From a virus, in the IMG/VR virus record IMGVR_UViG_3300042156_000083, positions 1-43,563 of that record: a stretch of DNA of 43,563 nucleotides. The stretch is one strand, 5' to 3'. A program made the position numbers and the translations under genes. Shown here one piece after another: positions 1 through 43,563 of this stretch. Below the pieces are notes generated by a model, which saw nothing but the letters and a program-made list of their open reading frames with translations, made no database searches and was not told where the DNA came from. Every line of letters starts with the position of its first letter. Positions within the stretch are counted from its first letter, which is position 1.

Positions 1-2053
1 GCGACCCGAACCGCGACGCGAACGTCCTGTCGTTCCACGGGCGGTGACCCCGTTCGGCCGACCAGTCGTTGAACGTCTTGAGCATGTCCTGCGTCTGGAC
101 GAAGGCGTCCGGCACGAACTTCAGGCACTCGTCCGCGAACCCCAGGATCAGGTCCGTTTCCGCGCGCCAGTCCCGCGTCTCGCGCTCGACCCGCGCGGGC
201 ACCGGCAGCATCATCCGGTCGCGTGCGTACCAGGCCTGCGCGCCGGCCACCATCCACGCCAGGGCCGCGTTGCGGACCTCGTCCCGTCCCGCCGCATACG
301 CCAGGGCCGGATCGCCCGTACGGTCCTGCGGCCCCGCAAGAGCCGCACCGGGCTTGTGGAAGGTGAACGGCCACGGCATCAGTGCGAGCCGACGCCACGT
401 CCCGTGATCCGTTTCGGTGATCGTGGGCCGGTAGTTCGTGTTGATGAACAGGCTGTGCGTGGCGATGAACTCCACCGTGTCCATGCGCATCTTGCGGGCC
501 TTGATGGTCGGTGTGCCCACGGTCTGCTTGAAGCGCTGCACGTTCAGGTGCCGTGCCTCGGGGGTCTCCTCCATGAGCGCGTACCGGGCGCCACGGAAGT
601 CCATCAACTCGGTGGGGTGCGCGTCCGGCGAGGCCATGAGGACCCTGTCCGAGACCAGCACGCCGTAATCCGCCAGGGTCTTGCGGACGATCTCCATCAC
701 GGTGGACTTGCCGTTGGAGCCGGTTCCGTGGGCGATGACCATCATGTGGTCGGGGGTCATGTAGCCCGTGAGCGCTTGCCCCAGACGGTCCTGGAACCAC
801 TCGTGCATGTCCTCGGGCACGGCGCGCAGTGCGGCCGTCCACGAGGGGTGTGAGGCCCCGGGGCGGTACTCCGCGTTGCACGACTTGGTGATGCAGTGCA
901 GCGGATCGAACGGAAGCAGCCGGCCGGTCGGCAGGTGCACGGTCCCGTTGCCCACGGTCAGCAGATCAGGGTCTCCATCGAAGTCCGCAGCGTCGCGTTG
1001 CAGCAGTCCGCGTACCAGGTTGCGCAGGGCGGTCAGGCGGGCGTTGCCGAGGATGGCACGCCATCCGGCGATCTTCGCCTCGAGCGGCTTGGCCCGGTCG
1101 CGGCGCTGCTCCTCCAGTACCGCGTCGAACTGACCCGACGCCCACACGCGGACCGCCTCGAGCGGTTCGACGTCGGAGACTTCCTTCCATACCTTCCCGT
1201 TCCAGCGCAGCCACCCCAGGCCGGACGCCCAGCAGAAGCGGCCTTCCAGCGCTTCGGCGAGCTCCTCCACCAGGAACGCGTCCGTGAACGAGGCGTCTTT
1301 CTCCCCGGTGCCGGGAGGGGTCTGCGTGGCCGCTGCCGAGAGGACTTCCATCGTCCCGCCCGCAGCGAAGAAATCATCCACCCCCTTCACAGGGGTGTCG
1401 CCTACGGTGGCGGGGACGATCAGGTAGTGCACGGTGGATGCGCCACGGCTCTTGAGCCACGCTCCGAGCCTCGACATGGCGAGCTGCACGTTGCGGTTGC
1501 CCGCAGCGTCCGCGTCGAAGCAGACGACCGCAGGGCGCCCCTTGAGGGGGACTTCCTCCCAGTCGCCGAGCACGCCGTGCTTCGACTTCCAGTTGAAGAC
1601 GCCGGTAAGGCCCACAGCGGCCATGCCCTGGGACACGAGGCAGTCGGTCTTCTTGACGCCTTCCGTGATCCACAGGGAGGCGCCCGGCTCACTGCGCAGG
1701 CGCTCCGCCGTGTACGCGGGGACGTCCAGGACGTTGGCCGCGCCTGCGGGGGTCTCGTACTTGATGGGGACGCGGCGCCCGTCGTCCTTGAGGAGCGTGC
1801 GCGGGATAGCGGGCTTGATCTGGTGACCGCGCACGGTCCCGTCCATGCCGTGCATGGGGATGAGGAGCGCGGGATAGGTGTCGTCCCGGGCGTGAACGGC
1901 GGGCTTGTAGCCCAGGGACTCGAGGAAATCGCGGTCCTCGCCCGTGCCGGTGAGGGTGCGGTAGCCGCGTGCTTCGGCGATGTCCTCGCCTACGGCGGAG
2001 TCGAGAGTGATCTCTGAGAAGTGCTCTGCGGACAGAACGGCTGTGAGGCCCAT
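1..2053 (-). CDS. Primase-helicase (Toprim-like domain plus D5/P4-type helicase), C-terminus cut by window edge
   Basis: Phage replication primase-helicase that would prime and unwind DNA at the fork. About 684 codons are visible. The N-terminal part carries a Toprim-like (DUF3854-type) signature: WITEGVKK near residue 130 (glutamate motif) and VCFDADAAGN near residue 175 (DxD motif). The C-terminal part is a D5_N/P4-like SF3 helicase with Walker A GTGSNGKST near residue 443, an acidic Walker B-like RYALMEET near 490 and a FINTNYRP sensor segment. The ATG at 2053 has an AGAAGGG ribosome site just upstream. The gene runs off the left edge after a typical RTFASRFGS segment of such C-termini, so only the last part is missing. 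The hairpin element at 2161-2253 lies in its leader. Function is confident; whether the primase active site is Toprim-based is inference. Confidence 0.9.
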   Translation of the reverse strand, partial: MGLTAVLSAEHFSEITLDSAVGEDIAEARGYRTLTGTGEDRDFLESLGYKPAVHARDDTYPALLIPMHGMDGTVRGHQIKPAIPRTLLKDDGRRVPIKYETPAGAANVLDVPAYTAERLRSEPGASLWITEGVKKTDCLVSQGMAAVGLTGVFNWKSKHGVLGDWEEVPLKGRPAVVCFDADAAGNRNVQLAMSRLGAWLKSRGASTVHYLIVPATVGDTPVKGVDDFFAAGGTMEVLSAAATQTPPGTGEKDASFTDAFLVEELAEALEGRFCWASGLGWLRWNGKVWKEVSDVEPLEAVRVWASGQFDAVLEEQRRDRAKPLEAKIAGWRAILGNARLTALRNLVRGLLQRDAADFDGDPDLLTVGNGTVHLPTGRLLPFDPLHCITKSCNAEYRPGASHPSWTAALRAVPEDMHEWFQDRLGQALTGYMTPDHMMVIAHGTGSNGKSTVMEIVRKTLADYGVLVSDRVLMASPDAHPTELMDFRGARYALMEETPEARHLNVQRFKQTVGTPTIKARKMRMDTVEFIATHSLFINTNYRPTITETDHGTWRRLALMPWPFTFHKPGAALAGPQDRTGDPALAYAAGRDEVRNAALAWMVAGAQAWYARDRMMLPVPARVERETRDWRAETDLILGFADECLKFVPDAFVQTQDMLKTFNDWSAERGHRPWNDRTFASRFGS

Positions 2054-2160
2054 TCGGTACCCTTCTGGTGCGTGTCTGACGGTGCGCGAGCCGCCCCCGG
2101 TACCTCTCTGAGGTTCGGGGGCGGTCTGCTTGCAGGGTGCCTGACCAGCCGAAAACCCGG

Positions 2161-2253
2161 TTCTAGACGGGTTAGACAGCTACTCCGGTTAACACTCTAC
2201 GCGGGAGAGACTATATGGCGTTCATGGGGAGTAGCTGTCTAACCCGTCTAGAA
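2161..2253. repeat. Hairpin element A: 26-bp perfect inverted repeat around a 41-bp core
   Basis: The left arm 2161-2186 (begins TTCTAGACGGGTTAGACAGC) is the exact reverse complement of 2228-2253. The 41-bp core contains a small nested hairpin (CTCT...AGAG) at its centre. A diverged copy lies at 20149-20237 with its core in the opposite orientation. The element sits between the small HTH gene and the primase start, so on the minus strand it falls in the primase leader. There is no T-run after the stem, so a plain intrinsic terminator is unlikely. Confidence 0.95.
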
Positions 2254-2273
2254 GCTGATTTCCGTAGGATCCT

Positions 2274-2498
2274 CTAACCCGAGATGTCCGTTTCCGGCTC
2301 GGGCAGCGGAACGTCCACCGTAGCCCTCCCGGCGGCGCTCAGGACCTCCTCCCGGTCGTAGTACGCGAGACCCCAGGGCCCCGTTGGCCGGTACGTCCGG
2401 ATCAGCCCCCGGGCGCTCCACCGGTTCACGGTCCGTTCGGTCACCCCGAGGAGCTCCGCCACTTCCTTGCGCGTGAGCCGCGCGTTCTCTGTGTTCAT
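2274..2498 (-). CDS. Small HTH DNA-binding protein (excisionase/MerR-type helix-turn-helix)
   Basis: 74-aa protein. Residues 8-28 (LTRKEVAELLGVTERTVNRW) form a helix-turn-helix of the HTH_17/excisionase type, followed by a wing-like segment ending in AYYDREEVL and a short acidic tail. It is either a transcription factor or an excisionase-like architectural protein. No integrase is visible, so a regulator of the divergent early promoter at 2528-2563 or of the primase operon is the simpler reading. No good Shine-Dalgarno precedes the ATG at 2498. The gene sits between the early promoter and hairpin element A, and is transcribed with the primase. Confidence 0.8.
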   Translation of the reverse strand: MNTENARLTRKEVAELLGVTERTVNRWSARGLIRTYRPTGPWGLAYYDREEVLSAAGRATVDVPLPEPETDISG

Positions 2499-2527
2499 GC
2501 TGATCAGGGTACGACCCGAGTCAGGGG

Positions 2528-2563
2528 TTGACGCAGCACCCGCTATGCGGTTTACTTAAGTCA
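2528..2563 (+). promoter_or_regulatory. Early promoter P1 with TTTACTTAAGTCA box
   Basis: TTGACG at 2528-2533, a 17-bp spacer, then TTTACT at 2551-2556 continuing as TTTACTTAAGTCA. The same arrangement occurs at 6235-6271 and, on the minus strand, at 40767-40802. The ACTTAAGT palindrome overlaps the -10, so it could also be an operator. It would drive the rightward operon from 2599. Confidence 0.75.
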
Positions 2564-2598
2564 TCAAGGCCGTAGGGGCCTCGGAAGAGGGAGCAGAC

Positions 2599-3288
2599 AT
2601 GAACATCGAATCGCGGATCTGGGGCACTACCCGCACCGGAACCAAGGTCCACGCATTTGGCGAGGACGGCACCGCCCTTTGCCGGAGCAGCGTTATCTCT
2701 AACCCGGGCGGCACCTGGATCGACCACGCGGCCGCTCGCCGCTGGGTCCTGGGTAGCCCCGGTCTCTCCTTCTGCACCACCTGCGAGGGCAAGTTCCAGG
2801 CCCGTATCGACGCCACCCCGGCCCCCGTCGAGAAGCCGGACTGCACCTGCCCCGACTACGAGCCCCCGGCCAAGTACGGGCACCACGTCGTGTGCCCCCT
2901 GAGCGACACCGACAACAAGGAGAGCGACGACATGGCGAGTGAGACCACCACCCGCACCGGCCCCCTGACCGAACTGCAGAGGAGCATCCTGACCGGACTG
3001 ATGCAGGGCAAGTCCAACATCCGCGTGGGAGTCGAGCACGGCAAGAGCCGTACCCACGTCGCCAACATCATCTCGGCCGCCGTGGACAAGATGGGCTGTG
3101 AGACCTCACGGCAGGCTATCGCCATGCTCGCCACCCACAACGCCTACCTGGAAGCGGCCGCGCTGATTGAGGCGGACGCGGCGGGGCTTCGGTCCAACAA
3201 CAGCGTGAGTGACGACTACGTGGCTGCGTGCTTGGCGGATCTGGCGGACATCCTCAGGTCCCGGGCCGCGAAGCTCATCCCCTCGTGA
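2599..3288 (+). CDS. LuxR-type HTH protein, possible early regulator
   Basis: 229-aa protein. The C-terminal half (about residues 120-180, LTELQRSILTGLMQGKSN then SRTHVANIISAAVDKMGC) has the spacing of a LuxR/GerE helix-turn-helix. The N-terminal half has Cys pairs (CTTC at 59-62, CTC and HHVVC further on) that could bind a metal, but is not recognised. First gene after promoter P1 with ribosome site GGAAGAGGGAGC, so it is expected to be expressed early. An internal ATG at 2932, preceded by AAGGAGAGCGACGAC, would give a shorter HTH-only product of about 118 aa. The target is unknown. Confidence 0.75.
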   Translation: MNIESRIWGTTRTGTKVHAFGEDGTALCRSSVISNPGGTWIDHAAARRWVLGSPGLSFCTTCEGKFQARIDATPAPVEKPDCTCPDYEPPAKYGHHVVCPLSDTDNKESDDMASETTTRTGPLTELQRSILTGLMQGKSNIRVGVEHGKSRTHVANIISAAVDKMGCETSRQAIAMLATHNAYLEAAALIEADAAGLRSNNSVSDDYVAACLADLADILRSRAAKLIPS

Positions 3289-3638
3289 CAGGGCCCCGTG
3301 GAGGGGTGCCCAAACGGATTGTGGCGGGCGCCCCGGTGGAACTGCCCCCGCATCTTGAGCACGGGGGCTCCACCGCCTACCACGCCCCCTACAGGTGCCG
3401 GTGCGCCGCGTGCCTGGGGTGGCGGCGGGCGTACGACGCGGACAGGATCCGGCGCCAGGAGAACAGGACCTGGCGGCCCCGGACCGTGGGCCGCAGCCCC
3501 TGGTACGTCTGCGTGGACGAGTTCGGGGAGCCGTACTCGTGGCATGACTACGACCCCCGGGACCGCTGCAAGCGGTGTGAGCGGTCCCGGGAGACCGAAG
3601 AGTTCTGGGAAGCGAAATGGAAGGAGCAGCAGTCATGA
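3285..3638 (+). CDS. Hypothetical Cys-rich protein (zinc-finger-like)
   Basis: 117-aa protein read from GTG at 3285, which overlaps the upstream stop as GTGA; an ATG at 3228 lies inside the upstream gene and is less likely. It has two Cys clusters, CRCAAC and CKRC, about 55 residues apart, and many Arg/Trp residues, suggesting a metal-binding, possibly nucleic-acid-binding protein related in style to HNH or restriction-type zinc proteins. No clear HNH catalytic motif was found. Translationally coupled to genes on both sides; function unknown. Confidence 0.65.
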   Translation: MTGPRGGVPKRIVAGAPVELPPHLEHGGSTAYHAPYRCRCAACLGWRRAYDADRIRRQENRTWRPRTVGRSPWYVCVDEFGEPYSWHDYDPRDRCKRCERSRETEEFWEAKWKEQQS

Positions 3639-3859
3639 TCGTCAGCATCTGGGTGTTTTTCCTGCTGGGCGACCCGCTCGCCACGGACCACGGCACCCCG
3701 TACGTGCAGTTCGAGGCGTCACAGTCCTGGCATGACAACGACGCGCAGCGCGAGCTGATCGAACAGCGCTGCCACGACATCTACGACGCTACCTATCCGG
3801 GACACCCGGTGTGCGACTCGGGATGGTGCAGGCAGAGCGTGAGGGTGATGGGCGAATGA
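3635..3859 (+). CDS. Hypothetical small protein
   Basis: 74 aa from the ATG at 3635 (ATGA overlap with the upstream stop, with GGAGCAGCAG ribosome site). A start at 3617 would add six residues. The N-terminus is hydrophobic (MIVSIWVFFLLG); the rest is polar with Cys and Trp residues (CHDIYD, CDSGWC). Not recognised. The hydrophobic start may be a beta-strand rather than a membrane segment, because charged residues follow at once. Part of the coupled early operon. Confidence 0.6.
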   Translation: MIVSIWVFFLLGDPLATDHGTPYVQFEASQSWHDNDAQRELIEQRCHDIYDATYPGHPVCDSGWCRQSVRVMGE

Positions 3860-4032
3860 GCGAGGAAGAGGCAGCCAACCGGCTGTGCGAGCTCCTGAAC
3901 GAGATCGAGGAAGCGGGACACCAGGTGTCCTGGGCTGACCGGGCCAGTGGTTCGGGTCTGATGGTCGGCCCGGAGGTTCTGATTGCCGAGCCGCCGTGCG
4001 AGGACGAACCGTGGGATGTGCGGGGGCTGTGA
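3856..4032 (+). CDS. Hypothetical small acidic protein
   Basis: 58 aa, started at the ATG at 3856 that overlaps the previous stop (ATGA). It is acidic and amphipathic at the N-terminus (SEEEAANRLCELLNEIEEAG), followed by a beta-like segment. No family recognised. Ends in a GTGA overlap with the HNH gene. Support is the tight coupling and reading-frame style, not homology. Confidence 0.55.
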   Translation: MSEEEAANRLCELLNEIEEAGHQVSWADRASGSGLMVGPEVLIAEPPCEDEPWDVRGL

Positions 4033-4571
4033 GCGAACAGGAAGACGTGGTGGCAGACAGGTTCTGCCACCACTGTGGCGCCGCCCAGTCGGACGTGGAG
4101 GTGAGGCCCATTCCGGGGTACCCGGGGTATTTCGCTTCGTCGGAGGGACGAATTTATACGAGTCTTCCGGGGGAAGTTACAGGAGGAGTCAGCAACGGCT
4201 ACCCCCGCGTGGGCGTGCGGCGGGGACCGGGATCCCGTCGGGAACATATCTACGTTCATAGGTTGGTTTCCCTGGCGTTCTACGGGCCTATGCCAGTGGG
4301 TCAGCTAACACGTCACCTCAATGGGGACCGCCACGATAACCGGGTGGTGAATTTGAGGTACGGGACCCCCGCAGAAAACGCCGAAGATACTGCTGTGCAC
4401 GGAAGAATCTTGAAGGGCGAGCGAGCACCGAATTCCAAGCTGACCGAGTCCCAGGTCAGGGAAATTCGGTCATCGGAGCTGACTACTTCGGAACTGGCTT
4501 CGAAATTTGGCGTTAGTGAAACTACCGTGCGTGAGGCACGCAGGGGTCAAAGCTGGAGGCACGTAAAGTGA
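4029..4571 (+). CDS. HNH homing endonuclease (NUMOD4 + HNH + C-terminal HTH)
   Basis: 180-aa free-standing homing endonuclease, expected to nick or cleave DNA and spread itself. From GTG 4029: a zinc pair CHHC at 13-16; a NUMOD4-like segment (IPGYPGYFASSEGRIYTS, about 28-45); an HNH core with VHRLVSLAF, then RHLNGDRHDNRVVNLRYGT (about 93-111); and a C-terminal helix-turn-helix (LTSELASKFGVSETTVREA-like, about 150-168) for target recognition. The DNA, especially 4300-4560, is visibly less GC-rich than its neighbours, consistent with acquisition. It is nonetheless joined by GTGA overlaps at both ends. A paralogue sits antisense at 35112-35585. Confidence 0.9.
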   Translation: MSEQEDVVADRFCHHCGAAQSDVEVRPIPGYPGYFASSEGRIYTSLPGEVTGGVSNGYPRVGVRRGPGSRREHIYVHRLVSLAFYGPMPVGQLTRHLNGDRHDNRVVNLRYGTPAENAEDTAVHGRILKGERAPNSKLTESQVREIRSSELTTSELASKFGVSETTVREARRGQSWRHVK

Positions 4572-6238
4572 CGCAATTGCGATTGCGCGAATATCAAAAA
4601 GAGGCAATCGACGCGGTATTCGCCGCGTGGGCGGGCGGCATGCAACGCCCGGCCATCGTGCTCCCGACCGGCGCGGGGAAGACCGTGGTCTTCTCCGCCC
4701 TGGTGAAGGAATTCCGGGCGTGGTCGGAGTCGCCCTGGGAGGCTAGCAAGCGCGTCATGATCCTCGCCCACCGGGACGAGCTCGTAGACCAGGCCATCGC
4801 GAAGCTGCGGGCGGTCATGCCGGGCGTGAGCATTGGCAAGGTCAAGGCCGACGACAACGACATCTACGCCGACGTCATGGTTGCGTCCGTCCAGACAGTG
4901 CAGCGCAAGCGGTTGCAGGCCCTGGTCCACGCCCAGGACAACGCAGGCTCCATCGGCCTGATCATCACGGACGAGTGCCACCACGCGGCCGCAGCGTCGT
5001 ACAAGAAGATCTACGCCGCGTTCCCGGACGCACTCCAGCTCGGGGTTACGGCCACCATGGCCCGGGGCGATCGGGTGGGGCTCGGGGACGTCTGGGACGA
5101 CGTGGTCTACAAGCGGTCAATCCTCTGGATGATCTCCAAGAGGTACCTGACCGACGTCCGGACCAAGCAGATCGACCTCAAGGCGCTCGACATGAGCCAG
5201 GTCAAGCGCACGTTCTCCACCCTCAGCAACGGCGGGGGCGACTGGCAGGCCGGTGCGCTGGGTGAAGCGCTCATGGAGGCGGAGTTCGACACGGCCATCG
5301 CACGGGCCTACAGGGAGCATGCCGGCGACCGGCAGGGCATCGTGTTCACGCCGACCGTGGAGACCGCATACGCGGCCGAACAGGCACTGCACGACGCGGG
5401 GATCATGTCGTACGCGGTCGACGGCACCACGACCTGCGAGGCACGCCGGGACGCGTACGAAGCGTTCCGTAAGGGAGACATCCAAGTCCTGGTCAACTGC
5501 ATGGTCCTGACCGAGGGCTTCGACATGCCTCAGGCCGAGGTCGCGGTGATCGCCCGGCCCACCCAGTCGGCACCGCTGTACACGCAGATGATCGGGCGCG
5601 TGCTGCGGCCGTACCCGGGCAAGAAAGAGGCCCTGGTTCTCGACCTGGTGGGCGCGTCGGCCAACAAGCTGCGCACCCTGATCGACCTTGAGCCTGAGGC
5701 GGTCAAGACGCTGCGCGATGGGGAGTCCCTGGCGGAGGCGGTCATCCGGGAGGAGGAGGAGCTCAACAGCACGGTTTCCGCCGGTTCCCTGGCGTTCGAG
5801 CTGAAGGTTCGGGAGGTCAACAGCTTCGAAGCGTCCGAGCACGCGTGGGTGCGTACGCCCGCAGGGGTGCTGTTCATCAACTGCGGTCAGACACGCGTGT
5901 TTCTGTGGCCGACGCCGGCCTCGTGGGGCGGTAACCGGCGGGGTGAGTGGGACGTGTGCGTGGCGGTCCCGGGGTTCCCGTGGAAGCGCATCGAGCCGTA
6001 CACGGGTTTGGACATCGCTGCGGCGATGGCGTGGGGTGAGGCGGTGTCGGAGGACTACGCCCCGCACTTCGGCACCCGGCGCGGTGCCGCGTGGCGGAAG
6101 AAGAAGCCGACCGACGCGCAGAAGACCAAGGCAGCCCAGTACGGCATCAGCGTCGCAGGCAAGAGCGCAGGCCAGGTATCGGAGGCCATCGACGTGGCTG
6201 CGGGTGCCGAGTACTTCGATGAGTACGTCAAGGGTTGA
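4568..6238 (+). CDS. SF2 DNA helicase (DEAD/DEAH type)
   Basis: 556-aa ATP-dependent helicase for replication, recombination or repair. Read from GTG 4568 (GTGA overlap). Motifs in order: Q-like LRLREYQKEAI; Walker A LPTGAGKTV (about 35-43); Ia ILAHRDELVDQA; Walker B with ITDECHH (about 134-140); III VTATMARGD; motif IV-VI region GIVFTPTVE, VLTEGFDMP and QMIGRVLRPYPGK (about 341-353). This is the type III restriction/Rad25-like layout without a nuclease. The C-terminal 180 residues are less conserved. Its stop codon lies inside the -35 box of the next promoter. Confidence 0.92.
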   Translation: MTQLRLREYQKEAIDAVFAAWAGGMQRPAIVLPTGAGKTVVFSALVKEFRAWSESPWEASKRVMILAHRDELVDQAIAKLRAVMPGVSIGKVKADDNDIYADVMVASVQTVQRKRLQALVHAQDNAGSIGLIITDECHHAAAASYKKIYAAFPDALQLGVTATMARGDRVGLGDVWDDVVYKRSILWMISKRYLTDVRTKQIDLKALDMSQVKRTFSTLSNGGGDWQAGALGEALMEAEFDTAIARAYREHAGDRQGIVFTPTVETAYAAEQALHDAGIMSYAVDGTTTCEARRDAYEAFRKGDIQVLVNCMVLTEGFDMPQAEVAVIARPTQSAPLYTQMIGRVLRPYPGKKEALVLDLVGASANKLRTLIDLEPEAVKTLRDGESLAEAVIREEEELNSTVSAGSLAFELKVREVNSFEASEHAWVRTPAGVLFINCGQTRVFLWPTPASWGGNRRGEWDVCVAVPGFPWKRIEPYTGLDIAAAMAWGEAVSEDYAPHFGTRRGAAWRKKKPTDAQKTKAAQYGISVAGKSAGQVSEAIDVAAGAEYFDEYVKG

Positions 6239-6271
6239 CACTCCCGAAGCAGCGATGCTTTACTTAAGTCA
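6235..6271 (+). promoter_or_regulatory. Early promoter P2 with TTTACTTAAGTCA box
   Basis: TTGACA at 6235-6240, 18-bp spacer, TTTACT at 6259-6264 within TTTACTTAAGTCA. The helicase stop TGA (6236-6238) is inside the -35 box. Gives the ParB-like gene and downstream cassette their own promoter. Shares the whole motif with P1 and P3. Confidence 0.75.
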
Positions 6272-6331
6272 CCGGGGGCCGGGCAGATGAGAGGCCCGGC
6301 TCCCGGAACCAACAGCAAACAAGGAGCAGCA

Positions 6332-7123
6332 GTGCACATCGAAATCGTGGACATGACCCCGGAGCTTGCAGCACAGCTCCTGAAGTCCAACGTCAAGAAC
6401 CGGAACCTGAACGCCAAGACTGTCGCCGCATACGCCAGGGCGATGGGGCGCGGCGACTGGATGAGCAACGGCGAGGCTTTCAAGGTCGCCCGGGACGGGA
6501 CCGTGCTTGACGGGCAGCACCGTGCGGCCGCAGTCGTCGCCTCTGGCGTCACCCTCGAAAAGGCGCTGCTGGTAACGGACCTCGACCCCGCGTCCCAGGA
6601 CACCATGGACTCCGGCCGCAAGCGCACCACAGCAGACGCGCTCAGCATCCACGGCATGGGCAACGCCAACGTCCTGTCAGCCGTCGCCCGACGCGCCTGG
6701 ATGTGGGACAGGGGCAACTACAAGTTCGTGAACACCGAGATCCCCACCACCTCCGAGGTGATGGAGACCATCGACAAGTACCCCAGCCTTGAGCGCTCCG
6801 CCGAGATCGGCACCCGCACCAACAACTCCTACCGGCCGGCCGGAGCTACAGCCACCGGGGTCGCCCACCACCTCTTCCACCAGCTGGACGAGGGCACGGC
6901 CGCAGAGTTCTTCGCACAGCTCGGCACGGGCGCAGGTCTGGACGACGGGCACCCGGTGCTGACCCTGCGCAACCGGCTCGTCCGGGACAAGGTCGCGGGG
7001 AAGGTGCTCACCACGCCGCTCGCCCTGGCCTACTTCATCCGGTCATGGAACGCGGTCCGGGAGTACCGCACCCTCGCGGTCATCGTCCACACGGCCGCCG
7101 AGCCGATGCCGATGCCGGTCTAG
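6332..7123 (+). CDS. ParB/Srx-fold domain protein
   Basis: 263 aa from the GTG at 6332, which has AAGGAGCAGC at the right distance; an ATG at 6287 lacks this. Near residues 56-66 is LDGQHRAAAV, the DGQHR motif of ParB/Srx-type nuclease or CTP-binding domains, preceded by the family's typical Asn/Lys helices (KSNVKNRNLN). Proteins of this type in actinophages occur among DNA-metabolism genes and may act as ParB-like nucleases or DNA-binding factors. The biochemical role is not known. First gene after promoter P2. Confidence 0.7.
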   Translation: MHIEIVDMTPELAAQLLKSNVKNRNLNAKTVAAYARAMGRGDWMSNGEAFKVARDGTVLDGQHRAAAVVASGVTLEKALLVTDLDPASQDTMDSGRKRTTADALSIHGMGNANVLSAVARRAWMWDRGNYKFVNTEIPTTSEVMETIDKYPSLERSAEIGTRTNNSYRPAGATATGVAHHLFHQLDEGTAAEFFAQLGTGAGLDDGHPVLTLRNRLVRDKVAGKVLTTPLALAYFIRSWNAVREYRTLAVIVHTAAEPMPMPV

Positions 7124-7130
7124 CACCACA

Positions 7131-7171
7131 GCCCCGATGGTCGCAGGCAGGGTTCGACTCCCCGCCGGGGC
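7131..7171 (+). other. tRNA-like minihelix (acceptor-like stem plus T-arm only)
   Basis: GCCCCG (7131-7136) pairs with CGGGGC (7166-7171). Between them are the linker TGGTCGCAGG and a T-arm: CAGGG / loop TTCGACT / CCCCG with one A-C mismatch. D and anticodon arms are absent. It resembles a tRNA gene with its middle removed, or the 3' part of a host tRNA as in attP cores, but no integrase is present. It occupies the only gap (7124-7200) in this operon. Confidence 0.45.
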
Positions 7172-7200
7172 ACTCCGCACCACTGAGAGAGGAGAACGAC

Positions 7201-7341
7201 ATGCAGTACGCGTGGTATCAGATCCTCGGTTTCGGCCTCATGTTCGGCGTGGCCACCTTCCTCGTGTTCCGGGGCCTCGACCTGGCACTGGAAGCGTTCC
7301 TGGAGAAGCGGCAGGCGAACAGGGACCGCCGTGGCGCGTAA
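7201..7341 (+). CDS. Small single-span membrane protein
   Basis: 46 aa: QYAWYQILGFGLMFGVATFL begins the protein, giving one membrane helix of about 20 residues (6-27), then a charged, basic C-terminal tail (FLEKRQANRDRRGA). Ribosome site GAGAGGAG upstream of the ATG at 7201. Overlaps the resolvase-like gene by 11 bp. No family recognised. Topology suggests N-out/C-in by the positive-inside rule. Confidence 0.65.
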   Translation: MQYAWYQILGFGLMFGVATFLVFRGLDLALEAFLEKRQANRDRRGA

Positions 7342-7717
7342 CACCGCAGCCCAGGGCGCGGCGTTCGAGCGGCGTGTGATCAAGGACCTGGAGCCCTACG
7401 GCTACGACTGCATCCGGTCGGCAGCATCCAAGGGCAAGGTCGACGTCGTGGCCATCGGTCCTCTCCACCCGTTCTACCTGGGTGGGACGGGCCAGGGCCG
7501 GGCGATGCTCTTCATTCAGTGCAAGATCACCAACCCGCTCATCAGCCCGGCGGAGCGCACGGGGATCCTCGACCTGGCCCACAGGGCCGGAGCGGAACCC
7601 CTGGTGGCCTACTGGGCGAAGCACGAGACGACCGGCCTCATGGCCGTGCACTACCGGAGTCTGACCGGCCCCGGACCCAAGGAATGGGCGCCCTGGGCGC
7701 CCGGAGAGGGCGAGTGA
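7331..7717 (+). CDS. Holliday-junction-resolvase-like PD-(D/E)xK nuclease
   Basis: 128 aa from GTG 7331. The layout matches Hjc/VRR-type nucleases: E13 in AAFERRVIKDLE, the active-site pair of GKVDVVAI (D38) after a CIRSAASKG strand-loop, and FIQCK (about 60-64, the xK element). Such enzymes cut branched DNA made during recombination and before packaging. Fits with the nearby helicase and ParB-like protein. Could instead be another small endonuclease of the same fold. Confidence 0.75.
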   Translation: MARNTAAQGAAFERRVIKDLEPYGYDCIRSAASKGKVDVVAIGPLHPFYLGGTGQGRAMLFIQCKITNPLISPAERTGILDLAHRAGAEPLVAYWAKHETTGLMAVHYRSLTGPGPKEWAPWAPGEGE

Positions 7718-7911
7718 TGGAGCTGGACGTCTGGCTCGGTCAGGCGGCAGACAGGGCCGAGTTCAGGACCCTGGAAGTCCAGGAGACGATCGACGGCGGC
7801 CCTTCGGTCCGGTTCACGATCAACGGGGAGCGCGCTCTCCTGACCCGTGAAGAGGTCAGGATTCTGTTCCTCAGCCTCAAGTACTGGCATGACCTTGGAG
7901 AGGACGACTAA
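7717..7911 (+). CDS. Hypothetical small protein
   Basis: 64 aa from the ATG at 7717 (TGATG overlap with the resolvase stop). Predicted beta strands (VQETIDGGPSVRFTINGERALL) then a helix (REEVRILFLSLKYWHDL). A similar strand-then-helix plan, and the phrase ELDV near the start, recur in the first 65 residues of the next protein, so the two may be related modules. Function unknown. Confidence 0.6.
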   Translation: MELDVWLGQAADRAEFRTLEVQETIDGGPSVRFTINGERALLTREEVRILFLSLKYWHDLGEDD

Positions 7912-8633
7912 TGGCTGACTCGATCTTCAGGTACGAAGACCGCGACGGCGACGAGCTGGACGTGTACCGGGGCAACGCGGGTGCGCTGACCTTCCACGCC
8001 ACCAAGGCCGAGGACAGCGCGCTGACCAGCGTGCACCTGAACCCCGAGGCTGTACTCCAGCTCCGGGACGCGCTCACCGCGTGGGTCGGCTTCAGTACCC
8101 CCGAGCCCGGATTCACCACCCCGTCCGACGTCCGCGCCATCGTCACCAAGATGCTCGCCGACGTCCTGCCCCTCCACCAGGCCCCGCAGGCGGCCGTGCC
8201 GGCGCCGCTGTGCACCCTCCCCGGGTGTGACAAGTTCCCCGCCTCCTCGGAGCACTTTGAACACGACCCCGAGCCCCGCGACGTGGGCCACCCCGAGCCG
8301 TATGCCGGGGACGAGTGGGTGCCCCTGACCGGCACCAGTTGGCACAACATGTCCGCAGCGGACAACCTGCTGTGGGCCGAGAACGCCGCACCGCTCTGCG
8401 ACGGCGTCCGCCCCCTCGGAGTCGACGCTGACGACGAATGCCCGGCCTGCGCGCACCTGTGGGCCGTCCACGCCGCACCCGCGCCGAGTGCACCCCGTCA
8501 GCTGGTCGGGTGCGAGTGCGGGCACGGCTGGGGAGTGCACGAGGCCATTTCCGGCGGGTGCACGGCGCGGGTGCAGGGATGGGGCGAACCCTCCGTGTGC
8601 GAGTGCGTACTCACTCCGCCGAGTGCGTCATGA
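7911..8633 (+). CDS. Hypothetical protein with CxxC...WxxH motifs
   Basis: 240 aa from the ATG at 7911 (TAATG overlap). Residues 1-65 form a small beta/alpha module like its upstream neighbour. The C-terminal half is Cys/His/Trp-rich and carries CPACAHLWAVH and CECGHGWGVH, plus CTLPGCDKF and CECVL, which look like small zinc-binding hooks. The next protein has the same motif (CSECGQLWGAH), so the two probably belong to one system. The last 150 bp lie in the GAGTGC-rich island. Not recognised; soluble. Confidence 0.6.
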   Translation: MADSIFRYEDRDGDELDVYRGNAGALTFHATKAEDSALTSVHLNPEAVLQLRDALTAWVGFSTPEPGFTTPSDVRAIVTKMLADVLPLHQAPQAAVPAPLCTLPGCDKFPASSEHFEHDPEPRDVGHPEPYAGDEWVPLTGTSWHNMSAADNLLWAENAAPLCDGVRPLGVDADDECPACAHLWAVHAAPAPSAPRQLVGCECGHGWGVHEAISGGCTARVQGWGEPSVCECVLTPPSAS

Positions 8634-9470
8634 GTGCGCGCACTCGGAACGACTGGATTCTGTGGGGTGCACTCGGGTGCGCACTCGTCAGCACCGCGCA
8701 CTCGGAGTGGAGCCTCGCGGTCGGCATGGGTGCGCACCCATGGGTCGCACTCGCCGTACCCGGTGCACTCGACCTGTACGTGATCCGCGCACTTCAGGTC
8801 CGGCGCGACGTGTTCGTGGCCGTACTCGCCATGGTCGCGGCCAACGTCACCTGGTACCTGGTGCACTCGGGCGACCTGCCGATCGAGTGGTGGCTGCGGG
8901 GTGCGGTCGCGGCCATCGCACCCCTGGTGGTCTGGCGGGTGCACTCGCTGAAGTACACCGCACCCGCCCCTGACCTGCGGAACGAGGAGCCGAGTGCGGA
9001 CGCGGGTGCGGTGAGTGCACCCGAGGAGTACACCGCACCTGCACCCGAGTGCACCCACGTGATGTGCCAGGAGTACCGCACCTGCCAGGTCACCCCAGAC
9101 GCACTCGCCGAAATGGCTGCCGCACTCGCGGGTGCACCCGCACCCGAGTGCCCGTTGTCCGAACCGTTCCTCATGGACCTTGACCACGAGTGCAGCGAGT
9201 GCGGGCAGCTCTGGGGGGCGCACCCGGAAGTGCTGCGCAAGCGTGCTGAGCATGCAGCGAAGTACGACGCACCCGAGTACGTGCCCGCCGACTGGAGTGC
9301 GGACCCCGTACCGTACCTGCGGGCTGTACCCGCACTCGCACCCGACTTCGACCCCGTGAGTGCGGTGCACTCGTTTCCGGACGTCGTGCACCTGAAGCCG
9401 AGTGCACTCCGGCCGGGCGACGAAATGCACCTGGCCGGCGCACAGGAGTACCTCGACAACTGCGCACTCA
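8480..9470. repeat. GAGTGC/GCACTC hexamer island
   Basis: By eye about 29 copies of GAGTGC or its complement GCACTC fall in roughly 1 kb, where chance gives less than one. GGGTGC/GCACCC and GAGTAC/GTACTC variants are also dense. Some form perfect palindromes, such as GAGTGCGCGCACTC at 8632-8645 and GAGTGCACTC at 9399-9408. The motif occurs in all codon phases (Glu-Cys, Ser-Ala, Ala-Leu, His-Ser) and spans the end of one gene and most of the next. It ends near 9470 and is rare elsewhere in the window. Confidence 0.85.
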
Positions 9471-9574
9471 CGGACACCGAGCCCTCGGTTCGGGGCCTGA
9501 GAAAGGCCATCAAGGTTGGCCAGGACAGGGCCGACCGGCTTATGGAGCACTTGCAGCACGAGGAGGAGCTGTGA
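8630..9574 (+). CDS. Four-span membrane protein with Cys-rich cytoplasmic tail (Spd/DUF2637-like topology)
   Basis: 314 aa from the ATG at 8630 (ATGA overlap). About four membrane helices in residues 8-105 (segments beginning WILWGALGCALV, WVALAVPGALDLYVI, VFVAVLAMVAANV and WWLRGAVAAIAPLVV). Their order and the HPWVALAVPGALDLYVIRAL phrase recall DUF2637/Spd plasmid-spread proteins of Streptomyces, but this is only resemblance. The long tail is rich in Ala-Pro, contains CSECGQLWGAH like its neighbour, and ends in a helix resembling a small DNA-binding motif (SVRGLRKAIKVGQDRADRLM). Nearly the whole gene lies in the hexamer island and uses Streptomyces-rare codons such as GCA and AGT. Confidence 0.6.
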   Translation: MSARTRNDWILWGALGCALVSTAHSEWSLAVGMGAHPWVALAVPGALDLYVIRALQVRRDVFVAVLAMVAANVTWYLVHSGDLPIEWWLRGAVAAIAPLVVWRVHSLKYTAPAPDLRNEEPSADAGAVSAPEEYTAPAPECTHVMCQEYRTCQVTPDALAEMAAALAGAPAPECPLSEPFLMDLDHECSECGQLWGAHPEVLRKRAEHAAKYDAPEYVPADWSADPVPYLRAVPALAPDFDPVSAVHSFPDVVHLKPSALRPGDEMHLAGAQEYLDNCALTDTEPSVRGLRKAIKVGQDRADRLMEHLQHEEEL

Positions 9575-9807
9575 GCCTTACCGATCCGCTGTACGTCGTC
9601 GCACCCGACTACAAGGCCTTCCGGGAGTGGTGCGAGCGCAAGGGCATCGATCCCGAGTCCCGTGCCGTCCGCTACGTCCGCTCGGTCCGGGTGCTCAACT
9701 CGCTCCGGCACGAGGTCCGGATCCTGTTCCTCAAGGACTGGCGGAAGCGGCCGGACTGGCGGCCCATCCACAACCGCGCCATCATCATCGCGAGGAGGCC
9801 CCGGTGA
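9571..9807 (+). CDS. Hypothetical small basic protein
   Basis: 78 aa from GTG 9571 (GTGA overlap). Strongly basic and Arg/Trp-rich (RKGIDPESRAVRYVRSVRVL, DWRKRPDWRP), suggesting nucleic-acid or membrane-surface contact. Codon use returns to the normal high-GC pattern after the hexamer island. Not recognised. Sits between two membrane-protein genes in the same coupled operon. Confidence 0.6.
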   Translation: MSLTDPLYVVAPDYKAFREWCERKGIDPESRAVRYVRSVRVLNSLRHEVRILFLKDWRKRPDWRPIHNRAIIIARRPR

Positions 9808-9890
9808 TCCGCAGCGTCGTATGGGGCATCTTCTGGGCGATCGGCGTGCTCGTCTGCCTCACCGCGTTCATGGATTGGCTGCTCCGGTGA
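9804..9890 (+). CDS. Very small single-span membrane protein
   Basis: 28 aa from GTG 9804 (GTGA overlap; GAGGAG ribosome site in the preceding gene). Almost entirely one membrane helix: VVWGIFWAIGVLVCLTAFMD with a basic residue near each end. Too short for normal calling, but coupled by overlaps on both sides, which supports it being real. Function unknown. Confidence 0.5.
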   Translation: MIRSVVWGIFWAIGVLVCLTAFMDWLLR

Positions 9891-10393
9891 TCGGCGTAAC
9901 CCTCGGGGGCGTACTGGTCGGCTTATGCATCCTCGCCCGGCACTCCATCAAGTGGTACCCGGGTCTGGAAAAGCTCAAGTCCAACCCTGTTCCCTACCTC
10001 GGGGACTGGCTCCCGTTCCTCTTCGGGTGGGCCTACGGGGCCCTGGGAGCCCTCACCGCCATGGGGCTCATCGGCTGGGCATTCGACACCGCCCTGTGGG
10101 CGTCGAATTGGCTCGGGGACGCAGCCCTGTGGGTCGGAGTCGGAGAGGCCCCGGGACAGACCGCGAGCGGAGCACCCCTTCAGCTCAGCAGTTACGGGAA
10201 CTGCACGATGGTGCTCTTGACCATCGTCGTCATAACCATCGCCAAATGCCGTCCCTCAGGTTCCGAAATCAAGCACGGAACCTGGTGCGGCCTTTGCCTC
10301 GGGACATCGACCAATATCGCCGGAGCGGCGGCCGGACCGCTCGCCATGGGCGTCAACTGGATAGGGACCGCATTGTTCGGAGCACTCACGTGA
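9887..10393 (+). CDS. Multi-span membrane protein
   Basis: 168 aa from GTG 9887 (GTGA overlap). Hydrophobic stretches at about 3-18, 42-66, 70-90 and 104-118, with a further Gly/Ala-rich segment at the C-terminus (TNIAGAAAGPLAMGVNWIGTALFG), giving four or five spans. An in-between loop has GEAPGQTASG. Resembles the small multi-span proteins of Streptomyces plasmid-transfer loci in style only. No family recognised. Confidence 0.6.
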   Translation: MIGVTLGGVLVGLCILARHSIKWYPGLEKLKSNPVPYLGDWLPFLFGWAYGALGALTAMGLIGWAFDTALWASNWLGDAALWVGVGEAPGQTASGAPLQLSSYGNCTMVLLTIVVITIAKCRPSGSEIKHGTWCGLCLGTSTNIAGAAAGPLAMGVNWIGTALFGALT

Positions 10394-10740
10394 ACGAAGA
10401 GCCGGAAGAGGAGGCAGTGCGGCCGATGAGTAGCCGCACCGCCGGGGCCGCCACACTCCTGATCTGCTCCGCCGGCGTCGGCCTCGCGGTCTTCGCCTAC
10501 TCCCGGGACGCGTTCGTGCTCCTGGTGTGGGCACTGGGCGCGGCGGCCGTCTGGTGGGCAGCCAAGAAACCGGTGCAGGGTGCAGCTAACCCCGCTCCCC
10601 CACCGCTCCCCGAGAGGGGCTCGGAGAAAGAACCGCAGGTCACGATGGTGCGCGACACGACGCACCCCAATCGGTGGGTAGTCACCCGGCCGTCGCCGTG
10701 GTTGGCCGAACCGATCGAAAAGGACAGGGACGAGTCATGA
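10390..10740 (+). CDS. Two-span membrane protein
   Basis: 116 aa from GTG 10390 (GTGA overlap). An acidic N-terminus (NEEPEEEAVRP) is followed by two helices (about 16-35 AATLLICSAGVGLAVFAY and 40-58 VLLVWALGAAAVWWA), then a Pro-rich linker and polar tail with HPNRWVVTRPSPW. Likely both termini are cytoplasmic. No family recognised; member of the membrane cassette. Confidence 0.6.
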   Translation: MNEEPEEEAVRPMSSRTAGAATLLICSAGVGLAVFAYSRDAFVLLVWALGAAAVWWAAKKPVQGAANPAPPPLPERGSEKEPQVTMVRDTTHPNRWVVTRPSPWLAEPIEKDRDES

Positions 10741-10913
10741 ACGGAACGCAGATCTTCTGGATGGCGCTGGCACTGTTCAACGCCTTCACGCTGGGGTTGC
10801 AGGCAGCCAGGATGCTGCCGAAGGGTTACAAGGTCACCGGAGCCGACATGTTCTGGGCAGTTCTACTGGTCATCTTGATCGGGGCCAGCACGGTCAGCGC
10901 GGTCAAGGCATGA
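10737..10913 (+). CDS. Small two-span membrane protein
   Basis: 58 aa from the ATG at 10737 (ATGA overlap). Two hydrophobic helices (IFWMALALFNAFTLGLQAA and MFWAVLLVILIGASTVSAV) joined by a short basic loop, MLPKGYKVTGAD: a hairpin-type membrane protein. Holin-like in size, but it is far from the endolysin and inside an early operon, so a holin role is not favoured. Confidence 0.6.
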   Translation: MNGTQIFWMALALFNAFTLGLQAARMLPKGYKVTGADMFWAVLLVILIGASTVSAVKA

Positions 10914-11044
10914 CCCTCAAGCCCCCGAACCCGGCACCGGACGACCCCCGCCTGAAAGGCCACGAGACCACCTATCAGGCCTCGCGCGGCGGGCATTACC
11001 CGACGGCCCCCAAGCCCGTCCCGGGCACGCCCAAGGAGAAGTGA
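10910..11044 (+). CDS. Hypothetical small Pro-rich protein
   Basis: 44 aa from the ATG at 10910 (ATGA overlap), ending in a TGATG overlap with the MazG-like gene. Hydrophilic and rich in Pro, Lys and Gly, probably unstructured. Its last codons contain the AAGGAG ribosome site of the next gene, so translation of it may serve mainly to couple the MazG-like protein. Confidence 0.5.
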   Translation: MTLKPPNPAPDDPRLKGHETTYQASRGGHYPTAPKPVPGTPKEK

Positions 11045-11361
11045 TGGCGGAAAAGCTCGTACGGGATCTGATTCCCGTCTGGGACGTTGCCAAGGGCGGA
11101 GAGCAGTCCGTGTTCAGGCTTGCCGCGCCGGAGGAAATGGAAAAACTCCTCGCGGCAAAGGTCATGGAAGAGGCGCAGGAGGTCTGCTCCGCCCCGGACG
11201 CGGCCAGCATGATCCTGGAAATGGCCGACCTCCTTGAGGTCGTCTACGCACTCGCAGCCCTTTATGGCTGGGAGCCGAAAGACATCGAACTCGCCCGCGA
11301 AGGTAAGGCAGTTCAGCGCGGCCGGTTCACCGCCGGCCTCGTCCTGGTGACCGACGACTGA
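11044..11361 (+). CDS. MazG-like / phosphoribosyl-ATP pyrophosphatase-like protein
   Basis: 105 aa from the ATG at 11044 with AAGGAG upstream. Begins KLVRDLIP, typical of phage all-alpha NTP pyrophosphohydrolases. The helix pair with KVMEEAQEVCSA and EMADLLEVVYALA supplies the ExxE...ExxD pattern (about 36-39 and 55-58) that binds metal and nucleotide. It would hydrolyse NTPs or dNTPs and adjust the nucleotide pool. Last gene of the operon, before a hairpin terminator. Confidence 0.85.
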   Translation: MAEKLVRDLIPVWDVAKGGEQSVFRLAAPEEMEKLLAAKVMEEAQEVCSAPDAASMILEMADLLEVVYALAALYGWEPKDIELAREGKAVQRGRFTAGLVLVTDD

Positions 11362-11397
11362 ACACTGGCTGACAACCAGTCATGACCGAAAACCGAC

Positions 11398-11431
11398 GCC
11401 CGGCCACCCGTTCGAGTGACGGGGGCCGGGC
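11398..11431 (+). terminator. Hairpin terminator after the early operon
   Basis: GCCCGGCC, an unpaired A, then CCCGT pairs across a 7-nt loop (TCGAGTG) with ACGGG then GGCCGGGC. Strong GC stem, no T-run, as is common in actinobacteria. A weaker CTGG...CCAG hairpin precedes it. Confidence 0.6.
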
Positions 11432-11481
11432 CTCTGGCTACCGTGGAAGTCTCGGATCCGACCACAGCAACTGGAGTCATC

Positions 11482-11790
11482 ATGACCCGCGTCTGTATCG
11501 ACATCGACCCGGACAACGGCAACGGCAACGGTTCCGTACCGGTCGTCAAGACGTACGAGACCACCATCGGCGACGGCTCCCAGGTCGACTTCGCCGTTGA
11601 CCACAACCTCGGTCAGCGCATCGTCCTCGTGTCGCCGTACGACCTCTCGACCGGCGCGCTCCGCTCCGACGCGGATGTCATCTTCAACACCGACAACCGC
11701 CTGACCGTCCGCTTCGACACGCCCCCGCCGGCGCAGTCCGTGCGCGTTCTCGTCCTCGCGGTGCGCCCGGCACCCACTCCGGCCCCGTAA
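11482..11790 (+). CDS. Small virion-type beta domain protein
   Basis: 102 aa from the ATG at 11482 (GGAG eight bases upstream). After a DNGNGNG linker, the segment FAVDHNLGQRIVLVSPYD then a Thr/Val-rich strand pattern ending LTVRFDTPPP matches the HNLG...V.V.. beta modules used at the ends of phage fibers and minor tail proteins. A related module is the C-terminus of the 24028-24492 protein. It is a lone one-gene unit between two terminators. A structural or decoration role is inference. Confidence 0.6.
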   Translation: MTRVCIDIDPDNGNGNGSVPVVKTYETTIGDGSQVDFAVDHNLGQRIVLVSPYDLSTGALRSDADVIFNTDNRLTVRFDTPPPAQSVRVLVLAVRPAPTPAP

Positions 11791-11818
11791 GCTGTACGAG
11801 TTGCTGCAAGGCTCATAG

Positions 11819-11851
11819 AAACCCCGCCCGGCTTCATCCCGGGCGGGGTTT
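11819..11851. terminator. Strong intrinsic terminator
   Basis: AAACCCCGCCCGG pairs perfectly with CCGGGCGGGGTTT around a 7-nt loop. The A-tract and T-tract make it work in both directions. Separates the 11482 gene from the lysis module. Confidence 0.85.
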
Positions 11852-11899
11852 CGCCATGTCATACCCTGTACGTACCAACGATGACAGGGACGTGATCGC

Positions 11900-13006
11900 A
11901 TGGCGACTCCGCTCACCCCGGACCAGATCGTCAGAGCACTCAAGGCCGAAGGCGTCAGCCTCACAGAATTCGAGTCCTGGCGAGTGCACAACCGCAACCA
12001 CAAGGGCGCGTGGGGCCCCGTCAACGGCGTCATGATCCACCACACCGTCTCCTCGGGCGAACTCGCCTCCGTGGAACTCTGCTACAACGGCTACGACAGC
12101 CTCCCCGGACCGCTGTGCCAGTCCGTCATCGGCAAGAGCGGGCAGGTCTACATGACCGCCAACGGCCGAGCCAACCACGCGGGCGGAGGATCCCCCGACG
12201 TTCTCGCAGCGGTCACGGACGAGCGCTACAACGACCGGCCCCCGGCCACGCGTCACCACGACGGGTCCCCGGGCGCCGTGGACGGCAACGCGCGCTTCTA
12301 CGGCGCCGAATGCGTCAACCTGGGCGACGGCAAGGATCCTTGGCCGGACAAGCAGGTGGACGCGGTCGTGCGGTGGGCCACGGCCATCTGCCGGGCGCAC
12401 GGCTGGTCCGCGAAGTCGGTTATCGGCCACAAGGAGTGGTCGGACTGGAAGTCCGACCCGCGCGGCCCCGGCACTGTCGTGGACATGACCGTTCTCCGTG
12501 CGAAGATCGCGGAGAGGCTCGCGCACCCGCCGAGCTGGAACCCCGCCACGACCACGGCACCGACGACAGGGACCACCGTGACCAAGCCGAACCGATCCCA
12601 CCTCAAGCGCTTCGAGGAAATGAACCTTGAGGAGAACGTCCCGGCCGCCATCTACTGGACCACCGAGTACCCCGACGACGCCAACGGCCACGGCGAAGGC
12701 GGCAAGACCGTCGGCTCGAACATCACCTACGACGCCACCGTGAACCTCACCCTCCTCGGGCTCGGGGAGGACCACTTCGTGGAGGTCTACGCGGCCGAGG
12801 AAGACGCCAACGGGGTACTCCTCGGGGAGTCCGCCATGCGCACCCAGGTATGGGGCAAGCGCGAGGGCTTCCACCCTGTCCGGGTGTCCGTGCCGGTCTC
12901 GGGCTACGTCGGCAACCGGCTCTCCTTCCGCATCGTTTCCCGGGCCTCCAGCCTGGTCACGGTCGAAGAGGCCGAGCTGTACATGCACTCCTGGCCCCTC
13001 AGCTAG
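11900..13006 (+). CDS. Endolysin: N-acetylmuramoyl-L-alanine amidase (Amidase_2)
   Basis: 368-aa cell-wall hydrolase that cuts the amide between MurNAc and the stem peptide for lysis. Catalytic domain about 1-215: zinc ligand in VMIHHTVS (45-50), HAGGG, then YGAECVNLG, and a second zinc site plus catalytic region in VIGHKEWSDW...SDPRG (about 174-190). A Thr/Pro linker (about 217-232) leads to a C-terminal beta-rich domain of about 135 residues that is not recognised and probably binds the cell wall. No signal peptide, so it needs a holin. Confidence 0.93.
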   Translation: MATPLTPDQIVRALKAEGVSLTEFESWRVHNRNHKGAWGPVNGVMIHHTVSSGELASVELCYNGYDSLPGPLCQSVIGKSGQVYMTANGRANHAGGGSPDVLAAVTDERYNDRPPATRHHDGSPGAVDGNARFYGAECVNLGDGKDPWPDKQVDAVVRWATAICRAHGWSAKSVIGHKEWSDWKSDPRGPGTVVDMTVLRAKIAERLAHPPSWNPATTTAPTTGTTVTKPNRSHLKRFEEMNLEENVPAAIYWTTEYPDDANGHGEGGKTVGSNITYDATVNLTLLGLGEDHFVEVYAAEEDANGVLLGESAMRTQVWGKREGFHPVRVSVPVSGYVGNRLSFRIVSRASSLVTVEEAELYMHSWPLS

Positions 13007-13015
13007 ACCCGCCCG

Positions 13016-13279
13016 ATGGATGAACCCACGCTGGCAGAGATGATCCGCGCGCTGCAGGCCGACGTCACCCGCATGCGCGCGGAGCAGTCTCTCTACGTCA
13101 CCAAAGAGATCATGGATCTCAAGCTCGTGGCGCTGGAGAAAGACCACGCCGACCTTGAAGCGGCCGTGGCAGCCGACAAGGCACGCCTTGACGCCATGAG
13201 CAGATGGCTGTGGTCAGGCGTCGTCGCACCTGTCATCGTGGGCATCATCCTGTACGTACTGCTGGGGAAGAGCCCGTGA
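13016..13279 (+). CDS. Holin candidate: coiled coil with C-terminal membrane helix
   Basis: 87 aa. Residues 5-62 are a charged amphipathic coiled coil; residues 66-84 (LWSGVVAPVIVGIILYVLLG) are a membrane helix, ending GKSP. This tail-anchored layout just downstream of an endolysin is common for actinophage lysis proteins. It could be the holin or a partner of the r1t-type holin at 36849-37064. Confidence 0.65.
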   Translation: MDEPTLAEMIRALQADVTRMRAEQSLYVTKEIMDLKLVALEKDHADLEAAVAADKARLDAMSRWLWSGVVAPVIVGIILYVLLGKSP

Positions 13280-13809
13280 AGGCGTTGCGATGGTGGGCGG
13301 TGCTGGTCGTCCTCTCCGTGGGCACGGCCTTCGCCATCGCCTACGGCCAGAGCATCGCCGAACGGCTCGACACGGCGGAACGCGACCGGGCCGCACTCGC
13401 GCAGCAGGTGCGGTCCCTCGGGGGCGTCCCGGTCGTCGGCCCCAAGGGCGACGACGGCGTTAACGGCGTTAACGGCGTTAACGGCAGGGACGGACGCGAT
13501 GGCAAGGACGGACAACCCGGTGCCAATGGTTCTCCAGGGCCCACGGGTCCGCCTGGCCCGGTGGGTGCAGAGGGGGCAGTGGGGGCGGAAGGAGCCGCCG
13601 GGGCTCCCGGAACACCAGGCGTTCCGGGCCCTGCGGGGCCGCAAGGAGACGCGGGACCGACGGGACCTGTCGGTCCGAGCGGGCCGCCCGGCCCTACCGG
13701 GCCGCAGGGCGACGCGGGCCCGCCTGCGGAAGCCTGCCCCACGGGCTACGCAGGTGAGATCGTGAAGATGAACGGCACCGACTACTTCATGTGCCGGAAG
13801 GTGAGCTAA
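13276..13809 (+). CDS. Membrane-anchored collagen-like protein
   Basis: 177 aa from GTG 13276 (GTGA overlap). An N-terminal membrane helix (about 4-23, WWAVLVVLSVGTAFAIAYG) is followed by a short coiled coil, then 32 consecutive Gly-X-Y triplets (from GPKGDD to GPP), then a C-terminal cap with two cysteines (CPTGYAGEI...FMCRKVS). Collagen-like repeats trimerise. In phages they normally lie in fibers, but here the anchor and the lysis-gene neighbours suggest a membrane or envelope location. Three exact 9-bp repeats GGCGTTAAC lie at 13456-13482. Role unknown. Confidence 0.8.
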   Translation: MKALRWWAVLVVLSVGTAFAIAYGQSIAERLDTAERDRAALAQQVRSLGGVPVVGPKGDDGVNGVNGVNGRDGRDGKDGQPGANGSPGPTGPPGPVGAEGAVGAEGAAGAPGTPGVPGPAGPQGDAGPTGPVGPSGPPGPTGPQGDAGPPAEACPTGYAGEIVKMNGTDYFMCRKVS

Positions 13810-13818
13810 GGAGCGGAC

Positions 13819-14304
13819 ATGGCAGACAAACCGTGGGAGCGCAGGGACGACGAAAGCGACCCCGCATACGAGGCGTTCCGGGTGTACCTCCTCATGGGAT
13901 CCCGGCGGACCCTGGCCAGGGTGGAGAAGAGCCAGACCCGCTCCCACGCCACCATTAGCCTCTGGTCTTCCAAGTACGAGTGGGGTGCCCGCGTCCGTGC
14001 CTTCGACCGGTACGCCATCGAAGCACCCACCGACGGCATGGAACACGCGTTGGCCGAATCCAGGGACAAGAACCTCCCCCTGATCGACAAGCTCCGCAAC
14101 CTGCTGTCCATGCGGCTGGACGTGTTCATCGACCGTATGGATGACCCCACCATCCGGTGGACGCAGGCACTCACCGCCATGGCGAAGATCGAGGCCAACG
14201 TCCTGCTCATGAACAAGGACATGGACAAGACCCCGGAGCAGGTCACCCGCGTCGAACGGATGCTGGAGGAGCTGGACGAGCGTATGCAGGGGCGCTCCGC
14301 ATGA
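13819..14304 (+). CDS. Terminase small subunit
   Basis: 161 aa. Sits directly before the large subunit (ATGA overlap). The N-terminal half has an HTH-like region, GSRRTLARVEKS...ISLWSSKYEWGARVRAFD, characteristic of actinophage small terminases that bind the packaging site; the C-terminal half is helical for oligomerisation (VTRVERMLEELDERM). Ribosome site AAGGAGCGGAC. Confidence 0.8.
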   Translation: MADKPWERRDDESDPAYEAFRVYLLMGSRRTLARVEKSQTRSHATISLWSSKYEWGARVRAFDRYAIEAPTDGMEHALAESRDKNLPLIDKLRNLLSMRLDVFIDRMDDPTIRWTQALTAMAKIEANVLLMNKDMDKTPEQVTRVERMLEELDERMQGRSA

Positions 14305-15743
14305 GCCTCAGCCGGGCCGACCTCGCCAAGCTCAGCCCGGCTGACCTCGCACGCCTCGAAACGGTCCTGGAACAGTCCCTCCAGGACCTGGACGCCGGCA
14401 GGGTCCCGTGGCGCTGCGACCGGGAAGGCTGCGACGGCACCCCCCACCCTGGTCGCCAGGGCCGCCACGCACGCGCCTCCCAGATCGCCCCCGACTGGGA
14501 ATGGGACGTCTGGATGGCGCTCGCGGGCCGTGGATTCGGGAAGACCCGGCTCGGATCCGAGTGGGCCATCGAAAAGGCACGCACCCACGAGCGCGGCGCC
14601 CTGATCGGGCCTACAGCAGCCGACACCCGCGACATCCTCGTGCAGGGCGAGTCGGGCATCCTGGCCTGCGCGCCGGCCACCTTCCGGCCCGTGTACAACC
14701 CGTCGAAACGGCAGCTCGCCTACCCCAACGGCGCCATCCAGACCCTGTACTCGGCAGACGAGCCGAACCGCCTGCGCGGCCCCCAGCACCATTACGGCTG
14801 GTTCGACGAAATGGCCGCGTGGCGGTACATCCAGGAGGCCTGGGACATGGCGCAGCTCGGCATGCGCCTGGGCGACCACCCCCAGATCTGCGTCACCACC
14901 ACGCCCCGGCCCCTGCCCCTGATCAAGCAACTGGTCAAGGACGAGCGCACCGCACTGACCAAGGGCACCACCTACGACAACCTGCACAACCTGGCGCCCA
15001 CCTTCCAGCGCGCGGTCATCGCCAAATACGAGGGCACCACCCTCGGGCGCCAGGAGCTCAACGCCGAAGTCCTTGAGGACCTGCCCGGCGCACTCGTGGC
15101 CCGGCGCCACATCGACAACAACCGCATCCAGACCGCCCCCGCAGACCTCATGGACATCGTCGTCGGCATGGACCCCGCCGGCACCGGCATGGGCGACGAA
15201 ACCGGACTCGTGGTCGTGGGCAGGGGGCCGGACGGGCGCAACTACGTCCTGCACGACGGCAGCGACAAACTCACCCCCAACGACGCGGCCAACCGGGCGT
15301 GGGGGTTGGTCGACTCATGGAGCGCATCCCTCCTCGTGGTGGAGGACAACGGCGGCAAGGACTGGATCGAGTCCGTCCTTAAGGCCGTATACAAGGAACG
15401 CCACGGCGCCCAGCACGCCGCACCCCTGCGCCGAGTCAACGCGTCCCAGGGCAAGCGCCTGCGCGCACAGCCCGTCGCCATGCGCTACGAACAAGGGCGC
15501 GTCTCCCACGTCGGCTCGTTCCCCGAACTTGAGGACCAGCTCACCACGTGGATCCCCGAGGAGGAGCCGACACTCTCCCCCGACCGGCTCGACGCCATGG
15601 TGCACGGCATCGCCCACCTCATGCGCAAGCACGACCGGGCCGAATCGGTGCTTCTGAGCCCCCACGCCATCAAAGGCGTGCAGGGCGGGGAGCACCCCGC
15701 CATGGCCGCACGGCGCCGCGCCCAGGAACGAAGGGCATCATAG
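14301..15743 (+). CDS. Terminase large subunit
   Basis: 480-aa packaging motor and nuclease. ATPase domain: Walker A LAGRGFGKTR (about 75-83), Walker B YGWFDEMAAW (about 164-173), coupling motif CVTTTPRP. Nuclease domain (RNase H-like): GMDPAGTG (about 288-295), LVVEDNGG (about 343-350) and SPDRLDAMVHG (about 425-435) supply acidic metal ligands. Start at ATG 14301, overlapping the small-subunit stop. Length is normal for the family. Confidence 0.95.
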   Translation: MSLSRADLAKLSPADLARLETVLEQSLQDLDAGRVPWRCDREGCDGTPHPGRQGRHARASQIAPDWEWDVWMALAGRGFGKTRLGSEWAIEKARTHERGALIGPTAADTRDILVQGESGILACAPATFRPVYNPSKRQLAYPNGAIQTLYSADEPNRLRGPQHHYGWFDEMAAWRYIQEAWDMAQLGMRLGDHPQICVTTTPRPLPLIKQLVKDERTALTKGTTYDNLHNLAPTFQRAVIAKYEGTTLGRQELNAEVLEDLPGALVARRHIDNNRIQTAPADLMDIVVGMDPAGTGMGDETGLVVVGRGPDGRNYVLHDGSDKLTPNDAANRAWGLVDSWSASLLVVEDNGGKDWIESVLKAVYKERHGAQHAAPLRRVNASQGKRLRAQPVAMRYEQGRVSHVGSFPELEDQLTTWIPEEEPTLSPDRLDAMVHGIAHLMRKHDRAESVLLSPHAIKGVQGGEHPAMAARRRAQERRAS

Positions 15744-15750
15744 GAGCAAC

Positions 15751-16041
15751 ATGGACGCGATCACGCTGCTCCTCGCAGCCCTCATCACCGCACGTATCAC
15801 CAGGCTCGTCACCAGCGACCGCATTACCGAAGCGCCTCGCACCTGGCTGCTCCGCAGGCTCGACTCGGAAGGCCTGACCGCCTACCTGATCGTCTGCGAC
15901 TACTGCGCGAGCGTCTACGTGGGCCTCGGTGTCGCGGCGGCCGGCGCGGGTGCGGGGCTGTGGGAGTGGTGGTGGGCGCTGCCACTCGGACTGGCGTTCA
16001 GTTACGCGGCGGGGTGGCTCGCCTCAAGGGAGGGTGAGTGA
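15751..16041 (+). CDS. DUF1360-like membrane protein
   Basis: 96 aa. N-terminal LLLAALITARITRLVTSDRI, then CDYCASVYVGLGVAAAG and a third hydrophobic segment WWWALPLGLAFSYAAGWLA. The ARITRL...D.I...PR and CxxC-S/W-xx-G pattern is that of DUF1360 proteins encoded near terminases in actinophages. Function unknown. Ribosome site AGGAGCAAC. Overlaps the portal start by one base. Confidence 0.7.
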   Translation: MDAITLLLAALITARITRLVTSDRITEAPRTWLLRRLDSEGLTAYLIVCDYCASVYVGLGVAAAGAGAGLWEWWWALPLGLAFSYAAGWLASREGE

Positions 16042-17819
16042 TGGGTCTGCTCAACAAGCTCCGTGGCACCGACGACACCAAAGGCGCCCCGCCCAAGGCC
16101 GTCGTCGCCGCAGCCATGCCCATGACCGGACCCGGCGTCAAAGCCGTCAACCGGGGCCGGCAGCAGCAGACCACCGAACAGTGGCAGAACGAAGCCTGGT
16201 ACTACTGGGACGCCATCGGCGAGCTCCGTGGCCCCACCGTGTGGATCGCCAACGCGGTCTCCCAGGCCGACGTCCACGCCACGGAGCTTGATCCCGACAC
16301 CGGCAAGCCCACCGGCCCCTCCGACGACGTCCAGGACCAGGCCATCGCCGCACAGGTGCTCGGGGGCCCGTCCCAGCGCCCGGGGCTCCTGCGCCTGATC
16401 GCACTGTGCTGGCAGGTCGCCGGAGAAGCGTGGATCATCATCCGCGCCCAGGGTGCCGGAAAGCCGGACCAGTGGCTCGTCCTGTCTGGCAACAAGGTCA
16501 AGGCCAAGGGCACGCAGTGGCAGTACACCGACCCGTTCACCAGCCTCGAAGTCATCCTCGGGCCCAACGACCGGCTGATCCGCGCATGGTCGCCGCACCC
16601 CAATGACCAGGCCAAGGCCGACAGCTCAGTCCGCCCGGCACTGCCCATCTGCCGTGAGATCGAGAAGGCGTCGCAGAACCTCGCCGCACGCCTCGACTCC
16701 CGCATCGCGCAGAACGGCGTGGCGGTCCTCGCCGACGAGCTGTCGCTGACCGGTGAAGACTTCATGGCCGCGTTCATGCAGGGCGCGGAAGCCAACCTCC
16801 AGAACCCCGGTCAGGCCGCCGCACAGGTCCCCCTGGCGTTCAACGCGCCTGCGGAGTTCATCGCAAACGGCGGTGCGTTCGCCCACTTCGACCTCGCCAC
16901 GCAGTTCGACGGACAGGTGGTGGAGCTGCGCGACAACAGCCGCGAACGGCTCGCAGCCACCCTCGACATGCCCAAGCAGATCGCCGAAGGCACCCAGGGC
17001 GAGGGCAACCACTGGTCCGACTGGCAGGTGGAGGAGTCCACCTACAAGATCTTCATCGAGCCGCTTCTCAAGGCCGTGGGCGACGTCCTTACCGAACACT
17101 GGTACCGGCCCGCCCTGATCACCACCGGGCGCAACGCCCAGCAGGTGGAGCTGAAGGAGATCGGCTGGGACACCACAGCCATTGTGGCGCGCCCCGACGA
17201 CACCGAGAACCTGCGCGACCTGCACGACCGGATCCTCATCTCGGACGAGTACATGCTCACCGAGAACGGTGTCCCCCTCGAAGCCATGCCGTCGCCCGAG
17301 GAGCGCACACGCCGCGTGCTGGAGAAGATCGTAGGCGGGGCGCCCACCCTGCTGGCTGATCCGAACGTGGCTGAGGCCATGGACCTTGGGATTGAAGTCA
17401 GTCCCGTCGCCGCAGGTGTGCAGGCCGAGGTGGGTGCAGGGGGCGAGCTCGAAGCCCCGGAACCCCCGCCTGCGCCCGCACGGGGGCTGCCGGACACGCA
17501 GGGCGATGTTCCGGAGGGTCTCGTGGCCGCTGCCGAGCTCATCGTCTACGACGCACTGTCCCGGGCCGGCGGACGGCTGCTCACGAACCAGAACCGTGGC
17601 CTATTCAAGTCCACACCACGGCATGAGCTGCACACGGTGATCGAGACCGATCAGCTTCACTCCCTGATGGAAGGGTCGTTCGAGTTCACCGATCAGGTTG
17701 CCGAGGCATTCGGGCTCGACCCCCAGCAGTTCCACCGTCGCGTGCGCTCCTATGTGGAGCACCGGCTTGAGCACGGGTGGAAGCACGACCGGAACACCCT
17801 GCGCGGGTACCTCACGTGA
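16041..17819 (+). CDS. Portal protein
   Basis: 592 aa from the ATG at 16041 (a GTG at 16038 is possible but lacks spacing). Forms the dodecameric DNA channel at the capsid vertex. Position between terminase and MuF-like protein, length, and features such as YYWDAIGELRGPTVWIANAV, the stem/clip region with QNLAARLDSRIAQNGV, and DMPKQIAEGTQGEGNHWSDW near 310-330 match the SPP1/HK97-like portal family. The last 100 residues extend beyond the portal core and are variable. Confidence 0.88.
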   Translation: MGLLNKLRGTDDTKGAPPKAVVAAAMPMTGPGVKAVNRGRQQQTTEQWQNEAWYYWDAIGELRGPTVWIANAVSQADVHATELDPDTGKPTGPSDDVQDQAIAAQVLGGPSQRPGLLRLIALCWQVAGEAWIIIRAQGAGKPDQWLVLSGNKVKAKGTQWQYTDPFTSLEVILGPNDRLIRAWSPHPNDQAKADSSVRPALPICREIEKASQNLAARLDSRIAQNGVAVLADELSLTGEDFMAAFMQGAEANLQNPGQAAAQVPLAFNAPAEFIANGGAFAHFDLATQFDGQVVELRDNSRERLAATLDMPKQIAEGTQGEGNHWSDWQVEESTYKIFIEPLLKAVGDVLTEHWYRPALITTGRNAQQVELKEIGWDTTAIVARPDDTENLRDLHDRILISDEYMLTENGVPLEAMPSPEERTRRVLEKIVGGAPTLLADPNVAEAMDLGIEVSPVAAGVQAEVGAGGELEAPEPPPAPARGLPDTQGDVPEGLVAAAELIVYDALSRAGGRLLTNQNRGLFKSTPRHELHTVIETDQLHSLMEGSFEFTDQVAEAFGLDPQQFHRRVRSYVEHRLEHGWKHDRNTLRGYLT

Positions 17820-18631
17820 CCACGCCCCCGCTCGGGGACGACCCCAACCTCCCCCAGCGACTGCGCGCGGAAGCGTTCATCCGGGAGGGCGAGGCACGCA
17901 TCGCACGGACCTGGTTCCGCTCCCTGACCCGATTCCTCGACCGGGTACGCCCCGCAGTGCTGCGCGAGGGCGGCATCGACCCCGGGCGCGTCTCGGACCA
18001 TGTCCAGTTCTGGACCGACGCCGTGGACAACGAAGTGCTGCCCGAGGTCGAAGGGGTCCTGGCGGCCGCGTGGAGGCGCGTCACACGGGCCGGGGACCCG
18101 CCTACCGACCCTTACGTCAGCACCTATCTGAACGCGGCCGGCAACCGCATGCGCAACACCCCTGACGAGGTCTACGCCATGATCGTCATGGAGGTGGAGC
18201 GCGGCATCACGGAGGGACTGGCGCTGGAACGGGTGCGGGACGAGATTCAGCTCATCCTGACCGCCACCGGCACGCCGCACTGGCGCAACCGGGCCATGAC
18301 CGTGGCGCGCACCGAGACGATCGGCGCGGTCAACGCGGGCATCTTCCGGGGCGCGCAGCTGGAGGCGGAAGTGCGCGGGGACGTGGCGCCGTTCCTGCAA
18401 TGGATCTCAACCGCAGACGAGCGCACGCGGCCGAGTCATCTTGCTGCGGACAAGCAGCGCACGCTGCTGGGGCAGCCGTTCACCGTGGGCGGGGCGCAGC
18501 TCCTGTTCCCGGGCGACCCCCGGGGGCCGGCACAAGAAGTCATCAACTGCCGGTGCTCGATCCTGCCGATCGTGCTGGGTGAGACGATCGATTGGACCGA
18601 CCGTCAGAACGCGAGAGGAGCAGCATCATGA
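17816..18631 (+). CDS. MuF-like head morphogenesis protein
   Basis: 271 aa from GTG 17816 (GTGA overlap with portal). The C-terminal half shows the MuF pattern: ARTETIGAVNAG, then WISTADERTRPSH (about 196-208), the pre-cysteine GPAQEVINCRCSI (about 237-249). MuF-like proteins bind the portal and are minor head components. The N-terminal 100 residues are helical. Cys in NCRC is a family hallmark. Confidence 0.85.
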   Translation: MTTPPLGDDPNLPQRLRAEAFIREGEARIARTWFRSLTRFLDRVRPAVLREGGIDPGRVSDHVQFWTDAVDNEVLPEVEGVLAAAWRRVTRAGDPPTDPYVSTYLNAAGNRMRNTPDEVYAMIVMEVERGITEGLALERVRDEIQLILTATGTPHWRNRAMTVARTETIGAVNAGIFRGAQLEAEVRGDVAPFLQWISTADERTRPSHLAADKQRTLLGQPFTVGGAQLLFPGDPRGPAQEVINCRCSILPIVLGETIDWTDRQNARGAAS

Positions 18632-18795
18632 GCACGCCTGTTGAATGGCTGGACGACTGGTGGGCCGCCGTGTACGCGCCCCCGACCCCGGCGACGTCGG
18701 ACATCATCCTGGATATGGTGGCCTCAGGGGCCATCGACGCGGGCACCGGGGCCATGGCCTACACGATCCTGAAGAACGCTGAGGACGCGGCGTGA
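18628..18795 (+). CDS. Hypothetical small protein
   Basis: 55 aa from the ATG at 18628 (ATGA overlap; GAGAGGAGCAGC upstream) ending in a GTGA overlap with the protease. Mildly acidic, with WLDDWWAAVYAPP at the start and an Ala/Gly helix at the end. Not recognised. Its fixed place between MuF and protease suggests a head-assembly role, which is inference. Confidence 0.55.
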   Translation: MSTPVEWLDDWWAAVYAPPTPATSDIILDMVASGAIDAGTGAMAYTILKNAEDAA

Positions 18796-19946
18796 GCCGG
18801 ACGTGGAGCAGCGTGTTCGCACGGCTGGGCGTGCCCACTGGCGACGGGCGCATCATCGCCCCGGGCGCGGGCTCCAGCCGGGACCTGCCCCTGCCCCTGG
18901 CATGGCAGGAGCTGTCCGGCGACGGGCACGGCGGCTCGATGATCGTGGGCCGCATCGAGTCCCTGCACATCGGGGACGGCATGGTGACCGCCACGGGCAC
19001 CATGCTCGACTCCGCCCCGTACGCGGTCATCGAACAGCTTGAAGCGGGGCTCCTGGGACCGTCCGTGGACCTGGACGACATCGAGTACACGATGGATGAC
19101 CAGGAGCGCATCGTCATCACCAAGTGGCGCATCGCGGGGGCCACGCTGGTGGCGATCCCCGCGTTCGCGGACGTGTCCCTGACCCTCGACCCGCTGCCGG
19201 TGGAGCCGATGGGTGACGGCACGTACCCCATCGAGCGGCCGCGCGAACTGGACTGGGAGCCGTTCTCCCTCAGCGCCTCAGCCGCGCCCGTGCTTCCGCC
19301 CGCAGACTGGTTCCGGCAGCCGGACCTCGACCGGCTGACGCCGCTCACCATCTCGGACACGGGCCGGGTGTTCGGGCACATCGCGGGGTGGGGCCAGTGC
19401 CACATCGGGCTCCCGGGCTGCGTTACGCCCCCGTCCTCGGTGTCGGGCTACAGCTACTTCCATGTGGCGGAGCAGCCCACTCAGGAGGGCTTCACGCTGC
19501 CCGTGGGGACGCTCGTGGCGGGCCCGAGGCACGCGGACGCACAAATGGCGTTCCAGGCCGCTCAGCAGCACTATGACGACCCTGGCGCTGCCGTGGCGCG
19601 GGTGATGGCGGGTGAGGACGAGTACGGGATTTGGGTGGCGGGCTGGATGCTCCCCGGGGCCTCTGACCAGGCTGTGGAGACGTTCCGGACGTCGCCCGTA
19701 AGCGGCGACTGGCGTCGTGTAGGGGGCTCCCTGGAAATGATCGCAGTCTGTAGCGTCAATGCGCCTGGCTTTCCTGTGCCGAGAGCCCGTGTGGCCTTTA
19801 GTTCGGGTGTGCAGCGCACGCTGATCGGCAGTTTCGGAATCACGCCGGTGAGCGGAGTTTTTCCCGAAGCCGGGAAAAAGCCCATAACGGGCGCAGAGGC
19901 AGCCCGTGCCAGGTGGGCATGGCAGATGACTGAAGGGGCGAAGTGA
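18792..19946 (+). CDS. Capsid maturation (prohead) protease
   Basis: 384 aa from GTG 18792. Residues 40-140 show the HK97-type/S78 protease plan: MIVGRIESLHIGDGMVTATG, LLGPSVDLDDIEY and WRIAGATLVAIPAFAD, the latter being the conserved strand of the herpesvirus-like fold. It would cleave the N-terminal region of the capsid precursor during head maturation. The C-terminal 240 residues (GHIAGWGQCHIGLPGCVTPP, VGTLVAGPRHADAQ) are an extension seen in actinophage proteases; its role is unknown. Confidence 0.85.
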   Translation: MSRTWSSVFARLGVPTGDGRIIAPGAGSSRDLPLPLAWQELSGDGHGGSMIVGRIESLHIGDGMVTATGTMLDSAPYAVIEQLEAGLLGPSVDLDDIEYTMDDQERIVITKWRIAGATLVAIPAFADVSLTLDPLPVEPMGDGTYPIERPRELDWEPFSLSASAAPVLPPADWFRQPDLDRLTPLTISDTGRVFGHIAGWGQCHIGLPGCVTPPSSVSGYSYFHVAEQPTQEGFTLPVGTLVAGPRHADAQMAFQAAQQHYDDPGAAVARVMAGEDEYGIWVAGWMLPGASDQAVETFRTSPVSGDWRRVGGSLEMIAVCSVNAPGFPVPRARVAFSSGVQRTLIGSFGITPVSGVFPEAGKKPITGAEAARARWAWQMTEGAK

Positions 19947-19947
19947 C

Positions 19948-20130
19948 ATGGCGTGTGGCAGCTGCGGGGGCAAGAGGGCTAACACGGAGTACGAGGTGAC
20001 CTTCCGTGATGGATCCACAACGAGGGTCAAAAGCATGGCGGAGGTCCGTTTGAAGATCGCTGCGGACACCACGGTGGGTAGTCGGGCCCCGAGTCACCGC
20101 GTGGTGCCGAAGATCGCTAAGAGCGCCTGA
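19948..20130 (+). CDS. Small zinc-ribbon-like protein
   Basis: 60 aa. CGSCGGKR at residues 3-10 resembles half of a zinc ribbon; the middle (YEVTFRDGSTTRVKSMAEVRLKI) is a beta-beta-alpha module found in small actinophage proteins next to the protease. Start ATG 19948 with GGGGCGAAGTGAC upstream, a weak ribosome site. Last gene before hairpin element B. Confidence 0.65.
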   Translation: MACGSCGGKRANTEYEVTFRDGSTTRVKSMAEVRLKIAADTTVGSRAPSHRVVPKIAKSA

Positions 20131-20148
20131 CCTGCCAAAAGTCGCCCT

Positions 20149-20237
20149 CTAGACGGGTTAGACAGCTACTCCCTATGAACGCCATATGAGCTCTCCCGCG
20201 TAGAGGGGGATGGGGACTAGCTGTCTAACCCGTCTAG
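20149..20237. repeat. Hairpin element B: inverted copy of element A
   Basis: Arms 20149-20172 and 20214-20237 pair over 24 bp with one mismatch (C at 20217). The 41-bp core matches the reverse complement of element A's core at 31 of 41 positions. Arms are thus better conserved than the core. Lies in the 253-bp gap before the capsid gene, so it would form a large stem in the capsid leader or late transcript. Confidence 0.93.
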
Positions 20238-20383
20238 GCACGGAACGTGACCCCGAGCCCCTCACTCTGTGTGAGCCTTGCTCCGACGCGCTACTCTGTG
20301 ATCAGCCGTGGTTGCTGAGCTGAGAGCCGGACCGCAGTGACGTGTAGTCCATCCGTCCCTGCCGTTCGAAGGAGCAGCAGCCC

Positions 20384-22111
20384 ATGTCCGAAGAGACCAA
20401 CCCCGAGACCACGCCGGTCGCGGACTTCTCCGCCCTCGATGACACCGCCCTGGCGGCCGAGGTCGCCCGCGTGGAGCAGCGCGGCCGTGAGCTCTCGTCC
20501 CGCACCGAGTTCGCCGATGGCGAGCTGGACGAGTTCACCACCCTGGGCGAGACCCTCCCCGCCCTGCGCGCCGAGGTCACCCGTCGCAACGAAGCTGTGG
20601 CCGCGCAACAGGCGATCCGCGACTCGTTCTCCGTCGACACCCCCGCGCTTGCCTCTCCGCAGCCCCTGGCGGCCCCTGTGAGCGCCCCGGAGCCCACTCC
20701 GGTCTCCCAGGCCCCGGTGGTTCCCAGCGTGGCTCAGATGGCCGCACAGAGCCCCGTGGTCGTCCCGGACAAGCAGCCGGCGCAGCGCGGCATCTCCGCC
20801 CACCTCGTCCCGCACACCGCAGGCCTCCTCCAGCGCGGCGTTGGACAGGAGTTCTCGGGCCTCAATGAGATCGCCGAAGCCATGCTCAGCTCACAGCGCT
20901 CCCTCGGGCGCAGGGGCGAGGGACGCTTCGGCATCGCGCAGTTCCAGCGCCACCGTGACCCTGAGCACGTCATCGGCGCCAAGGACAGCGGCAACGAGAC
21001 CATGCGGAAGGTGCGCGCCGCCCGCAACGAGTTCGCCCTCTCCGAGGGCACGCTCCGGGACACCTGGCTGCGCGGCATCGAAAAGGGCAACAGCCTCACC
21101 GCCGCAGCCGGCTGGTGTGCCCCGTCCATGAACGACTACGACCTCTGCACCAACTGGGCTGCGGGCGTCGGCATCCTCGACCTGCCCACGGTCACGGCCA
21201 CGCGCGGCGGCATCAACTACACGGACGAGCCGGACTTCCCGACCATCTACGCGAACGCCATCGCGGTCGGAGGCGGCTCGAACCTGCTGACCGAGGCCGA
21301 GGTCATCTCCGACACGGCCAAGACGTGCTCCGAGATCCCCTGCCCGACGTTCGAAGACCGGCGCCTTGACGTCGCCGCGCTCTGCATCCGGGTGTCGTTC
21401 CTGCAAGCTGCGGGCTACCCCGAGGTCGTCAACGCGTGGACGGACGGTCTCCTCGCCGCGCATGAGCAGGAGATCAACCGCAACATCATCGCGCAGATCA
21501 TCACCCGCGCCGGTGCCGCGACCGTGTTCGCCCCGCCGGACCCGGACGGAGACTCCTTCACGTCTGCGGCCCTGGCGGCCGTGGAGCTCGCGCGCGAGGA
21601 CCTGATGTATCGGTTCATGCTCCCGCGCAACAGCACCATCGAAGTGGTCATGCCGTTTTGGGTGCTGCCCCAGATCCGTGCCGACCTCTCGCGCCGCAAC
21701 GGCGTCGACATGCTGTCCGTCTCGGACGCGCAGATCGCGTCGATGTTCTCGATGCGCGGTGCACGCGTCCAGTTCGTGCGCGGTTGGCAGGACGGTCTGA
21801 TCACGGGCGGTGCGATCAACCCGGCGTTCCCTGGTGGCGACGCCGCGACCCCGTTCATGACCGCGCTGCCGTCCACCTTCAGCTTCCTGGCATGGCCGGC
21901 CGGTGCTGTGGTCCTGGCCCGTCAGGACGTGGTCACCCTGACCAACGTCTACGACGCCGCGTCGCTCGCGCAGAACGAGTTCACGGCTCTGTTCGCGGAG
22001 GAGGGCTACGCGCCGCTGTTCCCGTGCCCGGGTCAGCGTCTCTACACCGTGACCGGCTGCACCGGCGGTATCACGGGCGCCACGTCGATCGACTGCACCG
22101 ACGCCCCGTAG
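20384..22111 (+). CDS. Major capsid protein with N-terminal scaffold-like domain
   Basis: 575 aa. Residues 1-85 are an acidic helical delta/scaffold-like domain, 86-135 a Pro/Ala/Val linker, and about 140-575 an HK97-fold coat. Hallmarks of the actinophage coat family: GWCAPSMNDYDLCTNWAAG (about 245), LPTVTATRGGI, CSEIPCPTFEDRRL, GYPEVV...AHEQEINR and the C-terminal LAQNEFTALFAEEGYAPLF. Probably cleaved by the upstream protease after the linker. Nine or more cysteines are unusual for a capsid and recur at family positions. Ribosome site AAGGAGCAGCAG. No separate scaffold gene is present. Confidence 0.85.
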   Translation: MSEETNPETTPVADFSALDDTALAAEVARVEQRGRELSSRTEFADGELDEFTTLGETLPALRAEVTRRNEAVAAQQAIRDSFSVDTPALASPQPLAAPVSAPEPTPVSQAPVVPSVAQMAAQSPVVVPDKQPAQRGISAHLVPHTAGLLQRGVGQEFSGLNEIAEAMLSSQRSLGRRGEGRFGIAQFQRHRDPEHVIGAKDSGNETMRKVRAARNEFALSEGTLRDTWLRGIEKGNSLTAAAGWCAPSMNDYDLCTNWAAGVGILDLPTVTATRGGINYTDEPDFPTIYANAIAVGGGSNLLTEAEVISDTAKTCSEIPCPTFEDRRLDVAALCIRVSFLQAAGYPEVVNAWTDGLLAAHEQEINRNIIAQIITRAGAATVFAPPDPDGDSFTSAALAAVELAREDLMYRFMLPRNSTIEVVMPFWVLPQIRADLSRRNGVDMLSVSDAQIASMFSMRGARVQFVRGWQDGLITGGAINPAFPGGDAATPFMTALPSTFSFLAWPAGAVVLARQDVVTLTNVYDAASLAQNEFTALFAEEGYAPLFPCPGQRLYTVTGCTGGITGATSIDCTDAP

Positions 22112-22127
22112 TTCCCACCCTGAGACA

Positions 22128-22163
22128 GCCCCGCCCGCTCGTCGTCCCTGTGGCGGGCGGGGC
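22128..22163. terminator. Hairpin terminator after the capsid gene
   Basis: GCCCCGCCCGC pairs with GCGGGCGGGGC around a 14-nt loop, just after the capsid stop. Followed by CCCCTCAG, no T-run. May partly stop transcription so that capsid mRNA exceeds downstream messages. Confidence 0.7.
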
Positions 22164-22188
22164 CCCTCAGATCTGAAGGGAGGGACAC

Positions 22189-23055
22189 ATGGGAAAGATC
22201 ATCACCAACCGGGAGCTCATCGAGGCGCCTGCGATCGCGCCTCTCCGCTACGGCCTGTTCACCGCCGCACGCGGAGCCACTCTGACCACACGCATGATCG
22301 GTTCGGGACTGCAGTTCCTGAGTGATCACTGTGGCGGGGCCGAGCTGTACGACCAGACCTGCGAGGTAAGCCCCACCAAGGAGTTCACAGAGGGCTCCGA
22401 CCTCATGGGTGCCGACCCGTACTGGATCGTGGCGCGCAAGCGCTGCGGGACGGTCGGGCGTACCGGCACCGAGATGCTGTCCGCCGTACGGCAGCAGCTC
22501 ATATCCGCAGAGCAGACGCTCGTGGAATCCGTCGTGTGGGACGGGGCCGGCGTAGCGGGCGCCACACCCACGCTCACGGGCGCAGGAGCCACTGTCGTCA
22601 CCCCGGGCGCACCGGGGGCCGGAGCGGCCATCGCGGCCCTGGAAGAGGCGTTCTACGACGTCTCCGGCTACCAGGGTGTCATCCACATCAACATGCGCGG
22701 CTACGCGGCGATCCGCTACGCCGGCCTCATGGACCCCGCAGAGCGCGTCGCAGGGGTCTACAAGACGCCCATGGGCACATCGCTGTCCATCGGCTCCGGC
22801 TACGGCATTACGGGCCCTGCGGGGGTCGCTCCGGCCGCCGGATTCGTGTGGGCGTTCATGACCAGCCCCATCACGGTGTGGCGCTCCGGCATCCTCCCGC
22901 AGCCCGACCCGCGTCAGACCCTCGACCGGACCCTGAACCAGTGGGACGTGGTGGCGGAAGAGGTCTTCGCACACACGTGGGACTGCCCCGACGTGTTCGC
23001 CGTTCAGGTGCCCATCGCGGCTCCGGCCACGGCCGCTACTCCGGCGGTGCCGTAA
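22189..23055 (+). CDS. Second capsid-type protein (minor capsid / encapsulin-like)
   Basis: 288 aa. Begins with a helix then LRYGLFTAAR, has an E-loop-like region with CGGAELYDQTCEV, and ends with WDVVAEEVFAHTWDCPDVFAVQVPI, which resembles the terminal strand of HK97-fold coats, in which a final CPD.F....V segment is common. Residues around 155-185 (YDVSGYQGVIHINMRGYAAI) resemble a coat P-domain. It may be a minor capsid or vertex protein next to the larger coat. Ribosome site GAAGGGAGGG. Alternative: capsid accessory protein of unknown fold. Confidence 0.6.
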   Translation: MGKIITNRELIEAPAIAPLRYGLFTAARGATLTTRMIGSGLQFLSDHCGGAELYDQTCEVSPTKEFTEGSDLMGADPYWIVARKRCGTVGRTGTEMLSAVRQQLISAEQTLVESVVWDGAGVAGATPTLTGAGATVVTPGAPGAGAAIAALEEAFYDVSGYQGVIHINMRGYAAIRYAGLMDPAERVAGVYKTPMGTSLSIGSGYGITGPAGVAPAAGFVWAFMTSPITVWRSGILPQPDPRQTLDRTLNQWDVVAEEVFAHTWDCPDVFAVQVPIAAPATAATPAVP

Positions 23056-23318
23056 TGCGCGATGACTGGGTGACTGTCGTCCCCGGACCCGGAGAGGTCA
23101 AGGAAGTCGCGCGTGCACTCCTGGCGCTGGCCCGCTCCCCGCAGGACGTGCGCACGGCGGGCACGGGAACCGAGTTCCGCATCCCGCCCTACCTGGCAGA
23201 TCTGTACAACGCACCGCCGAAGCGTCGGCGCCCCAAAAAGGAAGAGGTGACCAGTAATGGCAACGATCTGCGCGAATCAGGCTCGCGGGAAGCTGATGCG
23301 TCTGACGCTTCTGGATGA
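23055..23318 (+). CDS. Hypothetical small protein
   Basis: 87 aa from the ATG at 23055 (TAATG overlap). The first 60 residues look structured (WVTVVPGPGEVKEVARALLA); a basic segment PPKRRRPKKEE follows, then a polar tail. Its last 62 bp overlap the next gene in another frame, and the ribosome site of that gene lies inside it. Not recognised; likely head-related by position. Confidence 0.55.
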   Translation: MRDDWVTVVPGPGEVKEVARALLALARSPQDVRTAGTGTEFRIPPYLADLYNAPPKRRRPKKEEVTSNGNDLRESGSREADASDASG

Positions 23319-23955
23319 GTGCGGGGAGCCGGTCGAAGGCCCGGCGTCCACCCTGGTCAGCAAGTCGTTCGTGTCCGTGACGTCGACTCCGAACTACCTT
23401 GAGGCGGAGGAGATCTCGCAGGCCGACGCCAACGGCGATCTCTGCATCGACGACCGGTCGGACCCCGCGCTGCGGTGGATCGACCTCAGCATCATCGTGT
23501 GTGTCACGGACCCGAACATGATCAACCTGATCACGGGTGACCCGCTGGTTCTCGACGACGCTGTGGCCCCGAACACGGTCGGCTTCCGCATCAACGCGGC
23601 GCTCACCGGCACGGCGAACTTCGCGCTGGAACTGTGGACGGGCATCACCGGGCAGGCCTGTAACGCGGCCGGCTTCACCAACTACGGGTACTGGCTGTAC
23701 CCGTGGGTGAAGGATGCCCAGTGGGGCGAGTGGGTCGTGCAGAACGGCGCTCTCGTGCTCACGTTCACGGCGCGTGCGGTCAACGACTCCCCGTGGGGTG
23801 TCGGCCCGTACATGATCCGCCGTGACGCCGTGGTGCCCGCCACACTGGAACCGCTGCTCACGCCGATCGATGACGATGACTTCGTGCACTTCGAGGTCAC
23901 GTCGGCCCCGCTTCCGACGCCGGCTTGCGGCGCCGTGGAGCTTGTCATCCCGTAG
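23257..23955 (+). CDS. Virion protein, possible major tail tube or head-completion protein
   Basis: 232 aa from the ATG at 23257 (AAGGAAGAGGTGA upstream). Beta-rich, with many Thr/Val strands (KLMRLTLLDECGEP, VSKSFVSVTSTPNY) and a repeated acidic-loop pattern, as in tail tube or decoration proteins. No other obvious tail tube gene is seen between the connectors and tape measure, so this or the fiber genes must supply it; the position before the connectors is unusual for a tube gene. Identification is tentative. Confidence 0.45.
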   Translation: MATICANQARGKLMRLTLLDECGEPVEGPASTLVSKSFVSVTSTPNYLEAEEISQADANGDLCIDDRSDPALRWIDLSIIVCVTDPNMINLITGDPLVLDDAVAPNTVGFRINAALTGTANFALELWTGITGQACNAAGFTNYGYWLYPWVKDAQWGEWVVQNGALVLTFTARAVNDSPWGVGPYMIRRDAVVPATLEPLLTPIDDDDFVHFEVTSAPLPTPACGAVELVIP

Positions 23956-23968
23956 TAATGTCCGGTCA

Positions 23969-24010
23969 GGGGGAGATCACTTTCGAGGAGACTCGAAAGT
24001 GATCACCCCC
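23969..24010. terminator. Long perfect hairpin (probable terminator/attenuator)
   Basis: GATCACTTTCGAG (23975-23987) pairs with CTCGAAAGTGATC (23992-24004) around a 4-nt loop. GGGGG and CCCCC extend the stem past an A-A mismatch, giving 18 base pairs. Followed by TTGTCT. Separates the capsid block from the fiber genes. Confidence 0.75.
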
Positions 24011-24027
24011 TTGTCTCAGGGGCTCCC

Positions 24028-24492
24028 ATGCCGCTCATCAGGTATTCGCAGTACATCGCCTACCCGGACGGCAGTCCGGCGGCCGAGATCGAAGTCCCCG
24101 TGCTGCTGCTGGGCGGGAATCAGCTCGTGCCCCTGTTCACCAGCAAGGCGGGCACGACCCCGGTGTCCAATCCGGTCACGACGGACCAGGACGGCCTGGT
24201 CAGCGTCTACGCTGCGCCCGGGACGCTGGCAGTCGAGTTGGCGGGTCAGTTCTTCCACTTCCCCGTGGACCCCGAGGAAACCGATCCTGCCTGGCCCGGG
24301 ACGTTCATCCACACGCAGGCTTCAGCCTCGACACAGTGGACTGTCGCGCACCACTTCGGGGTGCAGCCTTCGGTGACCGTTCTCGTGAGCGGAGTGGTGA
24401 CAACTCCGTCGTCGGTCTCTCACACTGATGACGAGACCACGGTCATCACGTTCGGGTCGTCCACGTCCGGCACCGCGTACCTGAGGCGATAG
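24028..24492 (+). CDS. Short virion fiber protein, paralogue of the next gene
   Basis: 154 aa. Residues 1-80 (IRYSQYIAYPDGSPAAEIEV, LVPLFTSKAG, PVSNPVTTDQDGLVSVYAAPG) form a module that also begins the next protein and is typical of actinophage head or tail fibers. The C-terminal 70 residues are a WTVAHHFG...V.V-type beta module like the 11482-11790 protein. Starts after the long hairpin. Likely attached to the virion surface; the partner is unknown. Confidence 0.7.
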   Translation: MPLIRYSQYIAYPDGSPAAEIEVPVLLLGGNQLVPLFTSKAGTTPVSNPVTTDQDGLVSVYAAPGTLAVELAGQFFHFPVDPEETDPAWPGTFIHTQASASTQWTVAHHFGVQPSVTVLVSGVVTTPSSVSHTDDETTVITFGSSTSGTAYLRR

Positions 24493-24494
24493 AC

Positions 24495-25682
24495 ATGGCT
24501 CTCGTTCTGTACTCGGATCTCTACTGGTTCCCGAACGGGGCCATCGCCTCCAACACTCCGGCGGCCGTGTTCCAGCACCACTCGAACACACTGATCCCGC
24601 TGTTCGCGGACCTGGCAGGGACGATCCCGCTGCCCAACCCGCTGAACACAGACGCGTTCGGGAACCTCACGTTCTTCGCCGAAGAGGGCAAGTACTGGGT
24701 TCACATCGACACCGAGACGTTCCTGATCGACGTGGGCCTGTCCGAGGAGGAGGCCGACCTCTCTACGGGTGTGGCCACGGGCGGGGACATGAACATCGCC
24801 CCGGGCAACCCGCAGGCTGTGAGCATCGGTGCTCTCGTCGGCTACGTCGTTGACGTCAACTCGCTCACCTCAGCCGTGCCGAGCCTGGTCAAGGTGGACG
24901 AACCGACCCAGACCGTGCCTCTGGACGCAGCCGCGCTCACGCGCGCGCTCACAAACTGGCTCATGGACAGCGCGGGCAACGTCATCCAGCAGGAGCCCCC
25001 GCCGACCCCCACGCAGCGCCGCACGCATCTTCAGCTCGGATCGTCCCTGTATGACCCTGGTCTGGGCTCCCTGGTCGAAGTCCAGTCCCACCCGGTGGTC
25101 CTGGGGCAGCCCGCCAACCAGTTCGCAGACCTGCTTGACGCGGTGCGGCCGTTCAACGTGTCCGGCAACGTGCTGTCTGGTGTGGCGGGAACGCTCAGCT
25201 TCAACATGACCTCGGGTGAAGTGTGGTCCCGAGGCATCAACCATTTCGCGGCGGGGGTGCTGACTGAGTCGCCTCACATCAGCCCGACCCCCGCGCGGGC
25301 GCCCGCGCTGTTCAAACGGGTGATCCGGGTTCCGGAAGCCCCCCTCCCACCGGACACGACTCTGGTCGACCCCACCATGTACGACCTGAACGGGATCCTC
25401 ACCCCTGTGGGCGGTGGTGTGAACACGTCCACGGTGCAGCGCGTGTTCGTCGTTCCTAGCTCCTCTGCATCCGCGCAGGTGGCCGTACAGTACGGGCAGA
25501 CGACGTTCACCAGCCTGGCTGCTGCGGTCGCGGCTGTCGGTACCACGAACTACATCCCCAACCCGGTGAGCGGGGTCGGCGCGTTGGTCGGATACATCGC
25601 CATGATCCGCACCGCAACGGACCTGACGAGCCTTGCGCAGGCGGTGTTCATCCGGCCGAACTCCAAGTTCCCGTCGTACTGA
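24495..25682 (+). CDS. Virion fiber / decoration protein
   Basis: 395 aa. The N-terminal 80 residues repeat the module of the gene before it (VLYSDLYWFPNGAIASN, PLFADLAGTIPLPNPLNTD). A middle region has low complexity; the C-terminal 100 residues (RVFVVPSSSASAQVAVQYGQ, FIRPNSKFPSY) resemble the fiber end domains in which a YGQ...Y pattern and KF.Y terminus recur. Two bases separate the genes, so they are co-expressed. Probably a head or tail fiber that contacts the host. Confidence 0.7.
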   Translation: MALVLYSDLYWFPNGAIASNTPAAVFQHHSNTLIPLFADLAGTIPLPNPLNTDAFGNLTFFAEEGKYWVHIDTETFLIDVGLSEEEADLSTGVATGGDMNIAPGNPQAVSIGALVGYVVDVNSLTSAVPSLVKVDEPTQTVPLDAAALTRALTNWLMDSAGNVIQQEPPPTPTQRRTHLQLGSSLYDPGLGSLVEVQSHPVVLGQPANQFADLLDAVRPFNVSGNVLSGVAGTLSFNMTSGEVWSRGINHFAAGVLTESPHISPTPARAPALFKRVIRVPEAPLPPDTTLVDPTMYDLNGILTPVGGGVNTSTVQRVFVVPSSSASAQVAVQYGQTTFTSLAAAVAAVGTTNYIPNPVSGVGALVGYIAMIRTATDLTSLAQAVFIRPNSKFPSY

Positions 25683-25693
25683 GGAGGTGAGCC

Positions 25694-26536
25694 ATGCCCG
25701 TCATCAACCCGGTGGCCCCCTCCCCGGTGTTCCCGGACGAGGAGGGTCCCTGCAATTGGCCGATCGAGCTTGACTGTGCACCCGACTGGGCGACATTTCC
25801 GCCCGGGGTGCAGTCTGCTGCGGCCGCGTGGGCAACGTACATCCTGTGGGCACTGACCGGGCGCCGGTACGGCCCGTGCTCACTCATCCTGCGCCCGTGC
25901 GGGCCCCGGTGCACAGGCCCGAGCGGCTACCTCACCTTCCCGGTCAACTCGGGCAGTACCACGAGCGCCGGCGCCCCGTGGATGATCCCGTGGATCGACT
26001 CAGGGGTGTGGCGCAACTGCGGCTGCACCGGAGGCTGCTCCTGCCAGACCGAGTGCGAGATCGCCCTTCCGGGCCCGGTCGCGTTCATTGATGAAGTGCG
26101 CGTCGACGGAGTGGTGCTGGCGGCGGATGCCTACCGGCTCGATCACTACCGGGGTATCCCGGTGCTGGTGCGAATCGACGGAGAGTGCTGGCCGGACTGC
26201 CAGGACATGGCCACGGACATTGATGAGCCGGGCGCGTTCTCGGTCACCTACCAGCGGGGGACGCTCGTCCCCCGCGCTGGGCAGATCGCGGCCGGTCTCC
26301 TGGCCAACGAGTTTGCGAAGGCATGCGTCGGGCAGGACTGCGCGCTACCACAGCAGCTCGCGTCGCTTACCCGCAACGGGGTCGAAGTGCAGGTGATGGA
26401 TCCCGCTGCGCTGCTGGAGAACGGCCTCACCGGCATCGCCAACGTGGACCTGTGGATTCGGGCGGTGAACCCCGCGCGCAGGATGCAGCGTTCGCAGGTG
26501 TACACCGCTGATATCGCAGGACCGAGGTTCTCGTGA
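25694..26536 (+). CDS. Head-to-tail adaptor (connector), Cys-rich
   Basis: 280 aa with ribosome site GAGGAGGTGAGCC. Position after the head genes and the helical/beta layout with DEVRVDGVVLAADAYRLDHY fit an actinophage head-to-tail adaptor. Contains 14 cysteines, e.g. NCGCTGGCSCQTEC and ECWPDC, unusually many for a phage structural protein, suggesting metal binding or disulphide staples. The C-terminal VNPARRMQRSQVYT is typical of the family. Confidence 0.7.
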   Translation: MPVINPVAPSPVFPDEEGPCNWPIELDCAPDWATFPPGVQSAAAAWATYILWALTGRRYGPCSLILRPCGPRCTGPSGYLTFPVNSGSTTSAGAPWMIPWIDSGVWRNCGCTGGCSCQTECEIALPGPVAFIDEVRVDGVVLAADAYRLDHYRGIPVLVRIDGECWPDCQDMATDIDEPGAFSVTYQRGTLVPRAGQIAAGLLANEFAKACVGQDCALPQQLASLTRNGVEVQVMDPAALLENGLTGIANVDLWIRAVNPARRMQRSQVYTADIAGPRFS

Positions 26537-27048
26537 CCAACGCACTCGTCCTGGCCAACGAACTCCTGGCCTGCCTGCAGACCGAACTGACCGCCCCGGC
26601 CACCGACTACCCGATCCTGCCCCAGTACGTGATGCTGCGCGCCGGAGCGCAGGTGACGCCGCTTCTGGGCACGGCTGATGACGAGTGCTGCCGTGGTCTC
26701 GGCTGGGTGCGCATCGAGTCGATCACCGGGGTCCGGCAGCTTGACGACCTGAACAACATTGCGTGCTTCCAGGCCGAGCGGACGCTCACGCTGGAGCTCG
26801 GGGTGGCGCGCTGCGCGCCCACGGCCCCGGTGTCGGGTGTTCCGACCGAGGACCAGTGGACAGTGGCCGCGACGCAGCTCGACTCCGATCAGGGGTCGAT
26901 GGAGGCGGCGATCTGCTGCGCGTTCGGGGACCTTGAGGGGTCAGCTGCCGAGGAGGTGGCTGTGGGCGAGTACCGCCCCTTCGGAGTCGACGGGAACTGC
27001 ATCGGTGGCACGATGACAGTGCAGATCCGCATGTCAGCCTGTTGCTAG
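26533..27048 (+). CDS. Head-tail completion / tail terminator protein, Cys-rich
   Basis: 171 aa from GTG 26533 (GTGA overlap with the adaptor). Beta-alpha fold with ECCRGLGWVRIESI, LTLELGVARC and a C-terminal GGTMTVQIRMSACC strand; follows the adaptor as expected of stopper or tail-terminator proteins. At least 10 cysteines, matching the Cys-rich adaptor, so the two may be crosslinked. The exact neck role is inferred from order. Confidence 0.6.
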   Translation: MTNALVLANELLACLQTELTAPATDYPILPQYVMLRAGAQVTPLLGTADDECCRGLGWVRIESITGVRQLDDLNNIACFQAERTLTLELGVARCAPTAPVSGVPTEDQWTVAATQLDSDQGSMEAAICCAFGDLEGSAAEEVAVGEYRPFGVDGNCIGGTMTVQIRMSACC

Positions 27049-27056
27049 GAGCGATC

Positions 27057-27347
27057 ATGGCGAAGAAGAAAGCCCCCACGTTCGACCATGCGGTTGTGCG
27101 TGTGCGGACCTCATTCAACAATCTGCGCAAGGGAGATGAGGCGGAAGTGCCGTGGTCGGACAGGGTGGCCGCGTGGGTGGCCCTTGGTTTTGTGGAGGTG
27201 ATCTCGGATGGCGCGGATCCGGCTGGACAGGGCGGAGCTGAACCGGACGCTCACGAACGCGTCGCGGACGGAGCTGAGGGAAGCATCCCGCCAGGTGGTG
27301 AACCGAGCCAAGGTTTTGGCGAAAGTCCGTACGGGTCGTCTGCGTAG
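27057..27347 (+). CDS. Small neck-region protein
   Basis: 96 aa from the ATG at 27057 (AGGAG upstream). The first 55 residues (FDHAVVRVRTSFNNLRKGDE, then VAAWVALGFVEVI) form a small beta barrel-like module; the rest is a Gly/Pro/Ser tail. The tail overlaps the next gene by 140 bp in another frame, an unusually long overlap. Family with phage neck accessory proteins is suggested by position only. Confidence 0.6.
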   Translation: MAKKKAPTFDHAVVRVRTSFNNLRKGDEAEVPWSDRVAAWVALGFVEVISDGADPAGQGGAEPDAHERVADGAEGSIPPGGEPSQGFGESPYGSSA

Positions 27348-27621
27348 CTCGATCCGGGCCGAACCTCCCCGCATCTTCTCCCTGCGCGGCAGCGTGAAGG
27401 TCGGGTCGGACCTGGAGTACGCCGCGTTCGTGAACGACGGCACTCGGGCGCACAAGATCAGGGCGAGGAACGCCAAGGCCCTGCGCTTCAACGTGGGCGG
27501 GAAGATCGTGTTCGTGAAGTCCGTGAACCATCCCGGCACCAAGGGCGATCACTTCCTAGACAGGGCATTGCGCGAGGTCGCAGCCCAGCGCGGCTACTCG
27601 TTCCGATCCAACGCGACCTAG
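27208..27621 (+). CDS. Neck/tail completion protein (HK97 gp10-like)
   Basis: 137 aa. The layout of HK97 gp10-type proteins is clear: a helical N-terminus with VNRAKVLAKVRTGRLRSSI, then VGSDLEYAAFVNDGTRAHKI, the strand ALRFNVGGKIVFVKSVNHPG and a final helix with HFLDRALREV. These proteins join tail tube to head. The start at ATG 27208 lies within the previous gene; GGAGGTGATCTCGG is a plausible ribosome site. Confidence 0.85.
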   Translation: MARIRLDRAELNRTLTNASRTELREASRQVVNRAKVLAKVRTGRLRSSIRAEPPRIFSLRGSVKVGSDLEYAAFVNDGTRAHKIRARNAKALRFNVGGKIVFVKSVNHPGTKGDHFLDRALREVAAQRGYSFRSNAT

Positions 27622-27630
27622 ACTCTGACC

Positions 27631-27954
27631 ATGGGCGACGAAACGTACTTCACCATCCAGGTCAAGGGCACCGCGTACCGATTCAAGCCGATCCCGCCGG
27701 ACGATCTGGCGATGGTCATGACCGTGGTCAACATGGGTGCCTCGCAGTCGAAGAGTCTCAAGGCGCTCGGCAAGGTTCTGGCAGACTCTGCGGGTCCTGA
27801 GGAGTGGGACGCGATCGCAGACCGGCTTGTGGCCAGGGAGATCGAGCCTGCCGAGCTGTCGCAGATCTTCCGGGAGATCATGAAGCGACAGGACCAGGAG
27901 TCGGCCCGGCCTGCCCGTAAGGTCACGCGCAAGAGCGCGTCCGGTGCTAAATGA
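27631..27954 (+). CDS. Tail assembly chaperone, first frame
   Basis: 107 aa. Small acidic/helical protein just before the overlapping second frame and the tape measure, the standard place of tail assembly chaperones (lambda G type) that coat the tape measure during tail growth. Pattern YRFKPIPPDDLAMVMTVVN, then a charged C-terminus with many Lys. The stop AAATGA overlaps the next reading frame by 11 bp; see the +1 frameshift possibility. Confidence 0.75.
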   Translation: MGDETYFTIQVKGTAYRFKPIPPDDLAMVMTVVNMGASQSKSLKALGKVLADSAGPEEWDAIADRLVAREIEPAELSQIFREIMKRQDQESARPARKVTRKSASGAK

Positions 27955-28465
27955 ATACGCACTGCTGCGCCGCGACCCTCTAGTCGTCTCCGTGGCCGGT
28001 ACGCGGCTGCTGCTGCCCTACCAGCCGGCCGCTGTGTGGGCGCAGGGCATGCACCACGTCGGCACCCTGGCTGCCACGCTGGCAGACGACGATGGCCGGG
28101 AGACGCTAGCCGACCTGGTGATCAGCGCGCCAGGCGCGCGCCGGGATCTGGAGGCGGAGTCGCTCCGGGTTCTGGAGGAGGCGTCCGGGCGCCGTTGGTG
28201 GGAAGCCGGACGGCTCCTCTCCACATCGGTGAGCCCGGAGGTACTGGGCAGGCTCGTGCTGGCGAACGTGGATCCGTGGGCACGGTCAGTGGGCGAGTGG
28301 TGTGCGGCGGTGTACGCGCTGTGCGTGAAGGGGCAGGACGAAAAGGGCCGGATCCGGTTCGATTTCTCCCTGTCAGTGCCCCCGCCCGGGTATGACGACG
28401 CGTGGGATGATGAGGGTGATGATCCCGCGTCTGCGGAAGCGTTCCTGGCGAGTCTGAAGAGGTGA
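27944..28465 (+). CDS. Tail assembly chaperone, second frame (GT type)
   Basis: 173 aa if started at GTG 27944, but no Shine-Dalgarno precedes that codon. The frame is +1 relative to the upstream chaperone, and GCT AAA TGA at the junction would allow +1 (or -2) slippage to make a longer fusion. Content (helices with WWEAGRLL, VGEWCAAVYAL) and a Pro/Asp-rich C-terminus fit the T part of such pairs. Ends just before the tape measure. Confidence 0.7.
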   Translation: MLNEYALLRRDPLVVSVAGTRLLLPYQPAAVWAQGMHHVGTLAATLADDDGRETLADLVISAPGARRDLEAESLRVLEEASGRRWWEAGRLLSTSVSPEVLGRLVLANVDPWARSVGEWCAAVYALCVKGQDEKGRIRFDFSLSVPPPGYDDAWDDEGDDPASAEAFLASLKR

Positions 28466-28468
28466 CCA

Positions 28469-31219
28469 GTGGCATCAACGGCCGAAGTTGACCTTGTCAT
28501 CTCGACAGCTGACACGCTTCCCGAGCTTGAGCGCGACCTCAACGCGATCATCCGGACCGCCGAGGACGGCGCGCCCAGCATCGACGTTGATGCGAGCTTC
28601 GAGGTCCAGCGCACCATCGCGGGGCTCGAGGGGCAGCTCAACGCGATCATTCAGGCTGCCGAGGCGGATGCCGACCCGGTGGAGCTGCAGGCCACGATGG
28701 ACAGGGCGCTCAGCCTGAACGCCATCAACGCCGACCTGCGCGCCATCACGCAGCGCGCGGAAAGCGGCGCGGAAGGCATCAACCTTCAAGCCGAGCTGGA
28801 TGAAGTGGCGTCCCGACTCCGGCTCGCGCTCGGGGTGGCAGAGGTCGTAGCTGATGTCGAGGCTGCGGCCCCGGACATCGAAGTTGAAGTGGACATCGAC
28901 CGGGACGGGAAGGGCAAACAGTCCCTGACCGGTCTGACGAGCGCACTCACCAAGGCTGTCGGCCCCCTGGCGAAGGTGTCCGGCGGCATCCTGGGCGCGG
29001 GTGTGGCTGCCTCCTCAGCGGCCCCGCTTCTTGCCGGCGTGGCCACGGCTGTGGAGTCCATCGCCCCCGCGTCCGCGCTGGCCGTGTCCGGCATGCTGAC
29101 GCTCGCTCTGGTGGGCGGGACCGTGAAGCTCGCCATGCAGGGTGTGGGCGAGGCGATCACCACAGCGTTCGACCCTGAGGCCAAGCCGGAAGAGCTCGCC
29201 AAGGCCATGGAGAAGCTCGCCCCGAACGCGCGTGCGTTCGTGACCGAGCTGCGCTCCATGAAGACGGAGTTCAAAGAGCTCCAGCAGGATGTTCAGGAGA
29301 CGTTCTTCCAGGACTTCGACACCACGTTGCAGGAGCTCGCGAAGAACGTCTTCCCCGCCGTGTCCACGGCCGTGCGCGCGACTGCGGTACAGCTCAACCA
29401 GATGGCGCTGGGTGCGGCCGAGGCAGCCATCCAGCTCGGCAAGGACGGCACCCTGGGGAAGGCCCTGGAGTCGTCTACGGCGGGCCTTGAGAACCTCGTG
29501 GGCGTACCCGGGCGCGTGGTCCGGGGCCTGGGGCAGATCGCTGCTGCTGCCGGCCCGTCGTTCGAGCGGGTGACCGCCGCCGCCGCAGAGTCTGCGGACA
29601 AGGTGTCCGCGAAGCTGTCGAAGGCTTTCGAGTCGGGGGCGCTGGAGGAGGCGATCAGCGGGGCGGTTGACGCGATCGCGCAGCTTGGCCGGATCGCGGG
29701 CAACGTGTTCGGCGGCCTGGGCAACATCATCGGCACGGTGAGTGCGCAGGGCGGGGGCCTGTTCGCCACCCTGGAGAAGATCACGCAGGCGTTCGAGGAT
29801 GCCACAGCGTCGGACGGGTTCCAGCTCGCGCTGAAGGCGCTGCTGGAGGTCGGCAGCACCCTGGTGTCGACGGTGCTGCCGCTGATCTCCAGCGCCCTGC
29901 AACAGCTCGGCCCTGTGTTCCAGGCCCTGTCGGCCCCGGTGCAGATCCTCGTGCGCGCCCTGGGTGAGGGGATCGGCAAGATCTTCGAAGCGCTGGGGCC
30001 GGTGCTGCTCACGGTGGCGAACGCCTTCGGGCAGCTCGTGCTGGTCGTGGCCCCGTTCGTGACGCTGGCCGGCAACCTGATCGCGGCGATCCTCCCGGGC
30101 CTGACCCCGCTGTTCGAGGGACTCGGTCAAGCACTGAACGCGCTGGTCCCGTTCGCGGAAGCCCTCGCGTCGACGCTGACTACAGCACTGGTCCCGCTGT
30201 TCACCAAGCTCGCCACCGAAGTCCTTCCCCAGCTGATCCCGCCGTTCGTGGAACTGTCCACGAGGATCCTCCCGGTGCTGACCGAGATCATCATCGGACT
30301 GACCCCCACCCTGACCAAGCTTGCGACCACCTTCGGCGAGCTCGTCATTGCCCTGACCCCGGTCATCGTTGAACTGATCAACCTGACTCTGGTCCTGGTG
30401 GACAAGCTCCTGCCGATCCTGGGGCCGATCCTTGACGGCATTCTGAAGCTGATCAACCTGGGGTTCAATTTCCTGGCCAGCACCGTGACCGGCGTGATCA
30501 TCCCGATCATCAACATCCTCGTGGACCTGCTCCGGGGCGACTTCTCCGCTGCGTGGCAGCATCTGCAAGAGCTTGTCCGCAACGTCGTCGGCAAGATCGG
30601 CGATCTGTCGGACGCCATGGGCCGGAAGGTCGAACAGGTCCTGATTGCCCTGGGCGCCGCGATCAAGCGCGAAGCGATCAAGTTCGTCAACGACTTCATC
30701 AACGAGTTCAGCAAGATGGGCAGCCGCGCGGCCGATATCGCGGGACGTCTCCCCGGCATCATCCTGGGCGCCCTGGGCGACCTCGGGAACCTCCTCGTGT
30801 CCGCCGGCTCCGACCTGGTTCAGGGCCTCATCAACGGCATCTCCGGGAAGCTCGGCAGGCTGCGCGAGATCGCCGGACAGGTAGCGGACACCGTGTCCGG
30901 CAGCGTGAAGGATCTGCTGGGCATCTCCTCTCCGTCCAAGGTCATGATGGAGGTTGGCAACGACACTATGGACGGGTTCCTCCTCGGTATCGCGGAGAAG
31001 ATCCCGGACCTGCGCAGCGAGTTGCAGGGTGTGGCCGCGCTCGCGCCCAGCTTCGCGCTTCCGGGCGGGCAGACGCTTCAGCTCCCTCAGTTCAACCAGG
31101 CCGCGCAGACCATCCAGGTGTTCATCGGCAACGAACAGCTCAACGGGCACTTCGACGCCCGGATCGCGGAGAACAACATGGCACGCGACCGGCTCGCGAT
31201 CACGGGGGTACGGCGATGA
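28469..31219 (+). CDS. Tail tape measure protein
   Basis: 916 aa, the longest gene. Sets tail length and probably crosses the host envelope with DNA. N-terminal third is charged with Asp/Glu-rich helices (TADTLPELERDLNAI), the centre holds long hydrophobic stretches (about 165-210 and 440-640, e.g. LVAPFVTLAGNLIAAILPGL-type runs) typical of membrane passage, and the C-terminal region has ISSPSKVMMEVGNDT. GTG 28469 with AAGAGGTGACC upstream. No lytic transglycosylase or peptidase motif was noticed. Confidence 0.9.
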   Translation: MASTAEVDLVISTADTLPELERDLNAIIRTAEDGAPSIDVDASFEVQRTIAGLEGQLNAIIQAAEADADPVELQATMDRALSLNAINADLRAITQRAESGAEGINLQAELDEVASRLRLALGVAEVVADVEAAAPDIEVEVDIDRDGKGKQSLTGLTSALTKAVGPLAKVSGGILGAGVAASSAAPLLAGVATAVESIAPASALAVSGMLTLALVGGTVKLAMQGVGEAITTAFDPEAKPEELAKAMEKLAPNARAFVTELRSMKTEFKELQQDVQETFFQDFDTTLQELAKNVFPAVSTAVRATAVQLNQMALGAAEAAIQLGKDGTLGKALESSTAGLENLVGVPGRVVRGLGQIAAAAGPSFERVTAAAAESADKVSAKLSKAFESGALEEAISGAVDAIAQLGRIAGNVFGGLGNIIGTVSAQGGGLFATLEKITQAFEDATASDGFQLALKALLEVGSTLVSTVLPLISSALQQLGPVFQALSAPVQILVRALGEGIGKIFEALGPVLLTVANAFGQLVLVVAPFVTLAGNLIAAILPGLTPLFEGLGQALNALVPFAEALASTLTTALVPLFTKLATEVLPQLIPPFVELSTRILPVLTEIIIGLTPTLTKLATTFGELVIALTPVIVELINLTLVLVDKLLPILGPILDGILKLINLGFNFLASTVTGVIIPIINILVDLLRGDFSAAWQHLQELVRNVVGKIGDLSDAMGRKVEQVLIALGAAIKREAIKFVNDFINEFSKMGSRAADIAGRLPGIILGALGDLGNLLVSAGSDLVQGLINGISGKLGRLREIAGQVADTVSGSVKDLLGISSPSKVMMEVGNDTMDGFLLGIAEKIPDLRSELQGVAALAPSFALPGGQTLQLPQFNQAAQTIQVFIGNEQLNGHFDARIAENNMARDRLAITGVRR

Positions 31220-32097
31220 GTGACGGCGTCATCTACCTGACAGCGGACTTCACCGGTCTGGCCGGCACCCAGACGTCGGCCACCATCGAGCGGGGGACGT
31301 CCGCTACGGGGCCGTGGACGCTGATCGGGGAGGTGGAGCTCCTCTCGGAAGTCGGTGTCTTCTACGACACGTCCGCGCCCCTGGATACGCAGGTCTGGTA
31401 CCGGTGGACGGGGTCTCCCGGAGATGCGGTCATCATCCAGGGCCCGTACATCGAGATCAGCGACGGCACGGTGCTGCTGAAAGATCCGTTGCGCCCGTGG
31501 GCGAACCTGGTACTGGAGTTCTGCGAGACAGCCCAGCAAGCGCTGTCCGCGATTTGTGCCCAGGGCGGTCCCGACCTGGTGTGGGCCGGGTTCGGGGACT
31601 TCACGCGACGGGCCGACGCGAACCTGTTCGACATCTACGGCGCCGAGATGCCGGCCGACATCTACGGCCGCCGCAAGCGGCTCGATGGCTCGCTGAAGAT
31701 CTTCTCCAAGACGTTGGTGGCGCGCGACGCTGTGGAGACGCTGTTCACGGCGGGCGGTCCGCTTCAGCTTCAAATGCCGGCCGTGTACGGATGGCCGGAC
31801 GCGTTCCTTCAGCCGGGCGACCTGGTGGAGACGTACATCTCGAAGGACCAGCGACGCCCGTACCGGGTGTGGGACGCCCCGTTTACGCTGGTGGGTCAGC
31901 CGTTCGGCCCGGCGCAGGGCACCGACTGCGCCAACTGGTGTGCCGTCGCGGAGGAGTTCCCCACGTACGCCGACCTGACCGCGTCCGGGTTCACGTGGGC
32001 GCAGGTGGCGTCGGGTGAGGCTGTGTGCGGCGACGATGTCTGCGTGGGCGAGGGTTATGGCGAGTGTGCCTACGGTGACGGACCTTACGGAGACTAG
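31216..32097 (+). CDS. Minor tail protein (distal-tail-like)
   Basis: 293 aa from the ATG at 31216 (ATGA overlap with the tape measure). First gene after the tape measure, the usual place of distal tail (Dit-like) proteins. The first 90 residues form a fibronectin-like beta domain (TSATIERGTSATGPWTLIGE); the rest has FGDFTRRADANLFDIYGAEM and a Cys-rich C-terminal tail (VCGDDVCVGEGYGEC). Tail-tip role inferred from order. Confidence 0.75.
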   Translation: MSDGVIYLTADFTGLAGTQTSATIERGTSATGPWTLIGEVELLSEVGVFYDTSAPLDTQVWYRWTGSPGDAVIIQGPYIEISDGTVLLKDPLRPWANLVLEFCETAQQALSAICAQGGPDLVWAGFGDFTRRADANLFDIYGAEMPADIYGRRKRLDGSLKIFSKTLVARDAVETLFTAGGPLQLQMPAVYGWPDAFLQPGDLVETYISKDQRRPYRVWDAPFTLVGQPFGPAQGTDCANWCAVAEEFPTYADLTASGFTWAQVASGEAVCGDDVCVGEGYGECAYGDGPYGD

Positions 32098-32105
32098 GAC
32101 ACGAC

Positions 32106-32717
32106 ATGAGCATCGTTCTTCCGGTGAGCGGGTCCCTTAACTGGGACATCCCGCTGAACCTCGCCCTCGGGACCTTGGGCAACTCGGGCATGAACCCCAA
32201 CGACCACGGCTGGAAGCTGTGGACCAACGACCCCCTGTCGTGCGGTGCGTCGGACGCACACACCAGTGGCAGCGTCCGCATGATCAAGCTTCCGTCCGCC
32301 CCGCAGAGTTACACGCTGACCAGCGTCAAGTTCTTCGTAGCCGCAGTGGCCGTGACCCCCACAGCCGGCCAGAACTTCGCGGGCATCTACGACGCGTCCG
32401 GCACCCGGCTTGCCGTGTCCGCAGACGTCACGGCGGACCTCACGGCGACAGGTATGAAGACCTGGGCGATGACGGCACCCATCGTGGTCGCCGCGAACAC
32501 GCCGCTGTGGGTGGCGCTGCTCTTCAACGCCGCCACGGCACCGACCGGAGTGGCTTCTGCGGCCGTGTCGGGGCGCGAGACGCTGTACAACGGCGACCTG
32601 ACCGTCGCCACGGCCCGGTACACGTCCGGGCCGACCGCACAGACGAGCCTGCCGGTGTCCATCACGATGGCGTCCCGCACACTGCTGCCTCGATCCCCGT
32701 GGATCGCGGTGACCTGA
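32106..32717 (+). CDS. Minor tail protein
   Basis: 203 aa, beta-sandwich-like: alternating Thr/Val strands such as SYTLTSVKFFVAAVAV and TPLWVALLFNAATAP. The type of domain that decorates tail tips and may bind glycans or wall polymers. No closer match seen. Placed between the Dit-like and DUF5047-like proteins; overlaps the latter by one base. Confidence 0.65.
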   Translation: MSIVLPVSGSLNWDIPLNLALGTLGNSGMNPNDHGWKLWTNDPLSCGASDAHTSGSVRMIKLPSAPQSYTLTSVKFFVAAVAVTPTAGQNFAGIYDASGTRLAVSADVTADLTATGMKTWAMTAPIVVAANTPLWVALLFNAATAPTGVASAAVSGRETLYNGDLTVATARYTSGPTAQTSLPVSITMASRTLLPRSPWIAVT

Positions 32718-33823
32718 TGCTCCCCTCCTCCACCCTGTACAAAACCGCGATTCACGGGCCCCACCACCTGGCGTTCACGGTGGACCTGTACGCGGGTCCG
32801 GGCGGTGCGGTGCTGGAGCGGGACATCCCCATTTTCGGGGGCAGCGTCTCAGCGAACCTGACCCACCGTGTGACCCGTACGGGTACGTTCACGCTCGGGC
32901 AAGAGTGGTGGCCCGGTACGGACGCGACAGCCCCTCTCACGCCGTATCAGACGGTGGCGAACATCAAGGCGGGCATCCGGTACGGCGACGGCTCTGAGGA
33001 GCTGTTCGACATCATCACGGGTCGCGTGGGGGAGGTCACCCGCAACGCGGACGGGTCCGTGTCTGCGGCTGTGGAAGATCTTGCGGCGGACGTCCTGGGG
33101 TTCCGGTTTGAGCAGCCTGAGAACTCGACACCGCGAATCACGGTGATCGCGCAGATCGAGCGGCTCATCCGGGACGCGCTGCCGTCCGCGACGTTCGGCA
33201 CGCACGACGTGGACGCGGACGCGGAAACCCCGAAGCTGACCTGGGATGAGGATCGGGGCAAGGCTCTGGATGACCTGTCCGAGGCTGTGGGCGGCCGGTG
33301 GTACACGCTCGGCAACGGGGACTTCGTGATCCGCCGCTACCCGTACGACGTCGGCACCGTGGTGCAGACTCTGGCGGACCAGGAGCAGGGGCTTCTGATC
33401 AGCGGTGCGCCGACGCTGAGCCGACGGGACGGAACCGCGAACAGTATCACGGTGGTGGTGGAGCGCTTCGACGGGGGTACCCCGTTCCTCGTGCGCGCCC
33501 GGGACGAGTCTCCGACGTCACCCACCAGGTTCGACGGGCCGTTCGGCCGCGTGTCCCGGGTGATCAAGTCGCAGACTCCGATGACCGTGGGCGAGGCCAC
33601 GATCTACGCGCGGGCGCAGCTGAACGCGGCCACGGCTTTGGCGTCCCGGTGGACTGCGTCGGTGGTGCCGGACTACACGCTGGAACCCGGCGATACGGTG
33701 CGTCTCACGTCTCGGGGTGTGTCGGACGTCCAGCTGATCGACGCGATCACGTACCCGCTCGCACCTGCGACGATGGGTCTGTCCACGCGCGCGTTCGTAC
33801 GCGCGCAGGCGACACTGGATTAG
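32717..33823 (+). CDS. Minor tail protein (DUF5047-like)
   Basis: 368 aa from the ATG at 32717 (TGATG overlap). Pattern IFGGSVSANLTHRVTRTGTF near 38-57, VEDLAADVLGFRFEQP, and LSEAVGGRWYTLGNGDFVI resemble DUF5047 minor tail proteins of actinophages, which form the baseplate hub together with the Dit-like protein. The C-terminal VPDYTLEPGDTVRLTSRGV is the closing beta domain. Good length for the family. Confidence 0.75.
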   Translation: MLPSSTLYKTAIHGPHHLAFTVDLYAGPGGAVLERDIPIFGGSVSANLTHRVTRTGTFTLGQEWWPGTDATAPLTPYQTVANIKAGIRYGDGSEELFDIITGRVGEVTRNADGSVSAAVEDLAADVLGFRFEQPENSTPRITVIAQIERLIRDALPSATFGTHDVDADAETPKLTWDEDRGKALDDLSEAVGGRWYTLGNGDFVIRRYPYDVGTVVQTLADQEQGLLISGAPTLSRRDGTANSITVVVERFDGGTPFLVRARDESPTSPTRFDGPFGRVSRVIKSQTPMTVGEATIYARAQLNAATALASRWTASVVPDYTLEPGDTVRLTSRGVSDVQLIDAITYPLAPATMGLSTRAFVRAQATLD

Positions 33824-33834
33824 GGAGGGACGAC

Positions 33835-34398
33835 ATGGACACGACCGAATGCCTCGGGCTCCCATATCCCGAATGCCGGCCGCCGCTCACCAAGGATGCG
33901 TCGGACATCGAACAGTTCCGCGACCTGGCGGAGGCCACGGACGCGGCAGTGCAGGCCTTTGACGACCAGTTGACCGAGACGCTGACCGCCCCGCCGGCAG
34001 CGGCCCTGACCGGCGGTTCGAACACGGCGGGCACCGAAGTCAATCAGTTCTACGCGACGCTGGAGTTCGACAACGGCAACCTGTTCGACTCGGTGTTCGA
34101 TGGGATCCGCATCCAGGAGGACGGCTGGTACATGGTCGGAGGGTCGGTCCGCCTCAGCGGATTCGCGCCCACGGTGACCAACCTGCGCGTTGACCCGCTC
34201 CTGAACGGCGACCCGTGGTCATCGCGCCAGGGCCCCGGCCACGCCATCCAGGGGACCGAGGACGTGTGCTGGGCAGACGTCGGATTCTTCCGCGCCGGTG
34301 ACCTGCTGAACACTCGCACCGCGCACACAGGTAACCCCGCGACCGTGGCCACGTACACACACCGCATCTGGATTGTGCAGGTGCTGACGAATGTCTAG
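33835..34398 (+). CDS. Minor tail protein with C1q/TNF-like C-terminal domain
   Basis: 187 aa from the ATG at 33835 (GGGAGGGACGAC upstream). Residues 1-45 (GLPYPECRPP, then DIEQFRDLAEATDAAVQAF) are a short attachment helix module shared with the proteins at 35629 and 36189. The C-terminal domain (VFDGIRIQEDGWYMVGGSVR, YTHRIWIVQVL) has the strand pattern of trimeric C1q-like phage heads, suggesting host-surface binding. Confidence 0.65.
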   Translation: MDTTECLGLPYPECRPPLTKDASDIEQFRDLAEATDAAVQAFDDQLTETLTAPPAAALTGGSNTAGTEVNQFYATLEFDNGNLFDSVFDGIRIQEDGWYMVGGSVRLSGFAPTVTNLRVDPLLNGDPWSSRQGPGHAIQGTEDVCWADVGFFRAGDLLNTRTAHTGNPATVATYTHRIWIVQVLTNV

Positions 34399-35131
34399 CC
34401 CCGTCCCGCTCGTACCGCCGGGCACCTTCACCGAATCCCGCATCGGCGTGGTAGTGCTGGCCACGCCGAACACGATGTTCGTGGATGTCGGTGGGACGAC
34501 CATGGAAGTCGCGTTCCTGCTGCCGTTCACGTCCACGGCGGTCACCCCTCCCGACCCCGGGACCGTGGTGCACCTGGTGCGCCAGGACGCGTCCTGGGTG
34601 GCCATGGGACGGCTCGTGGGCACCGGCTCGAACTCCGTGGTCAACGGAGGCTTCGAGGACGGTCCTGTGGGCGCACAGCCGGTGCACTGGCAGGTGTTCG
34701 ACATCTCGGGATCGTCCACGGCCGTCGTGGTGGACATCGCGGATGCGCCCGAGGGCGATCTCGCGGCGCGCGTGTACTCCGCGTCGGCCTCTGACCACTA
34801 CCTGTACTCCGACCCGATCCCGGTTAACACCGGGGAGTCGTGGTCGATCAGCGCGTTCGTGGGCGGCGACTACGCGGGCGGGGCCGCGACCGCCACGGCC
34901 CGTATTGACGCCATGTGGTTCGCGAACTCGACCAACCTGTTTCCCACCGTGTCGGCTGCTTCCACCACGGTCGATACCCTGGCCAACGTGCCTCAGTATC
35001 CGCCGTTCCAGGTGCTCTCCGGGTCCGTGACCGTGCCGGCCGCGACGTTCTTCATGCGGGTCGCCCTGCGCTCCACCCTGGCGGCCGGACAGGCGCTTGT
35101 GTGGGACGCGGTCAGTGCGCGCCGTGTTTAG
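34391..35131 (+). CDS. Minor tail protein with carbohydrate-binding-like domain
   Basis: 246 aa from the ATG at 34391 (8-bp overlap). First 75 residues are an OB-like tail hub module (VVLATPNTMFVDVGGTTMEV). Then SVVNGGFEDGPVGAQPVHWQ starts a CBM4/9-type jelly-roll (N-G-F-E signature) ending ALRSTLAAGQALVWDAVSAR, expected to bind wall polysaccharide. The 3' end overlaps an antisense HNH gene by 20 bp. Confidence 0.75.
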   Translation: MSSPVPLVPPGTFTESRIGVVVLATPNTMFVDVGGTTMEVAFLLPFTSTAVTPPDPGTVVHLVRQDASWVAMGRLVGTGSNSVVNGGFEDGPVGAQPVHWQVFDISGSSTAVVVDIADAPEGDLAARVYSASASDHYLYSDPIPVNTGESWSISAFVGGDYAGGAATATARIDAMWFANSTNLFPTVSAASTTVDTLANVPQYPPFQVLSGSVTVPAATFFMRVALRSTLAAGQALVWDAVSARRV

Positions 35132-35585
35132 CCCGGTCGCGCCTGCGCTGATTGTCGATTCGGTGGCACGCCCGGCAGTACCTGCGCCCTTGGTACAGCT
35201 TGGTGTTCTCAGGGGTGTAGGAGTGCCCGTGCGGGCACTCCTCCTTGGCCGCGTTGTTGTGGGTGCCGTGGCGTACGGTGTCGAGCTGATTTTCCGACCG
35301 CGTGCCGTACGTCAGATTGGCCAGTCTGTTGTCCAACGAGTTGCCGTTCAGGTGGCGGACGTGCTGACCGGGGTTGGGCGCGCCGACAAAGGCCAGCAGA
35401 ACCAGTTGGTGGACGTAGCGAGGGCGACCGTTACCCGCGCAGTCGTACAGCGACACGCGCTCGTACCCGTACCTGTCCAGCGCGGGTTTCAGAATCAGCC
35501 GTCGCGCGCGCTTGAGGCTGACTACGCGACCGTGGTCGCTGATCGCATACTGGGGATATCCCTCAAGGGGGAGCCATCGTTCCAT
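35112..35585 (-). CDS. HNH homing endonuclease, antisense within the tail operon
   Basis: 157 aa on the strand opposite the tail genes. Order: NUMOD4-like WLPLEGYPQYAISDHGRVVS (4-23), HNH core VHQLVLLAF...HVRHLNGNSLDNRLANLTYGT (about 58-94), and C-terminal zinc motif CPHGHS...CRACH (about 116-141). Same family as the 4029-4571 gene, but with a zinc hook in place of the C-terminal HTH. Its 3' end overlaps the upstream tail gene by 20 bp and it splits the minor tail cluster, so it is most likely a mobile insertion that breaks no gene. Confidence 0.9.
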   Translation of the reverse strand: MERWLPLEGYPQYAISDHGRVVSLKRARRLILKPALDRYGYERVSLYDCAGNGRPRYVHQLVLLAFVGAPNPGQHVRHLNGNSLDNRLANLTYGTRSENQLDTVRHGTHNNAAKEECPHGHSYTPENTKLYQGRRYCRACHRIDNQRRRDRAKHGAH

Positions 35586-35628
35586 GGGTACGAGTGTACG
35601 GCGTGTACCCCCGTAAAGGGAGGCCCGA

Positions 35629-36189
35629 ATGCCTGCTAATACCCCTCGTGGTTACTCTTATCCAGAGTACGGCGACCCCGCAGACTTCCCCACCCAGATC
35701 CAGGACTTCGCGACCGACGTCGACACGGACGTGGCCGCGCTGGCCGCACGCCAGACCGCCGCGCTGAACCGTGCGTCGGCGCGTGTGTCCGCGACCGCGA
35801 ACCAGGCCGTTGCCGCCTCCACGAACGTGTATCTGACGTTCGCCACCGAGGAGTACGACAACGCGGCGATGGCGAACCTGGGCGTGAACAACGACCGGCT
35901 GACGTTCACCGAGACGGGTATCTACCTGGTGACCGCCGAGGTGAACTTCGCGTCGAACGGCAACGCCACGGTGCTGGGCAGGTCGGGCATCTTCGAACCG
36001 AACCTGCAGCCGGACAAGGGGCATCAGTCGCTGCGCGGCGCTCAGTCGATGGACACGGAGCTGTCGTTGACGATCCTGTACCAGGTGGTGACGGTGGGCG
36101 ACTTCATCCGGGTGCGGGTACGGCAGGAGTCCGGTGCGGCGCTGAACGTGTCGGCCCGCAGCTTCTCCGCGACCAAGGTGGCAGACTGA
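35629..36189 (+). CDS. Minor tail protein with C1q-like domain (paralogue)
   Basis: 186 aa. N-terminus (RGYSYPEYGDPADFPTQIQD, then DVDTDVAALAA) matches the attachment module of the proteins at 33835 and 36189. The C-terminal half (YDNAAMANLGVNNDRLTFTE, TGIYLVTAEVNF) has the pattern of C1q/TNF-like heads. Ribosome site GGGAGGCCCGA, close after the antisense HNH gene. Likely host-binding. Confidence 0.65.
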   Translation: MPANTPRGYSYPEYGDPADFPTQIQDFATDVDTDVAALAARQTAALNRASARVSATANQAVAASTNVYLTFATEEYDNAAMANLGVNNDRLTFTETGIYLVTAEVNFASNGNATVLGRSGIFEPNLQPDKGHQSLRGAQSMDTELSLTILYQVVTVGDFIRVRVRQESGAALNVSARSFSATKVAD

Positions 36190-36839
36190 TGCCCGGAGTA
36201 ACCCCGAACCGGCTCTACCCGTACAGCCTGGCCGCCGATACCACGGACATCCCCGGGGACCTGCAGCGCCTGGCAGAGGCCATCGACGCGGACGTATGCG
36301 CCCTGCAGGACGGCTTGGCCGGCCGCCCCGTGGCCAGGTTCCGTGGCACGGGCGCGTACGTGTCGGAGTCCACGAACCGGCCGTTCGTGAACTCTCCGTC
36401 GACCCCGTATGACGACCGGATCCCGTTCAACGTAGAGGACTTCAACACGGCGAACGTGATCATGACGTCACCCGACGTCGGGCAGCGCCTGATCTTCCCC
36501 GATGACCCCGGGTTCTACTTCGCCCTGGTGACCGTGTACGTCCCGGTATTCACGGTGGCCGGCGCCACGGTCAACTTCATGGGCCTGCAGATCCGGCGGG
36601 GCGACTTCACCAACCCGACGTCGCTGATCACGGCGCCCCGACTCGGAGGCTCCTCGCACAACGTCCCGGTGGACACGTTCGACCGCAGCGTGCGCGTGAT
36701 GTCACTGGCTGTAGGAGCGTTCATGAACGGGACCACGGACGCGTTCTCGGTGGAGTTCCGGGCGGACACGACGCCGGACACGGCGGGGTACGCGATCGGG
36801 GAGCGCACGATCACGATCCTGAAGATGACCACGAGCTGA
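36189..36839 (+). CDS. Minor tail protein (third paralogue)
   Basis: 216 aa from the ATG at 36189 (TGATG overlap). Starts RLYPYSLAADTTDIPGDLQR, then LAEAIDADVCALQ, the same N-terminal attachment helix as two other minor tail proteins. The C-terminal domain (PGFYFALVTVYVPVF, ERTITILKM) again looks like a C1q-type beta sandwich. The three proteins together resemble a duplicated set of receptor-binding tips. Confidence 0.65.
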   Translation: MPGVTPNRLYPYSLAADTTDIPGDLQRLAEAIDADVCALQDGLAGRPVARFRGTGAYVSESTNRPFVNSPSTPYDDRIPFNVEDFNTANVIMTSPDVGQRLIFPDDPGFYFALVTVYVPVFTVAGATVNFMGLQIRRGDFTNPTSLITAPRLGGSSHNVPVDTFDRSVRVMSLAVGAFMNGTTDAFSVEFRADTTPDTAGYAIGERTITILKMTTS

Positions 36840-36848
36840 GGAGCGAGC

Positions 36849-37064
36849 ATGAGCGCGTACGTGAAGGATCTGGCGCAGAGAGTGCTGACTGTGTTCCTGA
36901 CCGCCCTGGGCGGCATGATGGCCGCTGCCACGCCGTTCGACGTGGTGACGTTCGGGTGGGTCCGGGCGCTCACCGTGGCCGCCTCAGCGGCCGTCCTGGC
37001 GCTCGTGCTGGGGTTGGTGGCGAAGCTGACCGGGACGCCGGACTCGGCGGGTATTGGGCAGTAG
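36849..37064 (+). CDS. Holin, phage r1t family
   Basis: 71 aa with ribosome site GAGGAGCGAGC. Two membrane segments (VLTVFLTALGGMMAA and ALTVAASAAVLALVLGLVA) separated by the short loop TPFDVVTFGWVR, ending KLTGTPDSAGIGQ. This loop and ending are hallmarks of r1t-type holins. It should form the membrane lesion that releases the endolysin. It lies 23 kb from the endolysin, at the end of the tail operon. Confidence 0.88.
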   Translation: MSAYVKDLAQRVLTVFLTALGGMMAAATPFDVVTFGWVRALTVAASAAVLALVLGLVAKLTGTPDSAGIGQ

Positions 37065-37069
37065 ACACA

Positions 37070-37108
37070 GAAGAACCCCTCCCGGGCCAGCGTCGGGAGG
37101 GGTTCTTC
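37070..37108. terminator. Strong intrinsic terminator between convergent operons
   Basis: GAAGAACCCCTCCC pairs perfectly with GGGAGGGGTTCTTC. Followed by T and A-rich ends, working both ways. A second stem, CCCCTGCT...AGCAGGGG, lies just to the right and would serve the minus-strand operon. Confidence 0.85.
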
Positions 37109-37161
37109 ATCTCGACCCCTGCTCCGGCCGTAGGGGGAGCGAAGCAGGGGGAGTCAGGGGG

Positions 37162-37677
37162 TTAGAACGGCGCCGTGCCGTTCCCGCCGGGGGCGAACGG
37201 GTCCACTTCCTCAATCGCGAGCTGGATACGGGCAAGCTCCTGAGCCGCTGCCGCCTTTTCCTGCGGCGTGCAGGCGGTCACGGTCCACGGGTTGCCTTCG
37301 CCCTGCGACGTACCCGGCTTCAGGGTGTCGAGTCGGCACAGCACCCGACCGCGCAGGGACTTGCCGTCCGGGGACTGGAGCGCGTCGGTTACCTGCGTCT
37401 GGTTGAACCAGACCTTGCGGAACAGGGGGCCGTCCAGCCAGACGTCGGTGGGGGTGAAGCGGTCCCACACCTGCACCGGGCCCTTGCCGTCCAGCACGGT
37501 CACGTCCGCGATGACCTTGTCGCCCTTGGGCCCGTTGGGCTGCGAGGCGATCTTCGGCACGTTGCGCTCGACAAGCACCGGCTCGATCATGACGAGCCGG
37601 GCGCGGAAGGACGCGATGGATGCGTGCTTCGAGACGCGGGGGGTGGGGTCCTCGAACGGGTCGGTGGGGCTTGTCAT
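37162..37677 (-). CDS. Conserved phage-type hypothetical protein (possible ssDNA-binding)
   Basis: 171 aa from the ATG at 37677 with CAGGAGACCGAG upstream. Beta-rich core (PKGDKVIADVTVLDGKGPVQ, DVWLDGPLFRKVWF, GRVLCRLDTLKPG) with a helical C-terminus and an acidic, Pro/Phe end (IEEVDPFAPGGNGTAPF). The acidic Phe-ending tail and beta barrel resemble phage ssDNA-binding proteins, and its neighbours are replication genes, but the family is not recognised. Last gene of the minus-strand replication block. Confidence 0.6.
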   Translation of the reverse strand: MTSPTDPFEDPTPRVSKHASIASFRARLVMIEPVLVERNVPKIASQPNGPKGDKVIADVTVLDGKGPVQVWDRFTPTDVWLDGPLFRKVWFNQTQVTDALQSPDGKSLRGRVLCRLDTLKPGTSQGEGNPWTVTACTPQEKAAAAQELARIQLAIEEVDPFAPGGNGTAPF

Positions 37678-37712
37678 CTCGGTCTCCTGATCACAGTTTC
37701 GGTTTCGGTTGT

Positions 37713-37753
37713 CCGTCCCGGGGCCACAAGCTCACTCTCAGGCCCCGGGACGG
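37713..37753. terminator. Perfect 13-bp GC hairpin terminator
   Basis: CCGTCCCGGGGCC pairs with GGCCCCGGGACGG around a 15-nt loop. On the minus strand it closes the tRNA-like transcript before the 37162-37677 gene, which then begins 36 bp further on. Confidence 0.75.
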
Positions 37754-37878
37754 GGTGTCTGCGGGAACGGAGTCCCTAACCGCAGACGGTGTGCAGGGTA
37801 CCGACCCCTGCGGTTTGCAGCCATTCGACGGTGGAGGGAAGCCAGGGGGCCGAACCATTCCGTCTCATCTGCGGGTAG

Positions 37879-38003
37879 TGCGTGTGTGGGATTCGAACCC
37901 ACGGCTTGATTCCTAGACTTCTCCCGGGTCATGAACCCCGGTACCGGTCCGATCCTCTCGCTACCAGCTTCCCGGCTGCATTCGGCCACTCTGCCAACAC
38001 GCG
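37879..38003 (-). tRNA. tRNA-like sequence 1, class II-like, isotype uncertain
   Basis: Reading leftwards: 5' acceptor CGCGTGT pairs with ACACGCA (6 of 7), followed by TG, a D-arm GCA...TGC with loop GAGTGGCCGAA, and at the 3' end a perfect T-arm GTGGG-TTCGAAT-CCCAC. Length about 125 nt, roughly 35 more than a normal long-variable-arm tRNA. A hairpin CCGGG...CCCGG with CAT in its loop lies in the middle and could be an anticodon or variable arm, but no arrangement gives a clean anticodon arm next to the D-arm. No CCA encoded. It may be an expanded or decayed tRNA. Confidence 0.45.
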
Positions 38004-38139
38004 CCACGTTTATCCTCCGCCGAGTTGCACCCGGGTTTACGGGCCGCTGCCGAGAGCCATCGGATTTCAGTCATCGTGCGTAGCCTCAGCCCAAGGGGCT
38101 CTCCTACTTCGTGACGCCTACTCACTCATGCTGCCCTCG

Positions 38140-38203
38140 TGCGTGTCCCGGATTCGAACCGGATCGGGCCTGATTCGCGTACTGGCAATCGGTTCCCCAC
38201 GCG
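38140..38203 (-). tRNA. tRNA-like sequence 2, truncated (no D-arm)
   Basis: Same frame as sequence 1: 5' CGCGTGG against 3' ACACGCA (5 of 7 pairs) and a T-arm TCCGG-TTCGAAT-CCGGG. Only about 33 nt separate acceptor and T-arm, too few for both D and anticodon arms; GATT...AATC may form one stem. Upstream ATAACCGTGGCGCGTG closely matches sequence 1's upstream ATAAACGTGGCGCGTG. Probably a pseudo-tRNA or minimal tRNA-like RNA. Confidence 0.35.
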
Positions 38204-38258
38204 CCACGGTTATAGCCCGCCGGCTACCCCGTTCGCCCTGGCTGGGCTCACGAGTAGA

Positions 38259-38286
38259 ACTCTACCCGCAAGCCCCGGGATGTCAA
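38259..38286 (-). promoter_or_regulatory. Possible promoter for the tRNA-like region
   Basis: On the minus strand TTGACA (38286-38281), 16-bp spacer, TAGAGT (38264-38259). The upstream context GTCAGGGGTTGACA is the same as at the other early promoters, and the exonuclease stop TGA again lies within the -35. The TTTACTTAAGTCA box is missing; instead GTAGA-GT-TCTAC is at the -10. Confidence 0.35.
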
Positions 38287-39950
38287 CCCCTGACGCCAAG
38301 CTCTCGCAGACGCTGCTGTGCGATGCCCACGAGGGTGCTGAGTACGACACCCTCAAGTCCGGCGCGCTTGGCCATCCGCCACAGCGTGGACGCCTGTTCA
38401 GGGGACGTGACGCGCGCGAACCTGTCCGGCCACGGCAGGTCTGCGGTGTCCACCAACTCCCAGTCGATCACCTGGGGTACGGGCGGCTTCACAGCAGGGG
38501 TCGGCGCCGCAACCGGCGCCGGCCCGTCACCCCACGCCCGCATCTTCCCCTTGGGCTGAGACCGCACCAAATGGCACAGCTCGGCATGCTGGCGCCCGTT
38601 CTCCAGGTCGGCCCACAGGAGCTCCACGGTGCCCTCCTTGGGCCCCTGAACGGGCATGTGGATGATCACGCCGACCGTTTCGGAGACCTTGACGTTCCGC
38701 AGCACAGCCGATTCACCCCAGGGCACATCCACCTGCCCCCACGTATCCGTGTTCCAGTCGTAGATGCCGTTCTGGTTCACGCCGTGCGCGTACGCCCAGA
38801 GCTGTGCCTCGATCTCGTTCTTGCCGTAGTCCATCGTCTTCCCGGTCTTCAGGTCGCCGATGACGTACTGGCCCGATGGCCGGTGGTAGAAGATCCGGTC
38901 GAACGTCCCGCACACCCAGCCGTACTCCCGGATGATCGTGGTCCGCTCGATCAGTGACCGGATCGGCTCCAGTCCGGCCTGAGCCAGTGCATAGGAGTAG
39001 CCCTGGAGACTGCGCTGAAACTCTACGGGGGCGTCCAAGGGCGCCTTCAGACCCGCGTCCATGTACTCCGTGAACTCGTGCAGGTACGTCCCGAGGTCGG
39101 ATCCCACCTTGGAGCCGGCGGTCTCCTCCAGCTCCTTCACGATGGCGTCAAGGCGGTCCCGGTCGTTCTCGTGCGTCAGCCCCTGCGCCTTGAGCAACAG
39201 GTCCCTGCGCCGCGCCGCGCCGATAACTACGTTGCGGGCCTTCCACTCGCCGAGCTTGATGGTGCTGGAGGCGGCCTTGACGAAAGTCGTCACCCGAGTG
39301 CGTCCAACCGGCTTGCCGGAGGACCTGTACCTCTCCAGCTCTGCCGCACCGGGCAGGACGACCGCGTACCTGTCCTGGTGGTCGCGGCGCACCCTCTTGG
39401 GCTGCCCCGACACCGACATGACCGGCTTGACGTCCTCGGTCGCGGTCGGGTCCTCGAACAGGAACTCATCTGCTGTGGGGAAGGTCAGGGCCGGAGACTT
39501 GGGGCCGGACAGTAGGGCCGTCAGCTTCTCCTCCACCTGATCGACCGTGGGGAATTCGTCGTTCCCGCAGCCCTCGCACTCGTACCCGCCCTGGCCATCG
39601 GCCCGGATGCGGTCGCCCTCTTCGATCCGGCACTCACTCACCGAGCACCGGTCAGTCTCCGTCGCCCCGAACCAGGGGCCGTTGCCCACCCGTCGGTCAG
39701 GGTCCGTCAGCATCATGTCCGCCGTGTCGAGCTGTGCTTCTGCGTCCGGATTCACGTCGTCTCCCTGCGTCGTCGTCTCGTCCACCGTAGGCGCAGGGTC
39801 CGACAGGACCTCGCGCGCGGCCGCGATGGCGTCGCGCTCCGCGCGTTCAACGCGCTCGCGCCGTTCATCGCACGGGTGCTTGTAAAGCCCCCCATCGTTC
39901 TTGATCGCCACCTCGGACTTGCAGGCCGGGCAAGTGGTCTTCTCCGCCAT
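38283..39950 (-). CDS. RecB/Cas4-type PD-(D/E)xK exonuclease
   Basis: 555 aa from the ATG at 39950 (GGGAGAAGCG upstream); an ATG at 39995 would start inside the terminator hairpin. N-terminus has a zinc motif CPACKS...HPC (7-25) and a second Cys set CSVSEC...CEGC (about 100-125). The nuclease core has a His-containing helix TYLHEFTEYMDAG (about 275), VCGTFDRIFYHRPSG (about 347), VIGDLKTGK (about 364) and a QxxxY-like IEAQLWAYAHG (about 380), the RecB/Cas4 motifs. Expected to resect DNA ends for recombination or replication. Confidence 0.85.
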   Translation of the reverse strand: MAEKTTCPACKSEVAIKNDGGLYKHPCDERRERVERAERDAIAAAREVLSDPAPTVDETTTQGDDVNPDAEAQLDTADMMLTDPDRRVGNGPWFGATETDRCSVSECRIEEGDRIRADGQGGYECEGCGNDEFPTVDQVEEKLTALLSGPKSPALTFPTADEFLFEDPTATEDVKPVMSVSGQPKRVRRDHQDRYAVVLPGAAELERYRSSGKPVGRTRVTTFVKAASSTIKLGEWKARNVVIGAARRRDLLLKAQGLTHENDRDRLDAIVKELEETAGSKVGSDLGTYLHEFTEYMDAGLKAPLDAPVEFQRSLQGYSYALAQAGLEPIRSLIERTTIIREYGWVCGTFDRIFYHRPSGQYVIGDLKTGKTMDYGKNEIEAQLWAYAHGVNQNGIYDWNTDTWGQVDVPWGESAVLRNVKVSETVGVIIHMPVQGPKEGTVELLWADLENGRQHAELCHLVRSQPKGKMRAWGDGPAPVAAPTPAVKPPVPQVIDWELVDTADLPWPDRFARVTSPEQASTLWRMAKRAGLEGVVLSTLVGIAQQRLRELGVRG

Positions 39951-39974
39951 CGCTTCTCCCTCTACACTGATCGG

Positions 39975-40011
39975 AGAGGCCCGGCCCCAACTCATCTGGG
40001 GCCGGGCCTCT
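39975..40011. terminator. Strong GC hairpin terminator
   Basis: AGAGGCCCGGCCCC pairs perfectly with GGGGCCGGGCCTCT around a 9-nt loop. On the minus strand it lies just after the 40022-40186 gene and just before the exonuclease, whose transcript therefore probably needs readthrough or its own start. Confidence 0.8.
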
Positions 40012-40021
40012 TGTGCTGCTG

Positions 40022-40186
40022 CTACTGCTTGGGCGGTCCGTACCAGTACTTCTCCGCGTCCTCGACCCGGGTCTCGCCGGTCAGTTCATCGTGGACCCAG
40101 ACCATGCCAGGCTCGTACGGGTTGACGTCGCTGTCCTGGTGGACAACGTGGATGATCGGGTACCTAGGTGCTCCGTAGTCAGCCAT
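40022..40186 (-). CDS. Hypothetical small protein
   Basis: 54 aa from the ATG at 40186, beginning MADYGAPRYPIIHVV and ending WYGPPKQ. Beta-strand-like first half, acidic second half (TGETRVEDAEKY). It starts one base after the stop of the next small gene, so the two are co-translated. A terminator hairpin follows directly. No family recognised. Confidence 0.6.
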   Translation of the reverse strand: MADYGAPRYPIIHVVHQDSDVNPYEPGMVWVHDELTGETRVEDAEKYWYGPPKQ

Positions 40187-40187
40187 G

Positions 40188-40343
40188 TCAGTGCCCCCAC
40201 GCGCCGGGCGGAATCGAGACCCCGCTCTGGTCCAGTGCCGCCTGCGCGTCCGCCAGGGCCTTTGCTGCTGCTGCAGCCTGCGCCTGGCGCTCCGCCTCGC
40301 GCTGCGCCGCTTCTGCGGCGAGCTGTGCTTCGAGATCGCTCAT
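40188..40343 (-). CDS. Hypothetical small Ala/Gln-rich helical protein
   Basis: 51 aa from the ATG at 40343 with AAGGAA upstream. A long Ala/Glu/Gln-rich helix (LEAQLAAEAAQREAERQAQ then five Ala and LADAQAAL) followed by a short Pro/Gly end (VSIPPGAWGH). Likely a coiled coil. Lies between a terminator and its coupled neighbour. Function unknown. Confidence 0.6.
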   Translation of the reverse strand: MSDLEAQLAAEAAQREAERQAQAAAAAKALADAQAALDQSGVSIPPGAWGH

Positions 40344-40364
40344 TCCGGGTTCCTTCCCCGAAGG

Positions 40365-40393
40365 GACGGGGCCCCACTCACCGGGGCCCCGTC
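40365..40393. terminator. GC hairpin terminator
   Basis: GACGGGGCCCC pairs with GGGGCCCCGTC around a 7-nt loop. Lies after the 40403-40732 gene on the minus strand. Confidence 0.75.
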
Positions 40394-40402
40394 GTGGTTG
40401 TG

Positions 40403-40732
40403 TCAGTTCTTGCGCGCCGCGTTCATCTTGCGCTGCGCCTCAACGGCCCGGCTCCAGCCGGGGACCTTGGATGTGTAGGCCAGGTCGCCCCACTCGGCGG
40501 GGTCGCCAGGGCAGCCGGGCGTGTGGTAGCCGTCAACCGCGTAGCCGGGAAGGCAGTCACACTTGCTGACGCGCTCCGGCTCGGGGTCGGTGTCGTAGCC
40601 GGTGGCCTCGTCGATCGCCGCGAAGATGCCGGAGTTGTCGAGGACGTTGAACGCGGCCTGCATGTCGAGGCTGTACTTGGCAACCGCCCTCAGCTTGGCC
40701 AGTGCCGCGATCATCTCGGGGGTGATGTCCAT
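40403..40732 (-). CDS. Hypothetical early protein
   Basis: 109 aa from the ATG at 40732 (GGGAAGGAACCC upstream), directly after promoter P3. Helical N-terminus (TPEMIAALAKLRAVAKYSLD), acidic middle with DTDPEPE, then a small Cys motif CDCLPGYAVDGYHTPGC and a basic end (RKMNAARKN). Not recognised. Its placement behind a strong shared early promoter and before its own terminator suggests a highly expressed early function, such as host takeover; this is inference. Confidence 0.65.
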   Translation of the reverse strand: MDITPEMIAALAKLRAVAKYSLDMQAAFNVLDNSGIFAAIDEATGYDTDPEPERVSKCDCLPGYAVDGYHTPGCPGDPAEWGDLAYTSKVPGWSRAVEAQRKMNAARKN

Positions 40733-40766
40733 GGGTTCCTTCCCCGAGCCGGTCTCTCCGGCCCGA

Positions 40767-40802
40767 TGACTTAAGTAAACATCGCCCCTGCCGACGTGTC
40801 AA
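40767..40802 (-). promoter_or_regulatory. Early promoter P3 with TTTACTTAAGTCA box
   Basis: Minus strand: TTGACA (40802-40797), 17-bp spacer, TTTACT (40779-40774) within TTTACTTAAGTCA (40779-40767). The preceding gene's stop is inside the -35 box. Fires leftwards into the 40403-40732 gene. Confidence 0.75.
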
Positions 40803-41410
40803 CCCCTGACTCGCTGCCGGTGCTCCAGCGGCGGAGGATCCTCCCGCCAGTCCATCACGGGCCACCCAGACCCCCGGCGGATTTCCCGCCGCTGCGCCGG
40901 AGTCCCAGTCGCAGTCCAGTACTTGACCTTGGGCCGACGCCGCACCCTCTCCCTGTACCCCGAGCGGAACGCCTCCCGCGAGTGCGCGCCCTCCTCGTGC
41001 GGAATGTAGTCGTAGCGGGCGGTCTTGCGTTCCATGTCAGTCCACCCCGCGTAGTGGAAGTTCAGCGCCCGGTAGACGTACCCGAGATGCCCTTCCACCG
41101 TGTCGGCGTAGCTGACCACCATGCGCTGCTCCAGACCGCCCAGGGTCCGGGACACGAACCACGACTCCGTGTTCCGAGGCATCCGGTCGTGTACCCACAG
41201 CCGGTTCAGTTCCAGCACCTTCCCCGGATCGGACGGGTACGCCCCGAGTTGCAGGTGACGGGATGCGGGCGTGCCGTACACGCACACGCCGACCAACTCG
41301 GCCACGTCGTACAGGCCGAACGCCCGGGACACGACCGGCTTCCGGTGCATATAGTGCTCGCGCTCGGCCACCTCACGGGCGAGCTTCGAGGTAACCGGTT
41401 CGACGCGCAT
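40799..41410 (-). CDS. Mom-type DNA adenine modification protein (GNAT-like fold)
   Basis: 203 aa from the ATG at 41410 (ATGA overlap with the polymerase stop). Similar by eye to Mu Mom-family proteins, which change adenine to N6-carbamoylmethyladenine and so block restriction: EHYMHR (18-23), FGLYDVAELVGVCVYGTP (31-48), ELNRLWV (66-72) and VVSYADTVEGHLGYVYRALN (about 97-116), then a basic Trp/Arg C-terminus. Residues EGHLG...Y and SYAD are the clearest family signals. Could alternatively be a related GNAT acetyltransferase. Coupled to DNA polymerase, fitting modification of new DNA. Confidence 0.7.
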   Translation of the reverse strand: MRVEPVTSKLAREVAEREHYMHRKPVVSRAFGLYDVAELVGVCVYGTPASRHLQLGAYPSDPGKVLELNRLWVHDRMPRNTESWFVSRTLGGLEQRMVVSYADTVEGHLGYVYRALNFHYAGWTDMERKTARYDYIPHEEGAHSREAFRSGYRERVRRRPKVKYWTATGTPAQRREIRRGSGWPVMDWREDPPPLEHRQRVRG

Positions 41411-43542
41411 CACTTGCACTCCGACCAGCGGAACGCAGGCTTCGAGACCTCGCACAGGATCGGCACCCCGCGCCACTCCCACGTGAACGCCGCTTCAAGC
41501 ATCCCCGCCCACAGCTCGGCCTCACGCTCCGGCACCGACAGCACCACTTCGTCATGCACCACGGCCCGCAGGTAGGACCGCACAACCGCGAGTCCCGCTG
41601 CGTCGGCCAGCGCCACCAGCCGCATCAGCGACTCCGTCATGATGTCCCGCGCCGCACCCTGGCCCATGAGCGCGGGCCCCTGCGTGTACGCACGCTCCGG
41701 ATCCGGGCGCATCATCCGGCCGAACCCGTTGTCCAGAAGCCTGCCCGACGCAGCCTCGACCCGCACCTCTTCGATGTACTCAGCAAGACGGGGGTACGCC
41801 TCACGCTTGGCTTCCTGGATCTCGTAGCACTTCTCCAGCGGGATCCCGGTGCGCTCGGACACGGCCTTGGGGCCCTGCCCGTAGTTCCCCGCGTGGTTGA
41901 ACGCCTTCGTCTTGTCGTACGTCTCGGGGGTGGCCTCTCCGAAGTAGATCAAGGACATTTCCCGGTGGGCGTTGCGGCCTGGCTGCATGATCTCCATGTA
42001 CGCCGGATCCTGGGACAGACCGGCCATGGCCCTCAAGTCGACCTGGGAGAGGTCGGCGGTGATCAAGACGTGGCCCGGATCGGCCACCATGATGTCCCGC
42101 TCGGCAGCGCCCGCCCCGCGTTTGCCCATGGTGGAGATGCCCGGCTTGACGTGAGCCCACCGGCCGGAACCCTGGGCGTCACCGATAGACGCGTGGACAC
42201 GGCCCTTGTCCGTGACCCACTTGGCCACTTCCGCGTACTTGCGCCGGGCGCCGGTCGCCTGAAGCACGAGTTCGACCACGCGCCCGAGGGCCTCGTTGCC
42301 CGCGTACACCTGCATCAGGCCAGGCTGGGACTTGGCGGTGTCCGTGTTGAACCACGGCTTGTCCCCGAGCGCGTCCGAGCCCAGCGCCAGACCGCCGGAC
42401 TTGGTGGTCGGCAGGTGCCTGGCGCCCGCGTCCCGGAACGCACGCTCGATGGCCTCGCGCCCGGGCGCAGTGGCCCACGGGGCGTCGTAGCGCTCACCCG
42501 GGATCCGCTCGGCCACGCCGTTGGATACGGCGCGCTCCGGGTCCTCGGTCAGCATCTGCCGGACTGCGAACACCTTGACCGACTGGAATTCCTCCGGCCA
42601 GTCGCGCTTCGACTTCAGCCTGAACCGGTCCGGCCGGTGCGTCGGCATCCCGTACTCCTCGGCAAGGATCCGCACCGCCTCCTCCCGCTGCGCGTCCTCG
42701 TGCGCCACCCGCTCGGCGAGCAGCTCCGTATCCACCGCCCAGCCGTTCAGCGTCATGCGGTTCTGAAGCGCGACGATCTCCATCTCGCGCTTGGCGTAGT
42801 CGTCCATGCGAACCAAGGACGCGGCGCCGTACACGGCCCTCGTCGCGGCCAGGTCACCGCGCAGGTACTCCTGGTATTCCCGGGAGTCGAGCGGGATCTT
42901 GTCGAACCCGCCGTACCGCTTCGCCAGGGCCTTCAGGTTGTCCGTCTTGCCCTCGTGCCCGAGACGCTGCGCGGTCTGATCCAGGCCGTAATACCCGTTC
43001 GGCATGCCCTTGGACATCGGCGGGTCCACCAGCCGTGCCAGGACAAGCGTGTCCACAGCCTTGGCCGCGAGCGCGTCGTAGTCGGCCCCGTGGTGGTGCG
43101 CGAGGGCGAGGAGGTCGAAGCCCAGGATGTTGTGGCCGTAGATGACGTCGGCCGCGTCCAACGCGCGAACCAGGTAGTCGGACGTATCCGGGCCGCCGAT
43201 GCGCTCCGGGTAATCGTCCACGCTGCCCATGAGCCGCACGAACGGCCCCTCGTGCCCGCCGGTGAACAGCTTGTCCGCGTCGGCGGTTTCCAGGTCGAAC
43301 CCGAGGGCGACGGGCGGCCGTACCCCGGTGCGCTCCTCGTAGTACTCCGGCGGGTAGGGCAGCACCCCCGCATCCGGCGCCGTAAAGTCGAACTCCGGCT
43401 CCTCGGGATAGAGCGAGTTGCCGAACCGGTCATCGGAGTCAGGGCCGGGGGGCTCCATCATCCCAGTGTCGGGATCCGTCTGCGGTTCGTCCCGCTCGCC
43501 CGTGAACGGATCCTGGTTGTCCCTGTTGACCTCCACACCCAT
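41410..43542 (-). CDS. DNA polymerase I-like (family A) with 3'-5' exonuclease
   Basis: 710-aa replicative polymerase. Exonuclease: GFDLETAD (about 78-85), VIYGHNILGFDLLAL (about 133-147) and YLRGDLAATRAVY (about 226-238) supply the D-E, D and Y/D residues, so proofreading looks intact. Polymerase: motif A ITADLSQVDLRAMAGLS (about 493-509), motif B/O helix KTKAFNHAGNYGQG (about 543-556), motif C AVVHDEVVLSVPERE (about 660-674). N-terminal 60 residues are disordered and acidic. ATG 43542 with GAGAGGGTGG upstream; the window ends 21 bp further. Confidence 0.95.
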   Translation of the reverse strand: MGVEVNRDNQDPFTGERDEPQTDPDTGMMEPPGPDSDDRFGNSLYPEEPEFDFTAPDAGVLPYPPEYYEERTGVRPPVALGFDLETADADKLFTGGHEGPFVRLMGSVDDYPERIGGPDTSDYLVRALDAADVIYGHNILGFDLLALAHHHGADYDALAAKAVDTLVLARLVDPPMSKGMPNGYYGLDQTAQRLGHEGKTDNLKALAKRYGGFDKIPLDSREYQEYLRGDLAATRAVYGAASLVRMDDYAKREMEIVALQNRMTLNGWAVDTELLAERVAHEDAQREEAVRILAEEYGMPTHRPDRFRLKSKRDWPEEFQSVKVFAVRQMLTEDPERAVSNGVAERIPGERYDAPWATAPGREAIERAFRDAGARHLPTTKSGGLALGSDALGDKPWFNTDTAKSQPGLMQVYAGNEALGRVVELVLQATGARRKYAEVAKWVTDKGRVHASIGDAQGSGRWAHVKPGISTMGKRGAGAAERDIMVADPGHVLITADLSQVDLRAMAGLSQDPAYMEIMQPGRNAHREMSLIYFGEATPETYDKTKAFNHAGNYGQGPKAVSERTGIPLEKCYEIQEAKREAYPRLAEYIEEVRVEAASGRLLDNGFGRMMRPDPERAYTQGPALMGQGAARDIMTESLMRLVALADAAGLAVVRSYLRAVVHDEVVLSVPEREAELWAGMLEAAFTWEWRGVPILCEVSKPAFRWSECK

Positions 43543-43563
43543 CCACCCTCTCTGTTGCTTGCC

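Follow-up and report, generated by a model that had tools for sequence, protein, structure and literature searches.

SpdA2, encoded by plasmid pIJ101, binds sps palindromes that lie within the gene encoding it; when these sps sites are removed by synonymous changes, segregational stability falls while transfer is unaffected (PMC4170104). SpdB2 (pSVH1, SLP2) is a plasmid-borne integral membrane protein which binds dsDNA and is linked to spread and stability, and in small Streptomyces plasmids clt contains 8-bp TRS repeats which TraB reads (PMC4170104 for both).

Here we analyse a locus in a virus record, taken in full (43,563 bases) and referred to below as the window, which carries terminase, portal, capsid, tape-measure and amidase genes. 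That this locus includes an array of short words at the DNA level is strongly supported; that the array is bound by the product of the gene which bears it is likely; and we hypothesise that tethering has a biological role. Taken together, we consider it probable that the island is a cis-acting binding array lying in the gene of its own binder, a membrane-anchored HTH protein which would tether the replicon.

The word island and the gene that carries it

The initial annotation had pointed by eye to a sharply bounded island of GAGTGC/GCACTC. Exact counting finds 29 copies at 8480-9470, where 0.71 are expected (Poisson p ~3e-36), and 30 across the remaining 42.5 kb, in keeping with the scarcity claimed for the rest of the sequence. 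The variants it listed are enriched as well (22 GGGTGC/GCACCC and 6 GAGTAC/GTACTC), and the island indeed overlaps the 3' end of the gene at 7911-8633 together with most of that at 8630-9574. The hexamer belongs to a looser site, GRGTRC, of which it is the most frequent form and which in most cases follows a C. The full array (Table 1) is made up of 29 GAGTGC, 23 GGGTGC, 6 GAGTAC and 2 GGGTAC, divided 29 and 31 between the two strands; elsewhere in the record GRGTRC occurs at 3.7 per kb.

These counts were compared with shuffled sequences in which both the protein and its codon usage are held fixed. From the start of the membrane domain (8645) to the stop codon there are 22 GAGTGC, against 6.7 +/- 1.8 (maximum 12) in 500 shuffles, and the sites occupy two reading-frame phases per strand of the window gene, which bears out the view that this is not a protein repeat. 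A word-unbiased test covering all 2080 strand-merged hexamers picked the same word (z = 9.2; largest null value 5.8). None of the other window genes tested behaves like the array gene, those at 7911-8633 and 11900-13006 barely passing. A separate nine-base tandem repeat, GGCGTTAAC, is present at 13449-13480 inside a tail-fibre-like ORF.

Table 1. Coordinates of the array and associated features in the window
Feature	Coordinates	Strand	Basis
Array of 60 GRGTRC sites (consensus CGRGTRC)	8475..9469	both	site count
Upstream gene, function unassigned; last ~160 bp hold the upstream end of the array	7911..8633	+	ORF, site count
Gene for a 314-aa protein with four predicted TM helices, low-confidence linker and C-terminal HTH; bears most of the array	8630..9574	+	models, homologues
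Membrane-domain coding region (aa 9-109)	8654..8956	+	moderate-pLDDT model, alignments
Linker coding region, poorly conserved, low-confidence; dense with sites	8957..9418	+	alignment, model
C-terminal three-helix HTH coding region (PSVRGLRKAIKVGQDRADRLMEHL); proposed array reader	9419..9571	+	structure prediction

The membrane helices are modelled with moderate pLDDT at aa 9-32, 44-56, 61-79 and 87-109, while the C-terminal HTH is predicted with a mean pLDDT of 90.9. Structure searches with this HTH gave weak winged-helix/HTH matches alone, all with E > 1 and including the gamma domain of FtsK, which reads KOPS; sequence comparisons were likewise weak. Domain scans of the 314-aa protein recognised neither a replication domain nor a ParB domain.

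Homologues on phages and plasmids

Relatives were obtained by scanning viral contigs with the membrane domain, which yielded eleven phages. A near-identity DNA search in phages and an HTH-only scan gave no match, and scans of genome and viral contigs with the full-length protein retrieved no relatives; a joint alignment of the first seven membrane domains was too diverse to serve as a scan query. In all eleven phages this gene has retained an array of the GRGTRC class while the linker protein is not conserved, so that the homologue comparison suggested in the initial annotation, like the codon shuffles proposed there, came out in favour of selection on the DNA itself. As in the window, the arrays reach upstream of the membrane domain, and linker length and sequence vary widely.

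Between the membrane domain and the stop codon the eleven genes hold 29-56 GRGTRC sites (z 7.3-12.6), a count matched by none of 500 shuffles in any of them, and site density is 35-57 per kb at the array against 2.8-3.8 elsewhere. Because the word class was defined mostly on the window, this comparison is close to an independent test. Third-base identity in the phages is higher inside than outside words (0.79 vs 0.57; 0.74 vs 0.54). At the level of sequence comparison, selection acting on the words as DNA is thus demonstrated in the relatives, and so is the retention of the array by the eleven phages at this locus. The searched records of the window phage clade yielded neither a tyrosine nor a serine integrase. 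Most members of this clade show helical phasing of the sites (10.5-10.75 bp), which was given no weight because it is absent from plasmids, where sites most often lie 12 bp apart, probably as a result of four-codon units.

More distant homologues, with other words in the same gene, occur on plasmids and phage-plasmids of Streptomyces, Kitasatospora, Embleya and Micromonospora; tblastn retrieved 61 plasmid records, which without exception come from Streptomycetaceae or Micromonosporaceae. The groups examined differ in their word, which, depending on the group, is TGAGAC, TGAGAG, TGAGCG, CGGTAC, CCGTAC, a looser GTAC-centred word, CGGAAG/CGGAAA (CGGAAR) or CCGGTA. Plasmid sites concentrate in the linker- and HTH-coding parts, leaving the membrane-domain part nearly free, and are few in the 500 bp upstream of the gene. 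In the TGAGAC plasmid group, third-base identity is 0.97 inside words and 0.70 outside, and the rare codons CGT and ACT are kept in 100% of cases inside words as opposed to 2-4% outside. One record listed as a plasmid, L047 (NZ_CP108470.1), carries capsid, portal, terminase, integrase and ParA genes and is a phage-plasmid. Upstream of the gene, plasmid loci (e.g. L004, L006, L037 and L042) show as recurring neighbours WhiB, DUF5999, GntR regulators, Lsr2 and sigma factors.

In the all-hexamer test, 36 of the 45 family genes score higher than any of 300 shuffles. Four others (L008, L020, L035 and L042) fall just short, yet lie above all 500 single-word shuffles, which is weaker evidence because their words were chosen after enrichment had been seen. 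The remaining five (L021-L023, L025 and L026), which form one HTH subgroup, have no significant array in the gene; in two whole records of this subgroup, clusters of the CCGCCA/CGCCAA type alone are present at the gene and are not significant against codon shuffles. Canonical DUF2637 genes, used as negative controls, were ruled out as array carriers, none of 32 passing the shuffle test. Other repeats were noted in these records: in L022, whose membrane gene has no array, ten GATATC, mostly 14 bp apart, form an iteron-like block at 2857-3076, ~3 kb upstream of that gene, and L020 (9154-9774) and L025 (4493-5088) each have about twelve TGTCAG/CTGACA ~3 kb downstream of theirs.

Comparison of homologues separates the two ends of the protein. 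L005 and L007 have membrane domains that are 80% identical, unrelated HTHs and different words (CGGTAC vs TGAGAG), whereas L005 and L029, with membrane domains only 38% identical and HTHs 65% identical, both use CGGTAC. Among distant homologues these alignments demonstrate that the word covaries with the C-terminal HTH and not with the membrane domain, with the limit that words within one group are partly shared by descent. That the word tracks the HTH between homologues is our main argument, comparative rather than biochemical, that the HTH would read the word.

Proposed function and competing explanations

The HTH of the four-TM protein would bind the word (CGRGTRC in the window), many copies together, and the resulting multivalent complex would hold the replicon at the membrane. 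The nearest precedents are SpdA2/sps, where a site within the binder's gene contributes to segregational stability in Streptomyces, and SpdB2, which shows that membrane proteins from plasmids of these hosts bind DNA (PMC4170104). Such tethering may, less certainly, help an extrachromosomal element to be retained, to segregate or to spread within the hyphae of mycelial actinobacteria. The whole would work like a centromere anchored at the membrane, the low-constraint linker region of the protein's own gene doubling as the 'centromere'. A dense binding array for a phage protein was among the options first listed for the island, and it is the one which the evidence supports, the likely binder being the product of the gene that bears it. 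Two further options are disfavoured. The gene has the same architecture on plasmids that lack a phage context, which counts against an enhancer of packaging or recombination; and the word differs between elements and tracks the HTH encoded with it, which counts against a modification-site array. The Mom-like protein mentioned in connection with the latter did not materialise, no such family appearing in Pfam/PHROGs scans of most, not all, window genes.

A different role, which we regard as unlikely but which fares best among the alternatives, is that of a clt-like transfer site acting via a coupling complex, the membrane protein gathering plasmid DNA at a machine for conjugation or for transfer through cross-walls. 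On plasmids the gene is the first of an operon and is followed by genes for ~160-aa, ~75-aa and ~730-aa proteins and by one annotated 'conjugal transfer protein TraB', while in Micromonospora a T4SS-type ATPase gene lies downstream; this arrangement may point to a role in transfer, and the reading of TRS repeats by TraB also speaks for it. However, L005 and L007 have no such transfer-annotated genes downstream, and the records of the window phage, pMLP1, L005 and L007 all bear the array without a match to the FtsK_SpoIIIE domain.

More doubtful still is a set of origin-type iterons or a membrane-associated replication site, at which the protein would recruit replicating DNA to the membrane. 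Iterons inside initiator genes are known (lambda O), p16.7 of phi29 is a membrane DNA-organising phage protein, and the phage locus comes after a helicase gene. Against this, the protein has no recognised replication domain, the phage-plasmid L005 encodes its own DnaB helicase and no GC-skew switch was found at the island.

The location of the sites within the gene itself would also suit autoregulation or transcriptional silencing, the HTH protein coating its own gene and shutting it off, but we hold this to be very improbable: in plasmid genes the sites favour the linker-coding part over the upstream region, an operator would normally have far fewer sites than the dozens present here, and such a role leaves the membrane anchor unexplained. 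A by-product of a low-complexity linker, codon bias or repeat slippage, with no function in the DNA, is scarcely credible, for although some plasmid linkers resemble short protein repeats (RTAR, ESSR) with 12-bp spacing, the codon shuffles, the use of both strands and several phases and the in-word synonymous conservation contradict it, the array is retained while the protein is not conserved, and a true protein repeat (AEKEAAEKE, in a large gene of L041 at 5722-8355) fails the same word test, being explained at the protein level. Mutation bias or repeat spreading, also raised in the initial annotation, is disfavoured because synonymous positions are conserved more inside words than outside while the linker protein changes freely.

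Beyond binding and tethering at this one locus, we tentatively put forward, as a possibility that falls a little short of probable, a widespread, as yet undescribed class of tethering systems, each consisting of a single gene, on mobile elements of filamentous actinobacteria. In this class a membrane protein would bind its own coding sequence as a multivalent array, and HTH and word would evolve and be swapped as one module, serving segregation or intramycelial spread in plasmids, phage-plasmids and phages. If true, membrane anchor, DNA reader and array would be combined in one gene, a compact and swappable addressing system with about eight word classes; the natural set of HTH-word pairs would lend itself to working out a recognition code; there would be a handle on the persistence and spread of plasmids and phages in mycelia; and a coding sequence would be under strong double selection. 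The codon-shuffle word test can also find unannotated genes of the array type. The data point to a mode of membrane tethering for mobile DNA that has not been described.

Comparison with described systems

The membrane domain of the family looks like a remote relative of DUF2637, to which we take SpdB2 to belong. The window protein has four predicted helices and a predicted HTH. It gives no match to DUF2637 (PF10935) at E <= 10, and the best homologue, L005, scores 18.9 bits (E = 0.0015), below the cut-off of 22.8; the canonical genes differ in having no word array. The long N-terminal coiled coils of the plasmid versions, which the window protein does not have, weakly match Scy and DivIVA, matches that may be explained by composition. 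As to SpdB2 itself, its DNA binding is reported as non-specific (PMC4170104), unlike the word reading proposed here.

The present system, in which the array lies in the gene and tracks the HTH that would bind it, would resemble SpdA, whose target lies in its own gene. SpdA proteins are described as being of 117-163 aa, with no mention of a membrane domain in the available text of PMC4170104, whereas the window protein is a 4-TM protein of 314 aa, and sps is one conserved 12-bp palindrome in 1-3 copies, in contrast to ~10-70 element-specific words of 6-7 bp. With TRS/clt the family shares short repeated words carried on the element and, by our reading, recognition by the element's own protein. 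clt differs as a plasmid locus with 8-bp TRS and an FtsK-like ATPase (PMC4170104), the array here being within the gene of a membrane HTH protein.

ParB-parS likewise combines clustered sites with a dedicated binder on plasmids, but here the binder has its own predicted membrane anchor and most of the plasmids have ParA besides. A ParA match is present in 23 of 33 plasmid records with the gene, and the array gene is therefore no substitute for ParABS there; in the window phage, whose record may be incomplete, neither ParA nor ParB was matched. Searches of part of the open-access literature found no description of such arrays. Arrays with a dedicated binder are already known (centromeres, clt); what would be new is an array made of the very gene that encodes its membrane-anchored reader, an array that changes along with the HTH of this reader.
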